Source: an uncultured Granulosicoccus sp. (GTDB lineage: Bacteria > Pseudomonadota > Gammaproteobacteria > Granulosicoccales > Granulosicoccaceae). Taken from it: DNA of 64,000 nucleotides. Positions 1 to 64,000 of this stretch are shown here, in pieces. Below the pieces are notes generated by a model that had not been told where the DNA came from, ran no database searches, and worked only from the letters and a program-made list of their open reading frames with translations. Made by a program: the position numbers and the translations under genes. Positions within the stretch are counted from its first letter, which is position 1, and each line of letters begins with the position of its first letter. The stretch spans positions 1 to 64,000 of the forward strand of contig CALKLO010000001.1 in assembly GCA_937991945.1 (NCBI GenBank), in the 5' to 3' direction.

Positions 1-1256
1 ACCAATAATATTTTCACAATACCCCAATGCAAGCGAAATGCTAGGAAGCAACTTAATACGAACAATCCAGTGGCGAGCCATTCAATAGAGGCAAGCGTAG
101 GCGTCCACAATGTGAGTGGTCCCCAGGTGTGATGTTGAACATCAGAAAACAGCACATGCAGCGCAAACCAAATGGATAGGTTGAGGATGACACCTACGAC
201 TGCGGCGGTTATTGCTTTTAGAGCACCTTTGAGTCTTGGTTGGTTGCATATCCAGTCTATGTAGGGTGCACCGGAAAATATCCATAAAAAGCAGGGTGCG
301 AATGTGACCCAAAGAGCAACTACCGCTGCGGCAAACCCCATGAGTAGTCCGCCTTCTTTGAAGCCTGCTAAAAAGCCGACGAACTGGGTGACTAAGATTA
401 ACGGACCTGGCGTTGTTTCCGCTAAGCCTAATGCGTCGACCATCTCGCCTGCGTTTAACCAGCCAAACTGGACAACGACATCTTGGGCCATATAGGCCAG
501 AACCGCATAAGCACCACCGAAAGTTACAACGGCCAGCGTGGAGAAAAACAGTGCAACATCGAGCAAGATGTTTGGTGCACTCATAAGCACTAGTGCAAGT
601 AAGGGCAACCACCAAATAGCTAGCCATGTAATTACCGTTTGTATGAACGTAGTTATTGATAGTTGGGTTGTGTCGACTACTTGCGGCTCGTCAGTGGTCT
701 CTTGCAAAAACCATCCGACTAGGCCTGCCACTAAAACAATGATGGGATAGGGAATAGAGAAGAAGAAAATGCCAATGAACGCCAGCGCTGCGATAACCCA
801 GTGAATCGTTCGTGACAATGCTTTTTTCGAGACTCGCACTAAGGCCTCAACAACAACGACTAAAACCGCTGCCTTGACGCCATAAAACAACGCTGCAACG
901 AGAGGCACTTCGCCAAAAAGACTGTAGATAACCGCGAGCACCATAATGACAATGGCTCCGGGTATGACAAACAACAAACCAGCTATTAACCCTCCTAGAG
1001 TTCCGTGGAGTCGCCAACCAGCATAGCTTGCCAGTTGCATAGCCTCAGGCCCGGGTAGCAACATGCAAAAGCTCAATGCATTTAAAAACTGGGCTTCAGT
1101 GAGCCATTGTCGACGCTCAACCAATTCTTGATGCATAAGCGCTATTTGAGCGCCTGGGCCACCGAACGATAGAATACCTATTCGCCACCAAACGCGCGTC
1201 GCTGTTGCAAGTGAAGGAGTTGTACTGAGGTCAGCTTGAATGGAGTCGCTCACCAC
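1..1256 (-). CDS. chrA: ChrA chromate efflux transporter (3' end beyond window)
   Basis: This frame is missing from the ORF track because it runs off the left edge; I translated it by hand and it is open for about 418 codons. It encodes an inner-membrane protein with two related halves, as in the CHR family of chromate/sulfate antiporters. The first half has FGGPGAQ and LPGPEAMQ, and the second half has TFGGAYAVLAYMAQ and TTPGPLILVTQFVGFLAG. Many hydrophobic segments follow one another. The family is usually 390-450 residues, so little is missing. The start is one of two tandem GTG codons (1256 or 1253), directly abutting the TAA of the upstream rhodanese-ChrB gene, which implies translational coupling. 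The family exports chromate; the specificity here is inferred from the chrB-like neighbour. Confidence 0.92.
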   Translation of the reverse strand, partial: MVSDSIQADLSTTPSLATATRVWWRIGILSFGGPGAQIALMHQELVERRQWLTEAQFLNALSFCMLLPGPEAMQLASYAGWRLHGTLGGLIAGLLFVIPGAIVIMVLAVIYSLFGEVPLVAALFYGVKAAVLVVVVEALVRVSKKALSRTIHWVIAALAFIGIFFFSIPYPIIVLVAGLVGWFLQETTDEPQVVDTTQLSITTFIQTVITWLAIWWLPLLALVLMSAPNILLDVALFFSTLAVVTFGGAYAVLAYMAQDVVVQFGWLNAGEMVDALGLAETTPGPLILVTQFVGFLAGFKEGGLLMGFAAAVVALWVTFAPCFLWIFSGAPYIDWICNQPRLKGALKAITAAVVGVILNLSIWFALHVLFSDVQHHTWGPLTLWTPTLASIEWLATGLFVLSCFLAFRLHWGIVKILL

Positions 1257-2081
1257 TTACAACTTGCTTTGTGTTGATGATGTTGGCCAGTCGTGGCCTT
1301 CTTCTGTTGCATCTCTTGCCCATCGATAAAACGCGTCGTACAACATGAACCCTGCCTCTAACTGTGCAAGGTCATCACGATACATGCGTGATAAACCTAG
1401 TGAGACAGCTAATAGTCCGGCAGCCTCAGGTGCTAAGTGGTGCTTGTCTGTATCAGCACCTCGCACCACAGTCGCTAAGCGATTGAGGGCGTCACTGCGA
1501 ATTCCAAATTCTTCTATCATCGTGTCAAACGTGCAGTGCTCGCCTCGGTGACTCCAAAAAACGTCTTGCACATCAAACGGGGTAGCGTTGAATCGTTCCG
1601 CAACGTTTTCAACTTGAGAGGGGGCTACAAATAGAAACTGAGCATTAGGATCAACGAATCGTCTAATAAGCCAAGGGCAGGCAATTCTGTCTACTTTAGG
1701 CCTGTGCTTTGTGACCCATACGGTACGTCCTTGGTCATCGGCGACTGGAAGTTTCGCCGTGGCAAGCATCGGTAGCGTTGCATCCCGCCAAGCAAACTGA
1801 CCTCCTTGAAGCACTTCAGCGTCTATCCCTTTGCAGCGTAGTATTGCAGCAGCACCTTGACTGATTTTCAGTCCTTTTTGACAATACACAACAACTGACT
1901 TGCCATTTAGTTGTTCGGCTAAGTCGGCCACGTTCAAGTAATTGTATCGATATGAACTTGGGATACTTCGCGGATCGGCTTGGAAGTCTTCTTCGGTACG
2001 CACGTCCAGCAACACCGGGCATTCAGGTGTGCCGACTAAACGGGCAAGGGTAGGAACGGAAATTTCATTATATGACGCCAT
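1257..2081 (-). CDS. Rhodanese-ChrB fusion, chromate-resistance protein
   Basis: The 274-residue product joins an N-terminal rhodanese (sulfurtransferase) domain to a ChrB C-terminal-like domain. The rhodanese part (about residues 5-105) has LLDVRTEEDF and the active-site loop VVYCQKGLKISQG, with the catalytic Cys present. The second part (about 120-265) has VTKHRPKVDRIACPWLIRRF and GEHCTFDTMIEEF, typical of the ChrB C-terminal family. I place the start at ATG 2081 rather than the track's 2123, because GGAGGA lies just upstream and MASYNEIS begins a normal rhodanese fold. It abuts chrA. The ChrB-like part is tied to chromate sensing or resistance by context; sulfur transfer by the rhodanese half is likely from the Cys loop but unproven. 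Confidence 0.88.
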   Translation of the reverse strand: MASYNEISVPTLARLVGTPECPVLLDVRTEEDFQADPRSIPSSYRYNYLNVADLAEQLNGKSVVVYCQKGLKISQGAAAILRCKGIDAEVLQGGQFAWRDATLPMLATAKLPVADDQGRTVWVTKHRPKVDRIACPWLIRRFVDPNAQFLFVAPSQVENVAERFNATPFDVQDVFWSHRGEHCTFDTMIEEFGIRSDALNRLATVVRGADTDKHHLAPEAAGLLAVSLGLSRMYRDDLAQLEAGFMLYDAFYRWARDATEEGHDWPTSSTQSKL

Positions 2082-2228
2082 GAAGCATCCTCCAGCAGAT
2101 GTGGTCGTGTGGGAAGGATGCAAGATTTAGCTGACGCCTCACGGGGTTCGTTGCAGACCCCAGAGTTAAATTGAAACATAGCCGTTGAATGTGTGTCAAA
2201 CGCCGATTCAGTATTTGGTTGAACAAGG

Positions 2229-3194
2229 TTAAGCGTTGAGGGGTGGATTCACCTTTGTGCGTGAGTAATTCGTGAGTGATACACCCAGCACTGAAATCAC
2301 CCCGCCAGCAATCATAGACACCAGAATGTCTTCACCTAGAAAACCTGCTGACAGTAATACGCCGAACGCAGGCACTAGATTAGTGAACACAGCTGTTCGT
2401 GATGGGCCTAGTTCTCGAATGCCTTCGTAGTACCAGACAAACGCTAAAACAGTGCCCATGGCTCCCAGGTAGACTATGGATATCCAAACCGTTGGCTCTA
2501 AGTCGGTCCACTGAATGGATTTAAATTCTGGCACAGCACCAAATCCAAGAATTAGAAGGCCCCACAAAGTGGCATAGGTAGTTGTCGCTATAGGAGACAA
2601 GGATTGCATGGCGATACGGGAAATCAAGGTGTATCCCGACCAGCTCAATACGGCGAGAAGCATTAACATTTCACCATTGCCGAATGAGCGAGAAACATCG
2701 TGAACGAGATTGATCAAATCGCCTCGAGTGATAACAATCAGTGCTCCGAACAATGCGATGGCGATTCCTAACCAACGCGTTATACCAAGTCTTTCTCGGT
2801 AGATTAGGCTTGCAAGCAAGGCGGTAGTGATAGGTGTCAAGCTAACAAACAGGGCGGTACGACCCGCTGGAATATGCGACAAGGCTGCAAAAAAGAAAAG
2901 ATTGTAGAGAAATACACCGCTGAGTCCTAACGCGGCAGTTGTCACTATTTCACGACGATTGAGGCGAGGTAGGCCACCTTCAAACCGATAGGCGATCCCT
3001 ATCAGTAGAACACCTGCGACGGCAAAGCGTAAAAAAGCTGCGCTTGATAATGGGAGCTCTTGTGTTAGTTGTTTTCCGGCGATGAACGTGCCACCCCAGA
3101 ACATCGCCATAAGCACTAGTTTGATCGCTAGTAGCGGCCTTATTGTTTGCTGTTCGAAAGAGTTAGCTGCAATGTGCAAGTTGTGTGTTCTCAT
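2229..3194 (-). CDS. EamA/DMT-family inner-membrane transporter
   Basis: The 321-residue product has about ten hydrophobic helices arranged as two EamA repeats, as in drug/metabolite exporters of the DMT superfamily. Visible family features are FWGGTFIAGKQL in the first helix and a second repeat beginning near NGEMLMLLAVLSWSGYTLISR. The substrate cannot be told from sequence. I prefer ATG 3194 over the track's GTG 3206, because AGGTG sits nine bases before the ATG. It is divergent from a LysR-type regulator, and the shared region carries regularly spaced half-sites, so regulation by that neighbour is likely. Confidence 0.88.
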   Translation of the reverse strand: MRTHNLHIAANSFEQQTIRPLLAIKLVLMAMFWGGTFIAGKQLTQELPLSSAAFLRFAVAGVLLIGIAYRFEGGLPRLNRREIVTTAALGLSGVFLYNLFFFAALSHIPAGRTALFVSLTPITTALLASLIYRERLGITRWLGIAIALFGALIVITRGDLINLVHDVSRSFGNGEMLMLLAVLSWSGYTLISRIAMQSLSPIATTTYATLWGLLILGFGAVPEFKSIQWTDLEPTVWISIVYLGAMGTVLAFVWYYEGIRELGPSRTAVFTNLVPAFGVLLSAGFLGEDILVSMIAGGVISVLGVSLTNYSRTKVNPPLNA

Positions 3195-3271
3195 CCGTTT
3201 TAACACCTAGGTCGAGTGTTCCCTGAAGGGGGCTGCATGTTTGGTAGGTAATATGCTATTACTTATGCTCG

Positions 3272-3298
3272 CTCATGAATAAATGAGTATTTGCTCAT
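3272..3298. promoter_or_regulatory. Candidate LysR operator, three 11-bp-spaced half-sites
   Basis: Between the divergent DMT transporter and LysR genes, CTCAT (3272), ATGAG (3283) and CTCAT (3294) form two overlapping inverted repeats whose starts are exactly 11 bp apart, one helical turn. This spacing suits a LysR-type tetramer contacting one DNA face. The function is inferred from position and symmetry. Confidence 0.5.
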
Positions 3299-3315
3299 GT
3301 GGCTAAATTTGGAAT

Positions 3316-4206
3316 ATGACGTTTACTCAACTTGAAATATTTGCACGGGTAGCGGAGCTCGGAGGGTTCACCGCAGCGGCCGACAAACTGGGCATCAGTC
3401 AATCTGCGGTGTCTCACGCCATCAAACAACTTGAGAAAAGTTGGGGAGTGAGTCTACTGTCAAGAACTTCAGCGGGGATTGAACTGACAGATATTGGTAT
3501 GGGTTTGCTTGTTCGAGTGAGGGAATTACTCGGTGTGACTGAATCTATTCATCAAGAGGTCACTGCCGTGCGTGGGCTGCAGAAAGGTGTGTTGCGTATC
3601 GGCTCTTTTGGTACGACGTCCTCGTTGCAACTACTGCCACTGATTCTCAAGGAATTCAAAACGCGTTATCCTGGCATTGATGTATTTGTTGATGAGAGCG
3701 AAGATAACGTTATGCATCAATGGATATCTGAGCGTCGAGTCGATGTGGGGTTTGTTGTTTTGCCGGATGAGCGATTCGACACGATCAGACTCATTGATGA
3801 TCAGTTTGTTGCACTTATTCCTCAATCTCATTTGTTAGCAGAAAAAAAGAGTGTTCGTTTAGCTGAATTGTGTAGCAGCCCTTTTATATTGACGCTTGCG
3901 GGTAGTGAAACGCTTATTGAAGGCTTGTTTAAGTCAGCGGGCTTGCAGCCTGATATTCGACAGCGTTACAAACAGATTCTCACCATCGTGAAAATGGTAG
4001 AGAGTGGTTCTGGCGTATCCATTGTCGCCGACTTGGGCGTGTCCGAGCAGCTCATGTCTATGCACCCCGGTGTTGTTAAGAGGCCTTTGCTACCGGCTAT
4101 AAAAAGATCAGTGGGTCTAGCTGTTCAAAGTGAAAAGCATGCTAGTCCAGCCGTCAAAGCATTTTTAACGTTGTCGAAACACATGACGCGCAAGCACCGT
4201 ATCTAA
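3316..4206 (+). CDS. LysR-family transcriptional regulator
   Basis: The 296-residue product is a full-length LysR-type regulator. The N-terminal winged helix-turn-helix reads FTQLEIFARVAELGGFTAAA followed by LGISQSAVSHAIKQLE, which is the classical LysR HTH. A periplasmic-binding-like effector domain (about residues 90-290) begins near GVLRIGSFGTTSS. It is transcribed away from the DMT transporter, so it most likely controls that exporter and itself. The effector is unknown. Confidence 0.93.
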   Translation: MTFTQLEIFARVAELGGFTAAADKLGISQSAVSHAIKQLEKSWGVSLLSRTSAGIELTDIGMGLLVRVRELLGVTESIHQEVTAVRGLQKGVLRIGSFGTTSSLQLLPLILKEFKTRYPGIDVFVDESEDNVMHQWISERRVDVGFVVLPDERFDTIRLIDDQFVALIPQSHLLAEKKSVRLAELCSSPFILTLAGSETLIEGLFKSAGLQPDIRQRYKQILTIVKMVESGSGVSIVADLGVSEQLMSMHPGVVKRPLLPAIKRSVGLAVQSEKHASPAVKAFLTLSKHMTRKHRI

Positions 4207-4364
4207 ATGATGGTTACACCGTTAGTAGATTTACCGCGGACACTAGCAATTTGGTGTTCCAGGTAGCCTCTAATTTTTAGTAGGTAACCCTAAAATCTTG
4301 TTCAGTAGGGGGGTAATTCGCCGCTATTGCCTTATAGTGCCCTATGCCCGACTCATTGTCGTTT

Positions 4365-4377
4365 AACCTAATAGGTT
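4365..4377. repeat. 13-bp perfect palindrome upstream of lipoprotein gene
   Basis: AACCTA-A-TAGGTT lies about 90 bp before the lipoprotein gene at 4469, in the 262-bp gap after the LysR gene. It could be an operator, but nothing besides symmetry and position supports that. I see no other clear element in this gap. Confidence 0.3.
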
Positions 4378-4468
4378 CAATGGCTTGTATTGTTTGAAAT
4401 AAAGCGGATTTGAGGGCGTAACAAAATATTCTAAAGAATTATTGCCGTTTTCGGCGGGGTAAAGGCGT

Positions 4469-4957
4469 ATGAAAAACATAACAAAAAACGCACTGGCGAG
4501 TGTCGCATGGTCGGTTTCTCTGTTAGCGGGTTGCACAACGGGTCATGTTGACCCCGCAGATAGAGACACAACTGGTGCTTACGACGGTGTCTGGATTGGA
4601 GAAGTGGAGGGGCCCAGGGCTAGTACTGAGATTCTTCCGGGTAACTGGGAAATGAATTGCGAGTGGGAACCCTTTGAAGTCTATCTGGTTGTTGACGATG
4701 GAAGAATCCAGTTGGGTCGACTGGAGAATAAGTCTCCGGTATCTAAGGGTGGAAATTTTCGGATAGATTTGGATAGTGGAGCCGCACAAATGATTGGCGG
4801 AATCATGTCTGGTAACGGTAGTTTCGTCCAAGTATTTGCTGGAAATCTGTCTGGGGATGATCCCCGAGGGAAATACCGTCAATACATTGAATCATTGGGT
4901 ACTAACGGCTGTAACGCTAAGATTCGTTTCACCCGCGAAGATGGTTCAACAAGTTGA
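4469..4957 (+). CDS. Predicted lipoprotein, unknown function
   Basis: The 162-residue product starts with a lipoprotein signal peptide and a lipobox LLAGC (mature Cys about residue 22). The rest is a small, probably beta-rich, globular domain with GVWIGEVEGP, a pair of Cys residues (MNCEWEPF and NGCNAKIRF) that could form a disulfide, and several Gly-rich turns. I do not recognise a family. It heads a tight set: the next gene starts at TTG 4954, inside its stop codon, so the two are probably translated together and act in the same envelope process. Confidence 0.75.
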   Translation: MKNITKNALASVAWSVSLLAGCTTGHVDPADRDTTGAYDGVWIGEVEGPRASTEILPGNWEMNCEWEPFEVYLVVDDGRIQLGRLENKSPVSKGGNFRIDLDSGAAQMIGGIMSGNGSFVQVFAGNLSGDDPRGKYRQYIESLGTNGCNAKIRFTREDGSTS

Positions 4958-7017
4958 AATTACTTGGCATGGGCAACATCTTAATTCGGCATGTCATGTC
5001 AGCTGGCTTGTTGTTGATACTGGGTTTAGCTGTTCAGCCCATTTTGGCTGCAGGCTCTGGCACTGATGAATATTCAATAGCGCCAATACCGACGTGGGTT
5101 AAAAACTTCGGGCCAGGGGCTGTCAGTGATGACTCAGACGATGCTGGTGGTGAACGATATCTTTTGTTAGATCGTCAACAGTACGACGATGGTAAAACAG
5201 TGGCTTACCATAGTCACAGTATCGTTGAGGTTGTCGGGCAAGCCGGTTTAAGTGATAACTCGAATTTGTCGATCTCATTTGACCCCAGCTACCAGCAACT
5301 GGAGCTACATACCGCGACGGTAACTCGTGATGGCAAAAGCACTGATAGACTAAGTAAAGCAAGAATCGATATCGCGCGTACCGAAGACAGTAGCCATCTA
5401 GATCTTCTTAACGGCGATGTTACTGCGTTGGTTGTTTTACCTGATGTACGAGTTGGGGACACTATAGAAACCCGCTATACCGTGTATGGCAGTAATCCTG
5501 TATTCGGCAATCGTCATCACAGCTCGTGGCGAGTACGTTGGAGTGTTCCGGTCGAACGATCCATCATTCGTATAACCGTTCCAGATGCCATCGATCTGAA
5601 GCACTCACCAGAGCAGCCATCCGCAAACTTTACGAAAAATGTGGCGAATGGCCTTCAAACGCTGGAATGGGAATGGAATACGGGTGAAATATCAGAGGCA
5701 GAAGAGGGTACGCGCCGCTGGTTAGCCCCACCAGACGTGTTACAAATCAGTGCATTCAAGGATTGGAACGACGTGTCCAACTGGGGCACTGGACTGTTTG
5801 CTGGCCACTCTTCTGACGGTGAGAAATACCAGAAGCTTGCGAAGTTTATTCGTGATAAAGCACAGAGTGATGGTGTTGATTCTGCAATTGCCGAAGCCAT
5901 TGACTACGTGCAGCAAAGAATTCGATACTACGGTATCGAACTGGGTGTTAACTCCCACCGACCCCATGCGCCGGATGAAGTGCTTAGTAACGGCTACGGT
6001 GACTGTAAAGATAAAGCACTGCTGCTAATTTCTCTATTAGATGAGATTGGAGTAGATGCTTGGCCCATTCTAGTGTCAACTCGAATTAGGAATGGTTTGC
6101 GCCATAGGCTTCCAAGCCCTGGGGTGTTTAATCATGTCGTTGTGCTGGTTGAGCATGAAGGCGAGCAATACTGGGTCGACGCTACTGACAATAGTCAAAG
6201 TGGGCTGCTAGGTCTGCGCGGTCAACCTGAATACGGTGCAGGGCTTGTGTTGGGTAAGAAGAATGACAATTTAATAGAGAGAGAAGCGCCGCTGCCCGAA
6301 TTGCCGGGATACGCAACGCACGATAAATTTTATCTCTCCTCCTTCGGTGGTCCGGTAGATTTTGTTACTACCTCTACTTATCGTGGGCAAGATGCTAATC
6401 AGTTTCGACGTCGTTTAGATCAAACGGGTAGACGAACCCTGAGCAAACAATACAAAGATTATTACGATGACGTATACGGCGAGCTGACTTCCCTGAGCGG
6501 GCTTGAAGTTGAGGAGGATGAAAGCACTAACACGATAGTGGTAACTGAATCTTATCGATTAAGTGAGTTTTGGGATGTTGACAAACGATCTGATCAAGCT
6601 GATTTTGAAGCCTATTCTCTAGCGATTAACAGGCATTTGGACGATTTTGAGGAAGTGAAGCGTAACCGAAAAGCTCCCATTACCGTTGATGGTCCGGCGA
6701 GAGTGTCGCACCGCATTCAGTATTTTCCGAACATTGCCAGTCCAGACCGGCCGCTAGAGGAGACGAGCTTTAGTACCGATGGATTCAGCTACAGCGATTC
6801 TGAATACGTTTTGGGTGACTCTTTCGTTTTCGATTCTGAACTCGTTATTTCAACAGAAAAGCTGTTGCCCAAGAAATTGAAGGATTACAAGAAATTTCAA
6901 AGTCGTGTGGGTAGAAATGCACGAAGCGGTCGGTATTACCAAACACTTGATGCAAAAGACATCGAGTTAGGTAAGGACACTACTGAGCTTTTGAAGATGT
7001 TAGGAGAACTTAACTGA
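4954..7017 (+). CDS. Periplasmic DUF3857/transglutaminase-like protein
   Basis: The 687-residue product has an N-terminal signal sequence (about residues 15-32). A DUF3857-like beta domain follows, roughly residues 60-270, and then a transglutaminase-like cysteine-peptidase fold, roughly 290-420. The catalytic triad is visible: Cys in GYGDCKDKALLL, His in VFNHVVVLVEH and Asp in YWVDATDNS. The C-terminal 250 residues are a further beta-rich region with no membrane helix. Such proteins act in the periplasm, but their substrate is generally unknown. The start is uncertain (TTG 4954, ATG 4969 or ATG 4996); none has a good ribosome-binding site, and TTG gives coupling to the lipoprotein gene. It overlaps the next gene by one base. 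Confidence 0.87.
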   Translation: MKLLGMGNILIRHVMSAGLLLILGLAVQPILAAGSGTDEYSIAPIPTWVKNFGPGAVSDDSDDAGGERYLLLDRQQYDDGKTVAYHSHSIVEVVGQAGLSDNSNLSISFDPSYQQLELHTATVTRDGKSTDRLSKARIDIARTEDSSHLDLLNGDVTALVVLPDVRVGDTIETRYTVYGSNPVFGNRHHSSWRVRWSVPVERSIIRITVPDAIDLKHSPEQPSANFTKNVANGLQTLEWEWNTGEISEAEEGTRRWLAPPDVLQISAFKDWNDVSNWGTGLFAGHSSDGEKYQKLAKFIRDKAQSDGVDSAIAEAIDYVQQRIRYYGIELGVNSHRPHAPDEVLSNGYGDCKDKALLLISLLDEIGVDAWPILVSTRIRNGLRHRLPSPGVFNHVVVLVEHEGEQYWVDATDNSQSGLLGLRGQPEYGAGLVLGKKNDNLIEREAPLPELPGYATHDKFYLSSFGGPVDFVTTSTYRGQDANQFRRRLDQTGRRTLSKQYKDYYDDVYGELTSLSGLEVEEDESTNTIVVTESYRLSEFWDVDKRSDQADFEAYSLAINRHLDDFEEVKRNRKAPITVDGPARVSHRIQYFPNIASPDRPLEETSFSTDGFSYSDSEYVLGDSFVFDSELVISTEKLLPKKLKDYKKFQSRVGRNARSGRYYQTLDAKDIELGKDTTELLKMLGELN

Positions 7018-7940
7018 TGAGCGGCTTACTATCCTGTCGTAAATGCTTTCACGCGCTTCTCTTATCAAGCGCTCTGACAGTGGCGGGCTGCCAAAGTGGT
7101 CCTAGCGGTTTGTCTGTAGGGGGTGGGGGCGTTGCGGTCTCTGGAGAGGTTGCGCAATCTCGTCATGAGCATGTATTTGACGCTATCGATGCATTGGTGC
7201 CTGTGTTAAACAAGCGAGACGTTAATCTAAGTTCGATTCCGTTAGACGCATCACTATCAAGTCTCTTGCCTCAACAGTCAGCGTCAGGGCTCTCAAGAGG
7301 TGAGTCTTTAAGTCGTTTAGCTGAGTCGTATATTGTTGAATCGGGTCCTTACGAGTTTGTCCAAAGCGATGCACGTACGGGTCGCCTTGAATTCCGGTCT
7401 ATACAGAACGATATGCATGTGGCGTTTTTAGTTCGATCACCCACTGCAACTGAACAAGCCAAGAACCTACGGTTTGTGATCACGGATGCCATCGCTCAAA
7501 CAGCGCTGTCGACATTGGTGATTGACAGTGCAAAGGGTGGAGCAGAGAAGGTAAAGGCTCGTTTCTTAGATGAATCGCTAAACTATGCGCGGTTTGCAAA
7601 CAACAGTGCTAGCGAAGATGCGGCAATTTTAGCTCACCTTAATGGTCTAGATAAAACAGAACAAAATCGCGATGATCTTCTAGGATTACGTGCCCTGTTA
7701 AGGCTAAGAATGGGACATGATGAATTAGCAAAGCCGTTGGTGGAGCAGGGCATTATTCGATATCCCAATTCTCCAAGATACTACGCTCTGGCTTCCGTGA
7801 TTCTGCAGCGAGCTGATCAATACGGAGATGCTGAAAAAGCGTTGCTGGATTCCATTATGAGTAATCGCTTTAGTCGTGCTCAAGTTACTAAGAGCAGAAC
7901 GAGTGTTGCGGCGTTTCTAGCTATGGAGAAATTGATTTAA
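7017..7940 (+). CDS. Predicted lipoprotein with TPR-like C-terminus
   Basis: The 307-residue product has a lipoprotein signal peptide with lipobox VAGC (mature Cys about residue 25), then a Gly-rich linker SVGGGGVAVSG. A middle domain of unknown family (about 50-180) is followed by a helical C-terminus (about 195-300) that resembles tetratricopeptide repeats: LLGLRALLRLRMGHDELAKP, then YPNSPRYYALASVI, then YGDAEKALLD. Its ATG overlaps the TGA of the transglutaminase gene by one base, so the three genes 4469-7940 form one transcription unit. A scaffold role for the transglutaminase protein at the outer membrane is an inference. Confidence 0.78.
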   Translation: MSGLLSCRKCFHALLLSSALTVAGCQSGPSGLSVGGGGVAVSGEVAQSRHEHVFDAIDALVPVLNKRDVNLSSIPLDASLSSLLPQQSASGLSRGESLSRLAESYIVESGPYEFVQSDARTGRLEFRSIQNDMHVAFLVRSPTATEQAKNLRFVITDAIAQTALSTLVIDSAKGGAEKVKARFLDESLNYARFANNSASEDAAILAHLNGLDKTEQNRDDLLGLRALLRLRMGHDELAKPLVEQGIIRYPNSPRYYALASVILQRADQYGDAEKALLDSIMSNRFSRAQVTKSRTSVAAFLAMEKLI

Positions 7941-8053
7941 ACACCATGGCGCAGGTATTTGTCATTCACGCCTATGTGAAACCCTTAGCTACATATTCAC
8001 GATATCACACAGTTTTATGATATTCGGTGAGAGCTTGGGTAAACGGTAGCGAA

Positions 8054-8590
8054 CTAGCGATTGAGTTTACTGCGAATATCAGCAAGGGCCGAGGAGGGAG
8101 AGCCACTGTAGGTCTGACGGGCCGAATTAGCTCTTCGTACAATCGAGGAATTACCTGCTGCACGTTGTGCTTTCTTTATTTTAGAATCAGAAATTCGACG
8201 GCCAGTCTTCTGTTCAACAAGTTGCTGAATAGACTCAGAGGAACTAGATTTGAGTTTAGTAGCCAGCTGGTTTGTGCTCATCGATTTCATTCTTGAAAGC
8301 ACGAGTTCATCGCTATTTGATAACAGGCGGCCAGCATTATTGAACGTCGTTACTCTGGGGTTCTCTCCAGTTCTGCTCGCCGCATTGTTCGTTAATTGTA
8401 CTTTGCCTGTAGATGCGGCTGTTTTTTGTAAAAAATAATGGTCGATAACGACTGGCGTTATCAAAATAGCCAAGACCGGCACGAAGGGTACTGCAAACAA
8501 TAAATACTTCGGATTGAAAGAGATTGAACGCTTAATTTTTTTATTGCGACCGCTTATAAACCCGTCAATCTCTTGCTCGTCGGATATCAT
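8054..8590 (-). CDS. Small single-pass membrane protein, unknown
   Basis: The 178-residue product has a charged cytoplasmic N-terminus, one transmembrane helix (about residues 31-52, LLFAVPFVPVLAILITPVVI) and a Ser/Asn/Arg-rich, mostly polar C-terminal part of about 120 residues outside the membrane. I recognise no family. It lies downstream of xthA on the same strand but 442 bases away, so it probably has its own promoter. The gene is plausible because of its clean topology, but it has no strong ribosome-binding site. Confidence 0.55.
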   Translation of the reverse strand: MISDEQEIDGFISGRNKKIKRSISFNPKYLLFAVPFVPVLAILITPVVIDHYFLQKTAASTGKVQLTNNAASRTGENPRVTTFNNAGRLLSNSDELVLSRMKSMSTNQLATKLKSSSSESIQQLVEQKTGRRISDSKIKKAQRAAGNSSIVRRANSARQTYSGSPSSALADIRSKLNR

Positions 8591-9032
8591 GATTTTAGGC
8601 TACTGGGTCAAGGTGTATGAGCGATATTTCAAAGGTGCTGTCGGACACAATTGGTTCGTTTTCTATACTTATAAAACGTTGGTTTTATGGCAAATTGCTT
8701 TGCCGTAGGTCTAGTTTTAGAAGTCGTCTCACAGTAGCCCTAACATTGCCTTGTCTGCGCTGCCCGTTCAAGATGCTAGTTGAGGCTCACATCAATATGA
8801 CACACATGTTCACAAAGCTAACTCGTGTGTCAAAGGCCTGGCCTCGTTGTCTTATCTGCACAGGTTCTCTGATACATTAAAGTTAACTCTACGATAGTGC
8901 TAATAGAGCACCTATAGCGAGATTCTTCTTTGGGGTTGACACTGGAGCATGTCATTGAAAATACACGCTCAAATGTGGTTATGGGGCTCAGCGGTGTTCA
9001 ATGCTCCGTTGAAGAATTGCAATCGGCAGGCG
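8591..9032. other. 442-bp gap with a possible long hairpin
   Basis: I see no convincing gene here. Short plus-strand ORFs exist but look random. Two features stand out: a bulged stem at 8894-8915 (ATAGTGCT against AGCACCTAT) and an extended hairpin at 8945-9007 (see findings). The gap must also hold the promoter of the minus-strand membrane-protein gene. Confidence 0.4.
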
Positions 9033-9848
9033 CTAAACGTCAAACTCTGACCACACTGGGCAATGATCTGATGGTTTTTCCATACCGCGAACGGCGTAAT
9101 CAATACCGCTGTCTACGAGCTTTTCAGTCATAGGTTTGGTAGACAGCAGGTGGTCAATACGTAAGCCGCGCTTGGGCTCTCTATCAAACCCTTTGCTGCG
9201 ATAATCAAACCAGCTGAACTTGTCATCTTTATCGGGGTACTTAAGCCGGTAGGTGTCTTCTAAGCCCCAATCGACAAGACGCTGCATCCACTCTCGCTCT
9301 TCAGGTAAAAAGCTGGTGTTGCCAGAACGTAGCCAGCGTTTAACGTTGTCCGGGCCAATGCCTAAGTCTTCGTCAACTGGCGCTACGTTGTAATCACCAA
9401 TAACCACTAAGTTGTCATTTGGTGAGTGCTCGTTTTCTAGCTTGGCTGAAAGGTCGGCATAGAAACGTTCTTTGGCTGGGAACTTGGTTTCATGTTTGCG
9501 ATTTTCGCCTTGCGGGAAATACCCGTTGACCACCGTGACACTTTCACCCTTCGGGCTTTGTACTGTCGCTGTAATAAGCCGTTTCTGTGCGTCCTCGTCA
9601 TCCGTTGAGTAGCCAATACGAACATCGCTCATGGGGTTTTTAGTTAGCATTGCCACACCGTAGTGTGTCTTTTGTCCAGCATAAGCTGCGTGATAGCCCA
9701 GCTCATTCATGGCATCCACAGGGAAGTCTGCGTCGACCACTTTGGTTTCCTGCAGCCCGATAACATCGGGGCTGTAGGTTTCTACCAAGGCTGCTAATTG
9801 GTGTAAGCGTAGCCGCACGCTATTGACGTTGAACGAGACAATGATCAT
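9033..9848 (-). CDS. xthA: Exodeoxyribonuclease III
   Basis: The 271-residue product closely follows E. coli exonuclease III: SFNVNSVRLRLHQL at the start, GLQETKV (metal-binding Glu), VINGYFPQGE-like VVNGYFPQGEN, GDYNVAP (catalytic Asp/Asn), FSWFDYRSKGFD and the C-terminal MEKPSDHCPVW with the active-site His. It cleaves 5' of abasic sites and removes nucleotides from 3' ends in base-excision repair. Length matches the family. It lies 13 bases downstream of rapA on the same strand, so the two are probably co-transcribed. Confidence 0.97.
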   Translation of the reverse strand: MIIVSFNVNSVRLRLHQLAALVETYSPDVIGLQETKVVDADFPVDAMNELGYHAAYAGQKTHYGVAMLTKNPMSDVRIGYSTDDEDAQKRLITATVQSPKGESVTVVNGYFPQGENRKHETKFPAKERFYADLSAKLENEHSPNDNLVVIGDYNVAPVDEDLGIGPDNVKRWLRSGNTSFLPEEREWMQRLVDWGLEDTYRLKYPDKDDKFSWFDYRSKGFDREPKRGLRIDHLLSTKPMTEKLVDSGIDYAVRGMEKPSDHCPVWSEFDV

Positions 9849-9861
9849 GGGACGTCCTAGC

Positions 9862-12642
9862 TTAACTGTTGAACATCACTCTAACCGATACCGGTCTGGC
9901 ATGTGTACCCGCTAACGCTTCAATAGCTGCTTCCTTGCGTGCATCTAACGCAGCTATTTCTTCGTCTTTAACAGACGGGTTTACGCGAGCAAGTGACACG
10001 AGGCGCTCACGCGCATCAAAAAATTCTTGTTCAAGTGCCTCTTTTGCATCGTCCACCATTGCGGGTAGGGCAGCGTCTGCCATGGCCGCTGACTTATCAA
10101 TAATCGCTTCAATAGCTTCTCTATTTTTAAGTACCACTTTTCGCAGTGCGTTTCTGTCGTAACGTTGTTTGCGGCTATCTAGCTCAAGCGTAGCTACAAT
10201 TTCTGTGTAGTCCTGACCGTCGATGCCCACTGCAAACGTTTGCACGCGTGCAGGTAAGTAGCGCTCAATGTTTAGCTTAGGCTCTGCTGTGCACTGAAGT
10301 ACATAACTCGCTTCAACGAATGTCAGTGTTTTCGGTAGTTCTTCAGCCTTAATCACTTGGCAATCAGCTTGGCCGAAGCCTTCGTCCAAAATTAGATCCA
10401 TCGATGCGGTAACCATTGGATGGTCCCACGTTAAAAAGATGAAATCCTCACGTGTAAGCGCTGTGTTTCTGTCAAACGTTAAGGTCATGCCGCTAGCGGG
10501 TAGGTGGGGGAAATGCTCCACTTGCATGTGATCGCTGGGGTGAATAATCCAGTGGTCGCGCTGCTCGGTAACGTCAACACCAAAGCGGTCAAACACCGCG
10601 TCCATGAAATCTTGTAACGAGTAGTTTCTATCCAGTCTTGCCAGTGCATCTAAGTGTTCTTGAATAAGCTCTGGGCGGTTAGAGTTTAGTTCTAGCAAGC
10701 GATCTCGGCCAGCTTCTACCTCAGCATCAATTTTGACGGTTGTGGTGCGAGTGTCTTCTACAAGCTTGGTTAGCGCTTTTGCATCAACATTTGGTACTTG
10801 ATCTAGTACGGTGTCCAACGCCTCTTTCATTTCAGCACGCACAGCTGTGCCAGACTTGCAGATACGTTCAAAGGCGTTTAAGCCTTCGTGGTACCACTGA
10901 AGTAAAATGGCATCGGTTGAGTCAGGTGCAACGGGTACATGAATCTGAATGGTTTGCGTTTGACCAATTCTGTCTACACGACCGATACGTTGCTCAAGTA
11001 GGTCGGGGCTTTGCGGTAGTTCAAGTAACACGATGTTGTGTAGAAATTGAAAGTTGCGGCCTTCACTGCCAATTTCGGAACACAGCAGTAGGCGGCAATC
11101 TTCTTCAGGATCTGCAAACCAAGCGGCAGCTCTGTCTCGTTCAACAATGGACATGTCCTCGTGGAACTGCGCACTTTGAACACCTGCCACTCTCAGTACT
11201 TCGCCAATGGCCTGCACTGAGTCAAGCTCTGCACAGATAACCAGAATTTTGGCAGGGTACTGGTCAGCCATGAACTCCATTAACCACAAGGCTTTAGCAT
11301 CTAGCGAATCGTCGTCTAGTGTGTAGGTCGTTAGTTGCCGCTCAGGAAAGCCACTAATAGCTTGGCGAGTATTCCTGAACATAAGACGCCCGGTGCCATG
11401 TCTATCTACCAACTTGTCGATGGTTTCTTGGCCCAAGTCGCTCATCGCTAACGTTGCGTTCGAGCTCAGCGTTTTGACTTGGTTATCATCAAACGATTCG
11501 CCCAGCAGAGTTTGCAATTGCTCGATTTGTGGGGCTTTTAGCGCTATGTGGTTAGACAGTTGGTCAGCAACGGATGCGACCCAGCCAAATTCAGACTCTT
11601 CTGCCAGGTATTGCTCCAATGAGCCAAACCTTTCAGGGTCGAGTAGACGTAGGCGGGCAAAGTGGCCGGATTGTCCGAGTTGCTCTGGCGTTGCTGTGAG
11701 CAGCAACACAGAAGGTGTTTCCATTGCCAGCTCTTCGATAAGCGTATAAGCATCTGAGGGTGCATCTGGCTCCCACTGCAAGTGATGTGCTTCATCGGCA
11801 ATTAGCATGTCCCAATCAGCGGAAGTTGCCGCATCGCCGATTTCATCATGCTCTAGCAATGTATCTAGCGAGCACAGGACGAGTTGTTCGGCCATGAAGG
11901 GGTTACCATCAGGTGCTGAATCTTTTAATTCATCAAAACGCTCGGCATCCATGATGCGAAAACTCAAATTAAATTTGCGCAGCATTTCTACTAACCATTG
12001 ATGCAGTAGGGCAGGTGGCACCACGATGAGCACTCGAGAAACCTGATTGTTTACCAAAGAGCCGTGCAAAATCATACCGGCTTCAATGGTTTTACCAAGT
12101 CCCACCTCGTCAGCCAGCAACATTCTGGGGTGGTGCCGCTTCATAGCCTCTACAGCGATATAGATCTGATGGGGCAGCAATGCTACTCGCGCACCCATAA
12201 GTCCCTTCACAGGCGATTGAGCCAGCATATTCCTGTGCTCAAAGACGTTGCGTCTCAAGGCAAACCAGCGCAAGCCGTCGATCAAGCCAGCGAATAGGCG
12301 ATCTCGGGGGGTACGAAACTGCAGGAAGTTGTCTAGACCCGCTTCGTTTAGGACGCCTGGAATGCCTGAGTCTTCACGGGTGCCAAAATAGGTTAGGAGG
12401 CCATCTTCTTCTTCGACGCTGGCTATGCGAAGTTGCCAGCCTTCATGACTGGTAATGACGTCACCAGCCATAAATGCGACTCGAGTCAGGGGGGCTGTCT
12501 CCTTGGCATAAATACGGGTTTCGCCAGAGGCTAGAAATACGACAGTAATTTGGCGAAATTCAACTTCGAGGATGGTGCCGAGGCCGAGATCTGATTCTGT
12601 GTCGCTAATCCAGCGCTGGCCTGCAGTAAAATCGTTGGTCAT
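9862..12642 (-). CDS. rapA: RNA polymerase-recycling ATPase RapA
   Basis: The 926-residue product is a full-length Swi2/Snf2-family ATPase of the RapA (HepA) type, slightly shorter than the 968-residue E. coli protein. The N-terminal Tudor-like region (about 1-110) precedes Walker A ADEVGLGKTIEAGM, motif II DEAH within MLIADEAHHLQW, motif III LLLTATPEQLGQ, and the helicase C lobe with SEGRNFQF and the arginine finger region QRIGRVDRIGQ. It binds RNA polymerase and promotes recycling after termination. It probably forms an operon with xthA. Confidence 0.96.
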   Translation of the reverse strand: MTNDFTAGQRWISDTESDLGLGTILEVEFRQITVVFLASGETRIYAKETAPLTRVAFMAGDVITSHEGWQLRIASVEEEDGLLTYFGTREDSGIPGVLNEAGLDNFLQFRTPRDRLFAGLIDGLRWFALRRNVFEHRNMLAQSPVKGLMGARVALLPHQIYIAVEAMKRHHPRMLLADEVGLGKTIEAGMILHGSLVNNQVSRVLIVVPPALLHQWLVEMLRKFNLSFRIMDAERFDELKDSAPDGNPFMAEQLVLCSLDTLLEHDEIGDAATSADWDMLIADEAHHLQWEPDAPSDAYTLIEELAMETPSVLLLTATPEQLGQSGHFARLRLLDPERFGSLEQYLAEESEFGWVASVADQLSNHIALKAPQIEQLQTLLGESFDDNQVKTLSSNATLAMSDLGQETIDKLVDRHGTGRLMFRNTRQAISGFPERQLTTYTLDDDSLDAKALWLMEFMADQYPAKILVICAELDSVQAIGEVLRVAGVQSAQFHEDMSIVERDRAAAWFADPEEDCRLLLCSEIGSEGRNFQFLHNIVLLELPQSPDLLEQRIGRVDRIGQTQTIQIHVPVAPDSTDAILLQWYHEGLNAFERICKSGTAVRAEMKEALDTVLDQVPNVDAKALTKLVEDTRTTTVKIDAEVEAGRDRLLELNSNRPELIQEHLDALARLDRNYSLQDFMDAVFDRFGVDVTEQRDHWIIHPSDHMQVEHFPHLPASGMTLTFDRNTALTREDFIFLTWDHPMVTASMDLILDEGFGQADCQVIKAEELPKTLTFVEASYVLQCTAEPKLNIERYLPARVQTFAVGIDGQDYTEIVATLELDSRKQRYDRNALRKVVLKNREAIEAIIDKSAAMADAALPAMVDDAKEALEQEFFDARERLVSLARVNPSVKDEEIAALDARKEAAIEALAGTHARPVSVRVMFNS

Positions 12643-12785
12643 TTATATTTTTTATACTGAATGTTCATATCGAGCTGTTTTTTTTAAACAGACCCAAAAG
12701 GGGGTAGGAATAGGGTTTTTGGTAAATTCTGGCGTAATTGTATCTCGAATGTCCGACATTAAACGCACTGTCTTATCCCCGATGC

Positions 12786-12814
12786 TTGTATTCGGAGTCT
12801 AAAATACCTATATT
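12786..12814 (+). promoter_or_regulatory. Candidate sigma-70 promoter of csp gene
   Basis: TTGTAT (12786-12791) and TATATT (12809-12814) are separated by 17 bp; the -10 box matches consensus at five of six positions and the -35 box at three. Transcription would start near 12821 and leave a leader of about 180 nt, the size seen for cold-shock genes in other gammaproteobacteria. Confidence 0.4.
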
Positions 12815-12924
12815 GCAAGAGCAGATAGCTATTCGGTGAAAATCGATGGTCATCTACTTTAGCGACTCGCAGCGGATGTGCTCACACATTATCCGTGAAA
12901 AGTCATTGTTAGAGACGAGTAAGG

Positions 12925-12962
12925 CCAGAGAGTTTTGGAGTACATCACGACATACTCTCCGG
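12925..12962 (+). promoter_or_regulatory. Hairpin in csp leader
   Basis: CCAGAGAGT pairs with ACTCTCCGG (nine positions, one A-C mismatch) around a 20-nt loop, about 40 nt before the TTG start. Leaders of cold-shock mRNAs commonly fold in a temperature-sensitive way; that role here is inferred. Confidence 0.35.
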
Positions 12963-13003
12963 GTTCTCGTCCATTTGTTGTTTTTTATTTATAGGGTATT
13001 ATC

Positions 13004-13207
13004 TTGAGTACTGGTACAGTTAAGTGGTTCGACGCGGCGAAAGGTTTCGGCTTTATCGCTCCTGAAGATGGCGGCAAGGACGTATTCGTTCACCACACCG
13101 CGATCACTGGCGATGGTTACAAAACGCTAGACGAAGGTCAGAAAGTGAGCTTCGACATCGAGCAGGGCCAAAAAGGTCCAGCGGCAGTAAATGTGTCCGC
13201 TATGTAA
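13004..13207 (+). CDS. CspA-family cold-shock protein
   Basis: The 67-residue product is a single cold-shock domain that binds single-stranded RNA and DNA. RNP1 (KGFGFIAP) and RNP2 (VFVHHTA) are both present, and length is typical of CspA/CspE proteins. The start is TTG 13004 with AGGG about eight bases upstream; MSTGTVKWF is the normal beginning. The long leader suggests post-transcriptional control. A strong hairpin follows about 30 bases after the stop. Confidence 0.95.
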
Positions 13208-13238
13208 ACCAGTCTTTTATTAGACTAGGTTTTGCACT

Positions 13239-13262
13239 CAAGCCCCGCTTTAGCGGGGCTTG
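13239..13262. terminator. Shared terminator, csp / deacetylase gene
   Basis: CAAGCCCCGC-TTTA-GCGGGGCTTG is a perfect 10-bp stem between the convergent csp and deacetylase genes. The minus-strand stop codon TAA (13252-13250) lies in the loop, so the last codons of the deacetylase gene form one arm. A T-run is weak on the plus side and absent on the minus side. Confidence 0.75.
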
Positions 13263-14299
13263 CTCGTTTCTGGGGCAAGGATTGTTGGTAGCTTTGACGG
13301 TATCGGCTTTCGTAATTGTCTTTTCATATGGTGCAGAAAAGCCATCACTGGCTCTTCAATCTCCAATTGAGCGAACATCATCGCAGCTGTTTTGGCTTTG
13401 ACTTCAGAGCGCTCACGGTGCAGCAGGCTTGCAGGGGCTGAGTTATCGCCAACTGTCATCAACGCCTCATAGCCATAGGCCTCCAACGAATGGATGGCCA
13501 AATCTGAAAAATACCCGAACGGATACGCAAAAGTGTTCGAATTCAGACAAGATTGAATGAATCGCGGGTTTAACTGTCGTTCGAGCATTGCCGGGCCGCA
13601 GTTCTGTAGGTTGTAGTGATCCCGGGTGTGAAAACCGAATGAGATACCCCATTTGCGCATCTGTGCCACGGCGAGAGCATCGGAGAAGAGTATGGGGGGA
13701 TCTTTCTTTGCTGGCAGCTCGTTTTCTATTCTGCACATAAGCAGCTCTATTTCGCTGGGCGTAAAGGCGCTTTGCACGTGCCACATAACGCCAGCGCGAT
13801 CCTGACCGGCCAGGGTGGGGTAGTCCGCCAAAATGTGTTGTATTTCTTCTGGATGGGTATTTAAGGCGTAATTGAGTTCGTTGACCCAGACCATGTTGCC
13901 GATAACGGCGGTACCAATCAGATATACCGTGGCGGGTAAGTCCCTGGCGCGTAATAGTGGGACCGCTTCAGTTTCAACGCTTTTGTAGCCGTCATCAAAC
14001 GTAATGACAAGAGGCTTGGGTCCGTATAGGCCATGTGTAACGTCATCAATAGGCACCACAGAATAATGCTTTTTGGCAAAATCTAAGTGGATAGCAAAGA
14101 TGTCAGGGTGAATGTTGATATCCAGCCCATCGATGTAAGCGTTTGTCGATCTCTCGATTGAGTGATACAGCAAGGATCGCACTCTGTTTGGGGATAGTCC
14201 GATAACAAAATCAGCTAAACCCAAATGATAAATGGCGGCTCCAACCCAGCGTAAGTGGCTCCTTAGTATCTGGGCTAAGCCTTTGGCAAAGTTTCTCAT
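13250..14299 (-). CDS. NodB-family polysaccharide deacetylase
   Basis: The 349-residue product has a carbohydrate esterase 4 (NodB) domain: TFDDGYKS with the catalytic and metal-binding Asp pair, the metal-binding HTRDH motif within FGFHTRDHYNL, and FAYPFG. The N-terminal 60 residues are hydrophobic and may anchor it. The family removes N-linked acyl groups, usually acetyl, from sugars. I place the start at ATG 14299, which overlaps the stop of the formyltransferase-like gene as ATGA; the track's GTG 14317 lies further inside that gene. Coupling suggests that both enzymes act on the same sugar. Its stop codon is in the terminator loop. Confidence 0.85.
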   Translation of the reverse strand: MRNFAKGLAQILRSHLRWVGAAIYHLGLADFVIGLSPNRVRSLLYHSIERSTNAYIDGLDINIHPDIFAIHLDFAKKHYSVVPIDDVTHGLYGPKPLVITFDDGYKSVETEAVPLLRARDLPATVYLIGTAVIGNMVWVNELNYALNTHPEEIQHILADYPTLAGQDRAGVMWHVQSAFTPSEIELLMCRIENELPAKKDPPILFSDALAVAQMRKWGISFGFHTRDHYNLQNCGPAMLERQLNPRFIQSCLNSNTFAYPFGYFSDLAIHSLEAYGYEALMTVGDNSAPASLLHRERSEVKAKTAAMMFAQLEIEEPVMAFLHHMKRQLRKPIPSKLPTILAPETSKPR

Positions 14300-15093
14300 G
14301 CGGCTTTTTTCGCCCACAGTTGTAACTGATCACTTACCTGTTGTTCGCTGGCAACGGTCCGATCAATCCATTTAAATTCGCGCCCTTGCGATAAATCCTG
14401 GGGTTGCAGTGTCAGCGTGTTATCCAAGGCGGCTTGTACGCTAGTCAGATAAATGTCAGTTCCAGACTTGACCCCTTTGGCAAAAAGGTCGGCTTCGGTA
14501 TCGCCTTGGGAGTAGTGCACAGGCGCGGTGGCGGCTATGGCGCCGCCGTCTATTGAATCCACAAGCTCATGAACCGTGACACCGAGTTTGTTTGGTTCGT
14601 TATGAAAGACAGGCCAAAACAGCGTGCTATCTCCCCGATAATAGGGTGAGAGTCCTGTGTGCATGTTGAGAGTGATCTTGGACGCTTGTTCAAAGATGTG
14701 GCTTCGGATGATCCGCGTGCCGTAGACGACAATCACTGTGGGCTTGTCTTGCTCAAGGATGGTTTGACATGCCGCGCTATTGTGGGATTCGACATGAGCG
14801 CGACGATCGCCACCGGGTAGTAAAGGTGTTGTCTCGTTAGGGAGTAGCAGGCGCTGCAGGTCATTTGAGTCGGGCCCGTATCCGCCGGGGTAGCGATGAC
14901 GTGCCCACCGTTCCGCGTAGTTGCCACGTTTAAGCATGCGAACCAAGCGCTCGTTGATCGGGCGTTTCACAGGCTCTGCGGTCACGATGCGTGTGACCTG
15001 ATCACCGAAACGTTCTAAGAATGCACCGACTAGATATCGGTGCTCTGGGTTGGCGTTTTCTCCCTTGCCGCCTACCAGAATGACAATGCTCAC
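14296..15093 (-). CDS. Formyltransferase-family protein (sugar or amino acceptor)
   Basis: The 265-residue product belongs to the formyl-tetrahydrofolate-dependent transferase fold. The catalytic Asn and His are in LNMHTGLSPYYRGDST and the catalytic Asp in VDSIDGGAI. It is not the housekeeping methionyl-tRNA enzyme: it lacks that enzyme's C-terminal domain and is not near def. The start is GTG 15093, with AGGAAGG placed ideally upstream; the track's 15192 would add an implausible Arg-rich tail. It is coupled to a NodB-family deacetylase, which suggests N-formylation of an amino sugar. Confidence 0.8.
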   Translation of the reverse strand: MSIVILVGGKGENANPEHRYLVGAFLERFGDQVTRIVTAEPVKRPINERLVRMLKRGNYAERWARHRYPGGYGPDSNDLQRLLLPNETTPLLPGGDRRAHVESHNSAACQTILEQDKPTVIVVYGTRIIRSHIFEQASKITLNMHTGLSPYYRGDSTLFWPVFHNEPNKLGVTVHELVDSIDGGAIAATAPVHYSQGDTEADLFAKGVKSGTDIYLTSVQAALDNTLTLQPQDLSQGREFKWIDRTVASEQQVSDQLQLWAKKAA

Positions 15094-15266
15094 AAGATAC
15101 CTTCCTGTTCTCTTTACACATTGGTTTAGGGGGCGGGACCGTTTCGCTGTCGCTGCCATTGAGCGAGATGCGTGAATGAGCCCACATAGCATCTCTGTTG
15201 TGTTTAACGGCTGGGTATTTAAAGCTCTTTAGGTTTTCTGGGCCTTCAGATGAGACAATGTGAGCT

Positions 15267-16724
15267 ATGGCATCACTTGAAAAAATAATTGGTCTGTTTT
15301 GGTTCAGGCAAGATCTTCGTTTGGCTGATAATCCGGCCTTATCGCACGCCTGCAAGGAATGTGATCTGGTTCTACCCGTCTTTATCGATGACCCCGCAGA
15401 ACAAACTATTAGTCAGGTCGGTTCAGCCAGTCGTGTCTGGCTTCATCAAAGCCTGGAGGCATTGCAAAGTTCACTTCGGGACAAAGGCAGTGAGCTATTT
15501 ATTGCTCAAGGTGCCAGCCTCGATGTTCTCCGCTCGTTGATTGATGACAGCGGGGCTAGTCGTGTTTTTTGGAACCGCTGCTACGATCCTCAAACCATTG
15601 CTCGCGATACACAAATTAAGCAAACCTTGTCTCATTGCCAGCCGCAAACGTTTAACGGGCTTCTATTGAACGAGCCGTGGCAAAACCTCAAAGCTGATGG
15701 CACGCCTTATCGGGTTTACACGCCCTATTGGCGAGCGGCTTCTGCCAAGATGGACGCATCGCCAGACATCATTAAGCCCATTAAAGCGCCTAAAGAAATT
15801 CCGACATTGAGCGCCAAACAAGCGGCAAATTTATCGCAATGTGTGTCTTTGGACGAACTCGACTTGTTGCCAGACAAGCAATGGCATGTCCCCTTAATGG
15901 CTCATTGGAAGGTCGGCGAAAAGCCTGCGTTAACGCGACTCCGACAATTTTTGAAAAAGGGCGCTAGTGATTACGGAGAAGGAAGAAACCTTCCTGCGGT
16001 TGCCGGTACCTCACAACTTTCGCCACATTTGCATTTTGGTGAGATAAGCCCTAGACAGGTTCTGCACATTTTGGCCGACGGCCAGTCGTTGAACTCGCTG
16101 CCGGATGGCGAGCTAATCTTTGCCAAAGAAATTGTGTGGCGAGAGTTTGCTTATAGCCTGCTGTATCACTTTCCTCAAATGCTCAACGAACCTTTGGACA
16201 GGCGCTTTGCGTCATTTCCATGGGGAAAAAATACAGAAAACCATTTACGTGCTTGGCAGCAAGGTCAGACTGGTGTGCCCATTGTCGATGCGGGTATGCG
16301 TCAGCTGTATGCGACTGGCTGGATGCACAATCGTGTGCGCATGATTGTCGGTTCATACTTAGTTAAAAATTTACTGATCCCGTGGCAGTCCGGTGAGGAG
16401 TGGTTTCGCGACAAGCTGGTTGATGCCGATATCGCTAGCAACGCCATGGGTTGGCAGTGGGTGGCGGGTTGTGGGGCAGATGCTTCACCTTTTTTCCGAG
16501 TGTTCAATCCAGTGTTGCAAGGTGAGAAATTTGATAAGGCGGGTGAGTACGTAACTCGCTGGGTGCCTGAGCTAGCCGGTGTGAGCGCTAAGTTCATTCA
16601 CAAGCCTTGGGAGCTTGATGGGCAAGCACGAGCGCAACTGGATTACCCTGAGCCTTTGGTGGACTTGAAAGAGACACGAGTGAGGGCTTTGGACGCGTTC
16701 TCAGTCATCAAGGGAACCAAATAG
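15267..16724 (+). CDS. phrB: Deoxyribodipyrimidine photolyase
   Basis: The 485-residue product is a class I CPD photolyase that repairs UV-induced pyrimidine dimers using blue light and FAD. The N-terminal alpha/beta domain begins LFWFRQDLRLADNPAL. The FAD domain contains GWMHNRVRMIVGSYL, EEWFRDKLVDADIASN and MGWQWVAGCGADASPFFRVF, hallmark sequences of this class. Length matches the 470-490 family norm. It is divergent from the formyltransferase gene, and the DUF1223 gene follows closely. Confidence 0.95.
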   Translation: MASLEKIIGLFWFRQDLRLADNPALSHACKECDLVLPVFIDDPAEQTISQVGSASRVWLHQSLEALQSSLRDKGSELFIAQGASLDVLRSLIDDSGASRVFWNRCYDPQTIARDTQIKQTLSHCQPQTFNGLLLNEPWQNLKADGTPYRVYTPYWRAASAKMDASPDIIKPIKAPKEIPTLSAKQAANLSQCVSLDELDLLPDKQWHVPLMAHWKVGEKPALTRLRQFLKKGASDYGEGRNLPAVAGTSQLSPHLHFGEISPRQVLHILADGQSLNSLPDGELIFAKEIVWREFAYSLLYHFPQMLNEPLDRRFASFPWGKNTENHLRAWQQGQTGVPIVDAGMRQLYATGWMHNRVRMIVGSYLVKNLLIPWQSGEEWFRDKLVDADIASNAMGWQWVAGCGADASPFFRVFNPVLQGEKFDKAGEYVTRWVPELAGVSAKFIHKPWELDGQARAQLDYPEPLVDLKETRVRALDAFSVIKGTK

Positions 16725-16776
16725 GCAGTATGTGCAACCAACCACCAGTATTAGCCAAGTGGCGAGCGTAACCGCT

Positions 16777-17568
16777 ATGAAATTTTGTTCCCATGATCGT
16801 ACCCCTATGACTGGTTTGAGAGGCGCGCTGACGCTGCTCACGATGTTGCTTCTTGTCTCGACTGCGGCTACCGCTGCGTCAACGAGTTCGGGTAAGTCCG
16901 TCAAGCTCATTGAGTTGTTTACTTCTCATGGTTGTTCTTCGTGCCCGCCAGCTGATGAGCTGCTGGGCGAGCTGTTGGACAATGATCCAGAATTATTAGC
17001 ACTCGAATTCCATGTGGACTACTGGAATAGTCTGGTACACGGAAGCGCTGGCAATTTTGTCGATCCTTTTTCCAGTTCCAAATATTCCATGCGTCAGCGT
17101 GAATATAGTGTTGCGAAGTTGTCGGGTCGACCGGGTGTCTACACGCCTCAGGCAGTAGTCAATGGGGTTATTGCAGCGGTTGGCTCAAATCGTCGGCATA
17201 TTAGTAAAGCCTTGAAAATAGAGCGAGCCGCAGCGTTTGAAATTCATCAAGAGCCTAGTGCGAGCGATCCTTCTTTATTGAATATCAGCGTTACTGGAGA
17301 TCAGCAACAGCGCCAAGCATTAGCGGGAACAGACATCACACTCGTGCGTTACATCGATTCTGCTTTAACCGAAATTACTGGCGGTGAAAATCGTAATCTG
17401 GAATTGGTTAATCACCACATCGTGTTTGAAGTCATGCAACTGGGTCAAATTAGTAGTGGTAGTGACATGGTCTACACTATTAGCGCACCAGATGATGGTG
17501 AAGGGTGCGTAGTGCTTATACAGGAAGGTGCTTTGACTCCTGTGTATGCCGCTCTGGAATGCCCCTGA
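16777..17568 (+). CDS. DUF1223 secreted thioredoxin-like protein
   Basis: The product (about 263 residues) has an N-terminal signal peptide (hydrophobic stretch ALTLLTMLLLVSTAATAA) and a DUF1223 domain with VKLIELFTSHGCSSCPPAD. The CxxC pair resembles a thioredoxin active site and suggests a redox role in the periplasm. LEFHVDYWNSL and GRPGVYTPQAVVNG are also typical of the family. The start is uncertain: ATG 16777 and ATG 16807 both give a good signal peptide, and the track's GTG 16732 seems too early. The biological role is not known. Confidence 0.82.
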   Translation: MKFCSHDRTPMTGLRGALTLLTMLLLVSTAATAASTSSGKSVKLIELFTSHGCSSCPPADELLGELLDNDPELLALEFHVDYWNSLVHGSAGNFVDPFSSSKYSMRQREYSVAKLSGRPGVYTPQAVVNGVIAAVGSNRRHISKALKIERAAAFEIHQEPSASDPSLLNISVTGDQQQRQALAGTDITLVRYIDSALTEITGGENRNLELVNHHIVFEVMQLGQISSGSDMVYTISAPDDGEGCVVLIQEGALTPVYAALECP

Positions 17569-17671
17569 CGCGAGAGCTTCACTCACGTGAATTGCTTGTC
17601 ATGACGAAAGGTGTGTCCGAGTGCTATCTTCTGCGTACTATTTAATATTCCACTTTTTACGGGAGTGATAT

Positions 17672-18205
17672 GTGCGCTGGCTTTTAGCATGTGTACTAGC
17701 AGTGTCGAGCTCAATCTCGAACGCAGAAGGTCCTATTTACGCCGAGGTGCACATTGCTGCCGCAGGTGTGAACCACTCTAATCTGGATTTTAATCCTTAC
17801 TTCGCCAGTGTTAGTGCCGGGACGTTTGTGCGTCAAGGTATTGGTGTCGAGGTGTTCGCTGACAGTGGTTTTCGCTCACACAAAAAGAATGGGTTCGATC
17901 TGGAGGTCACTGAGGCTTATGGCATAGGTATACGTTTGCAGTCTCCGCCAGTTAATCGCATACAAGGCTATGTGGTTTTGGGTGCCGTCAACTACACCAT
18001 TAAGCAACAGGCCAACGCGACTGAAAGTTTGGGTGGCTCATCCATCAATGGCGATTTTACTGGTATGCGAATCAGTGTTGGCATTATGGAACGTATGGAG
18101 CGCTGGAAGAATGTACTAATTTCCCTCGAATACCGACACTACAATGCTGATCAACCGTTGCGTGTTGACGCGTTGCTGCTTGGCTTAAGGATCAATACTC
18201 CATGA
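17672..18205 (+). CDS. Predicted outer-membrane beta-barrel protein
   Basis: The 177-residue product has a short signal peptide ending near SNAEG, then alternating hydrophobic/polar strands such as YAEVHIAAAGV, GIGVEVFADSGF, YGIGIRLQSPP and VDALLLGLRINTP, as in small eight-stranded barrels. It starts at GTG 17672 with GGGAG upstream. Its stop overlaps the start of the next lipoprotein gene (ATGA), so it appears to head the Bat operon. I do not recognise a named family. Confidence 0.65.
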   Translation: MRWLLACVLAVSSSISNAEGPIYAEVHIAAAGVNHSNLDFNPYFASVSAGTFVRQGIGVEVFADSGFRSHKKNGFDLEVTEAYGIGIRLQSPPVNRIQGYVVLGAVNYTIKQQANATESLGGSSINGDFTGMRISVGIMERMERWKNVLISLEYRHYNADQPLRVDALLLGLRINTP

Positions 18206-19494
18206 AATTGTTCAAGTTAGTCGCAACTCTGGGTCCTGTGTTGGTTCTACTCAGTGCCTGCGACGGTGATGCTCGCCCGTTTACAGAGGCTGTGGAATTA
18301 CGCGATCTCAACTTGCAGTCATTGGAAGTTGTGCCTCCATCGAATTCACAAAGCGATATTTTCCTTAACATTGGTCAGGCATTGCAGTTTGATGTTATCG
18401 GTCGCAATGGTGACGAGGGCAGTGGGTCCATTGCTCTGTCGTCAAATGATCGTGCATGGTCTGTCAGCGATACATCTGTAGCTAGCATCAACGAGAATGG
18501 CTATCTGGTGGCCCGCGCCAATGGGACTGTTTCGGTGTCTATGAATTTGGGCGGATTAGTATCCGATTCATTTTCCTTATCCGTTTCTGATGCCACGCTT
18601 TCCAGCATCTCAAGCATTGTTGGTAGCAGCACACTTGAGCGTTGCATTCCATCAAGCTATTATGCGACCGGGATTTTTAGTGATGACACTGTGCGTAATC
18701 TAGACGACGTCACATGGAGCACGAGCAATTCGGTGCAAACGCAATTATTTGAAACCACAGGATCAGCAACTAGCTTGAATGCTACTTTCGCTGATGACGG
18801 ACTCTCGCTGACAGCAGCAGTAACGGGTGTCACAAGTTTTGCCCTACCTATTACAGTGGCTGATAACTTGGTTTCAATAGCCATAGCGCCAGCGCGAATC
18901 ATTGTTGATGAAGGTGATGAACTCGACTTAACGGCTGTTGGTACCTATTCTCGACCGTCCACAGCCGACGCCAGCCTGGTCTCTCAAACAATCATCACAG
19001 CCAACGTAGAGTGGGCTGTCACTGTTGGTACCGACAATGCCACGCTCAATAACCTACGTGGGTCAAAAGGCTTGCTTACGGGTGTTGATGAGGGAAACAC
19101 GTCGATCAATGTGCATTGTGGAGACGTGTTTAGCCCCAACTCAGAGTTTGTTGTTGGTGAGGAAGATACGGACAGCTCTTCCGACTCGTTAGCATTTCAA
19201 GTCAATGGTGAATCTGTTTCAGGTAGCCAAATCGTATTGAATTTAGAGACTGATTCCACATTGGTTACTCTGCGCGTATCGACAGGTAGCGACTACGATG
19301 CAGACGACGATATATCCAGCTCAGTGACGTTCGAAGAGCAATATACCGATGCAACGAATCCACCCTTTGTTGTCGAAAATGACGGCACCGATGATCCTCG
19401 TATTCGGTTAATTGCACGAGGTACGGCAACAATACGCGCGACTGAAACCACTGCAGGTGAGCCGGTCGAACTATTAACAGTAACGGTAGAATAA
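18202..19494 (+). CDS. Predicted lipoprotein with bacterial Ig-like domains
   Basis: The 430-residue product has a lipoprotein signal peptide and lipobox LSAC (mature Cys at residue 20). At least one bacterial Ig-like (BIG2-type) domain is visible: an early strand pattern ending SVASINENGYLVARANGTVS (about 90-113) is the classic BIG2 signature. Similar patterns recur near 230-300 and 380-430 (IRLIARGTATIRATE). An acidic linker DTDSSSDS separates the parts. It overlaps the barrel gene by four bases and ends two bases before moxR. A surface or periplasmic structural role is inferred. Confidence 0.72.
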   Translation: MKLFKLVATLGPVLVLLSACDGDARPFTEAVELRDLNLQSLEVVPPSNSQSDIFLNIGQALQFDVIGRNGDEGSGSIALSSNDRAWSVSDTSVASINENGYLVARANGTVSVSMNLGGLVSDSFSLSVSDATLSSISSIVGSSTLERCIPSSYYATGIFSDDTVRNLDDVTWSTSNSVQTQLFETTGSATSLNATFADDGLSLTAAVTGVTSFALPITVADNLVSIAIAPARIIVDEGDELDLTAVGTYSRPSTADASLVSQTIITANVEWAVTVGTDNATLNNLRGSKGLLTGVDEGNTSINVHCGDVFSPNSEFVVGEEDTDSSSDSLAFQVNGESVSGSQIVLNLETDSTLVTLRVSTGSDYDADDDISSSVTFEEQYTDATNPPFVVENDGTDDPRIRLIARGTATIRATETTAGEPVELLTVTVE

Positions 19495-19496
19495 TT

Positions 19497-20474
19497 GTGA
19501 GTGCGCTGGAAAAAGTAGACCAACTGAGGCAGCAGTTGGAAGGGGCGGTTGTCGGTCAGCCTATGCTGGTCAACCGTTTGTTAATTGCTCTGCTTGTCGA
19601 TGGGCATCTGTTGGTTGAAGGTGCACCAGGGCTTGCTAAAACTCGAGCTATCAAAGCGCTCTCGGACCACATAGAGTCTGATTTTCAACGTATCCAATTT
19701 ACGCCTGACTTGTTGCCTGCCGACTTAACAGGCACCGAAGTGTACCGTCCAGCAGATGGAACCTTTGTGTTTCAAAATGGGCCGTTGTTCAATAACCTTA
19801 TTCTGGCCGATGAAGTGAATCGTGCCCCAGCAAAGGTACAGTCAGCGTTACTTGAGGCCATGGCTGAACAGCAAATTTCAGTCGGACACCAGACCTACCC
19901 TCTGCCAACCCCATTCATGGTTATGGCGACTCAGAACCCTATAGAGCAAGAGGGGACTTACCCATTGCCTGAAGCGCAGCTAGATCGCTTCCTTATGCAA
20001 GTGTTGATCGACTACCCAGATGCCAGTCACGAGGCTGAAATTCTTCGGCTTGTGCGTGCTGAGGCACTCAACAAGCAAAAGGGCGATGTACCTGTCATAC
20101 CTGCAGATGAGCGTTTTGCATTGAAAGATCTGCACACGGCTCGTCGTGAAGTTCTCGAAATATTCATGGCTGATGATGTTGAGGACTACATTGTCAGGCT
20201 GATCGTGGCTACCCGGAACCCTGCTCGTCATGACGAGGACCTAGCGCGTTGGTTACAGTTTGGTGCTAGCCCACGTGGCACTCTGTGCTTAGATTCGTGC
20301 GCACGAGCACATGCGTGGCTAGACGGACGTGACTATGTTTCTCCAGGCGATGTACAAGCCATCGTTTACGATGTGCTTAGGCATCGATTACTGCTGTCAT
20401 TTGAAGCCGAAGCCGATGGCGTTACAGCCGATATGATTATTGAGCGGCTACTTAGTTTGATAGCGGTGCCGTGA
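19497..20474 (+). CDS. MoxR-family AAA+ ATPase
   Basis: The 325-residue product is a MoxR-type AAA+ ATPase. Walker A is GAPGLAKTR (a Ser/Thr-rich variant ending KTR), Walker B is LILADEVNRAP, sensor 1 is MVMATQNPIEQEGTYPLPEAQ, and the C-terminal lid region holds YVSPGDVQAIVYDVLRHR. Such ATPases act as chaperones for VWA-domain partners, which are encoded directly downstream. The GTG start lies two bases after the lipoprotein stop, and it overlaps the DUF58 gene by GTGA. Confidence 0.94.
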   Translation: MSALEKVDQLRQQLEGAVVGQPMLVNRLLIALLVDGHLLVEGAPGLAKTRAIKALSDHIESDFQRIQFTPDLLPADLTGTEVYRPADGTFVFQNGPLFNNLILADEVNRAPAKVQSALLEAMAEQQISVGHQTYPLPTPFMVMATQNPIEQEGTYPLPEAQLDRFLMQVLIDYPDASHEAEILRLVRAEALNKQKGDVPVIPADERFALKDLHTARREVLEIFMADDVEDYIVRLIVATRNPARHDEDLARWLQFGASPRGTLCLDSCARAHAWLDGRDYVSPGDVQAIVYDVLRHRLLLSFEAEADGVTADMIIERLLSLIAVP

Positions 20475-21424
20475 CACCGTTTAATTTTGCATCGCCAGCA
20501 TCAACCACGTTAGATGAGTTGGTGCATCTGCGTAGTGCCGCCCAGGCTCTGCAACGCAAAGTAAAAAAGAGAAGTGCAGCCCCGATGAACGGTGGGTCTG
20601 TTTCTCGACGGCTTGGTCGTGGACTAGATTTTGCCGAGGTTAGGGAATACCAACCAGGCGACGATGTCCGCATGATTGACTGGAAAGTCACAGCGCGTAC
20701 TGGTCGGGCGCACACCAAACTATTTGTTGAGGAACGAGAGCGGCCCGTTTTACTGGTGGTTGATTGTCGTAACTCAATGCGTTTTGGAACAAGGGGCATG
20801 TTTAAGTCTGTCATGGCCGCTCGCTTGGCTGCACTTTTAGGCTGGTGCGCTATCGGTGGGCAAGATCGAGTCGGCGGCTTTGTCTTTACTAACAACACAC
20901 ACAGCGAGGTTCGACCTCAGTCTGGCAGGCGCGGTTTAATGGCGCTATTTCGTGCCATGCAGCAAAGCCAATTAGAGCCTAATGCCGGTGACGCCGACGC
21001 ATCTGTAGACACATTGGCAGATACTATGTCGCGTCTTCGTACGGGCGTTCATGGCGGAAGTACCGTTGTGTTGTTAAGTGACTTTAGTGGCTTCGATGAT
21101 CAATCGCGAGTTGCGCTCGGTGGCATGCTGCAATCCTTAGACGTCGTTGCTGTACAAGTGTGCGACCCATTAGAATTTACCTTGCCGACACCAGGGCGTT
21201 ATACGTTTCGATCTAATCGATCCGATGCGGGTGAGAGACTCTTTATGCAGGTAGGTTCTAAGCAGCAACAGAACCAATACCACGAGCGGTTTTTACAACG
21301 TCAAGCAGATTTGAAGTCGCTTTTTTCTACAAATAGACACTATTTCACGACTGTTCTCACTAGCGATTCATTGCTAGATGCATCGTCAAGGATTTTAACC
21401 AGACAACGACAAGCTGCTGATTAA
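20471..21424 (+). CDS. DUF58 domain protein of Bat module
   Basis: The 317-residue product contains the DUF58 signature REYQPGDDVRMIDWKVTAR and a following vWA-like region (LLVVDCRNSMRFGTR, then VVLLSDFSGF). DUF58 proteins accompany MoxR ATPases and VWA proteins. It starts with GTG 20471 overlapping the moxR stop. Unlike many DUF58 proteins, no N-terminal membrane helices are seen, so it is probably cytoplasmic. Confidence 0.9.
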   Translation: MTPFNFASPASTTLDELVHLRSAAQALQRKVKKRSAAPMNGGSVSRRLGRGLDFAEVREYQPGDDVRMIDWKVTARTGRAHTKLFVEERERPVLLVVDCRNSMRFGTRGMFKSVMAARLAALLGWCAIGGQDRVGGFVFTNNTHSEVRPQSGRRGLMALFRAMQQSQLEPNAGDADASVDTLADTMSRLRTGVHGGSTVVLLSDFSGFDDQSRVALGGMLQSLDVVAVQVCDPLEFTLPTPGRYTFRSNRSDAGERLFMQVGSKQQQNQYHERFLQRQADLKSLFSTNRHYFTTVLTSDSLLDASSRILTRQRQAAD

Positions 21425-21426
21425 TC

Positions 21427-21912
21427 GTGGACGAAAAGGAAGCCTTAATCAGTCAGTTGAAGAGCGTGCAGTTGCCCGAGGTGAGCGGTTTTCCAGCGAT
21501 GGGTTGGTGGGTGCTGCTGGCAGTCTTGGTACTTATTGCATTGCTAGTGTGGTTCGCATCAGAGCGTCATCGTGCTATGCGGTGGCAACGAGAAGCAAAG
21601 CAGGAAATTGCGCGAATTAGAGCAGCTGTTCCCAGCCAGAGCGTGTCAAGCACGCTAGCGGATACATCGCGCTTAGCTAGGCGGGTACTGCTGCTGAGTA
21701 AGCCTCGTGAGCAAGTGGCATCGTTGCACGGTGACCAGTGGTTGCACGCGTTGGATGGCATTTGTGATCGTCCCTTATTTGCTGAAGGTTTTGGCAAGCT
21801 ATTGCAAAGCTATCAGTACCAGCGCGATCCAAAAGTCAGTACCGCTGATTTGAATTCATTAATGGATGCCATGGACGAATTAATTCGCTCGGCAGCACGG
21901 CACATTAAATGA
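21427..21912 (+). CDS. DUF4381-type membrane protein
   Basis: The 161-residue product has one N-terminal membrane helix (about residues 23-45, WWVLLAVLVLIALLVWFA) followed by a cytoplasmic helical domain with SLHGDQWLHALDGIC. The short length, topology and location between DUF58 and BatA genes fit the DUF4381 family. It starts at GTG two bases after the DUF58 stop and overlaps batA by four bases. The role is presumably to help anchor the MoxR/VWA complex to the membrane. Confidence 0.82.
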   Translation: MDEKEALISQLKSVQLPEVSGFPAMGWWVLLAVLVLIALLVWFASERHRAMRWQREAKQEIARIRAAVPSQSVSSTLADTSRLARRVLLLSKPREQVASLHGDQWLHALDGICDRPLFAEGFGKLLQSYQYQRDPKVSTADLNSLMDAMDELIRSAARHIK

Positions 21913-22928
21913 CATTGGCTGACATCACATGGCTACACCCTTGGGTGTTGTGGTTGTTACCGCTGCCGTTTCTTGTCTATCGGTTTGCACCGCCTCGGCC
22001 GGTGGCAAGCCAACGTGCCTTGTTGGTTCCCGATATTGAGCCCTATAAGAGCGTTAGTGGGGGTGCCTCAGGAGCCAATAAATCTGTTTGGCTACGCCTG
22101 TTTGTATTGTTTCTTGTTTGGGTTACCTTGCTGTTATCCGCTGCGCGCCCTCAGCATTTTGGAGATGCTATCGGTGTCCCAGTCACAGGACGAGACTTGA
22201 TGCTGGGTATCGATATTTCAGGCAGCATGCGTGAAGCGGATCTGTATGCAGGAAACACTAAGGCCACGCGTATGGCTGTGGTCAAGCAAGTGGCTAAGGA
22301 TTTTGTCTTGCGCCGAACAGGAGACCGCGTGGGAATAGTCATGTTCGGTTCCCAAGCCTACGTGCAAACCCCGCTAACGCACGATCATGAAACAGTTTTA
22401 CATTTTCTTGATGAAGCAACGGTTGGTCTTGCTGGACGTTCAACCGCTATTGGCGATGCAATAGGCCTAGCTGTTAAGCGATTGCGTGATAGGCCCGAAG
22501 CTGCACGCGTACTCATTCTATTAACAGATGGTGCAAATTCTGCAGGCGTCATTGAACCGATAGATGCCGCAAGATTGGCCAACGACAATGACATTAAAAT
22601 TCATGCTATTGGAGTGGGAGCTGAGGCACGCGATAGCGTGTTTAATTCAGCCTTTGGAACCCGTCGCAGTGAGCTAGATGAAGAAACACTAAGAGCGGTG
22701 AGTAGTGCGACAGGCGGGCAGTATTTTCGTGCCCGTAACCAGCAGGAGCTTGCCAACATTTATCGAGAAATTGATAAGTTGGAACCCACAGAGTTGGAAT
22801 CAGAAGAATATCGCCCATTGCGAGAATTGTTTGCCTGGCCGCTAGGTGCTGCACTTGTATTGTCATTGCTGTGGGTGCTGTTAGGCTTTTCTCGTTCTAA
22901 GAACCAAAACGTGAGGATAAGCGCGTGA
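21909..22928 (+). CDS. batA: BatA-type VWA membrane protein
   Basis: The 339-residue product has a von Willebrand A domain between membrane helices. An N-terminal BatA-like membrane region (WLHPWVLWLLPLPF) and a second helix near residues 60-78 precede the vWA domain (about 90-280), which has a complete MIDAS DxSxS in GIDISGSM. Later it shows GDRVGIVMFGSQAYVQTPLT and LILLTDGANSAG. A C-terminal helix (WPLGAALVLSLLWVLLGF) closes it. It is the typical metal-dependent partner of MoxR. Confidence 0.92.
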   Translation: MTLADITWLHPWVLWLLPLPFLVYRFAPPRPVASQRALLVPDIEPYKSVSGGASGANKSVWLRLFVLFLVWVTLLLSAARPQHFGDAIGVPVTGRDLMLGIDISGSMREADLYAGNTKATRMAVVKQVAKDFVLRRTGDRVGIVMFGSQAYVQTPLTHDHETVLHFLDEATVGLAGRSTAIGDAIGLAVKRLRDRPEAARVLILLTDGANSAGVIEPIDAARLANDNDIKIHAIGVGAEARDSVFNSAFGTRRSELDEETLRAVSSATGGQYFRARNQQELANIYREIDKLEPTELESEEYRPLRELFAWPLGAALVLSLLWVLLGFSRSKNQNVRISA

Positions 22929-23920
22929 TGGAACTGGGTTTGTCGTGGTTGCGGCCTGCGTGGCTTTGGGGGTTTCTACCCTTGCTGGGCATTGCTTTGT
23001 TGTGGCTAAGGCAAGCTCAATCGCATAGCGATTGGGAGAGTATGGTTGATCCCGCGTTACAGCCCTATGTCATTGAAGAAGCGCAAGGAGTGCGGCAGTT
23101 TGCACCCTGGTTGTTGTTCGTCGCATGGGCGTTTTGTTTACTGTTGCTTGCAGGGCCAGTCTGGAAGCAGCAGGAAGTACCTGTGTTTGAGGCGCAGCAA
23201 TCTGAAGTCATTGTGTTTGATTTATCACGATCTATGCATGCCGACGACGTTGCCCCAAATAGGTTGACTCGTGCACGTTTCAAGTTGCTTGATCTGTTAG
23301 ATCGGAGTGAGGGTCGACAAACCGGGCTTATCGCCTTTGCTGAACGTCCGTATATTATTAGCCCCTTAACCGATGATGCGAAAACTATTGCAGCGTTTGT
23401 TCCGTCGCTCGACCCCGATGTGATTCCGGTGCAGGGCAGTCGTATAGATTTAGCCATTGAACGAGCTGTTACATTGTTGGTACAAGCAGGTGTACCCCAC
23501 GGCCACATCATTCTTATCACGGATGATTCGGTCAGTGATAGCGATAGGGCCGCCGCTGCCACTGCACAAATGCAGGGACATCGAGTATCAGTTCTGGGTA
23601 TTGGCACTGCAGCTGGCTCGCCGTTACGAGATGAGACAGGGCAGTTTTTACAACAGAGTAACGGCGCGATAGTTGTGCCTAGGCTAGACATGTCTGCACT
23701 CAGAACATTGGCAACATCAGGTAATGGGGTGGCCGTTCAAATGAGCGCCAACTCAGATGACTTAGATAGCTTGAACACCGTTCGAGAAGCCATTGCTGTG
23801 CAAACAATCGATGTTGAATCGGCAGGTCAACAAATCTATTGGATTGAGTATGCGCCTTGGGGTGTTTGGTTGTTACTCATCGGACTCATTGGATCCTTTC
23901 GTCGAGGAATTGCCTCATGA
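22925..23920 (+). CDS. batB: BatB-type VWA membrane protein
   Basis: The 331-residue product is a second VWA protein, paralogous to the previous one. N-terminal helices (WLWGFLPLLGIALLWL and LLFVAWAFCLLLLAGPVW) come before a vWA domain with MIDAS DLSRSM, then QTGLIAFAERPYIISPLTDD. A C-terminal helix follows (WGVWLLLIGLIGSF). The start is GTG 22925 (overlapping batA by four bases) or ATG 22928. The two VWA proteins probably form a membrane complex with the MoxR ATPase. Confidence 0.9.
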   Translation: MMELGLSWLRPAWLWGFLPLLGIALLWLRQAQSHSDWESMVDPALQPYVIEEAQGVRQFAPWLLFVAWAFCLLLLAGPVWKQQEVPVFEAQQSEVIVFDLSRSMHADDVAPNRLTRARFKLLDLLDRSEGRQTGLIAFAERPYIISPLTDDAKTIAAFVPSLDPDVIPVQGSRIDLAIERAVTLLVQAGVPHGHIILITDDSVSDSDRAAAATAQMQGHRVSVLGIGTAAGSPLRDETGQFLQQSNGAIVVPRLDMSALRTLATSGNGVAVQMSANSDDLDSLNTVREAIAVQTIDVESAGQQIYWIEYAPWGVWLLLIGLIGSFRRGIAS

Positions 23921-24801
23921 AACTTCTGCATGTGAGTTTTTTGGTTTTGATCTGTTACCCAGCGTCGGTGTTAAGTGATTGGAATGATTGGTGGAGTACG
24001 CCAGCGCAGCAGGCTTTAAAGTTGTATGAGTCGGGTAATCCTGAGTCTTTGTTAGATAATGCGCCTGATGCAAATTGGGAGGGTATTGGACAATTTGGAA
24101 CAGGGGATTTTGAAGGTGCAGCCCAAACATTTGCCAACAATAGGCAGGCATTGTCTGACGCGGGGCAATCAGCTGTCGCTAATACTGCGCTGTACAACCA
24201 GGCGTTGAGTGAAATTATGGCGGGTCAGTATGAAGCAGCACTCGAAGGTCTGGACGAGCTACTTAAGTCTGCTCCCGATCATGCAGATGCGTCGCACAAT
24301 CGTAATATCGCTCAACAGCTTTTAGAGCTCGAGCAGCAGCAACAAGAAAACCAAGATTCCCAGGACGGTGAACAAGGCGATTCCGATGAGCAAAACTCAT
24401 CCGACTCCGAGCAGTCTGAAGGCTCTGAATCGTCGGGTGATTCCTCAGAGTCATCAGATTCTGAGAATGCTGACAATAGTGACGAGCCCGGTGATTCTTC
24501 ATCAGAAGGTGAGGATCAAGACAGTGAGTCTGATAGTGCGTCTGAAGAACAAGAGCAACAAGACGCACAAGACGCCGCTGATGCACTAGAAGCAGAGGCG
24601 CAACAAGGTGAGCAAGAGAGCACCGAAGGCGAGGGAGTGCAGGCCGTAGAATCGGATCAACCTCTCAGCGAATCCGAACAAGCCACTGAACAACTATTGA
24701 GGCGAATACCTGATGATCCCAGAGGATTATTGCGCCGTAAACTCGAGCAGAGTCACCGAAGTGAATACCCGGAGGTGCGAGATGCCGTTGAGCCTTGGTA
24801 G
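23917..24801 (+). CDS. batC: BatC-like TPR protein with acidic low-complexity tail
   Basis: The 294-residue product begins at ATG 23917 (ATGA overlap with batB), not at the track's TTG 23857. It has a signal peptide, TPR-like helices (about 25-130, including QYEAALEGLDELLKSAPDHA) and then about 120 residues made almost only of Glu, Asp, Ser and Gln (about 135-250). The conserved end LLRRIPDDPRGLLRRKLEQ is what BatC/BatB-TPR proteins usually carry. The acidic tract is probably disordered. It overlaps batD by 20 bases. Confidence 0.85.
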   Translation: MKLLHVSFLVLICYPASVLSDWNDWWSTPAQQALKLYESGNPESLLDNAPDANWEGIGQFGTGDFEGAAQTFANNRQALSDAGQSAVANTALYNQALSEIMAGQYEAALEGLDELLKSAPDHADASHNRNIAQQLLELEQQQQENQDSQDGEQGDSDEQNSSDSEQSEGSESSGDSSESSDSENADNSDEPGDSSSEGEDQDSESDSASEEQEQQDAQDAADALEAEAQQGEQESTEGEGVQAVESDQPLSESEQATEQLLRRIPDDPRGLLRRKLEQSHRSEYPEVRDAVEPW

Positions 24802-26674
24802 TGTTGTTAATTTACGAGCCCGACCTTCAATGATTTACATACTGCAGTGCTTACTTGTGTTGGTGTCACTGACATCGATCACGCATGCGGTTGCTCAAGA
24901 CGGTACGGTGAATAGCAAACTGAGTGCAACTACCATTACACGTGATGAGTCCGTTACCTTGGAGATCGTTGCTATCGGGATGGATGCGGAGCTTGATATT
25001 TCTTCGCTAGATAAAGACTTTGAAGTCGTGGGGCGCTCAAGCTCTCGAGAAGTCAATAGTGTTTTAAACGCATCGGGTCGGCTGCAAACTACCAGCACTG
25101 TGAAATGGGCGGTTCAACTGTTACCTAAAGATATCGGCATTTTTACGGTACCTCCGATTCGTGTTGGCAACGTACGTAGCCAATCTCACACATTAACGGT
25201 TAATGATTTACCCACCGGAGCCCAGCGCGATATCTTTGTTGAGGCCGTGGTTGACACAACAACGCCATGGGTACAATCACAGGTGTTGATGACCCTGAAA
25301 GTATTTCAAGCTATCGACATCATTGATGGGGGGCTGGATGTTCCAGAAGGCGACGGCTTAGTTGTTGAACGATTGGGCGAAGATACTCGAAGTACAGAGA
25401 CCCGTGAAGGACGTCAATACAGTGTGACGACCAGACAATTTGCGCTGTTCCCACAAAAAAGTGGAGCAATTAATCTGGAGCCGATAACCTTAAGTGTCTC
25501 AGTGCATGCCGACTCAACACAGGTTCGAACTTTCTTCTCGCCAACGAGAAAACTCACCCGGCGGACTGACAACATTACATTGAATGTAAAGCCGCGACCT
25601 GCGTCAGGTTCGGCTTGGTGGTTGCCAGCACAGGCTGTGCAGCTAGACAGTCAATGGATTGGAAACAAAGCAGAGGCGTCCGTTGATCAACCGTTAACAA
25701 GAACGATTACGCTAAGAGCTAGCGGCGCTGCTGATACGCAACTTCCCGATATCAATATACCGGCGGTAGAAGGGGCGAGCGTTTATGCAGAACAACCTAT
25801 TCGTAAATTAGGCGCAAACGCGCAGGGTGTGCTCTCTGAGCTAACGCTTAAATGGGTAATCATTCCGCAGCGGGAAGGTGTTATCGAATTACCCCCAGTC
25901 GCTGTGGAGTGGTTCAACACCCGGAGTGGCAGCGTCGAAACGGCTGTTTTGCCCGCTGAAACTATCCAGGTGACGGCAGCACCCTCCGTTGTTCGACCGC
26001 AACCTGTCGATCCGGCTGGTCCATCAGATGCTGAGCAACTCACGCGCATAGAACCTGCTGTGTCGGTGACAGGCGAGCAAGCTCAAACAGATCAGCTGAC
26101 GCCTTCTGCCACCCTAAGTCCTGCGTTAGTGCGTGAGCTTGGTGAGATCAAATCAGAGCTTTCATGGTGGCGCAGTGTTGCATTGTTAGTCTTGCTCTTA
26201 TGGGTGCTTAGTGCGCTTTATTACTGGTGGTCAAAATCGACTGCTAGGTTGAATTCAGAAGGTCGAGGAAAAATGCGTCGATCCTTGGGCGCTATTAGAA
26301 ATACAGCGACCGCTTCGCTTGCGAGCATGCAACCTCTGGGTGGGGTCGCTGCCAGTTGCAAAAATGGTGATCTGGAAACGATTCGATCAGCGCTTATTGA
26401 ATGGTCAAGCCGGCAGTGGCCCGATGACACTCCATTGAGTTTAAACGCCTTGGTGAAGCAGTTACATGAGAGCCCGGCTAAGGAGTCTGTTAAAGCATTG
26501 GATGCAGCTCTCTACAGTGGGCGAAGTAGTCCTGAATCAGCTGAACAATTGTTGTTGCGCTTGCGTGCATTGCCCGAACAATTGAAGGCGGCTGTTGAAA
26601 TCAGCGAGAAAGATTCAGCAGCTAACCAAGCATCTGGGCAGGTTACCTCTGGTACTGGGTTACCGACACTTTAA
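24782..26674 (+). CDS. batD: BatD-family protein
   Basis: The 630-residue product has a signal peptide (IYILQCLLVLVSLTSITHAVAQ), a long extracytoplasmic beta-rich BatD region (about 45-450) with Ig-like patterns, one membrane helix (about 470-492, SVALLVLLLWVLSALYYWW) and a cytoplasmic tail of about 140 residues. The start is ATG 24782, supported by GGAGGTG five bases upstream; the track start 24713 has no such site. It completes the Bat module, named for a role in aerotolerance in Bacteroides. The exact function is unsettled. Confidence 0.88.
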   Translation: MPLSLGSVVNLRARPSMIYILQCLLVLVSLTSITHAVAQDGTVNSKLSATTITRDESVTLEIVAIGMDAELDISSLDKDFEVVGRSSSREVNSVLNASGRLQTTSTVKWAVQLLPKDIGIFTVPPIRVGNVRSQSHTLTVNDLPTGAQRDIFVEAVVDTTTPWVQSQVLMTLKVFQAIDIIDGGLDVPEGDGLVVERLGEDTRSTETREGRQYSVTTRQFALFPQKSGAINLEPITLSVSVHADSTQVRTFFSPTRKLTRRTDNITLNVKPRPASGSAWWLPAQAVQLDSQWIGNKAEASVDQPLTRTITLRASGAADTQLPDINIPAVEGASVYAEQPIRKLGANAQGVLSELTLKWVIIPQREGVIELPPVAVEWFNTRSGSVETAVLPAETIQVTAAPSVVRPQPVDPAGPSDAEQLTRIEPAVSVTGEQAQTDQLTPSATLSPALVRELGEIKSELSWWRSVALLVLLLWVLSALYYWWSKSTARLNSEGRGKMRRSLGAIRNTATASLASMQPLGGVAASCKNGDLETIRSALIEWSSRQWPDDTPLSLNALVKQLHESPAKESVKALDAALYSGRSSPESAEQLLLRLRALPEQLKAAVEISEKDSAANQASGQVTSGTGLPTL

Positions 26675-26720
26675 CCGCTTAAAAATGCACGTAAAAGAGC
26701 CGAAAGGCTAGGCACGATCC

Positions 26721-28157
26721 TTGAGAGTACTGGTGCACGAGAGCCATACACGGCTTGCTCTGCATAGTGCTGTGACAATACGTACCGCCCACAAGCTGAC
26801 GCCAACCCAAACTTGGAGACAAACTACTGACTCTCCCGGCCAGCGTCTGTGTGCCTATGTTCAACGTTTGATAATTGCTTTTTTACTGTTACTTGTATCC
26901 TCCATTGACGTGTTGGCTGCCGATGCGATACCCGGAGAGCAATGGTGTAATCGGACGGTCGACAGCATTCGATTTGTCGGAAACAAAGTAACCCAGTATG
27001 AGGTGATGAGCCGAGAGCTTTTGCAAAAAGTCGGTCAGCCATGCTCGTTAGATGACGTTATAGACGGCATCCAAAACAATCTAGATTTAGGTCTATTTAA
27101 ATCGGTTAGGGCAGAGTTGCACCTTGATGAGGATCATCTCGAGCTGGTGTATTTCGTTGATGAAAAAATATATTTCCTACCGATTCCGCGATTTAGTCGA
27201 ACCTCTGACGGAGAGCTTCGATTTGGCGCTCAGCTGCGTTGGGACAATTTCCTGGGGCGGCTGCATCAGTTAAAACTCACCTATGAAAAACGACAAGAGG
27301 ACAACGGACAAGGCAGAACTGGCTACGTGCATTCTCTGGACTACGTTGTGCCCCGATTCTTCGGTAGTCGATTTGGTTTGGGCGTGAGTATGAAACGTAT
27401 ACGCAACAACACAGAATTAGCGCAAGATGGCCAAGTGTACGGCGAGGCGCTTCAGGAGCGACAGCGTGCCGAGTTCCGGGTTGCACGCTGGGCCAACGAA
27501 TCTGAAGGCGTGCAGGGCTTGAGTTATTTTGCAGGTGCCGGCATCGAGCGCCGTGATTACGAGCTTCGATCGGGCACGACAGGCCCATTTAGTGACGGAC
27601 TAAACGTCACATTACTGACTGGATTTGAAGTGCAGCGGGTACACCGTTCGGCGTTTAGCCGGCGAGGGTTTCAGTATGGCGTTACACTTAGAGTTGCAGA
27701 TACCGCCTTGGGTGGTGACTTCAGCTATGCGCAATTGGATGCATTTTCACGATTGTATATACCTTTGCAAAGGCCGCAAACGAATCTGAATGTACAATTC
27801 AGGCTAGGTCTGAGCTCCATGGCACCATTTGGTCAACGCAATTACGGTGTAGGGGGAGGAGAACTCATTCGTGGACTGCGAACGGGCACAGCTACTGGGG
27901 ACATTCTCATGGTGGCAAATGCTGAGTATCTATCTGGCTTTTTCGCATACCCTGCGTGGCGTTGGGTTGCATTTGCCGATGTCGGGAACGTCTATCTAAA
28001 AGATGATGTCAACCTACTAAAGCAAGTGGGTAGAGGCGGAGTTGGTTTACGCTGGAAGCTTGAGCAGCTCACTAGCACCGATTTACGGATTGATATTGCA
28101 TGGGATTCCAAACGCAGCAAGCTGACACCCTATGTCTCTACCAGTTTGACATTTTGA
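26721..28157 (+). CDS. Omp85-family outer-membrane protein with one POTRA
   Basis: The 478-residue product has a signal region (RLIIAFLLLLVSSIDVLA, about residues 49-66), a single POTRA domain (about 80-150, VDSIRFVGNKVTQYEVMSRE then DLGLFKSVRAEL) and an Omp85 barrel (about 160-478) ending in the outer-membrane signature STSLTF. The L6-type motif is GGGELIRGLRTG. BamA has five POTRA domains and TamA three, so this is a different subfamily. The start is uncertain: TTG 26721 gives a long N-terminus before the signal region. It lies 46 bases after batD and may be co-transcribed. Confidence 0.83.
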   Translation: MRVLVHESHTRLALHSAVTIRTAHKLTPTQTWRQTTDSPGQRLCAYVQRLIIAFLLLLVSSIDVLAADAIPGEQWCNRTVDSIRFVGNKVTQYEVMSRELLQKVGQPCSLDDVIDGIQNNLDLGLFKSVRAELHLDEDHLELVYFVDEKIYFLPIPRFSRTSDGELRFGAQLRWDNFLGRLHQLKLTYEKRQEDNGQGRTGYVHSLDYVVPRFFGSRFGLGVSMKRIRNNTELAQDGQVYGEALQERQRAEFRVARWANESEGVQGLSYFAGAGIERRDYELRSGTTGPFSDGLNVTLLTGFEVQRVHRSAFSRRGFQYGVTLRVADTALGGDFSYAQLDAFSRLYIPLQRPQTNLNVQFRLGLSSMAPFGQRNYGVGGGELIRGLRTGTATGDILMVANAEYLSGFFAYPAWRWVAFADVGNVYLKDDVNLLKQVGRGGVGLRWKLEQLTSTDLRIDIAWDSKRSKLTPYVSTSLTF

Positions 28158-28197
28158 CACTACAGTTGGTCGGTCTCCGACAGGACGAGAAAAACTC

Positions 28198-30162
28198 ATG
28201 ACGACAGAATTTGCTCAGTACGATCACTGGCAGCTACAGCGCGATGCCGACAATATCGTATGGCTGGCGTTGGATAGGAAAGGGGAGACAACTAACTCCT
28301 TATCAGAAGCGGTAATCCGCGAGTTGGGTGATGTCGTTTCCGAACTGGAAGCTAAACTGCCTACCGGACTTGTCATCTCCTCCGCTAAAGAAGGTAGCTT
28401 TATTTTAGGTGCGGATATTCGAGAGTTTGATAACTTCGATGTGGCCCAAGATGTCACTGACATGATTAAACAAGGGCATGCGGTATTTGCTCGCCTTGAA
28501 AATTTAGGTTGTCACAAAGTGGCCTCGGTTCATGGTTTTTGTCTGGGTGGTGGTCTTGAGCTTGCACTGTGCTGCGACTACATTGTTGCGCTGAATGTAC
28601 CTGAAACGAGAGTCGGCCTACCTGAAGTTAAATTAGGCATTTTCCCAGGCTTGGGGGGCACAACACGCTTAACTGAAAGAGTCGGTGGGTTCGCCGGCAT
28701 GCAACTCATGCTAACCGGTCGCATGCTCCGAGCAGGCGCTGCAAGGGGTATGGGTGTATTCGATGAATTGGTCGATGAGTTCAGTTCCCTACGCTGGAGC
28801 GCTCGGCGGGCTATTTTGCAAAAGCGGCGTAAACGCGGACTATCTATCACTGCTAATTTGAGTAATCGTTTACCGTTCCGTCCTGCGCTGGCGGCTGTAC
28901 TACGGCGTAAAACCGCTGAGAAAGCGAATCCTGAGCATTACCCCGCGCCGTTCAAAATGATTGATCTGTGGAGCAAGCACCGTGACAATCGACGGCGCAT
29001 GTTCGATGGTGAGGCCAAAGAGGTTGGCGAGCTTATGGTCGGGCCTACCGCAAAAAATTTACGTCGTATCTTTTTCCTCACCGAGCGCATGAAAGCGCTC
29101 GGTAAGTCGACAGATTTTAAAGTACGTCGTGTGCATGTTATTGGGGCCGGCGTTATGGGCGGCGATATAGCAGCCTGGTGCGTTATGCAAGGTATGGAAG
29201 TAACGCTGCAGGATCGAGAGCTTACGTATATTGAGCCTGCGTTGAAACGAGCTAAGGCACTGTTCAAAAAACGCTTAAAGAAAAAGCCCGCGATACTTGC
29301 GGCGCAAAGTCGCCTCATCGCGGACGTTGCAGGTGATGGTGTTCCATTGGCTGACGTTATTATCGAAGCAATCTATGAAGACGCCGCTGCGAAACGTGCT
29401 TTGTATGCAGCGATAGAGCCTCGAATGGCTGATCATGCCGTGCTAGCAACCAATACGTCTGCGTTACCTCTTGAGGAGCTAGCACGTGATTTGTCTCAAC
29501 CATCCAGATTGATTGGTTTGCATTTTTTCAACCCGGTCGCAAAAATGCCGCTTGTTGAAGTGGTGCATGGACAGGGTACGGATGACGCTATGGTGACGAA
29601 AGGGTGTTCGTTCGCATCACAAATTAATCGTTTTCCACTGCCTACCAAGAGCGCTCCCGGGTTTTTGGTTAATCGCGTTTTGGCTCCGTATCTCATGGAA
29701 GCCTTTACGCTTATGCTTGAAGGCATAGAAAAAGACACTATTGATGCCGCGGCTATTCGTTTCGGTATGCCCATGGGCCCCATCGAATTAGCAGATGTCG
29801 TTGGCCTAGACGTGTGTATGAAAGTTGCCCAGACGTTGGCTACGGGTGATGTCGAAGCGCAACGTAATTTGTTGCAACAAAAGCTAGATGATAAAACGCT
29901 AGGCAAGAAAACCGGTCGAGGCTTTTATGTTTGGACTAAAGGTCGCCCGGATAGGCGCACTATCGATATGAATAGCCCCTACGGCGATCAAATGGCGGAA
30001 CGGTTAATGAAACCCTTTTTAGCAGAGTGTATGGCAGCGTCTGCCGAAGGCATCGTTGAAGATGATGACCTTCTGGATGCAGGCATTATTTTTGGAACGG
30101 GCTTCGCACCTTTCAGAGGTGGCCCTATGCAGTACCTGAAGGATCAAGGAGAACAAATCTGA
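28198..30162 (+). CDS. fadJ: FadJ-type enoyl-CoA hydratase/3-hydroxyacyl-CoA dehydrogenase
   Basis: The 654-residue bifunctional enzyme of fatty-acid beta-oxidation has an enoyl-CoA hydratase half (about 1-190) with both catalytic Glu residues, in GGGLELALCCDYIV and GLPEVKLGIFPGLGG. Its dehydrogenase half (about 310-650) has the NAD motif VIGAGVMGGDIAAW, the catalytic His in LHFFNPVAKMPLVE and GRGFYVW. It is about 60 residues shorter than E. coli FadJ, mainly between the two halves. It overlaps the thiolase gene by one base, the usual FadJ-FadI arrangement. Confidence 0.92.
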   Translation: MTTEFAQYDHWQLQRDADNIVWLALDRKGETTNSLSEAVIRELGDVVSELEAKLPTGLVISSAKEGSFILGADIREFDNFDVAQDVTDMIKQGHAVFARLENLGCHKVASVHGFCLGGGLELALCCDYIVALNVPETRVGLPEVKLGIFPGLGGTTRLTERVGGFAGMQLMLTGRMLRAGAARGMGVFDELVDEFSSLRWSARRAILQKRRKRGLSITANLSNRLPFRPALAAVLRRKTAEKANPEHYPAPFKMIDLWSKHRDNRRRMFDGEAKEVGELMVGPTAKNLRRIFFLTERMKALGKSTDFKVRRVHVIGAGVMGGDIAAWCVMQGMEVTLQDRELTYIEPALKRAKALFKKRLKKKPAILAAQSRLIADVAGDGVPLADVIIEAIYEDAAAKRALYAAIEPRMADHAVLATNTSALPLEELARDLSQPSRLIGLHFFNPVAKMPLVEVVHGQGTDDAMVTKGCSFASQINRFPLPTKSAPGFLVNRVLAPYLMEAFTLMLEGIEKDTIDAAAIRFGMPMGPIELADVVGLDVCMKVAQTLATGDVEAQRNLLQQKLDDKTLGKKTGRGFYVWTKGRPDRRTIDMNSPYGDQMAERLMKPFLAECMAASAEGIVEDDDLLDAGIIFGTGFAPFRGGPMQYLKDQGEQI

Positions 30163-31439
30163 TGGCTCAAACACTCAAGCCTGTCGTTATTGTTGGTGGT
30201 TTACGCACACCATTTTGCCGTTCCAACACAGCGTATGGTTCTCTGTCCAACAGAAAAATGCTGTCCACTGTGCTCAACGGTTTAGTTGATCGATACTCAC
30301 TAAAAGGTGAGCATATTGGTGAAGTCAACGCCGGTGCTGTCATAGCGCATTCACGCGATTGGAACCTAGCTCGAGAAGCTGTCTTAAGCACACAGCTTGC
30401 ACCAACAACGCCGGGTCTCACATTGCAGCAAGCGTGTGGAACATCTTTGCAGGCTGCATTAGTCGCTGCAGCGAAAATTGCTTGTGGGCAAATAGATTCT
30501 GCCATTGCTGCAGGTACAGATACGGTGAGTGATGTGCCTATCGTATTCTCTCAAAAATTTGCACAGCGCCTCGTCTCTTTAGGGCGTGCCCGAGATTTAA
30601 AATCCAAGCTTGCAGTATTCAAAGGATTTAAGCCTAGAGAGCTAGCGCCTGTGCCGCCTTCGGTCAACGAGCCTCGAACCCTTATGAGCATGGGGCAGCA
30701 CTGTGAGCTAATGGCTAAGACGTGGGGCATCTCTCGTGAAGCCCAAGACGAGCTTGCGTTAGCTTCGCACATGAATGCAACTGCGGCTTATAACGCAGGC
30801 TTTTATGATGATTTGTTGCTGCCGTGTGAAGGCGTGCTACGTGACAATAATGTTCGTTCTGATTCAAGTATGGAATCGTTGGCTAAGCTTCGTACCGCCT
30901 ATGACAGGACGGAGTCGGGCACCTTAACGGCTGGCAACAGCACACCATTGACAGACGGCGCTGCGGGTATCTTGTTGTGCAGTGAAGAGTGGGCCCGTGA
31001 ACGGGGTCTACCGATTCAGGCTTACTTGACTCACTCAGCTACAGCTGCCGTTGATTTTGTTCAAGGGGCTGGATTGCTTATGGCGCCAACAGTGGCGGTT
31101 AGCGACATGCTTAAGAAAGCGCAAATGAACTTACAAGATTTTGATTTATACGAAATTCACGAAGCGTTTGCTGCACAGGTTCTGTGCACATTAAAAGCGT
31201 GGGAAGACGAAGACTACTGCCGCGATGAACTGGGCCGCGATCAGGCCATGGGTAGTATTGATCGTACCCGTATGAACAAGGTGGGTTCTAGTCTGGCCGT
31301 TGGGCATCCGTTTGCCGCTACGGGAGCCCGAGTGCTGGGAACCTTGGCAAAGCAACTTGATCAGAATGGATCTGGAAAAGGGCTTATTTCAGTGTGTACA
31401 GCGGGCGGCATGGGTGTGTCTGCAGTGTTGGAGAAATAA
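30162..31439 (+). CDS. fadI: Acetyl-CoA C-acyltransferase (FadI-type thiolase)
   Basis: The 425-residue product is a degradative thiolase that cleaves 3-ketoacyl-CoA. The nucleophilic Cys is in LQQACGTSLQA, the catalytic His in GHPFAATGARVLG and the second Cys in CTAGGMGVSAVLE. Length is close to E. coli FadI (436). Its start overlaps the fadJ stop, so the pair probably forms a trifunctional complex as in other gammaproteobacteria. Confidence 0.93.
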   Translation: MAQTLKPVVIVGGLRTPFCRSNTAYGSLSNRKMLSTVLNGLVDRYSLKGEHIGEVNAGAVIAHSRDWNLAREAVLSTQLAPTTPGLTLQQACGTSLQAALVAAAKIACGQIDSAIAAGTDTVSDVPIVFSQKFAQRLVSLGRARDLKSKLAVFKGFKPRELAPVPPSVNEPRTLMSMGQHCELMAKTWGISREAQDELALASHMNATAAYNAGFYDDLLLPCEGVLRDNNVRSDSSMESLAKLRTAYDRTESGTLTAGNSTPLTDGAAGILLCSEEWARERGLPIQAYLTHSATAAVDFVQGAGLLMAPTVAVSDMLKKAQMNLQDFDLYEIHEAFAAQVLCTLKAWEDEDYCRDELGRDQAMGSIDRTRMNKVGSSLAVGHPFAATGARVLGTLAKQLDQNGSGKGLISVCTAGGMGVSAVLEK

Positions 31440-31441
31440 TC

Positions 31442-32173
31442 ATGACAAAAATCCACGCAGCTAAGGTGTTGGCCGCAGGGCTTGTTATTGCAAGCCTAGG
31501 TTGGGGATCTCAAAGTTATGCTCAAGTGGATGAGCCGCAATCAATTTACAATGTGTACTCGTTGCACAGTGAAGCCTCTGTCGAAGTAGACAACGATTTG
31601 ATGATTGCAACGCTTACGGTGGAAGCTGAAGATAAAGATGCGGCGGTGCTAGCCAGCAAGATTAATTCGTCCATGAGCTGGGCAATTAATGCGCTTCGGC
31701 CTTACGGCGCGCTGAAAACAAAAACGCGGGACTACCAAACGTACCCACGATATGACACGAGCAAAAATAGAAAGCTTATCGGTTGGCGAGCCAATCAGAG
31801 CATTCAGATTGAAACCGATGACTTTGAAGCCGCCGGGAAAGCAATTCAGAAGCTGCAGGAGCGTTTGCAAGTTAAAGGCATACAGTTAGCGGCAAAACCT
31901 GAAACTCGAGCCGCGGCTGCCGATAAGCTGATCATCGAGGCGTTGAGTTCCTTTAAAAACCGGGCGGCTTTGATTCAACGAAATATGGGAGCGACTGGAT
32001 ACAAAGTGATGGACGTCAATATCCAAAGCGATCAGCCTGCCAGCCCAATGTACGACAGTGCGCCTCGGGGTATTGAAATGATGCGCAGTTCCGCCATGGT
32101 TGCAGAACCATCAATTGAGGCAGGAACCAGTCGGGTCAGTGTGAAAATCTATGGGCGGGTTCAACTAGACTGA
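31442..32173 (+). CDS. SIMPL-domain (DUF541) periplasmic protein
   Basis: The 243-residue product has a signal peptide (ending near SYAQV) and a SIMPL domain with NDLMIATLTVEAEDKDAAV and YQTYPRYDTSKNRKLIGW, then VSVKIYGRVQLD at the end. The family is found in the periplasm and is poorly characterised. I place the start at ATG 31442, two bases after the fadI stop, rather than the track's 31394 inside fadI. Its position after fadI may be only transcriptional. Confidence 0.85.
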   Translation: MTKIHAAKVLAAGLVIASLGWGSQSYAQVDEPQSIYNVYSLHSEASVEVDNDLMIATLTVEAEDKDAAVLASKINSSMSWAINALRPYGALKTKTRDYQTYPRYDTSKNRKLIGWRANQSIQIETDDFEAAGKAIQKLQERLQVKGIQLAAKPETRAAAADKLIIEALSSFKNRAALIQRNMGATGYKVMDVNIQSDQPASPMYDSAPRGIEMMRSSAMVAEPSIEAGTSRVSVKIYGRVQLD

Positions 32174-32220
32174 AAACCGCTTGGTACACTGTTGACCAAT
32201 CGGTTTGGAGATGACAAGAC

Positions 32221-32664
32221 GTGGATCACGCTAAGTTTATGAGAGCTGCAGTCGAAGAAGCCCAAAAGGGCCGAGCGGCGGGTGGTATTCCAATTGGTTC
32301 GGTATTGGTCGTTGACGGCGAAATCATCGGGCGAGGCCACAATCAGCGGGTCCAGCAAGGCAGCTCTATTCGACACGCAGAGATGGATTGCTTGGAAGAA
32401 ACAGGGCGATTGCCAGCGAGCACCTATCAGCGCGCAGTCCTCTACTCAACACTGTCTCCGTGCGACATGTGTAGTGGTGCGGTGCTGCTTTACGGTATCC
32501 CCCATGTGGTTGTCGGGGAAAACAAGACTTTTCAAGGACCCGAAGAGTACGTGCGTAGCAGAGGCGTGACGGTCGAGGTTCTCGACGACGCTGAATGCAT
32601 CGCCATGATGAAAGACTTTATTGCCGAAGAACCCTCACTATGGAACGAGGATATCGGTGTGTAA
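32221..32664 (+). CDS. Cytosine deaminase, fungal FCY1-like
   Basis: The 147-residue product is a zinc deaminase of the cytidine/deoxycytidylate superfamily. Zinc ligands are in RHAEMDCLEETGRL (His, catalytic Glu) and LSPCDMCSGAVLLYGIP (two Cys). The match to yeast cytosine deaminase Fcy1 runs to the end: GRGHNQR, VVVGENKTF and SLWNEDIGV correspond to GRGHNMR, CVVGENVNF and DWFEDIGE in Fcy1, including the Trp and Asp that close over the pyrimidine. It is unrelated to the larger bacterial CodA. The reaction would be cytosine to uracil plus ammonia. It starts at GTG 32221. Confidence 0.83.
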   Translation: MDHAKFMRAAVEEAQKGRAAGGIPIGSVLVVDGEIIGRGHNQRVQQGSSIRHAEMDCLEETGRLPASTYQRAVLYSTLSPCDMCSGAVLLYGIPHVVVGENKTFQGPEEYVRSRGVTVEVLDDAECIAMMKDFIAEEPSLWNEDIGV

Positions 32665-32833
32665 TAGCGGTTTTGGGGGGGAATTTACTCCAAATACTCA
32701 TTTTTTGAACGCAATGCGACTAGGTTCGCGGCAACAGCGCCATTTCTAACTAAACCCAGGCGCTTAAAGCTCTCGTAAGAAGGTAGAATTGCGCCCATTA
32801 GTCACCCTGGAATTACCCAAAAGGCAAGGTCCC

Positions 32834-33583
32834 ATGAAAATTATCGTAGGTGTCAAGCGAGTGCTTGATTACAACGTCAAAGCTCGTGTAAAAGCTGACA
32901 AATCCGGCATTGAATTGGCTAACGTCAAGATGTCCATGAACCCGTTCGACGAAATCGCTGTCGAAGAGGCTCTGCGCATCAAAGAAGCGGGTCATGCAGA
33001 AGAAGTCATCGCGGTCTCTATTGGCCCCTCACAGAGCCAAGAAACTATCCGTACTGCGTTAGCAATGGGCGCCGATCGTGGCATTTTGATCGAAACAGAC
33101 GAGCTACTAGAGCCGTTGGCAATTGCTAAATTGTTCAAGCATGTGGTCGAACAAGAGCAACCAGGTCTCGTTATTTTGGGCAAGCAAGCCATTGACGATG
33201 ACGCCAACCAGACAGGTCAAATGTTATCGGCGTTGACAGGCATGTCTCAGGCAACGTTTGCGTCCAAGGTTGAGTTCGACGGCGATCACCTTAAGGTGAC
33301 TCGCGAAGTCGATGCGGGCCTAGAATCTATCAAGGTTCAAATGCCCACCATCATCACAACTGACTTGCGTCTCAACGAGCCGCGTTATGCCAAGTTACCG
33401 AACATCATGAAAGCGAAGAAAAAGCCGCTTGAGATAACACCGGTTGCTGATACAGGTGTCGATGTGTCAAGCGGGCTTAAAGTGGTTGAAGTCAATGAGC
33501 CGCCTAAGCGTTCTGCTGGCGTTATCGTAAACAGTGTTGCGGAGCTTGTTGAAAAGCTACGTAACGAAGCAAAAGTCATCTGA
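32834..33583 (+). CDS. etfB: Electron transfer flavoprotein beta subunit
   Basis: The 249-residue product matches Etf[42 protein letters not shown] (AMP-binding region) and [29 protein letters not shown]. With EtfA it takes electrons from acyl-CoA dehydrogenases. The start is ATG 32834, preceded by AAGG; the track start 32789 adds 15 residues not in the family. etfA follows after 23 bases. Confidence 0.96.
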
Positions 33584-33606
33584 CTCAGGCTTTAGAGGAT
33601 AAATAT

Positions 33607-34542
33607 ATGAGTACTTTAATTCTTGCTGAACACGAAGCTGGTGAACTGCGTCCCGCTACGTTAAGTGTCGTCACAGCGGCAGTTGCCATTGGTGGCGATG
33701 TTGACTTGCTAGTTGCCGGTAGCGATGTTGCAGCGGTTGCTCAAAAGGCTGCACAAATTGTGGGCGTAGCAAAAGTGTTAGTCGCTGACGATGCCGCTTA
33801 CGCTAACGAACTCGCAGAGAACCTATCTGCTGTTGTGCTAAAGCATGCTGAAGGCTACAGCCATATTTTGTTTGCAGCTACAGCTGCTGGCAAAAACGTT
33901 ATGCCAAGAGTGGCTGCATTACTGGATGTTTCTGGTATCTCTGACATCATCGAAGTTAAGAGCGCCGATACATTTGTGCGTCCAATCTATGCGGGTAACG
34001 CTTTGGCTACCGTGCAAAGCTCTGATTCTGTAAAAGTGGTGGGTGTACGTACGACATCGTTTGAACCTGCAGCCACTGAGGGCGGAAGCGCATCAGTCGA
34101 GACTATCGATGCCGCTGATGCCAACCCGTTGGTATCGTTTGTTGGTCAAGAGCTTTCGCAATCTGACCGACCAGAACTAACCAGTGCCGGAATCGTCGTA
34201 TCGGGTGGTCGTGGCATGCAAAATGGTGAAAACTTCTCCATGCTCGATGAAATCGCGTTAAAGCTCAATGCAGCTGTTGGGGCGTCTCGTGCAGCCGTTG
34301 ACGCAGGCTTTGTTCCTAACGAGTATCAGGTAGGTCAGACCGGTAAAGTGGTTGCCCCTGATCTATACATTGCCGTAGGCATATCAGGTGCGATTCAGCA
34401 TTTGGCTGGAATGAAAGACAGCAAAGTCATCGTTGCCATTAACAAGGACGAAGAAGCGCCAATTTTCCAAGTTGCAGATTATGGTCTGGTTGCAGATCTT
34501 TTTGATGCATTGCCTGAGCTATCTAAGGCGCTGGACGGCTAA
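33607..34542 (+). CDS. etfA: Electron transfer flavoprotein alpha subunit
   Basis: The 311-residue product has the C-terminal FAD-binding domain of Etf[47 protein letters not shown] (shown here as two adjacent family motifs) and [24 protein letters not shown]. It pairs with EtfB, and the ETF-QO encoded at 54402-56060 would accept the electrons. A clear Rho-independent terminator follows at 34605. Confidence 0.96.
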
Positions 34543-34604
34543 ATCTACTTATCGGGTTGCTGAGTTGGAATACTGACTCAGCAGGCGATTCGGGTGGTTT
34601 CAAG

Positions 34605-34641
34605 CGGGTCCTGTCGTTGAGTCAGGGCCCGTTTTCGTTTT
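34605..34641 (+). terminator. Rho-independent terminator after etfA
   Basis: CGGGTCCTG pairs with CAGGGCCCG (nine pairs with one G-U) around a nine-base loop, followed by TTTTCGTTTT. It ends the etfBA transcript. A second, weaker inverted repeat (CTGAGT ... ACTCAG) lies just before it. Confidence 0.85.
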
Positions 34642-34688
34642 AAGAACCGTTTATACTCATTTTCAGACATTCTAGATGGACAAAGCAG

Positions 34689-35186
34689 ATGGACACCAGA
34701 ATTCGTGAGGCTATCGACGAGTCCCTAAAAGAGCTTAAAAGCATGCAGGGCAGGGTCGAAGAATTTATCGACGATCTTCCCGATGATACTGAGCAAATTA
34801 AGCGAACCACAAAAAGCGTGCTTGAGCACCTGAGTTCGGTGCTGACAAACGTCGCTGATCAGGCGGGTAGCAAAGCCGAAGAAGCGCAGTTGCAGGCTCA
34901 CCTTGGCGTAATGGAAGCCAAAGACAAACTAGAAGCCTCGAAAGTGGTCCTAGACGATGTGCTGGCTCGATCTGCTGAAGAGTCGCGCAAAGTAATGGAT
35001 GAAGTGGAGCTGAAACAGCATTTGGCCAAGTTGGAGGCCAAAGAATTCTGGGAGGTGAGGGGTTCAAAACTTGCTGAAGAGTTTCAGGCATCCGCTTCAA
35101 ATATGCAGGAATTGGCAGAAAAAGCCGCAGGCGAACTTAGCACTGCATTCAGCCAATGGAATGAGCAATTCAAATCTCGCAAGTAG
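34689..35186 (+). CDS. Helical protein of unknown function, phasin-like in shape
   Basis: The 165-residue product is predicted to be almost all alpha-helix and rich in Glu, Lys and Ala, with long heptad-like stretches (KEEAQLQAHLG-type pattern, here SKAEEAQLQAHLGVMEAKD, and LAKLEAKEFWEVRG). There is no signal peptide. Size, charge and helix content recall phasins or apolipoprotein-like lipid-binding proteins, but I see no diagnostic motif. It sits between the etfBA terminator and an acyl-CoA dehydrogenase gene nine bases downstream, so it is probably co-expressed with the dehydrogenase. Confidence 0.6.
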   Translation: MDTRIREAIDESLKELKSMQGRVEEFIDDLPDDTEQIKRTTKSVLEHLSSVLTNVADQAGSKAEEAQLQAHLGVMEAKDKLEASKVVLDDVLARSAEESRKVMDEVELKQHLAKLEAKEFWEVRGSKLAEEFQASASNMQELAEKAAGELSTAFSQWNEQFKSRK

Positions 35187-35195
35187 GAATAAACA

Positions 35196-36980
35196 ATGAC
35201 ATATACCGCCCCTGTAAAAGATATTTCCTTCGTTCTAAATAACGTTGTCGGCCTTGCTGAAGTGGCCAAGCTACCCGGCTTTGAAGATGCCTCACCAGAC
35301 TTGGTAGAGGCGATTTTAGAGGAGTCTGCGAAATTTACAGGCGACGTGTTGGCACCTTTAAATTGGTCCGGTGATCAACAAGGTAGTCAATGGAACGATG
35401 GCGTCGTCACGACACCTGACGGGTGGCAAGACGCGTATAAACAGTTTGTTGAAAATGGTTGGGGCAGTCTGTCTTTTCCACCTGAGTTTGGTGGTCAAGG
35501 GTTACCCATGTGTGTGTCAGCTGCTGTGCAGGAAATGTGGCATAGCGCCAACATGTCGTTTGGATTGTGCCCATTGCTGACGCAAGGCGCGGTCGACGCT
35601 ATTGCCCACCACGCCTCTGATGAGCTTAAGCAGCTTTATTTACCCAAGATGGTAGAAGGGGTGTGGTCTGGCACCATGAACCTGACAGAGCCGCAAGCAG
35701 GCTCCGATTTGGCAGCGGTAAGAACCCGTGCTGAACCATCAGGCGATCACTATCTTATTAAAGGACAAAAGATATACATCACTTACGGTGAACATGATCT
35801 GACTGAGAACATTGTTCATCTTGTGCTTGCACGCCTACCTGATGCACCTGAGGGTGTGAAAGGTATTTCGTTGTTTATCGTGCCCAAGTTCTTGCTAAAT
35901 GACGATGGCACACCGGGTGAGCTTAACGATGTTAATTGCGTGTCAATTGAACATAAGCTAGGCATTCACGCCAGCCCTACCTGTGTCATGTCCTATGGCG
36001 ACAAGGGCGGCGCTATCGGGTATGTGGTGGGTAAGGAAAATCATGGCTTAGCGTATATGTTTACCATGATGAATCAGGCTCGGCATGCCGTTGGCGTTGA
36101 AGGGTATGGCATCGCTGAACGCGCCTACCAACAAGCGGTGAGTTATGCGCGAGATCGTAAGCAAGGCAAAACATTACTGGGTAAGAACGAAGACGATCAA
36201 GGCATTATTAACCACCCTGATGTCAGAAGAATTCTAATGACCATGCGCTCAACTATTGAGGCCATGCGGGGTTTGGGTCTTGAATGTGCCGCAGCGTTTG
36301 ATCAAGCTCGTCGCCATCCTGATGCCGACACACAAGCCAAAATGCAGCGTCGAGGCGAGTTGCTAACACCACTGGTCAAAGGTTGGTCGACAGAAATGGG
36401 TGTTGAGCTTTGCTCCTTAGGTGTGCAAGTGCATGGGGGTATGGGCTTCATAGAAGAAACCGGCGCTGCACAGTTCCTGCGTGATTCGCGCATTGCGCCT
36501 ATCTACGAAGGAACCACCGCAATACAAGCCAATGATTTAATCGGGCGTAAAACATCCCGAGACGGTGGAAAGGGCATGGGTGAGTTGCTATCAGATATGC
36601 GCGCCACCTTGGAAGAACTCAAGCAGCATGACGCCATAGCGTTTCAGGCAATCAGTAAGCGTCTAGAGCCTGCTATTGCCTCTGCAGAGACCGCCACTGA
36701 GTGGATGCTAGGGCAAAACGATGCCACGTTGCCAGCAGCGTCGTCAGTAGAATTCTTGATGATGCTGGGACGACTTGCCGGTGGTTGGATGATGGCAAGA
36801 TCTGCGTTGGCTGCCAAGGCATTGCTGGACGCAGGTGACTCTGATGCCGAGTACTTGGGGGCAAAAATTATTTTGGCTCGCTATTACGCAGAAAGAATGT
36901 TGCCGTTGGTGGAGTCTTCTCTGACCATCATTGTCGATAGTGCACAAACGACTATCGAACTCGACGAAGCCTTATTGTAG
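35196..36980 (+). CDS. Acyl-CoA dehydrogenase, DmdC-type length
   Basis: The 594-residue flavoprotein oxidises an acyl-CoA and passes electrons to EtfAB. The family core is clear: MNLTEPQAGSDLAAVRTRAE, FTMMNQARHAVGVEGYGIAE, GVQVHGGMGFIEETGAAQFL and the catalytic Glu in IYEGTTAIQANDLIGRK. The extra C-terminal domain makes it about 200 residues longer than short-chain enzymes, as in the DmdC (methylmercaptopropionyl-CoA dehydrogenase) and related long-form group. The substrate is not settled by sequence. It converges on the HIBCH gene through a shared terminator. Confidence 0.92.
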   Translation: MTYTAPVKDISFVLNNVVGLAEVAKLPGFEDASPDLVEAILEESAKFTGDVLAPLNWSGDQQGSQWNDGVVTTPDGWQDAYKQFVENGWGSLSFPPEFGGQGLPMCVSAAVQEMWHSANMSFGLCPLLTQGAVDAIAHHASDELKQLYLPKMVEGVWSGTMNLTEPQAGSDLAAVRTRAEPSGDHYLIKGQKIYITYGEHDLTENIVHLVLARLPDAPEGVKGISLFIVPKFLLNDDGTPGELNDVNCVSIEHKLGIHASPTCVMSYGDKGGAIGYVVGKENHGLAYMFTMMNQARHAVGVEGYGIAERAYQQAVSYARDRKQGKTLLGKNEDDQGIINHPDVRRILMTMRSTIEAMRGLGLECAAAFDQARRHPDADTQAKMQRRGELLTPLVKGWSTEMGVELCSLGVQVHGGMGFIEETGAAQFLRDSRIAPIYEGTTAIQANDLIGRKTSRDGGKGMGELLSDMRATLEELKQHDAIAFQAISKRLEPAIASAETATEWMLGQNDATLPAASSVEFLMMLGRLAGGWMMARSALAAKALLDAGDSDAEYLGAKIILARYYAERMLPLVESSLTIIVDSAQTTIELDEALL

Positions 36981-36991
36981 AACGACGACTA

Positions 36992-37022
36992 CTCAATGGC
37001 GCCAACACTTAGCGCCATTGAG
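36992..37022. terminator. Shared terminator, dehydrogenase / HIBCH genes
   Basis: CTCAATGGCGC-nine-base loop-GCGCCATTGAG is a perfect 11-bp stem between two convergent genes. The HIBCH stop codon TAA (37011-37009) is in the loop, and its last codons form one arm. T-runs are poor on both sides. Confidence 0.7.
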
Positions 37023-38004
37023 GTTTATGGTCCTTGTCAACGAGGACAGCGCGAACGCCCTCGGCTAAATCAGGATGAGTACACGCCTCTTTAGCTAACG
37101 TTAATTCCTCGTCTAGGCATTGCTGCAAACTCAAACCGTGCGTACGCTTAAATAGCGATAAAGTGATGGCGTAAGAATGTGGCGAACCACTATTAATCTT
37201 AGCCAGTAAAGCGACGGCATCTTCATTATTTTGTGCCGCTTGCAGTTGGTTTTTTATCGCCTCAACATCATAGCCTTCAAACCATTGAGCACGTTGCTCT
37301 AGTAGGCTTGTGAATTGTGCATCGGTAGCAAACGTGTTTGCCTTATCTAATAATTGTTGAACTAGCGTAAAGGCTGTCTCGGTGGCGTTCTGTGTTGTAC
37401 TAAGGTTTATGTTCTCTAATTGTTGCACGAGTGCTGGAAGCTCGTCATGGCTGACAAAGTGCGTTGCTAAACCTGTACTAACGGTCTGTTGAGCGCGTAC
37501 AGCGGTAGCGGTGAGGGCAAGCCAGGTGCCGCAGTTTAGTGGTAGGTGTTGTAAAAAGTAGCTGCCACCAACGTCAGGGAAAAATCCAATACGTGATTCT
37601 GGCATTGCCATGAGGGCACGCTCTGTGGCTATGCGAAATTTACCGTGAACCGAAAGCCCAAGACCACCGCCCATGGCGACACCGTCTATCAAGCTTACAT
37701 ACGGCTTTTCACTCGTGGCAATGGCCAAGTTTAGAGCGTATTCCTGTGTAAAGAAATGTTCGATAGCCTGAGTGTTTCCATCCAGTGCGAGTTGGCGGAT
37801 TTGCTTCATATCACCACCGGCACAAAACGCCCGCTCAGAGGCTGAACGAAGCACAACAACGTGTACGTCAGAATTATTTTCGTGCTGCTGTAAGCCTTCT
37901 CTCAAGGCATCTACCATGACTTGGGTGAGTGCATTTAAGGAGGCTGGTTGGGATAAGGTTAAGTATCCGACTGAGCCCACACGTTCGACAACGATACTGC
38001 TCAT
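37009..38004 (-). CDS. 3-hydroxyisobutyryl-CoA hydrolase-type protein
   Basis: The 331-residue product is a crotonase-fold protein of the HIBCH type, which hydrolyses 3-hydroxyisobutyryl-CoA in valine breakdown. Diagnostic segments are FCAGGDMKQI, GVAMGGGLGLSVHGKFRIAT (oxyanion hole) and AMPESRIGFFPDVGGSYFLQ, where the Glu and Asp of hydrolases rather than hydratases are kept. Its start overlaps the DUF952 stop by ATGA. Confidence 0.88.
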   Translation of the reverse strand: MSSIVVERVGSVGYLTLSQPASLNALTQVMVDALREGLQQHENNSDVHVVVLRSASERAFCAGGDMKQIRQLALDGNTQAIEHFFTQEYALNLAIATSEKPYVSLIDGVAMGGGLGLSVHGKFRIATERALMAMPESRIGFFPDVGGSYFLQHLPLNCGTWLALTATAVRAQQTVSTGLATHFVSHDELPALVQQLENINLSTTQNATETAFTLVQQLLDKANTFATDAQFTSLLEQRAQWFEGYDVEAIKNQLQAAQNNEDAVALLAKINSGSPHSYAITLSLFKRTHGLSLQQCLDEELTLAKEACTHPDLAEGVRAVLVDKDHKPQWR

Positions 38005-38345
38005 AAGCTTAACCCTTGCCTTTCTGTTGAGTGAATGCCAAACGGTACGATGTCGAGTACGGCTTCGGTGTTGATAGAGCCGTACAGGTGCGGGAATAAC
38101 TCGCTTCCACCAGTCGTGTTCTCGTGTATTAGGGCAGCGTCTAGCTTGTCCACATCGAGTAATAGTAAAAAGACATCATCTATATCGGTGTAGTAACGCG
38201 CCACAACGCCTGTTAGTTGATGTTTGTCGCAACAATGAATGAAGCCTTCAGTGGTTAAGGATTCGCACCGGTACTCACCGTTTTCGCGCAGAGCATCGAC
38301 ATCAGTGGAGTTTGCGATATGAAATATGCAGGGTTTTTCAGTCAT
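38001..38345 (-). CDS. DUF952 family protein
   Basis: The 114-residue product has the DUF952 pattern: FHIANSTDVDAL, LTTEGFIHCCDKHQL and ELFPHLYGSINTEAV. The family is small and cytoplasmic; some members resemble ADP-ribosyltransferase-like folds, but no role is established. It overlaps the HIBCH gene by four bases and is divergent from the enoyl-CoA hydratase gene. Confidence 0.85.
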   Translation of the reverse strand: MTEKPCIFHIANSTDVDALRENGEYRCESLTTEGFIHCCDKHQLTGVVARYYTDIDDVFLLLLDVDKLDAALIHENTTGGSELFPHLYGSINTEAVLDIVPFGIHSTERQGLSL

Positions 38346-38444
38346 TCGTTACTGTACCGCAGAGGTGGCTTTGTAGGGTGTGCTTGACGGTTTTGTGTCT
38401 GCCTGCAAGGATAGCCTAAGCAGAATCGACAAAGAGTTATAGCC

Positions 38445-39215
38445 ATGTCCTACGAAACTATCAGTATCAATGTTCTCAACGGTGTGGGAACAGTGACATT
38501 CAATAGGCCGGAAGCTATGAATGCACTGAACCGAAAAATGATGGAAGAGGTCTACACGGTCGTCAACGCGTGGCAAGCAGATGCCGACGTTAGAGTGATT
38601 GTGCTCACCGGCTCTTCAAAAGCGTTTGCGGCAGGTGCCGATATAAAAGAGATGCTGGATGTGCAGTATCTAGATGCGTTGGACGCTAATTTTCTGAACG
38701 ATTGGAATTGCATCGCTGAATGCTCCAAACCCACTATCGCGGCGGTTGCCGGATATGCATTAGGTGGCGGGTGTGAAGTGGCGATGATGTGCGACATTAT
38801 TTATGCGGCCGACACCGCGCAATTTGGTCAGCCTGAAATACGAATAGGGACCTTGCCGGGCTTGGGTGGCACACAGCGTCTAACAAGGCTTATCGGAAAG
38901 TCCAAAGCTATGGACTTGTGTTTAACCGGTCGTCTTATGAAGGCGGCCGAGGCAGAAAGCTCGGGCTTAGTGGCAAGGGTGATTGATGCAGAGTCCTTAT
39001 TAGAAGAAGCGCAACGTACGGCTGAGAAAATTGCAGGTTACTCTTCTACGGCTGTCCAGCTGGTCAGAGAGTCGGTTCAGGCAGCGGGCGAGACGAGCTT
39101 GCAGCAAGGATTGATGTTGGAGAGACGATATTTTTACTCATTGTTCGGTACGGCCGACCAGAAAGAGGGCATGTTGGCTTTTTCAGAAAAGCGCGATCCT
39201 GTGTTCGAACGCTGA
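38445..39215 (+). CDS. Enoyl-CoA hydratase
   Basis: The 256-residue product is a standard crotonase: FNRPEAMNALNRKMMEEV, FAAGADIKEML, GYALGGGCEVAMMCDIIYA (first catalytic Glu) and GQPEIRIGTLPGLGGTQRL (second Glu). It hydrates enoyl-CoA in fatty-acid or amino-acid breakdown. It is transcribed alone, divergent from DUF952-HIBCH. Short-chain specificity is likely from its length. Confidence 0.92.
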   Translation: MSYETISINVLNGVGTVTFNRPEAMNALNRKMMEEVYTVVNAWQADADVRVIVLTGSSKAFAAGADIKEMLDVQYLDALDANFLNDWNCIAECSKPTIAAVAGYALGGGCEVAMMCDIIYAADTAQFGQPEIRIGTLPGLGGTQRLTRLIGKSKAMDLCLTGRLMKAAEAESSGLVARVIDAESLLEEAQRTAEKIAGYSSTAVQLVRESVQAAGETSLQQGLMLERRYFYSLFGTADQKEGMLAFSEKRDPVFER

Positions 39216-39555
39216 TGTTTGACATGAAAATGTTGAAAAAACTATCTGTAGTTGCTGTCTATAGCCACTTGCAGCAAAGCAATGGGGTCAGATAATATAT
39301 GCAGTAAAATGCAGTCAATATAAGTAATAAATATCATATAAAACAATGTGATAGATGTTTTTGTAGCGACATTTTGAATGCTAGCCACTCGATATTATCT
39401 CCATATTTGAGGACCCTGCATTTCCAGTTGAGCTCAATTTGTCCAACAAGGTTCACGCTATGCACACGGTTCATTGATTTTTGTTCAATATGTGGAGATA
39501 CTTCTCGGGTTGCCTTGACACCAAGGCACTCATAACACAACGACTTGGAGTTGAA
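39216..39555. other. 340-bp AT-rich gap before tauA-like gene
   Basis: I see no gene. The stretch 39294-39360 is clearly more AT-rich than its surroundings and includes a direct repeat ATGCAGT-aaa-ATGCAGT (39300-39316). It probably holds the promoter and control sites of the downstream binding-protein gene; I could not pick a convincing -35/-10 pair. Confidence 0.45.
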
Positions 39556-40530
39556 ATGAACTTGCGTAAAACCGTAGTACACGCTTTGACAGCCGCCGCG
39601 TTAACTGTAGCTGGCACCACTGCTCAAGCGGCTGACGAAGTAAATGTAGCTTTCTTCCTTGAGTGGGCAACACCTAATCAGGTCGCTAAAGTACTTAAGA
39701 CTTATGACGACGAAATGGGCGTTCCTGTCAACTGGACTAACTTCGATGCTGGTACACAGATGACCGAAGCTATGCTTGCTGGCGACATCGATATTTCTTA
39801 CAGCCAAGGCCTGGCTCCTTTCATCAATGCGGTAAACGCAAACGCGCCAATTAAATTGGTTGCTATTGCTGTTCAGTACCCAGCAAACGATTGTGTTGTT
39901 CGCACTGGCGAAGGCATCGACAGCAGCAATGCTTCTGAGCTAGAAGGTAAGGCAGTTGCAGTACCTTTGGCAACGATGGCTGACTACAGCTTCCGTATGA
40001 TGATGCGTGCACTAGACGTTGACGTATCTGAAATCACTGTTATCGATCAAGTTCCTGCTGATGCGGCTGTTTCATTGGCTGACGGTTCAGTAGCAATGGC
40101 TTGTGGTTTCGGTGGAAACGCAATGGCTAAGATGTACGAGTCAGGTGAAGTACTCATGACGGGCGAGCAAAAAGAAGCTGCTGGAATCATCAGCTTTGAC
40201 GTTGTCTCTGTAACTGAAAAGTTCATGCAAGAAAACCCTGATTTGGTTAAGACTTTCCTTGACGTTACAAATGCAGCAAACAACAACTTCAGCGACAGCG
40301 AAGACGAAATGGTTGTAGTTGCTAAAGACGCAGGTATGAGTGTTGAAGATGCACGTGGTCAAATGGCTACAATGTCTTTCCCATCTGCTGCAGAACAGCT
40401 AGAAAAATACTTCAACGAAAATGGCCTAGCTAGCGCAGCTATCGCAGTTGTAGGTAATGCATTTGCTACTCCAGAGAATCCAGCTCTTGAAGATTACTCA
40501 GTAGCTATCGATACGTCATTCCTGAAGTAA
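39556..40530 (+). CDS. Taurine-type ABC substrate-binding protein (orphan)
   Basis: The 324-residue product has a signal peptide ending TTAQAADE and a TauA/NMT1-type binding fold: FFLEWATPNQVAKVLKTYDD, AMLAGDIDISYSQGLAPF and DQVPADAAVSLADGSVAMAC. The start is ATG 39556 with GGAG upstream, not the track's 39481. No TauB or TauC gene is nearby, so the partner permease must lie elsewhere. Codon choice is strongly biased (Ala GCT/GCA, Val GTA/GTT), suggesting high expression. A double hairpin ends the unit. Confidence 0.85.
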   Translation: MNLRKTVVHALTAAALTVAGTTAQAADEVNVAFFLEWATPNQVAKVLKTYDDEMGVPVNWTNFDAGTQMTEAMLAGDIDISYSQGLAPFINAVNANAPIKLVAIAVQYPANDCVVRTGEGIDSSNASELEGKAVAVPLATMADYSFRMMMRALDVDVSEITVIDQVPADAAVSLADGSVAMACGFGGNAMAKMYESGEVLMTGEQKEAAGIISFDVVSVTEKFMQENPDLVKTFLDVTNAANNNFSDSEDEMVVVAKDAGMSVEDARGQMATMSFPSAAEQLEKYFNENGLASAAIAVVGNAFATPENPALEDYSVAIDTSFLK

Positions 40531-40545
40531 GATCTGCATAAATGC

Positions 40546-40571
40546 AAGGCTAAGCGCAGTTGCTTAGCCTT
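40546..40571 (+). terminator. First hairpin after tauA-like gene
   Basis: AAGGCTAAGC-GCAGTT-GCTTAGCCTT is a perfect 10-bp stem 15 bases after the stop, with no T-run. It probably protects the mRNA 3' end or assists the terminator that follows. Confidence 0.6.
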
Positions 40572-40583
40572 ACTATTGTGAGT

Positions 40584-40620
40584 AAAAAAAACGGCCAACT
40601 ACATGTTGGCCGTTTTTTAT
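40584..40620. terminator. Bidirectional terminator, tauA-like / racemase genes
   Basis: AACGGCCAAC-TACAT-GTTGGCCGTT is flanked by an A-run on the left and a T-run on the right, so it works as a Rho-independent terminator in both directions between the two convergent genes. Confidence 0.9.
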
Positions 40621-40662
40621 TGTGTGACTCAAAACGTTTGCCTAGAGATGCAAAACCCATCT

Positions 40663-41388
40663 CTAAGAACTAAATCGTTTCGCCACCAATCCCGCCTGAA
40701 ACCAGTTAATAAAAGTGTGTATCGAAAAAACCGGTAAGCCTGTCAATGCTTGTATGTCGGCTGCGTAGGGCACCATATTGGTACATTCCAAAACAATTGC
40801 CCCAATGTTGTCATGGTTGGCGATGAGTTCTCGAGCTGCTTGCACATTATCGGTGCGGCATTTCTCAAGGTCCATGGTGGGTTCATCACCGAGAATGACG
40901 CGGGTAAATTCATTGCCGTTTTCAGTACCTGCTACGGGGGTGTCAGCTGGGGCGCCTGCAGCTAACAGATGTTTTTCTGACAGGTTGCTAGCATGAACCG
41001 TTAGCACGCCCACACGTTTACCCGGCGGTAAAATCGCTTGAACCCAAGGCACTTGCATGAGCGATGATGCTGCTACTGGCGCATCGATAGCGGCACTGAG
41101 TTCCTTTTGCATCAGTGATAGAAAGCCGCAGCTGGTGGTGATGCCGTCAACGCCTTGAGCCAGAAGCTCTTTAGCTGACACTATAAACGGCTCTAGCAGT
41201 GTGTCGCTGTCCTGCGATAAGGCCACATTGGCCGATGCACCTTTAACCATGGCGAAGCGCACCGGGAAATCCCAGCTAGCAGCGTTGCCTAAATCGCCGA
41301 GCACTCTTGGAAATTGAGTCTCTAGCATAAGGATGCCCACGCTTGCTAGGTGAGTGTCGTCGTTTTTACTTTGCTGATGCCTAGTCAT
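40663..41388 (-). CDS. Asp/Glu/hydantoin racemase-family protein
   Basis: The 241-residue product has the two-cysteine racemase layout: first Cys in GITTSCGFLSLM (about residue 93) and second in VLECTNMVPYAADI (about 203), each in one lobe. It most likely racemises or epimerises an amino acid or related compound; the substrate is unknown. It is divergent from a DadA-like oxidase across only 56 bp, so the pair probably shares a promoter region and a pathway. Confidence 0.8.
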   Translation of the reverse strand: MTRHQQSKNDDTHLASVGILMLETQFPRVLGDLGNAASWDFPVRFAMVKGASANVALSQDSDTLLEPFIVSAKELLAQGVDGITTSCGFLSLMQKELSAAIDAPVAASSLMQVPWVQAILPPGKRVGVLTVHASNLSEKHLLAAGAPADTPVAGTENGNEFTRVILGDEPTMDLEKCRTDNVQAARELIANHDNIGAIVLECTNMVPYAADIQALTGLPVFSIHTFINWFQAGLVAKRFSS

Positions 41389-41444
41389 ACGTTTACCATA
41401 GCAGTTACAGTGATCCTTATAACCTTCAGTCTAAGACCCTAACT

Positions 41445-42698
41445 ATGAACAGCCAAAGTACAGAATCTCACACGGTTGTTGTTGGTGCCGGCATTGTCGG
41501 TGTGGCAACTGCGGTATGGCTGAGTCGTGCAGGCCATAGGGTCACGCTAGTTGATAAGCTGGCACCTGGTGAAGGAACATCCCACGGCAATGCAGGTGTG
41601 CTTGCCTCGTGTGCCATGGTTCCGGTCACCACGCCTGGCTTGCTAGCTAAAGCGCCCAAAATGCTAATGGATGCTAATTTTCCATTGTTTATGCGTTGGT
41701 CTTATCTGCCAAAGCTTGCTCCTTGGCTGTATCAGTATTTGTCTTTTGCCAATGCCAAAGACACCGCCAGAATTTCAGAGCGTCTTAATTTTATTACTGG
41801 TGATAGCGTTGAGCAACATCAGGATCTTGCCGGTAACACAGTGGCTGATCAGTGGTTGGTACCATCCGAATATCAGTTTGCCTACCGCTCACGCAAAGAG
41901 TTCGAATCAGAAAGCTATGTATGGGGGCTGCGCCGTGAGCATGGCTTTGTGCCAGAGCTTATTGACGGTGGTGCGGTTAGAGAAAAAGAACCCGCTTTGT
42001 CCGCTGATTTTAAATGCATGGCAGTACTAAAGCATCACGGACACATACGCAGTCCGGGTGGCTATGTTAAATCTTTGGCTGAAGTGTTCGAATCGCTGGG
42101 TGGTCGTATCGTACAAAGCTCGGTAAAAGACATCGAGCTTGTCGGGGACAAGGTCCACTCCGTTGTGACTGAAGATGGCCCGATTGCATGCGATTCAGTC
42201 GTGCTAGCCACCGGTGTTTGGTCTGGGCCTTTGGCTGAAAAACTAGGCCTGAAAGTACCGCTTGAGGCTGAACGTGGCTACCACGTGATGTTTAAGAACC
42301 CGTCGCAAAGCGTTAGTTGCCCAACCATGATTGCTGCTGGGAAATTTGTTGCTACTCCCATGGCCGACGGGCTTCGCTGTGCCGGTGTGGTTGAATTTGG
42401 TGGGTTGAAAGCAGGTCCGTCCAAAGCACCTATAGATTTCCTGATGCGTAAGTTTAAAGAGTCATTCCCTGACGTGTCTTATAGTGAAACAGTGGAATGG
42501 TTAGGGCATCGACCCGCACCCACCGATAGCTTGCCGTTTATTGGACAAATCAGATCGACGGGCGTGTACACAGGGTTTGGACATCAACATATTGGTCTGA
42601 CGGGTGGTGCTAAAACCGGACGCTTGATCGCAGGTCTTATATCTGGTGAGCACGATGAGGTAGGGCTTGAGGCCTTTCGCCCCGATCGATTTAGCTGA
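41445..42698 (+). CDS. FAD-dependent D-amino-acid dehydrogenase (DadA-like)
   Basis: The 417-residue product has the FAD-binding beta-alpha-beta motif VVVGAGIVGVATAVWLSRAG, then GTSHGNAGVLASCAMVP, LATGVWSGPLAEKLGL and a C-terminal FGHQHIGLTGGAKTGRLIA, as in DadA and related glycine or D-hydroxyproline oxidases. It would deaminate a D-amino or N-substituted amino acid. Neighbours are a racemase-family gene and a TRAP transporter, which suggests uptake and breakdown of the same compound. The exact substrate is open. Confidence 0.88.
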   Translation: MNSQSTESHTVVVGAGIVGVATAVWLSRAGHRVTLVDKLAPGEGTSHGNAGVLASCAMVPVTTPGLLAKAPKMLMDANFPLFMRWSYLPKLAPWLYQYLSFANAKDTARISERLNFITGDSVEQHQDLAGNTVADQWLVPSEYQFAYRSRKEFESESYVWGLRREHGFVPELIDGGAVREKEPALSADFKCMAVLKHHGHIRSPGGYVKSLAEVFESLGGRIVQSSVKDIELVGDKVHSVVTEDGPIACDSVVLATGVWSGPLAEKLGLKVPLEAERGYHVMFKNPSQSVSCPTMIAAGKFVATPMADGLRCAGVVEFGGLKAGPSKAPIDFLMRKFKESFPDVSYSETVEWLGHRPAPTDSLPFIGQIRSTGVYTGFGHQHIGLTGGAKTGRLIAGLISGEHDEVGLEAFRPDRFS

Positions 42699-42882
42699 TA
42701 CAGCGTTAGTACGAGGGGGAATTAGTTCCATTCCTGCGCGAGCACGGGTAGGATAAAGGGCAAGTCCGATGACTAAAGCGCATTGGCAACATGAGTGTTT
42801 GTTGTTAGCAGGGGCCGGTGATGGCTACCTATCGCTCATGTCTAGCTCACCTACGTTCCGTACAATTGGAGGATTTTAAATC

Positions 42883-43872
42883 ATGTCGAAGTTCCATCTG
42901 AAGTCTGGGCTTATTGCCAGTATCGCAATGTCTGGAATCTGCCTTGCAGGTGCTGCACACGCTGAAAAATGGGATATGCCTATGGCTTATTCTGCTACCA
43001 ACTTTCACTCGGAAACAGGCGCACAATTCGCTCAATGTGTCACAACAGGTACAGGTGGCGATCTAGAAATCGTTACTCACCCAAGTGGTAGCTTATTTAA
43101 AGGTGGTGATATCAAGCGCGCTGTTCAAACAGGTCAGGCTCAAATTGGTGAGCGTCTTATGTCAGGTCACCAAAATGAGAATGCCGTTTTTGGATTCGAT
43201 TCAATTCCTTTCCTAGCGACTTCGTTCGAAGATTCTGCAAAGCTCTATCAGGCGGCTAAGCCGACGATGGAAAAATTGCTAGATGAGCAAAACTTGGTTT
43301 TACTGTACGCCGTTGCATGGCCACCACAAGGTTTGTATTTCAAGAAAGAAATCAACTCCGTAGCCGACATGAAAGGCATCAAGTTCCGTTCATATAACAA
43401 TGCCACTGCTCGTTTAGCAGAGCTAACAGGCATGCTGCCTGTCAGCATTGAAGCTGCAGAAATCTCGCAAGCGTTCGCAACAGGTGTCGCTGAATCTATG
43501 GTGTCTTCAGGCGCTACCGGTTATGACCGAAAAGTGTGGGAAAGCCTAACGCATTTCTATGAAGTGGATGCATGGCTTCCGTATAACTACGTCATGGTTA
43601 ACAAAGACGTTTGGAACGATACCAGCGATGCTAAAAAAGCCGTTATTCAAGGCTGTGCAGCGGTAGCTGAATATGCTGGCGAGTGGCGTTCGAAAGAATA
43701 CACTGGCTTCACAATGGCTGGATTGGCTGCCGGTGGCATGCAAGTAGGGCCTGCTGGTGATGCGCTAGTCGCTGAATTAAAAGCAATTGGTGACACCATG
43801 ACAGCTGAATGGATTGAAGCTGCAGGTGATGACGGTAAAGCTATTTTGGAAGCTTTCGAAGCATCCAAGTAA
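42883..43872 (+). CDS. dctP: TRAP transporter substrate-binding protein DctP
   Basis: The 329-residue product has a signal peptide (LIASIAMSGICLAGAAHA) and the DctP fold with SGSLFKGGDIKRAVQTGQAQ and the substrate-carboxylate-binding Arg in MKGIKFRSYNNAT. It captures an organic acid, probably with an amino or hydroxy group, in the periplasm. The 184 bp before it probably hold its promoter. A hairpin separates it from dctQ. Confidence 0.92.
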   Translation: MSKFHLKSGLIASIAMSGICLAGAAHAEKWDMPMAYSATNFHSETGAQFAQCVTTGTGGDLEIVTHPSGSLFKGGDIKRAVQTGQAQIGERLMSGHQNENAVFGFDSIPFLATSFEDSAKLYQAAKPTMEKLLDEQNLVLLYAVAWPPQGLYFKKEINSVADMKGIKFRSYNNATARLAELTGMLPVSIEAAEISQAFATGVAESMVSSGATGYDRKVWESLTHFYEVDAWLPYNYVMVNKDVWNDTSDAKKAVIQGCAAVAEYAGEWRSKEYTGFTMAGLAAGGMQVGPAGDALVAELKAIGDTMTAEWIEAAGDDGKAILEAFEASK

Positions 43873-43879
43873 TGTAATG

Positions 43880-43913
43880 ACGCCGGCACAGGCTAAGTAG
43901 TGTGTGTCGGCGT
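43880..43913 (+). repeat. Intercistronic hairpin between dctP and dctQ
   Basis: ACGCCGGCACA pairs with TGTGTCGGCGT (11 pairs, one G-U) around a 12-base loop, eight bases after the dctP stop. It has no T-run. It could stabilise dctP mRNA or thin out transcription into dctQM so that the binding protein is made in excess. Confidence 0.65.
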
Positions 43914-43983
43914 ATTCCATAGATTGTCTAACGCTGTATCTGACGGTTTGTCGAATTGCAGCGTTGCGTGAAAAGGTTGTCGT

Positions 43984-44505
43984 ATGAAAGTGTATCAACG
44001 GTTTTGCAAATTCTTAGATGCACTGTACCTAGGCGGGGGAGTGCTCGCCTCATTGTTTCTGATCGCTATTCTTGTGCTTATTGTTGTACAAATGATGGCG
44101 CGTTGGACGGGCCAAGTATTTAGTGGTGCGCCGGACTATGCCGGTTACTGTATGGCAGCTGCTTCATTTTTAGCGTTTGCACATGCCCTCAATAGAGGCG
44201 CGCACATTCGCGTTAGCATTTTATTAAATGCAATGGGCGATAAAAAACGATATTGGTTAGAAATCTGGTGCTTTACGTTGGGTGCAGCTGCAGCGACGTA
44301 CCTTGCTTGGTTTGCGGTTAAGGCGACACGTTGGTCGCATAAATTCCACGATATCAGCCAAGGTCAAGATGCCACGCCACTGTGGATTCCTCAGCTTGGC
44401 ATGAGTATCGGTGCTGTGTTGCTGGCTATTTGCTTTTGGGACAATGTTCTGCGTCTTATTGTTTTGAAAAAACACGCTATCCAAGCAGAAGTCGTCCAGC
44501 ACTAA
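43984..44505 (+). CDS. dctQ: TRAP transporter small membrane subunit DctQ
   Basis: The 173-residue product has four predicted membrane helices (about 15-37, 55-75, 90-112 and 135-155) and the DctQ pattern ARWTGQVFSGAPDYAGYCM with HIRVSILL. It partners with DctM and DctP in sodium-driven uptake. Confidence 0.92.
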   Translation: MKVYQRFCKFLDALYLGGGVLASLFLIAILVLIVVQMMARWTGQVFSGAPDYAGYCMAAASFLAFAHALNRGAHIRVSILLNAMGDKKRYWLEIWCFTLGAAAATYLAWFAVKATRWSHKFHDISQGQDATPLWIPQLGMSIGAVLLAICFWDNVLRLIVLKKHAIQAEVVQH

Positions 44506-44554
44506 CTCAGTGTTTCGTTAGTATCATTTTCCCAAAGAGTCCGGAGATCCCCAC

Positions 44555-45868
44555 ATGGAAGAAATAGGCGCAATTAGCTTATTCCTTTTCGTTTTGTTCC
44601 TACTGTTAGGTTCTGGTGTATGGGTGGGTCTTGCGTTATTGGGCGTGGCCTTCGTCGGCATGACCTTATTCACTTCGCGACCCGCAGGGGATGCGATGAT
44701 CACCACCATATGGAGTGCGTCGTCCTCCTGGACTTTAACGGCGCTGCCCTTGTTTATATGGATGGGGGAAATACTCTATAGGACCCGTTTGTCTGAGGAC
44801 ATGTTCAAAGGTCTATCTCCTTGGATGGCACGACTACCCGGTGGTCTCGTTCACACAAATATTGTCGGATGTGCGGTGTTTGCTGCGGTGTCAGGTTCAT
44901 CGGCGGCGACATTGACAACTGTTGGCAAGATGTCTATCCCCGAGCTCAGACGACGTAAATACCCTGAAAATATGGTGATAGGAACATTAGCTGGGGCCGC
45001 AACTCTAGGCCTGATGATTCCACCCTCGTTAACGTTGATCGTTTACGGTGTCACCATAAACGAATCTATTCGTAAATTGTTTCTAGCGGGCGTAATCCCT
45101 GGGTTGGTGTTAGCTCTGATGTTCATGGCCTACGTTGCCATCATGTCTAAAATGTCCAAAGATTTTAATCCAGACCCTGAACCGTATATGAGCTTCGGTC
45201 AAAAGGTTGCGAATAGCCGGTATCTGATTCCAGTCATTTTATTGATCATGTTGGTTATTGGATCTATGTATGCCGGAGTGGCAACGGCGACGGAAGCTGC
45301 AGCGTTTGGTGTTATCGGAGCTCTAGTGCTTGCCGCTATCCAACGATCATTAAGTTGGGAGACCTTTACAACGAGTCTTATGGGGGCAACACGTACGTCC
45401 GCTATGATCGCGCTAATTCTAGCGGGTGCTGCATTTCTATCCTTATCTATGGGCTTTACGGGCTTGCCTAGGGCGCTCGCTGATTTTATTGCTCACTTAG
45501 ATTTATCGCAGTTCCAGCTACTGATGGCCTTGCTGGTGTTCTACATTATTTTGGGGTGTTTTCTAGACGGTATTTCGTCAGTTGTACTGACGATGGCTGT
45601 CGTAGAGCCCATGATTCGTGAGGCAGGAATTGATGTTATCTGGTTTGGTATTTTCGTTGTGGTCGCTGTTGAAATGGCCCAGATCACACCGCCTATCGGT
45701 TTCAATCTTTTTGTGTTGCAAGGAATGACCAATCATGAAATGGGGTATATTGCGAAAGCCGCGCTGCCCATGTTTATGATCATGGTCGTGATGGTATTTG
45801 TGCTAATTGCGGTTCCAGAAATGGCAACGTGGTTGCCGGACACCATGAGAGCAAATCCGTCGGGGTAG
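44555..45868 (+). CDS. dctM: TRAP transporter large membrane subunit DctM
   Basis: The 437-residue product is the 12-helix ion-coupled permease of a TRAP system. Family segments are AAVSGSSAATLTTVGKMSIP, LAGAATLGLMIPPSLTLIVY and EMAQITPPIGFNLFVLQGM. It ends the dctPQM operon; the stop is shared with a small hairpin where the operon meets the convergent GGDEF-EAL gene. Confidence 0.95.
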   Translation: MEEIGAISLFLFVLFLLLGSGVWVGLALLGVAFVGMTLFTSRPAGDAMITTIWSASSSWTLTALPLFIWMGEILYRTRLSEDMFKGLSPWMARLPGGLVHTNIVGCAVFAAVSGSSAATLTTVGKMSIPELRRRKYPENMVIGTLAGAATLGLMIPPSLTLIVYGVTINESIRKLFLAGVIPGLVLALMFMAYVAIMSKMSKDFNPDPEPYMSFGQKVANSRYLIPVILLIMLVIGSMYAGVATATEAAAFGVIGALVLAAIQRSLSWETFTTSLMGATRTSAMIALILAGAAFLSLSMGFTGLPRALADFIAHLDLSQFQLLMALLVFYIILGCFLDGISSVVLTMAVVEPMIREAGIDVIWFGIFVVVAVEMAQITPPIGFNLFVLQGMTNHEMGYIAKAALPMFMIMVVMVFVLIAVPEMATWLPDTMRANPSG

Positions 45869-45879
45869 CGTTTTGCTAC
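45865..45879. terminator. Hairpin holding both stop codons, dctM / GGDEF-EAL
   Basis: GTAGC-GTTTT-GCTAC contains the dctM stop (TAG 45866-45868) in one arm and the minus-strand stop (TAG 45878-45876) in the other. A second stem, CGCTC-GGCT-GAGCG, lies at 45882-45895. Terminator activity is inferred; the T-run is only in the loop. Confidence 0.4.
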
Positions 45880-48659
45880 GCCGCTCGGCTGAGCGAACTC
45901 GATAGGCCGAGTGCCTCTTCGATAGGGCAGGGCTTAGCAATGTGGTATCCCTGCGCGTAGTGCACACCTATTTCAGATAAGACTTGCACAATCGCCTCGT
46001 CCTCTACGAATTCTGCGACAGTCTTGATGCCCATGGCAACACCAACTTGGTGAATAGCCCTTACCATTTCGCGATCGATAGGATTGTTAGCAATTTCCTT
46101 AACAAACTGGCCATCGATTTTTAGAATATCAACCGGTAAGTTTTTCAAATACCCGAACGAGCTTAAGCCCGATCCAAAATCATCGAGTGCAACAAGAGAA
46201 CCTAAGCTTCGTATGTTGTTGATCAAATCAACAGCCACTGAGAAATGGGAAATTGCCGCTGTCTCGGTTAGCTCAAACCAGATTTGCGAAGGGTCAACAC
46301 CATAGTAATCCAGCTTATCTTTTATATAGTCCTTTAGACGTGGGTCTGCCGCCGATTGCCCAGACAGATTGATAGAGAAGCTACAGTCACCTCCTGGCCC
46401 ACCTTTTAAGCCTGCAACCGTTTCGAATGCTTTTGCGATGACCCAACGATCTATATCGACCATTAAGTCATAGCGCTCTGCCGCCTGGATAAACTGCCAT
46501 GGTGTGCTCAGGCTGCCATCCGGGTTTTGCAGGCGCAGGAGAAATTCATAGTGTTCGACAGCTTGGGCATCATTACGACATAGGCCATCGACGGATGCAA
46601 CGGCTTGCACCATTAACGTAAACTCGTCTTGCTGTATGGCCTTTCGTAATCGTGGTAGCCAACTTAGTTCGACTGATCGTTCGGCAATAGCGTCATCAGT
46701 GTCGGAGTACACATACAAACTATTGCGACCAGAGTCTTTGGCGGCATAGCAAGCCATATCAGCCGACGCTAGAATATCTTTAATGTTGTTGCAGGTTTGA
46801 TTAATGTGTACGACACCAATACTGGCACGTACTGCAAAGGCCTTGTTGTCATAATGAAAGACATAGTTTTGGAAAAAATCATAGATACGCTGTGAGCGCT
46901 CTGCAACTTCTTCTTCATCGACGTTGATCATTAGGAGGCCAAATTCATCACCGCCGAGTCGAGATAATACATCGTTCTCGTGCATGGCCATTCTAATGTT
47001 GTCAGTTAAATCAGTAAGCAGTTGGTCACCCGCAACATGCCCGCAGGTATCGTTAATAACTTTGAACTGATCTAAATCCATGTAGCATAAGGCGTGAATT
47101 TTTTCGGATTCAGGAAAATCTTCGAGTAGTGTAGTTAGGGTGTTTTCGAAAAAGTGCCTGTTCGTGCATCCCGTTAGCGCATCATGGTTAGCTTGATAGG
47201 CTAATTTTTTTGTCAATTGACGCTCGTGACTGATGTCTCTAAGTACGAGTACATGGCCTTTTACAATACCTTGGCGACTATACGAATTCGTCAACGTCAA
47301 TCGTAATACGAAATCTGGATCATCCGATTCAAATAGCGTGACATCAAATTTGTCATTGCCGCCGCGCTGCAAATTATCCAGCGCTTGTTCTACATTAAGT
47401 GCTGAGAACGCATCGCCTACCAAACTGAACTTAACAAAATTATCTAGCACTCGTCCTGTGGTGTCAGCAGCGGTTGCATCGAATAGTGTGGCAGCTGCTG
47501 GGTTGATATGAACAACTCGCCTATCCGCATCAAGTGCGATGATGGCATCTTGCACCGTGTTAAGAGTTGTTTCTGCTTTGCCGCGTTCCTCTAATAGAGC
47601 GTCCTGAGAATTTATTCTTTGTCGTAAGGCGGTGCGGCGTGCCAATATGTATATGGTGAATAAACCCGTAATGGCAAGAATACTAAGCAACGCTGTGCAG
47701 AAATACACTAAAGCGTTTTTGCTAAAACCGAAATCCTGTTGGAGCGTGATTGTTAAAGAAGAGTTTCCCGTTACCCAATCTTCGCTAATTTCTTTTTGAA
47801 GATACAAAGACTTTAAGTAGCTAGGCTTTGGTCGCGTCCCAAGTCTGCCATACAGCAATGTAGATTCATCGCTTGTATTAATGCGTGCGGTTACATCGAA
47901 TGACTCAATGTTTTTGTTGATGCCTGCGAATAGTGATTCTAGGTTGATACTTATCCAGAATCCGCCTGCGGATTGAAGCATGCGAGAAGCAGGCATGGAG
48001 GGTGCTGAGTTGCCTCGGTATACCGGTGAAAATAAAACAATATCACCGCCTGTAGGCCAACGTGATGGAAACGTGGCAAGTAACGGTGCATTCTCGGATG
48101 CAATAGTATCTAGCTTACCCCTTAGGCTATCAAGCTCAGACAAGTCTGCCCCGAGTAGACGGGCATTTTGTGGCTCCAATGGTTCTAGCATTGAGATGGG
48201 GTAGTAGGAGCTTTTCTCAGGTCGTATTTCAGTATGGCCGTGTATGCCGATGTCAGTGATACGAAAATTGAATAGACCTTGCTCACTCATTCGTTCTTCA
48301 AATGCGCCCCGATCTTTATGAAGAACATGATCATATCGGCCGATGCCAGTTATGTACTCTGCTTGCTCACGTAACTCCCGTGCAAACAAGGACATGTCTG
48401 GAGCGCTCGATGCACTGGATGCATAGTGAAGACCAATCAGGGAGGCCATTACCGTCTTAATTTCGGTTAGACGCTCGTTCAAATCTTGCGTTATATGATT
48501 TGCATCGTCCTCAATTTGATTGTTTTTTTCGTGATAATTGACGGTGTAGGTTGTATAGAGTAATGCAGGAATCGCCGCTAAGATAAGAAATGCCAATGAC
48601 ATAGACACAGGCGAACCCAGTGAATATTTCAGAACAGCCCTTAGCGAAAAAAATTTCAA
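45876..48659 (-). CDS. CHASE-PAS-GGDEF-EAL c-di-GMP signalling protein
   Basis: The 927-residue protein has a membrane helix (about 15-36), a periplasmic CHASE-type sensor (about 45-310, with SYYPISMLEPLEPQNARLLG and GGDIVLFSPVYRGNS), a second helix (about 325-347), a PAS domain (about 365-485), a GGDEF domain with intact RLGGDEF and an EAL domain. The EAL signature is EFLLRL, and the metal and catalytic residues in FSINLSGQS, ELTETAA, LDDFGSGLSSFGYL and YAQGYHI are kept. It could make or degrade c-di-GMP. The start is TTG 48659 with AGG upstream, directly after the binding-protein stop. Confidence 0.92.
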   Translation of the reverse strand: MKFFSLRAVLKYSLGSPVSMSLAFLILAAIPALLYTTYTVNYHEKNNQIEDDANHITQDLNERLTEIKTVMASLIGLHYASSASSAPDMSLFARELREQAEYITGIGRYDHVLHKDRGAFEERMSEQGLFNFRITDIGIHGHTEIRPEKSSYYPISMLEPLEPQNARLLGADLSELDSLRGKLDTIASENAPLLATFPSRWPTGGDIVLFSPVYRGNSAPSMPASRMLQSAGGFWISINLESLFAGINKNIESFDVTARINTSDESTLLYGRLGTRPKPSYLKSLYLQKEISEDWVTGNSSLTITLQQDFGFSKNALVYFCTALLSILAITGLFTIYILARRTALRQRINSQDALLEERGKAETTLNTVQDAIIALDADRRVVHINPAAATLFDATAADTTGRVLDNFVKFSLVGDAFSALNVEQALDNLQRGGNDKFDVTLFESDDPDFVLRLTLTNSYSRQGIVKGHVLVLRDISHERQLTKKLAYQANHDALTGCTNRHFFENTLTTLLEDFPESEKIHALCYMDLDQFKVINDTCGHVAGDQLLTDLTDNIRMAMHENDVLSRLGGDEFGLLMINVDEEEVAERSQRIYDFFQNYVFHYDNKAFAVRASIGVVHINQTCNNIKDILASADMACYAAKDSGRNSLYVYSDTDDAIAERSVELSWLPRLRKAIQQDEFTLMVQAVASVDGLCRNDAQAVEHYEFLLRLQNPDGSLSTPWQFIQAAERYDLMVDIDRWVIAKAFETVAGLKGGPGGDCSFSINLSGQSAADPRLKDYIKDKLDYYGVDPSQIWFELTETAAISHFSVAVDLINNIRSLGSLVALDDFGSGLSSFGYLKNLPVDILKIDGQFVKEIANNPIDREMVRAIHQVGVAMGIKTVAEFVEDEAIVQVLSEIGVHYAQGYHIAKPCPIEEALGLSSSLSRAA

Positions 48660-48660
48660 G

Positions 48661-49647
48661 TTACCTATGCTTCTTAGCGTTGATCAGTGTAGATTCTTCC
48701 AAATTGATGTTGGCAGCGTCTAGAAGAGATTCATTGATCCATGTGTCCCAGCGTCTATTGGTCACGAGAGGAATGTCTAACGCTCTAACGCCGTTGAGTA
48801 TTGCAATTGTTGAATCTGCTGCCCATTCCCCATGTTCTTCGGGTATTTTTGTATAGCCGATTGCTGAATAGGGCATCATCCACTCGTTGTTGGTTAAGCT
48901 GAGTGTTCGCGTGTTGGCTGCAACCCATTCAGCCGCTTCCTCTGGAGAGAATTTTGAAATGCCTGAGTGACTGCCCATGACCACCATGTCGTAGTTCTGA
49001 GCGATCAGAAAACCTGCTTTCCAATCCGTGAAATTTTCTACTAAAATTCTATCAACGGTTATTTCAAGTTTTTCGGCGACAGTGACTACACGACTATAGT
49101 TTTTCATTTCACTAAGCGTGCTAGCACCTAGATAAGCGATACGAGTTGCATGGTCTATAGGCAAGTTTGAAGAGCTAACGCCTTCCATTAGCATGGGCTT
49201 TATTGGTGCAATCTCGACAATGCCTGTGATGTTCTTGGCCGGAAAGCCATACTCATCAACTGTCCAGTTAATACCCGAAAACACCACTGGTACATCGCCG
49301 TCTAACAGGTGGGGCACAATAAGATACTTAGCGGCGTTGTCGTCTGACGTTATAACAACATCTGGCTTTAGATCTTTAATAAGCTCGTAAGCTGCTTGAC
49401 CGGCAGATACCTTATCGTCGGTCGTTTTCCGACGTTTGGTGTCCATGTAAAATGCAGTAATGTTGCACTGATCATGAAGCCGGCTTTTCAGTCCGCGTGC
49501 AACACCATCCGACCATTGGTGACCCGCATGGTACGAGGCTACATACAAGCAATTGGGCTTGTTACCTGTTTGCGCAATGCTTCCAGAACTGAAAGATGCG
49601 CAGATCGCCAAAAGAGAAAAAATGCCGGTAGGCCATCTAGTTTGCAT
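48661..49647 (-). CDS. ABC_sub_bind-type periplasmic binding protein
   Basis: The 328-residue product has a signal peptide (IFSLLAICASFSSGSIAQ) and the ABC_sub_bind fold: CLYVASYHAGHQWSDGVARG, LKPDVVITSDDNAAKYLIVP and VPVVFSGINWTVDEYGFP. No ABC permease or ATPase gene is near. Instead its stop lies one base before the start of the CHASE-GGDEF-EAL gene, so it probably feeds a ligand signal to that sensor rather than a transporter. Confidence 0.85.
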   Translation of the reverse strand: MQTRWPTGIFSLLAICASFSSGSIAQTGNKPNCLYVASYHAGHQWSDGVARGLKSRLHDQCNITAFYMDTKRRKTTDDKVSAGQAAYELIKDLKPDVVITSDDNAAKYLIVPHLLDGDVPVVFSGINWTVDEYGFPAKNITGIVEIAPIKPMLMEGVSSSNLPIDHATRIAYLGASTLSEMKNYSRVVTVAEKLEITVDRILVENFTDWKAGFLIAQNYDMVVMGSHSGISKFSPEEAAEWVAANTRTLSLTNNEWMMPYSAIGYTKIPEEHGEWAADSTIAILNGVRALDIPLVTNRRWDTWINESLLDAANINLEESTLINAKKHR

Positions 49648-49826
49648 AAACCCTAACTCATCCGAAGTTGAGCGCCTTCAACGGGCGCTACTACGGGGTT
49701 ATCGGCAAATTAACTAGTGGGTGTATAGCCGTTAGGTTTCATTTTCCGGTCGTCTGGAAACAAAGAAAGCCGCTAGACACAAAAATATGAACTAGTTCAA
49801 CATTTGAGGGGCGGTGTTACTCGCTC

Positions 49827-50054
49827 TTAACTTTTGGTGAAAGAGTCAATTCCTGCTTTGCACGCGCTAACTACACGACGCCCGAAAGTTGCGACAGTTT
49901 CGGGCTTGCTCAGATCTAATCTCACTTTTTGTCCCCACAGCACGTAGGCCAGATATATCAGCGCAAGCGGCCATGAGAGCGTGAATAGAACAACGATGAT
50001 AATAATATTTACGGTGCTCCATCCAGGAGCTAACTGCTGTTTTAGATCATTCAT
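49827..50054 (-). CDS. Small membrane protein, possibly DUF2852-like
   Basis: The 75-residue product has two hydrophobic stretches that could form a hairpin (VNIIIIVVLFTLSWPLALIY and following LAYVLWG), then a basic tail. The WPLALIYLAYVLWGQ part recalls DUF2852 proteins, but the match is loose. It stands between the binding-protein gene and the USP gene on the same strand. The role is unknown. Confidence 0.55.
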   Translation of the reverse strand: MNDLKQQLAPGWSTVNIIIIVVLFTLSWPLALIYLAYVLWGQKVRLDLSKPETVATFGRRVVSACKAGIDSFTKS

Positions 50055-50171
50055 GCTGTGTTTGTCTCGATGCTAGTCATTGCTCCTCGGCCATGAACTA
50101 TTGAGCTAGTACAGGGTCGAGTGTGAGCGTTTTATCGATACTAATATAGAGATAGATTGCTAAATTCCAAC

Positions 50172-51026
50172 TCAGCGAAATAGCAGAACTGGAACCTTGC
50201 AAGAGCGAATCATTTCTGTGGTCGTGGAGCCAATGATTAAATTGCGAATTCTGGAGTGTCCGTAAGCACCCATCAAAAGGAGATCGAAACCCGCTAATTC
50301 AATATTTTCGGCGATGACCGTTTCAGGTTGGCCTGCTAGAAACTCACCACTAGCGTTGTATCCGCCGTCTTTTAGTGTCGCTACAGCGCCTTCAAGTTGG
50401 TGCAGCATTTCATCGGAGTAGGGGCCAACTGTCAGTACGTGGCATTCCAATTTGTTGTACTGCGCCTGCTTTGCAAAGTACTGAACCGCCTTTACAGAAC
50501 TTGGCCCGCCATCGAAAGCGACCAGTACTTTTTTGATTGGCTTGAAGCTACGCGAAGCCACCAGCACGGGTAAATGGGTGGATCGGACCACACGTTCGAG
50601 GTTTGAGCCTAAATGGCCAGTGTCAAAGTCTGCTGCTTCGCCGCGTTTGCCAATGACGATGAGGTCGGCGTCGGCTTCACGTGCGTTTACAGAATCGACT
50701 ATTTCGCCGTTGCGAAGCTTGGTCGTGACGTTTGACACACCTCGTTCCTTGAGCAGTGTTTCGGCGTCTTCCAGGATGGCACGCCCTCGCTTTTGAGAGA
50801 GCCGGGCTGTTTGTGCGTCGAGTTCGGCAAGTTCTGCCAGTAGGGCAGAGCGTGCGCCTAAGCCAATACTGCCACTGAGATTGAAGGGGTCGCTGGATAC
50901 ATCGCGACGCCCTAACACATGCATAACCTCGACATCTGTCGGTGTGTGCTCGGCTATCCAGGCGGCGTGTTCGCACACGCTCGCCGAGTAAGCAGAACCA
51001 TCGATAACGGCTAGTAGTTTCGACAT
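50172..51026 (-). CDS. Tandem universal stress protein
   Basis: The 284-residue product has two UspA domains (about 1-150 and 155-284). The first starts LLAVIDGSAYSASVCEHAAW; the second starts KKVLVAFDGGPSSVKAVQYF and has the ATP-binding pattern LLMGAYGHSRIRNLIIGSTT. I place the start at ATG 51026, with GGAGG eight bases upstream; the track's TTG 51032 is too close to that site. It lies 15 bases after the SulP stop and is probably co-transcribed. Confidence 0.92.
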   Translation of the reverse strand: MSKLLAVIDGSAYSASVCEHAAWIAEHTPTDVEVMHVLGRRDVSSDPFNLSGSIGLGARSALLAELAELDAQTARLSQKRGRAILEDAETLLKERGVSNVTTKLRNGEIVDSVNAREADADLIVIGKRGEAADFDTGHLGSNLERVVRSTHLPVLVASRSFKPIKKVLVAFDGGPSSVKAVQYFAKQAQYNKLECHVLTVGPYSDEMLHQLEGAVATLKDGGYNASGEFLAGQPETVIAENIELAGFDLLLMGAYGHSRIRNLIIGSTTTEMIRSCKVPVLLFR

Positions 51027-51041
51027 GCTCAAAGCCTCCGT

Positions 51042-52532
51042 TTAATGACCCATCATATCGTCAAGTGCACCAGGTTTGTCATGAATAGCTAGCTGGTCGA
51101 CAATCGTTTCACTGGCTTTATTCAACCCAATAATTTCCACTTCGCTACCTTCACGGCGGAATTTCATGACCACCATGTCAAGCGCTTGGACGCTACTAAT
51201 ATCCCAAATATGCGCCAAACTGACGTCTATCACAACCGCATCTAGGGCTTCTTTGAAATCGAAAGAATTGGTGAATTCATCGCTGGACGCAAAAAACAGC
51301 TGACCTTCGACCAGGTAGGTGCGTTTGAGGCCATCGTCCGACAATGTTGTCGTTACACGGAATATTTGCGAGATTTTCCAAGCAAAGAAAATTCCGGAGA
51401 ACAATACGCCAACCAAAACGCCAATAGCCAAGTTATGTGTCGTAACAACCACGATGACGGTAGCGAGCATGACAATGGATGAACTTCTTGGGTGATCTTT
51501 AAGGTTAACGATAGAGGACCAGCTAAATGTACCGATGGAAACCATAATCATGATGGCGACCAAGGCTGCCATAGGGATCTGTTTTACCCAGTCACCTAAG
51601 AAAACGATCATGAGCAGCAGGAACATGCCTGCGCAAAACGTCGAGAGACGGCCGCGGCCACCGGATTTTACGTTAATGATTGACTGTCCAATCATTGCGC
51701 AACCCGCCATTCCGCCGATAAAGCCCGTGGCTGTGTTAGCGATGCCTTGACCAATGCATTCGCGATTTTTGTCACTGCGTGTATCGGTCAGCTCGTCAAC
51801 GATCGAAGCTGTCATGAGTGATTCTAATAAACCCACCGCTGCAACCGCTGCCGAGTAAGGGAAGATAATTTTTAGCGTTTCTAAATTCAATGGAATATCG
51901 GGTAGAAGGAAAATGGGCAAGCTATCTGGCAGCTCTCCCATATCGCCTACCGTTCGAATGTCCAAGCCAAGAGCTAGAGACACCCCGGTTAATAAAATGA
52001 TGCAGACAAGCGGAGAGGGGATCACGGAGGTGATTCGCGGCAACAGATAGATAATGCCTAAGCCGGCTGCAACCATGACGTAGGTCAAATTAGGGACATC
52101 AATGAGTTCGGGCAGCTGTGCCATGAATATGAGAATTGCCAAAGCGTTGACGAAACCTGTCATGACAGAGCGGGACACAAAGCGCATCACAGCCCCAAGC
52201 TTTAATAGACCTGCAACGATTTGCAGCAAGCCAGCGAGAACCGTAGCTGCCAGGAGGTATTCCAAGCCGTATTCTTTGACTAGAGTGACCATGAGAACCG
52301 CAGTGGCGGCTGTGGCGGCGGATATCATGCCTGGCCGTCCGCCTGTGATCGAGACAATCACGGCAATCGAGAAGGAGGCATAGAGTCCGACTTTAGGATC
52401 TACCCCTGCAATGATAGAGAAGGCTATTGCTTCAGGGATGAGTGCCAGTGCTACAACCAAGCCTGCCAAGATATCGGCTCGAATATTGCCAAACCATTCT
52501 AGCTGCCAACGGGCAAGAGAATCTGTATTCAC
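51042..52532 (-). CDS. SulP-family anion transporter with STAS domain
   Basis: The 496-residue product has the SulP membrane domain (about 1-380; [20 protein letters not shown], then [20 protein letters not shown]) and a C-terminal STAS domain (about 400-485; [20 protein letters not shown]). Family members move sulfate, bicarbonate or other anions. The sequence does not fix which. It starts at GTG 52532. The following USP gene suggests linked expression under stress or anion change. Confidence 0.92.
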
Positions 52533-52705
52533 GATAGGGATCTGTACTCAAAAAGTTGTGAAATGCTATGCACGCAGTAGGCCTTGATAGGATTTTGGAT
52601 GAAGCTTGGCCAGTTTTGAGCTTCGCATTGCTTATAAAAAAGCAAAAAAAGGCCCGCCTGTCGTATACTCAAGGCCGTAGGTCACTGCAATGTACTGTTA
52701 CATGA

Positions 52706-52733
52706 ACTGTAGCGCATAGATGCACGCTGTGGT
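52706..52733 (+). ncRNA. Candidate RNA hairpin in leader
   Basis: ACTGTAGCG pairs with CGCTGTGGT (nine pairs, three of them G-U) around a 10-base loop. The G-U pairs would become A-C mismatches on the other strand, which favours a plus-strand RNA. It would be part of the 5' leader of the gene at 52934 or of a separate small RNA. Confidence 0.35.
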
Positions 52734-52737
52734 GAGA

Positions 52738-52766
52738 CCTGAGAGAGATTGACCTTTGCCTGAGAG
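52738..52766. repeat. Direct repeat CCTGAGAG, 21 bp apart
   Basis: CCTGAGAG occurs at 52738-52745 and 52759-52766, two helical turns apart, in the sulP / Asn-rich gene gap. Spacing suits a dimeric regulator binding one DNA face. On the minus strand it reads CTCTCAGG. Confidence 0.4.
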
Positions 52767-52933
52767 TAATTGCAGCGGCGATCCGAAAAATATCCGTAAC
52801 ACTAAAGTAAGTTGCGATTTATGGCGGGAAGGTCCTGCCTCCTTAAATACCTAATTCGCGGTGCTTAGCACTAAGCGGTTAAATTGCATCCACAGATGAA
52901 AAGTTGTAAGAAACTCAAGGTGATAGAAGACGT

Positions 52934-54370
52934 ATGACGAACAGTGAGTTGCCAGCTTCGGGGTCAAATTCGGGCGCGAGTTCAACAGATGGTCAATCAG
53001 AATCATCTACCGCTAAAAGCCCACAACGACGGAATCAGCGAGGAAGAAACCGTCAAAATACCAACGGTGGACAGCGTGCTGAGGGTGGTGGCAGTAACAA
53101 TAACAACCGTAATAACAACGCTAACGCTGGCAACAGTAAAAATACTAACAATAACCGTAATCGGAACAATCGCAATAACCGGAACCGTCCTCGCGACAAC
53201 GACGACATCGGTAATCGGATTGAACGAGGCAATCGTGCCCTGAAGCCGCCTCGTGAAATTACCGAGGAAATGGACAACATTGGTAATCGTGCATTGCCAG
53301 AGCCTACAGCTGCGGCCGAGTACGACGACGAAAACGACAACGTTGGTAATCGCGATCATTGCAACGTCAATAATCGCTTTCCCTCAGACAGCAATCTCAT
53401 TGGAATGGAAGATCCCTACCAAGTGGGTAGCTTGGTCGGAGGCGGTAATGGACGCTCCTCGCAAGGAAATAGAGGCAAAGGGCGTGCGAACCAGAATCGG
53501 CGACCGCAGCAGGGCCAGGGGCAACCAGGTCAGCAGCGCGGGCAGAGAAATGCTCAGCCAAGACCCAACAATCGCAATAACAACGCCAACAGCAACAACC
53601 CTAACAATAACCAGAACAGAAATAATCCGAACCGGAACAACCCGAATCGCAACAAGCCTAGCCAAGGCAATGCTGAAGACGGGCAAGGGGCAGCACCGCA
53701 AGGCGCTAACCCGCAAACTGCTGGGCAAGGTCAACCTCGTGGCAGAAATCAAAACCGCAATCGCAACCAAAACCGCAATAGAAATCAGAACCGTAACCCG
53801 CGTCAGCAGGGTGAGAACGGCGCTGCTAATGCAAATTCGAGCGACTCTACGGCTCAAACGCCTAACACAGCTCCGGTAGCTAACAACGCTGCGCCTAATC
53901 ATTCGGCTGCATCGTCACCTGTGTCTGCGCCTACGTCCGCGACTGCGTCCGCGCCGGTGAATACGACCGCGACTGCGTCCGCATCCGCACCCGTACGTAC
54001 ATCTGCGCCGACATCGTCGCCCGCTCAAGCGTCGGTTAATACGACGCAATCAGCAGCACCTCAGGCCAACGCATCCACTGGAAGTGGAGCTCCGGAAGCT
54101 GTGAAGAAGCCACGTGCTCCGAGAAAACCACGTATAGCCACAGAATCAAGTGAAGCGGCCAAGCCTGCGGCGGTTGAAAAGAAGCCTCGGGCAAAACCTG
54201 CAGCGTCTGCAACTGAGGCTACTGGAGAGGCAGCGCCGGTTAAGAAGCCACGCGCTGTGAAGAAAAAAGTCAGTAGTAAGGCGGCTCCTGCAGAAGGTGA
54301 TGTCGTCAAGAAACCTAGGGCTGCTCCCAAACCTCGTGCAAAGAAGCCACCTGCAGACGCTAGCGAATAG
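52934..54370 (+). CDS. Disordered Asn/Arg-rich protein with histone-H1-like tail
   Basis: The 478-residue product has no recognisable folded domain. Residues 1-90 are Asn/Arg/Ser-rich. Residues about 90-165 hold three copies of a D-x-[IV]-G-N-R motif (DDIGNR, DNIGNR, DNVGNR) and the only sizeable non-repetitive segment. Residues 165-300 are Asn/Gln/Arg/Gly-rich with NQNRNRNQNR repeats, 300-385 are Ala/Ser/Thr/Pro-rich, and 385-478 have repeated KKPRA blocks like histone H1 or bacterial Hc1/AlgP tails. Strong positive charge points to nucleic-acid binding. The frame stays open over 1.4 kb, and its composition is unlike neighbours. No function can be named. Confidence 0.8.
   Translation: MTNSELPASGSNSGASSTDGQSESSTAKSPQRRNQRGRNRQNTNGGQRAEGGGSNNNNRNNNANAGNSKNTNNNRNRNNRNNRNRPRDNDDIGNRIERGNRALKPPREITEEMDNIGNRALPEPTAAAEYDDENDNVGNRDHCNVNNRFPSDSNLIGMEDPYQVGSLVGGGNGRSSQGNRGKGRANQNRRPQQGQGQPGQQRGQRNAQPRPNNRNNNANSNNPNNNQNRNNPNRNNPNRNKPSQGNAEDGQGAAPQGANPQTAGQGQPRGRNQNRNRNQNRNRNQNRNPRQQGENGAANANSSDSTAQTPNTAPVANNAAPNHSAASSPVSAPTSATASAPVNTTATASASAPVRTSAPTSSPAQASVNTTQSAAPQANASTGSGAPEAVKKPRAPRKPRIATESSEAAKPAAVEKKPRAKPAASATEATGEAAPVKKPRAVKKKVSSKAAPAEGDVVKKPRAAPKPRAKKPPADASE
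53747..53798 (+). repeat. Short tandem repeat coding NQNRNR
   Basis: Imperfect units of AACCGCAATCGCAACCAA-like sequence code for repeated Asn-Gln-Asn-Arg. Silent differences between units show that the amino-acid pattern, not only the DNA, is kept. Confidence 0.6.
53937..53982 (+). repeat. 16-bp direct repeat with 30-bp period
   Basis: CCGCGACTGCGTCCGC occurs at 53937-53952 and 53967-53982 in the Ala/Ser/Thr/Pro-rich part of the same gene, a sign of recent slippage or duplication. Confidence 0.65.
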
Positions 54371-54394
54371 CGCCTGCAGATGACGTTGAAGAAA

Positions 54395-54415
54395 ACCCGA
54401 ATTACATATTCGGGT
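54395..54415. terminator. Shared terminator, Asn-rich gene / etfQO
   Basis: ACCCGAAT-TACAT-ATTCGGGT is a perfect 8-bp stem between convergent genes. On the minus strand it is followed by TTTTCTTC, a normal Rho-independent terminator. The ETF-QO stop codon TAA (54404-54402) spans the arm and loop. Confidence 0.8.
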
Positions 54416-56060
54416 AGTTAGGGCCGCCACCACCTTCAGGCACTACCCAAGTAATATTCTGACTTGGGTCCTTGATATCACACGTTTTGCAGTGAATACA
54501 GTTCTGCGAATTGATTTGAAATCGCGGTGTTTCTTCCTCGATGATGACCTCATAAACCCCTACTGGGCAATAACGCTGCGCAGGTTCGGCGTACATCGGC
54601 AGGTTGTCTCTAATCGGTAAATCAGGGTCTGCCAGTTGTAGATGGACCGGCTGGTTTTCTTCGTGGTTTGTGTTGGACAGAAACACGGACGATGATTTGT
54701 CAAAGCTAACCACGCCATCGGGTTTAGGGTAGTTAGGTGGATTACACACATCAGCACGCTTCATACAGGCGTAATCCGGGATCTCGTCACGGAAGTTGAA
54801 TGGCAGTTTTCCACCAAAGAAGTTCTGATCGATGTAGTTGTAGGCGCCGCCTAAATACATTCCGAATTTATGCAGAGCAGGGCCCCAGTTGCGAGACGTC
54901 TTCAATTCCTCACCCGCCCAGCTGTCAAGGTACGCATCGTTGAACTCGACTAATTCGCGTCCCTCATCACCATTTGCCAGCGCGACTGCGATAGTTTCTG
55001 CCGCCACCATGCCTGATTTCATTGCTGTATGAGTGCCTTTGATTTTTGCAAAATTCAAAGTGCCTGCATCACAGCCTACGAGTAAGCCGCCCGGCATGCT
55101 CATTCGGGGTAGGGAATTTAAGCCGCCTTTCGCGATGGCTCGAGCACCATAGCTGACACGCTCACCACCTTCCAGCACCTGGCTGATAACAGGGTGTTGC
55201 TTGAAGCGCTGAAATTCGTCGAAAGTACTCAAATGCGGGTTGGAGTAGTTTAAATCGATGATCAGTCCGACCACGACTTGATTGTTCTCCAAGTGGTACA
55301 TGAAAGCTCCGCCGGTGGACGACGTTTCAGACAATGGCCAGCCAGCACCGTGGACCACAACACCAGGCTCATGCTTAGCAGGGTCGACTTGCCAAAGTTC
55401 TTTCAATCCAATGCCGTAATGCTGAGGAGATTTGCCTTCATCAAGCTTAAAGTGGCTGATTAATTCCTTGCCTAAGTGGCCACGACACCCTTCAGCAAAT
55501 ACCGTGTATTTGGCGTGCAGTTCCATGCCACGCTCATGGCCTTCTTTAGGGTTGCCTGCTTCATCTAGGCCCATGTCGCCAGTAGCAACGCCTTTAATTC
55601 GGCCATCGTCATGAAACAATATTTCGGCAGCCGCAAAACCTGGGAATATTTCAACACCCAGTGATTCCGCCTTTTCGGATAACCAACGCGTTAGGTTGCC
55701 AAGGCTTGCGACATAATTGCCATCGTTGTGCATGGTTTTAGGCGAGAGCAGCGCTGGTATGCGCACAGATTTTTCCGCGCTGGTAAAAAATAGAATGTCG
55801 TCGCGAGTCACGGCCGTTTTAAGCGGCGCATCCTCGGCTTCCCAATCTGGGAATAGTTCTGTCAGGGCGCGGGGCTCTATGACAGCGCCTGAGAGGATGT
55901 GGGCACCGACTTCGGAGCCTTTTTCCAATACGACAACACTGATCTCTTGGTCTTTTTCTTGAGCCAGCTGCATCAATCGACAGGCCGTGGAAAGGCCCGC
56001 TGGGCCAGCCCCTACAACCACGACATCAAACTCCATCGATTCTCGTTCTTCACTACTCAT
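54402..56060 (-). CDS. Electron transfer flavoprotein-ubiquinone oxidoreductase
   Basis: The 552-residue product passes electrons from EtfAB to ubiquinone in the inner membrane. The FAD motif VVVVGAGPAGLSTACRLMQL is near the N-terminus, followed by GAHILSGAVIEPRALTELFP. The C-terminal 4Fe-4S cluster ligands are in YCPVGVYEV and NCIHCKTCDIKDPSQNITW. Length and order match the ETF-QO family (about 550). It serves the acyl-CoA dehydrogenase and EtfAB encoded 20 kb away. Confidence 0.96.
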   Translation of the reverse strand: MSSEERESMEFDVVVVGAGPAGLSTACRLMQLAQEKDQEISVVVLEKGSEVGAHILSGAVIEPRALTELFPDWEAEDAPLKTAVTRDDILFFTSAEKSVRIPALLSPKTMHNDGNYVASLGNLTRWLSEKAESLGVEIFPGFAAAEILFHDDGRIKGVATGDMGLDEAGNPKEGHERGMELHAKYTVFAEGCRGHLGKELISHFKLDEGKSPQHYGIGLKELWQVDPAKHEPGVVVHGAGWPLSETSSTGGAFMYHLENNQVVVGLIIDLNYSNPHLSTFDEFQRFKQHPVISQVLEGGERVSYGARAIAKGGLNSLPRMSMPGGLLVGCDAGTLNFAKIKGTHTAMKSGMVAAETIAVALANGDEGRELVEFNDAYLDSWAGEELKTSRNWGPALHKFGMYLGGAYNYIDQNFFGGKLPFNFRDEIPDYACMKRADVCNPPNYPKPDGVVSFDKSSSVFLSNTNHEENQPVHLQLADPDLPIRDNLPMYAEPAQRYCPVGVYEVIIEEETPRFQINSQNCIHCKTCDIKDPSQNITWVVPEGGGGPNYPNM

Positions 56061-56174
56061 ATTACGTTCTCTTGTTTTGTCTTAAGCCGCGACGTAGGCA
56101 TTGACGGGCACAGTATGAATATTCGTTCATAGCTGTGCGTGTTTACAACCGTTTATTCGTACTTGAACGACGTA

Positions 56175-57587
56175 TTAGCGACCAAATGTCTCTAAAGCCA
56201 ATAAATCTGTCGACTTCCCACGTTTCGCGGGGACTGCGGCAGCGTTGAATTCGTTTTTAAGTCTGGTGCTGAGTGTTTTCATTGCCCTTTTTTCGCCGTG
56301 CACTAAAAGGGCAGGCGGAGTGTTATCAAAGCTCTTATACCAATCGACCATGCCTTGCTGATCGGCGTGAGCGGATAGCCCACCTATGGTGTGGACACTG
56401 GCACGCACCTTTATTTTATCACCCCAGATTTTAACGCTATCTGCACCATCAACCAGCTTACGACCTAGAGAGCCAGGCGATTGGTATCCGGCGATAATCA
56501 CATGCGCGTCAGCGCGCCATAGGTTGTGTTTTAGGTGGTGCATGATACGTCCACCCGTGCACATGCCGCTACCGGCAATAACGATGGCCCCGGAGGCCAT
56601 TGCGTTAATTGCTCTTGATTCGTCGGCTGTTTGCGAAAATTTCAAATTAGGCATAGCCAAGAGCGGGCCGTTCTTTTTGTAGTAGGCGGCCGCCTCTTCA
56701 TCGTAAAGATTGGTGTGCTTCAGGTAGACCTCGCTGGCGCGTATAGCCATGGGGCTGTCGAGAAAAATATTCCAGCGGCCTAAATCCCATTCTTCGAAGT
56801 AGCGGGCCATGGTGTACAAAATCATTTGGCTTCGGCCAACCGAAAATGCAGGTATCAAAATATTGCCTCTTACGCTGCTCAGTGCACTGGCAATTTCACT
56901 CACCTCGACGAGCGTTTCTGACCAATCTCTGTGGGTACGATTGCCATAGGTACTCTCCATAAGGACGAGATCGGCTTTTTTCAGATAACTAAAGTCTCGC
57001 AGTATCGGGGATCCGCGATGACCGAGATCTCCACTGAATACCACGGTTCGGGTTTGATCGCCTTCGGTCAGCGTAAGCTCGACCATGGAAGAGCCTAATA
57101 TATGACCCGCATCAAAGAGCCGTATGGAGACACCTTGGGCGATCTCACGCGGTGTTTCATACTCCAATGCGCTAAGCTGCTTAATGGTATTTTCAACGTC
57201 GGATTGGTCGTAAAGCGGGCTGAGAAGCGGCTTGCCGGAGCGTTTGCGTCGTTTATTTCGATACTCAACGTCGCGTGCATTGAGATGTGCGGAGTCCTTG
57301 AGCAATATCTGGACTAAATCGCAGGTGGCGGCATGGGTGTGTATTTGCCCTTTAAACCCTTGATCAAGCAGCATGGGTAAGCGCCCGCAATGATCGATAT
57401 GCGCGTGGCTGAGAACCACGGCATCGAGTTCGGCGGGGTTAAAAGGAAAAGCGTCGTGATTTCTGAGCTCGTCTTTCTTGCGTCCTTGAATCAGTCCACA
57501 ATCGAGTAGTACCCGAGTGTTGCCCAATTCGATAAGATGGCAGGAGCCAGTGACTTCCTGCGCGGCACCGTAGCTTGTCAGTTTCAT
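56175..57587 (-). CDS. Beta-CASP metallo-beta-lactamase RNA nuclease
   Basis: The 470-residue product has the metallo-beta-lactamase metal motif LSHAHIDHCGRLP, then VVFSGDLGHRGSPIL, beta-CASP motif A in LMESTYGNRTH, motif B in IIAGYQSPGSLGRKLVDG and motif C in IGGLSAHADQQGMVDW. It resembles CPSF73/Ysh1-type RNA-processing nucleases, which are common in bacteria but poorly understood. It is divergent from rlmKL. Confidence 0.92.
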   Translation of the reverse strand: MKLTSYGAAQEVTGSCHLIELGNTRVLLDCGLIQGRKKDELRNHDAFPFNPAELDAVVLSHAHIDHCGRLPMLLDQGFKGQIHTHAATCDLVQILLKDSAHLNARDVEYRNKRRKRSGKPLLSPLYDQSDVENTIKQLSALEYETPREIAQGVSIRLFDAGHILGSSMVELTLTEGDQTRTVVFSGDLGHRGSPILRDFSYLKKADLVLMESTYGNRTHRDWSETLVEVSEIASALSSVRGNILIPAFSVGRSQMILYTMARYFEEWDLGRWNIFLDSPMAIRASEVYLKHTNLYDEEAAAYYKKNGPLLAMPNLKFSQTADESRAINAMASGAIVIAGSGMCTGGRIMHHLKHNLWRADAHVIIAGYQSPGSLGRKLVDGADSVKIWGDKIKVRASVHTIGGLSAHADQQGMVDWYKSFDNTPPALLVHGEKRAMKTLSTRLKNEFNAAAVPAKRGKSTDLLALETFGR

Positions 57588-57729
57588 GGCGTTTAATCAG
57601 CCGCCGGGATCAGGCGCGGCATAGGTTTCCCCGTATACAATGGCCATTGTATCCAAGACCGGACCGTTTGATCCTCTTGGGCAGCAGAGTTGTTACTCGA
57701 TTTTTAATTCCCTATAGGTTTCTACGCAC

Positions 57730-60063
57730 TTGTTGAATTTGTCCACACCCCTTAGCGCTCGTCTAATTACTGACGAGACCGAGCTATACGCCACCTGTGG
57801 GGCGGGTCTTGAGCGCCTATTAGCCGAGGAGTTTAATGGGTTAAAACTCAAGGGTGTGCAGAGCGCAGGGGCGGGTGTAAAGTTTCGGGGAGGGTTAAAA
57901 GCGGGCTACACGGCGTGTTTATGGTCGCGAATCGCGAATCGCGTTATTTTGCCGATTCATTCTGGTCCGGCGTCGACCCCGGAAGAGCTATACACCTTAG
58001 TGCAGCAAATTCCGTGGGCTGAGCATGTGGACGTCGACGGCACGCTGGCGGTCGACTTTTATACGGCAAAATCTGCCATTACTCATTCGCAATACGGTGC
58101 GCTGAAGGTTAAGGATGCCGTTGTCGATCAATTTAGAGACGATTTCGGCAGGCGTCCCAACGTCGAGCGTGACACCCCTGATTTGCGCATCAATGTGTAT
58201 TTGTTTCGCGATAAGGCGCGTATTGCTATCGATTTGTCAGGCAGTAGCTTGCATCGTCGAGGTTATCGAGATGCGCAAGGACTCGCTCCACTCAAAGAAA
58301 ATTTGGCGGCGGCTCTGTTGTGCGCATCAGGTTGGCCGCAAGCCATAGAAGAGGGCGTGACGCTGGTTGACCCGATGTGTGGTTCTGGCACACTCATTAT
58401 TGAGGCTGCCATGATGGCCTGTCACCAAGCCCCAGGGTTGCAGCGTGACTACTTTGGTTTTGAGGGCTGGAAGGGCCATGATGCCGATTTATGGCAATCG
58501 CTAACAGAGAAAGCGGTAGAGACGCGTCGAGACTGTCCAGTGGTTATCGTTGGATCCGACCAAGATCCTACGGCTATCGAAAATTGTGCTCACAATATCG
58601 CGCAGGCCGGTTTGCAGAATGCGATTTCTATTGAACGTATCAATTTAAGTGCTGGGCGGCCAAAAGCTATCGGTAATATCGGTGAAGGTCTGTTAGTCAC
58701 CAACCCACCGTACGGTGAGCGACTGGCCGCAGACAACCAATTTTATAGCGATTTAGGTACTGACATTAGCCGCTTTTATGCCGGCTGGCAGTGTGCCTTG
58801 TTTACGTCCATTGCGGCACCTTTTTCACGGGCAAGGCTGCCCATGTCCCAAACGCTGCATGTGCGTAATGGTGGTATTGATTGTGTCCTGTTGACCGGTG
58901 ACATTCCTAGTAGCGGTATTCAACGACGCTCTGTTAGTGAGCCCAGCGTGGTCGTTGAAGCCTTAGACGATGCTGAGATGGATACTGACTCTGAGAGCGA
59001 TAACCATCCGCAGGCGTCTTTGTATAAAGGCCGTCAAGAAGCACAAGAAGAACAAGATGATGAGGACGTTGTCGAGGATACCGGCGTCAATATTATCGAC
59101 TTCATTAACCGCATAAAGAAAAATCGCAAAGGCTTAAAGGGTTGGCTTACGCAGAATGATATTCATGCATTTAGAATTTACGATGCTGATTTGCCTGAGT
59201 TTGCTGTGGCCATTGATGTCTACAACGCAGAGACCACTCATTGCGTAGTGCAGGAATATCAAGCGCCTGCCACGGTTAACCGCGCAATGGCCGAAGCTCG
59301 ATTAGACGCCATCATGCAGGCAATGCCGGAGGTCATGAATATACCGGCCTCGCAGGTGCATCTGAAGGTTCGAGAGGTACAGTCTGGTCTGCAGCAATAC
59401 GAAAAACAAAGTGCGTCGCAAACAAAAACAGCAACTGTGTTGGAATTTGGTGCACCGCTAGAAGTTAACTTCACAGATTACCTTGATACGGGATTGTTTC
59501 TGGATCACCGTCCCGTGCGTCGATACTTGTACAAGAACAGCGAAGGAAAGCGGTTCCTAAACTTGTTTGCCTACACCGGTGCAGCGACCGTAGCCGCGGT
59601 TGCTGGTGGAGCGGATAGCAGCGTATCGGTGGATACCTCTAACCGTTACTGTCAGTGGGCAATGAGGAATCTAGATAAGAATAATGCGGCTCAGCAAAAG
59701 CATGAAGTGGTAAGACAAGATGTCAATGCTTGGTTAGCAGGTGCAGGTGTGAGTATCCGAGAAGATTCAATGTTTGACTTGATTTTGCTTGATCCACCGA
59801 CATTTTCAAATTCCAGCTCATTGGAAGATGACTGGAATGTGCAGCGCGATCATGTGAAAACCATAGATGCCTGCCTAGCGTTGTTGGCACCGGGTGGTAC
59901 GTTGATTTTTTCTAATAACTTTCGACGTTTCAAACTTGATCCTGAACTCTTAGAGGACAAGAGTCGCGGTATCAAAGTTGAAGACAAAAATCGTTGGTCA
60001 ATCGACAGAGATTTTCAACGAAATGCCCGCATCCACCAATGCTGGTTTATGCACAAGAAATGA
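57730..60063 (+). CDS. rlmL: Bifunctional 23S rRNA methyltransferase RlmKL
   Basis: The 777-residue product joins two methyltransferases that make m2G2445 and m7G2069 in 23S rRNA. The N-terminal THUMP region (about 20-165) precedes the RlmL domain with DPMCGSGTLIIEAAMMA and the catalytic NPPYGERL. The C-terminal RlmK domain has NLFAYTGAATVAAVAGGADS and LDPPTFSNSS. An acidic linker (about 410-460, EEQDDEDVVED) is longer than in E. coli (702 residues). No ATG lies before the first conserved segment, so TTG 57730 or 57733 is the start. Confidence 0.94.
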   Translation: MLNLSTPLSARLITDETELYATCGAGLERLLAEEFNGLKLKGVQSAGAGVKFRGGLKAGYTACLWSRIANRVILPIHSGPASTPEELYTLVQQIPWAEHVDVDGTLAVDFYTAKSAITHSQYGALKVKDAVVDQFRDDFGRRPNVERDTPDLRINVYLFRDKARIAIDLSGSSLHRRGYRDAQGLAPLKENLAAALLCASGWPQAIEEGVTLVDPMCGSGTLIIEAAMMACHQAPGLQRDYFGFEGWKGHDADLWQSLTEKAVETRRDCPVVIVGSDQDPTAIENCAHNIAQAGLQNAISIERINLSAGRPKAIGNIGEGLLVTNPPYGERLAADNQFYSDLGTDISRFYAGWQCALFTSIAAPFSRARLPMSQTLHVRNGGIDCVLLTGDIPSSGIQRRSVSEPSVVVEALDDAEMDTDSESDNHPQASLYKGRQEAQEEQDDEDVVEDTGVNIIDFINRIKKNRKGLKGWLTQNDIHAFRIYDADLPEFAVAIDVYNAETTHCVVQEYQAPATVNRAMAEARLDAIMQAMPEVMNIPASQVHLKVREVQSGLQQYEKQSASQTKTATVLEFGAPLEVNFTDYLDTGLFLDHRPVRRYLYKNSEGKRFLNLFAYTGAATVAAVAGGADSSVSVDTSNRYCQWAMRNLDKNNAAQQKHEVVRQDVNAWLAGAGVSIREDSMFDLILLDPPTFSNSSSLEDDWNVQRDHVKTIDACLALLAPGGTLIFSNNFRRFKLDPELLEDKSRGIKVEDKNRWSIDRDFQRNARIHQCWFMHKK

Positions 60064-60084
60064 AACTGGGTGCGCCCAGTTTTT
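60063..60084 (+). terminator. Terminator abutting rlmKL stop codon
   Basis: AAACTGGG-TGCG-CCCAGTTT followed by TT; the last A of the TGA stop is the first base of the stem. It is a compact Rho-independent terminator. Confidence 0.85.
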
Positions 60085-60158
60085 AACAGATTCAACGGTT
60101 CGGTGAGACATACTTCATCGTATAGTTCGGTATAGACAACAACACCAGAGGTTTGCGC

Positions 60159-61262
60159 GTGGCTGAATTTTTTTATGAATACGGTTTGTTCTTTTTAAAG
60201 GCGCTGACGTTTGTCATAGCAGCGGTTGTCATTATCATGGCCATCGTGGCTGCTGCCATGCGCAGCCGAGAGATGAGTGGTGGTTCTGAAGAGGGCCATA
60301 TTGAAATCAAGAAGTACAATGAGCTCCTTGAGGATATGCAAGAGTCCTTATCGTTTTCATTGCTGACGCCTGAAATGAGAAAGCAGGCTGAGAAAGAGAA
60401 AAAAGTCAGTGACAAAGCCGAACGCAAAGCGGCAAAAGCTGCAGCGAAAAAGGCGAAGAAACAACGTGGCGAAGGCGAAACTATCGTGCCTGAGAAAACC
60501 ACCTCCAGGCTTTACGTCATGGATTTTGATGGTGATATTCGTGCCAGTGCCGTTGAGCGACTGCGTCGTGAAATAACGGCCATCCTAACGACCGCAACAC
60601 CTGACGATGAAGTGATGGTTCGTCTCGAGAGTGGTGGTGGCATGGTGACATCCTATGGCTTGGCGGCCTCGCAATTGGATCGTGTCCGAGACAAGAACAT
60701 ACCGCTTACAATCTGTGTCGATAAAGTTGCGGCCAGTGGAGGATACATGATGGCGTGTGTTGCAGATAAAGTGGTTGCAGCACCTTTCGCTGTGTTGGGC
60801 TCAATTGGTGTTGTTGCTCAGATACCTAACGTGCATCGTTTGCTTAAAGAGCTGAAAATTGATTTTGAAATGCTGACAGCGGGTAAGTACAAACGAACGC
60901 TGACGGTATTTGGTGAAAACACAGACGAAGGTCGGCAAAAATTCCTAGAAGATATTGAGCGTATTCATGCGCAATTCAAACAGTACGTTAGCCAACGTAG
61001 GCCGCAGTTGGATATTGAAGCGGTAGCGACCGGTGAAATATGGTCAGGCCAGGATGCCCTAGACCTAAAGTTGGCTGATGAGTTATCGACCAGTGATCAA
61101 TACCTTATTGATGCCTGTGAGGAGCGTGAAGTGTTGCTGCTCGCTTACAAAGAAAAGCGAGGCATGTTTGATCGATTATCGATTGGTGTTCAAAACACCA
61201 TCGACGGTGTGCTGTTGAAATGGTTCGATCGACTGATGAAAAGCCGTTTTTCTATTGGTTAA
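60159..61262 (+). CDS. sohB: Inner-membrane protease SohB
   Basis: The 367-residue product is an S49-family peptidase. An N-terminal membrane helix (ALTFVIAAVVIIMAIVAAAM) is followed by a Lys/Ala-rich cytoplasmic or linker stretch (AERKAAKAAAKKAKKQR) and the protease core. The catalytic Ser lies in DKVAASGGYMMACVADKVVA and the Lys in TAGKYKRTLTVFG. I place the start at GTG 60159, seven bases after AGAGG, rather than TTG 60153. Confidence 0.92.
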   Translation: MAEFFYEYGLFFLKALTFVIAAVVIIMAIVAAAMRSREMSGGSEEGHIEIKKYNELLEDMQESLSFSLLTPEMRKQAEKEKKVSDKAERKAAKAAAKKAKKQRGEGETIVPEKTTSRLYVMDFDGDIRASAVERLRREITAILTTATPDDEVMVRLESGGGMVTSYGLAASQLDRVRDKNIPLTICVDKVAASGGYMMACVADKVVAAPFAVLGSIGVVAQIPNVHRLLKELKIDFEMLTAGKYKRTLTVFGENTDEGRQKFLEDIERIHAQFKQYVSQRRPQLDIEAVATGEIWSGQDALDLKLADELSTSDQYLIDACEEREVLLLAYKEKRGMFDRLSIGVQNTIDGVLLKWFDRLMKSRFSIG

Positions 61263-61299
61263 ATAGACCACACATTGCGTGGGTGGAACGGGCAGGGAG

Positions 61300-61327
61300 A
61301 CTCGAGGGTGTGAGTAACCCCTCGAGT
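61300..61327. repeat. Inverted repeat between sohB and HDOD gene
   Basis: ACTCGAGGG and CCCTCGAGT form a perfect 9-bp stem around a 10-base loop, 38 bases after the sohB stop. There is no T-run, so it may be a processing site, a Rho-dependent stop or an operator. Confidence 0.4.
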
Positions 61328-61436
61328 TATCGGGGAAATTGTGACTATTGATTCTCCTAAGTAACCCGAGATTCTTATTATTGCCGTAAGTAGTGCCGCT
61401 ACCTTTAACCGAACATAGGGTTCAACGGGTGGTTTC

Positions 61437-62282
61437 ATGCAGGCGGAGAGGAAGCGTAGTTTTGCGTCAGTCATGGCTGACTCTTTCCAGTTTGATGACG
61501 GTAAATTGCCGTCATTGCCTAACGCGGTTATTTACCTCGAAAAAGCCATGCGGGACGATTCCGTTAGTCTCGCGGCGCTGGCAGAACTTCTCAGCAAAGA
61601 CCCCGTGCTGGCCGCACGCTTAGTTAGGGTGAGTAACAGCGTCTATTACAGGGCAATGTCGCCTGCAGAGAGTGTTCCTGCGGCAGTCAGCCGAATAGGA
61701 TTCAAATCGACCCGCAACATTGCGCTGGGGTTATTGAAGAACTCGTTCAAAGCTCGCAATGATGTTATTGCCGCTATGATCACAGAGCTCTGGATGGAAT
61801 CTCTGCGAACAGCTGCAGTGGCGCAAGCCTTAGCAGCGCACTACACATTAATGGACGCCCAACGAGCCCTGTTAGGAGGGTTGATGTACAACGTCGGGCC
61901 TATGCTGCTCTTAACTAAAATCGATGACAATACTGATTCGATAGAGCGCGCAAATGTTCAACGTTTGATTGACACCCATGCCGTGGAGTTCGGGGTTAAA
62001 TTACTTGAGCACTGGGAAATGGATTCGGAAATCATAGCAGTTGCGGCCCATCGAGATCACTGGGTTCGTCACCACGACGATGCACCTGACCTTGCAGATT
62101 TGATCATTGTGTCGCGTAGTTGTATTCCTGATCTTGACGGACGCAAACCAGACTTCGATATATGCGAGTCTTTGCCAAGCTATGAGCGCATGAGACATTA
62201 CCTGCGCTTAACTGAACCGTTGGAAAGCATCGTCGATGATGCAGAAGAGTCTATCGCTCGCACATTAGACATGTTCTTCTAG
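61437..62282 (+). CDS. HDOD-domain signalling protein
   Basis: The 281-residue product has an HDOD domain: LPSLPNAVIYLEKAMRDDSV, LLSKDPVLAARLVRVSNSVY and AAVSRIGFKSTRNIALGLL. These proteins lack HD-domain catalytic residues and are thought to act as regulatory scaffolds, often with c-di-GMP or stress signals. No other domain is attached. It starts at ATG 61437 with GGGTGG upstream and meets the acyl-CoA ligase gene with a two-base gap. Confidence 0.88.
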   Translation: MQAERKRSFASVMADSFQFDDGKLPSLPNAVIYLEKAMRDDSVSLAALAELLSKDPVLAARLVRVSNSVYYRAMSPAESVPAAVSRIGFKSTRNIALGLLKNSFKARNDVIAAMITELWMESLRTAAVAQALAAHYTLMDAQRALLGGLMYNVGPMLLLTKIDDNTDSIERANVQRLIDTHAVEFGVKLLEHWEMDSEIIAVAAHRDHWVRHHDDAPDLADLIIVSRSCIPDLDGRKPDFDICESLPSYERMRHYLRLTEPLESIVDDAEESIARTLDMFF

Positions 62283-62284
62283 GT

Positions 62285-63976
62285 TTACATTTCATCAGCC
62301 CATTGGCGTAATTTGAACTTTTGAATTTTGCCGGTTGAGGTTTTAGGTAGATCCCTAAACACAATGCTCTTTGGGCATTTGAAGTGAGCAAGCTTTTCTC
62401 GACACCACGCTACTAATTCTTGTTCGGTGGCTGCAGCCCCCGGTTTTAAGGTTACAAAAGCACACGGCGTTTCTCCCCATTTTTCATCACGCTTGGCAGC
62501 AACTGCAGCTTCAAGAACTGCCGGGTGTGCGAAAAGCGCATTTTCTATTTCAATGGATGAGATGTTCTCTCCACCTGAGATGATGATGTCTTTTGAGCGA
62601 TCCATGATTCGCAAATAGCCGTCTGGATCCATGACAGCAAGGTCGCCGCTATGGAACCAACCGCCCCTAAAAGCCTCTTCATTGGCTTGCGCATTTCGAT
62701 AGTAGCCACGCATAACGATATTGCCGCGGAACATGATTTCACCAATGCTTTTACCGTCTCGAGCAACCGGTACTAAGGTGTCTGGGTCTAGTACATCCAA
62801 TTGATCCAATACTTGGTATCGGACACCTTGACGGGATTTAAGCCGTGCTCGTTCACTGTCGTCCAAATTGTCCCAGGCAGGGTTCCAAGCACACATAACG
62901 GCAGGCCCGTAGGTTTCAGTGAGTCCGTATGTGTGCGTGACATGAAAGCCTAGTGCTTCAATTTCCAACAGTACGCTTGCGGGTGGGGGCGCTGCTGCCG
63001 TCATGATGTTTACCACGTGAGGCAAGGGCTTTATAACGTCGTCATCTGCATTGACGATAAAATTAAGAATAATCGGTGCACCACAAAAATGCGTAACACC
63101 ATGTGTATGAATGTTGTCGTAAATCGTTTTTGCTGTGATGGTTCTTGCGCAAACGCTGGTGCCAGCATTGGCGGCTAACGACCAAGGGAAGCACCAGCCG
63201 TTGCAATGAAACATGGGTAGTGTCCATAGATACACCGGATGCGGGCCCATATGCCAACCAGTGATGTTGGACAACGCATTTAATGTTGCCCCACGATGAT
63301 GGTAGATAACCCCTTTGGGTTGGCCTGTTGTGCCCGACGTGTAGTTGAGTGAAATCGACTGCCATTCATCGGCAGGTAGTGTCCATTGCCAATCAGGGTC
63401 AATAGCCGGTAGTTGATCGTGTGGGGTGCTCTGGGCATCAACAAAGCTTTCGTAATCAAGCTCGCAGATAGCTTCGCCTGTGGCTTGCGCATCGTCAATA
63501 CTTATTAGCAGAGGCGGTGTCGGTAGATTTTTTATAGCCTCTCGTACAACGGTGGTTGAGTCTTTGTCGACAAACAAGACTTTTGCACCACCGTGCTCGA
63601 GTATGTGAGCGATGGTGGTTGCTTCCAAACGCGTATTAATGGCGTTCAGAATAGCGCCCGTCATGGGCACTGAAAAATGAAGTTCAAAGAGCGCCGGAAT
63701 ATTCGGTGCAATAACGGCCACCACATCGCCTGTGGTTATGCCCAAAGCTGCTAGGCGTGCAGCCCCAACCTGACAACGTTGATAGGTGTCGCTCCACGTG
63801 TAGCGTAGATCACCATGTATGACCGATAAACGCTCAGGATAAACCTCGGCGCTACGGGCAATGAAGCTTAGCGGGCTTAGAGGGGTATAGTTTGCTTCAT
63901 GTGCAGGCAACGGCACATCGTTGTCTCCCGGCTGTCTGGCGTTTGGAATAGTGGGGTGATAACCGGACATAGACAC
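62285..63976 (-). CDS. Acyl-CoA synthetase, DmdB-like AMP-binding family
   Basis: The 563-residue enzyme activates a carboxylic acid with ATP and CoA. The AMP-binding P-loop is LNYTSGTTGQPKGVIYHHRG, followed by WTLPMFHCNGWCFPWSLAA, HTYGLTETYGPAVM, GWFHSGDLAVMDPDGYLRI and the catalytic Lys near TSTGKIQKFKLRQ. The YHHRG and FHCNGWCFPW segments are typical of the DmdB (methylmercaptopropionate-CoA ligase) and medium-chain acid group. The substrate is not fixed. The N-terminal 30 residues are extra. Confidence 0.9.
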   Translation of the reverse strand: MSMSGYHPTIPNARQPGDNDVPLPAHEANYTPLSPLSFIARSAEVYPERLSVIHGDLRYTWSDTYQRCQVGAARLAALGITTGDVVAVIAPNIPALFELHFSVPMTGAILNAINTRLEATTIAHILEHGGAKVLFVDKDSTTVVREAIKNLPTPPLLISIDDAQATGEAICELDYESFVDAQSTPHDQLPAIDPDWQWTLPADEWQSISLNYTSGTTGQPKGVIYHHRGATLNALSNITGWHMGPHPVYLWTLPMFHCNGWCFPWSLAANAGTSVCARTITAKTIYDNIHTHGVTHFCGAPIILNFIVNADDDVIKPLPHVVNIMTAAAPPPASVLLEIEALGFHVTHTYGLTETYGPAVMCAWNPAWDNLDDSERARLKSRQGVRYQVLDQLDVLDPDTLVPVARDGKSIGEIMFRGNIVMRGYYRNAQANEEAFRGGWFHSGDLAVMDPDGYLRIMDRSKDIIISGGENISSIEIENALFAHPAVLEAAVAAKRDEKWGETPCAFVTLKPGAAATEQELVAWCREKLAHFKCPKSIVFRDLPKTSTGKIQKFKLRQWADEM

Positions 63977-64000
63977 AAACCTCTTTTGGATGAAACATGG

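Follow-up and report, generated by a model that had tools for sequence, protein, structure and literature searches.

We analysed a window of 64,000 nucleotides, the whole stretch of DNA considered here, from an uncultured Granulosicoccus sp. It contains, at positions 52934–54370 of the forward strand, a gene for a 478-residue intrinsically disordered protein of no named family, which is found at the same locus in relatives. This open reading frame had been proposed in a preliminary description made from the letters of the DNA. It was confirmed as a real coding frame of 478 codons, and its start codon was backed by an alignment of nine homologues. The protein is 17% asparagine and 10% arginine, with 7% hydrophobic residues and a net charge of +35. 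This charge is unevenly divided among its parts, all of which are encoded on the forward strand. An N-terminal N/R-rich arm (residues 1–87; 52934–53194) carries a net charge of +11, a conserved acidic core (residues 88–168; 53195–53437) carries −10, an R/N/Q-rich arm (residues 169–300; 53438–53833) carries +19 and a Lys-rich tail (residues 390–478; 54101–54367) carries +16. The A/S/T/P linker that precedes the tail (residues 301–389; 53834–54100) is under the lowest constraint of all parts. The arms kept their composition in all of the relatives that were aligned. Both low-complexity features that had been pointed out in the preliminary description were recovered: the NQNRNR block is a tandem array in the R/N/Q-rich arm, detected by TRF at 53744–53793 with a period of 18 nt, and the basic tail contains four KKPRA units in the last 90 residues (at residues 391, 416, 437 and 459). 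Searches of Pfam, NCBIfam, PHROG and the PDB with the 478-residue protein returned no matches.

The core, which is supported by dN/dS, invariant columns and AlphaFold2 modelling, consists of four GNR units followed by the segment NVNNRFPSDSNLIGMEDPYQVGSLV. Three of these units are the D-x-[IV]-G-N-R copies that had been noticed before: DDIGNR at residue 90 (53201–53218, forward strand), DNIGNR at residue 114 (53273–53290, forward strand) and DNVGNR at residue 135 (53336–53353, forward strand). The second copy is followed by ALPE and has the form shared with the tails of poly(A) polymerase I (PcnB) described below; the third is DNFGNR in most relatives. The fourth unit, GNRALKPPRE, is at residue 99. 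Of 20,000 sequences shuffled at constant composition, 20 contained one copy of the motif and none contained two or more. NVNNRFPSDSNLIGMEDPYQVGSLV (residues 144–168; 53363–53437, forward strand) is the near-invariant end of the core, and NINNRFPSDSNLL within it is kept in a diverged homologue. AlphaFold2, run with 11 sequences, predicted the core to be without a fold (pLDDT about 50–65, mean 52; pTM 0.10). Because its sequence is conserved yet unfolded, we infer that this stretch of about 81 residues, with its four GNR units and NNRFPSDSNL segment, may be a docking module made of short linear motifs.

We estimated dN/dS by region using the Nei–Gojobori method in close genome pairs and in one more distant pair (G023/G013). 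For the core, dN/dS was 0.000–0.009 in four close pairs, 0.024 in G000/G015 and 0.045 in the more distant pair. The core had no amino-acid changes in 79 codons between G018 and G041 at a pS of 0.57, that is, with 57% of synonymous sites differing. The arms, linker and tail gave values of about 0.09 to 0.4 in close pairs; the Lys-Pro-Ala tail was at 0.09–0.20, compared with 0.00–0.02 for the core. For the neighbouring UspA, SulP, ETF-QO and MBL genes, dN/dS was 0.024–0.092 (among G011, G018 and G041). The lower dN/dS of the core indicates that it is under tighter constraint than the surrounding enzymes and that the coding frame is real. Judged by these sequence comparisons, the functional core of the protein comprises residues 88–168 with their GNR motifs, and the N/R/Q-rich arms and KKPRA tail drift. 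The preliminary description was therefore right to single out the D-x-[IV]-G-N-R segment and to suggest that the protein is under selection. Thus, strong selection can act on the protein of a composition-biased open reading frame that matches no family.

The region upstream of the gene is also conserved in part. A −10-like sequence, GTATACT (52663–52669, forward strand), lies 271 bases before the start codon; its TATACT is conserved in seven aligned relatives, and it is a putative promoter element. About 70 bases further downstream, and about 200 bases before the start codon, the presumed 5′ leader contains a 29-nt box, GTGAGACCTGAGAGAGATTGACCTTTGCC (52732–52760, forward strand), that is near-identical in seven aligned relatives. 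This box was not found in the leaders of G001, G007, G019 and G039, and no Rfam family matched it at E values up to 1. RNAalifold returned a weak consensus structure for the leader RNA, with an unfavourable covariation term. The conserved leader with its 29-nt box is possibly regulatory and is best regarded as a candidate. Two Rfam matches in the region were far below the gathering score and were attributed to chance. At the other end of the gene, an inverted repeat, CTGCAGACGCTAGCGAATAGCGCCTGCAG (54350–54380), overlaps the stop codon and lies between the gene and the convergent ETF-QO gene. This repeat, which was noticed through a sub-threshold Rfam match, is possibly a terminator.

The core profile detected the gene in 11 of 27 Granulosicoccus genomes (E < 1e-49). 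Outside the genus, an even sample of 369 genomes from the class yielded no copy of the free-standing gene, and a search of viral contigs and plasmids returned no homologues. The DNA pattern for DNxGNRAxP had five matches across the class, two of which were the present gene; the other three sit in unrelated open reading frames without comparable character and were rejected as homologues. The preliminary description had held that homologues missing from, or frameshifted in, relatives would speak against a real conserved protein; when both points were checked, neither counted against it. One genome within the free-standing clade (G006) had no match, but it is only 68% complete. All of the carrier loci examined have UspA–SulP on one side of the gene, and ETF-QO–MBL on the other wherever the stretch extends far enough. 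Two loci contain extra DNA between the gene and ETF-QO (L034, 7099–9069; L032, 7107–11328), which in L034 includes a membrane-transporter-like open reading frame and a further open reading frame. This extra DNA indicates that insertions can occur on the 3′ side of the locus.

Two deeper-branching genomes (G003 and G017) encode a diverged, 342-residue homologue that keeps DDRGNR ... YGNVVNINNRFPSDSNLL. The genus core profile matched this protein with an E value of 3–4e-4; an E value of 1e-19 was obtained with a profile that already contained both sequences and is therefore not independent. The gene is 27–67 nt downstream of rhlE on the same strand, between SulP and ETF-QO. The best family for the helicase upstream is RhlE, with a score below the curated cut-off of that model. 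We rejected rhlE as a general neighbour, as it adjoins the gene only in these two genomes and is at another place elsewhere. The diverged homologue has its Lys/Arg-Pro block at the N terminus and its N/R-rich part at the C terminus. The order of the arms can therefore be exchanged, and the core is the fixed part.

Weak matches to the core profile in G002 and G008 mapped to the C-terminal tail of PcnB. In G002, G008, G021 and G040, PcnB has a long tail containing DDN[FR]GNRA[LVI]P[ED]E ... N[AS]NRDxxEL[LF]G, and in G394, from another genus, PcnB ends in DDNIGNRAPVDGNTKQPQDDSFGNR, with the stop codon immediately after. The module-bearing protein from G002 was assigned to PcnB by Pfam and by NCBIfam (TIGR01942). 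These five tails scored 11.7–20.9 bits against the core HMM, and every one of them scored above all 1,000 of its own shuffles (highest shuffle of any tail, 11.5). By comparison, no score exceeded 1.1 bits among 57 control tails, likewise disordered, taken from the PcnB, RNase E and RhlE proteins of the genus. Profile–profile alignment of the core with the PcnB tail (hhalign) gave 91%, an E value of 9e-7 and 41% identity over 49 columns, and the match was extended and collinear (GNRALPE...NRD). By sequence, then, the GNR module of PcnB tails is related to the core, the match being short and in low-complexity sequence. AlphaFold2 did not dock the PcnB tail on the catalytic body of PcnB itself, in a prediction that had a shallow alignment and little power.

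The free-standing gene was not found in G002, G008, G021 and G040, and the genomes that carry it have PcnB tails without the module, such that the two forms were never found together. In the window genome, the PcnB tail is short (RRRR) and lacks the module. This mutual exclusion represents two PcnB-tail occurrences and one or two free-standing origins and carries little statistical weight. A tree of PcnB groups the free-standing clade with the G003/G017 clade as sisters and places the PcnB-tail form in a single, separate Granulosicoccus clade and in G394, which branches more deeply; several Granulosicoccus clades carry neither form. This distribution fits the transfer of a docking module, in one direction or the other, between PcnB tails and an independent protein, although only two or three independent events underlie it. 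The D-x-x-GNR motif was not found in 12 RNase E tails and RhlE tails of genus genomes. RNase E and RhlE tails, which also belong to the low-scoring control set, were rejected as its bearers. Among the RNase E proteins of the genus (L159–L170), several share a different sequence near the C terminus, [SP]RQPSQLKS[ST]VRSLA ... [AS]S[RK]xVPDV, a candidate for a docking motif other than GNR.

In the usual description, bacterial RNA-decay complexes have the disordered RNase E tail as their scaffold. The core-like module in PcnB tails and the diverged homologue beside rhlE both point to RNA decay, and the presence of the module within the PcnB tail of relatives suggests that the free-standing protein probably acts in trans like that tail. 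The best explanation, which we hold at about even odds, is that the 478-residue protein is an independent, disordered scaffold for RNA-decay enzymes, with a core that docks a partner and arms that bind RNA. In such a scaffold, the acidic core would dock a folded partner to which PcnB tails could likewise dock. RNA would be bound with low specificity by the cationic Arg/Asn/Gln-rich and Lys-rich arms, which may help foci to form. The free-standing protein would thus serve in trans as the PcnB tail serves in cis, bringing PcnB, RhlE or another decay enzyme into a common complex. We infer the docking function, the RNA binding and the partner, be it PcnB, RhlE or another protein; it is plausible that the arms bind RNA and phase-separate. 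Weighing against a scaffold are the lack of the motif in RNase E and RhlE tails, the predicted failure of the PcnB tail to dock on its own enzyme, the shortness of the PcnB-tail match and the small number of independent events.

E. coli PAPI shows enrichment at the membrane alongside RNase E, PNPase and RhlB (PMC4874777), and parts of it bind components of the degradosome (PMC9764084). The degradosome of this species is also able to recruit RhlE (PMC3997798). Degradosomes are assembled through short linear motifs in RNQ-rich disordered regions, the sequences of which vary between lineages (PMC4435900, PMC11964227), with motifs varying by lineage even for one same partner (PMC11964227). A bolder version of the scaffold proposal is that the protein is a lineage-specific degradosome scaffold, the docking module of which has been exchanged between a poly(A) polymerase tail and an independent disordered protein, switching between action in cis and in trans. 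This version is possible, although we hold it to be somewhat doubtful. If it is true, scaffolding can move between proteins, with a near-frozen docking module alternating with that of the poly(A) polymerase, and the GNR core would be a concrete, testable motif for bringing PAPI to the decay machinery.

One alternative, unlikely in our estimate but deserving some weight, is that the protein is an RNA-binding condensate or stress-granule-like protein that acts mainly through its RNQ-rich arms, with the GNR core serving in RNA recognition or self-association instead of docking another protein. Its composition resembles the non-catalytic region of gamma-proteobacterial RNase E, which is RNQ-rich with embedded motifs (PMC4435900), and its GNR units are repeated, as is often the case in self-association stickers. 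However, an acidic core binds RNA poorly, and near-invariance across 81 residues exceeds what composition-driven phase separation needs.

We consider it rather improbable that the protein is a nucleic-acid condenser of the histone H1 or AlgP type, in which the tail and arms would pack DNA or RNA and the core would be minor. Although the net charge of +35, the four KKPRA units, the low hydrophobicity and the arm composition retained in all relatives would suit such a role, selection is focused on the acidic core (net −10), and the basic tail is subject to drift and is N-terminal in G003 and G017. The presence of a core-like module on PcnB also argues against this role. The preliminary description thus stands as regards a conserved disordered protein that is under selection and has a GNR core, but its reading of the protein as mainly an H1-type condenser does not, as the acidic core is the most constrained part. 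H1-like DNA packing is less likely than an RNA-decay scaffold. Very unlikely is an account in which the PcnB-tail similarity is convergent or reflects shared low-complexity composition and the protein is unrelated to RNA decay: the match is short and in low-complexity sequence, E values per genome in the first search were only 0.0024–0.05 and the independent events are few, but none of the 1,000 shuffles reached the score of its tail in any of the five cases, the 57 natural controls remained at or below 1.1 bits, the match extends collinearly and the rhlE neighbourhood is independent evidence.

The 478-residue protein combines features of several known systems. Histone H1-like and AlgP-type bacterial proteins are Lys-Pro-Ala-rich. 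The present protein shares with them a Lys/Pro/Ala-rich basic tail with repeated KKPRA; unlike them, it has an Asn/Arg-rich body and an acidic core, its tail is not the most conserved part and the Lys-Pro-Ala repeats are not the main selected element. In a single Granulosicoccus clade and in a second genus, the tail of PcnB (TIGR01942; arginine-rich C terminus, PF12626) has a GNR module related to the core. Unlike PcnB, the 478-residue protein has no polymerase domain; Pfam and NCBIfam found neither the PolyA_pol head nor the RNA-binding domains in it. The window genome encodes two RNase E/G-family proteins elsewhere, and its own full-length RNase E (about 1147 residues) is without the D-x-x-GNR motif. 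Unlike RNase E, the 478-residue protein is a separate gene product without a catalytic domain (no PF10150 match in Pfam), and no RNase E motifs, such as NDPR, were recognized in it by eye. Like the C-terminal region of RNase E (PMC4435900, PMC11964227), it is disordered and combines an RNQ-rich region with an Ala/Pro-rich part, and it contains tandem repeats and conserved microdomains, with short conserved motifs set amid drifting low-complexity sequence.
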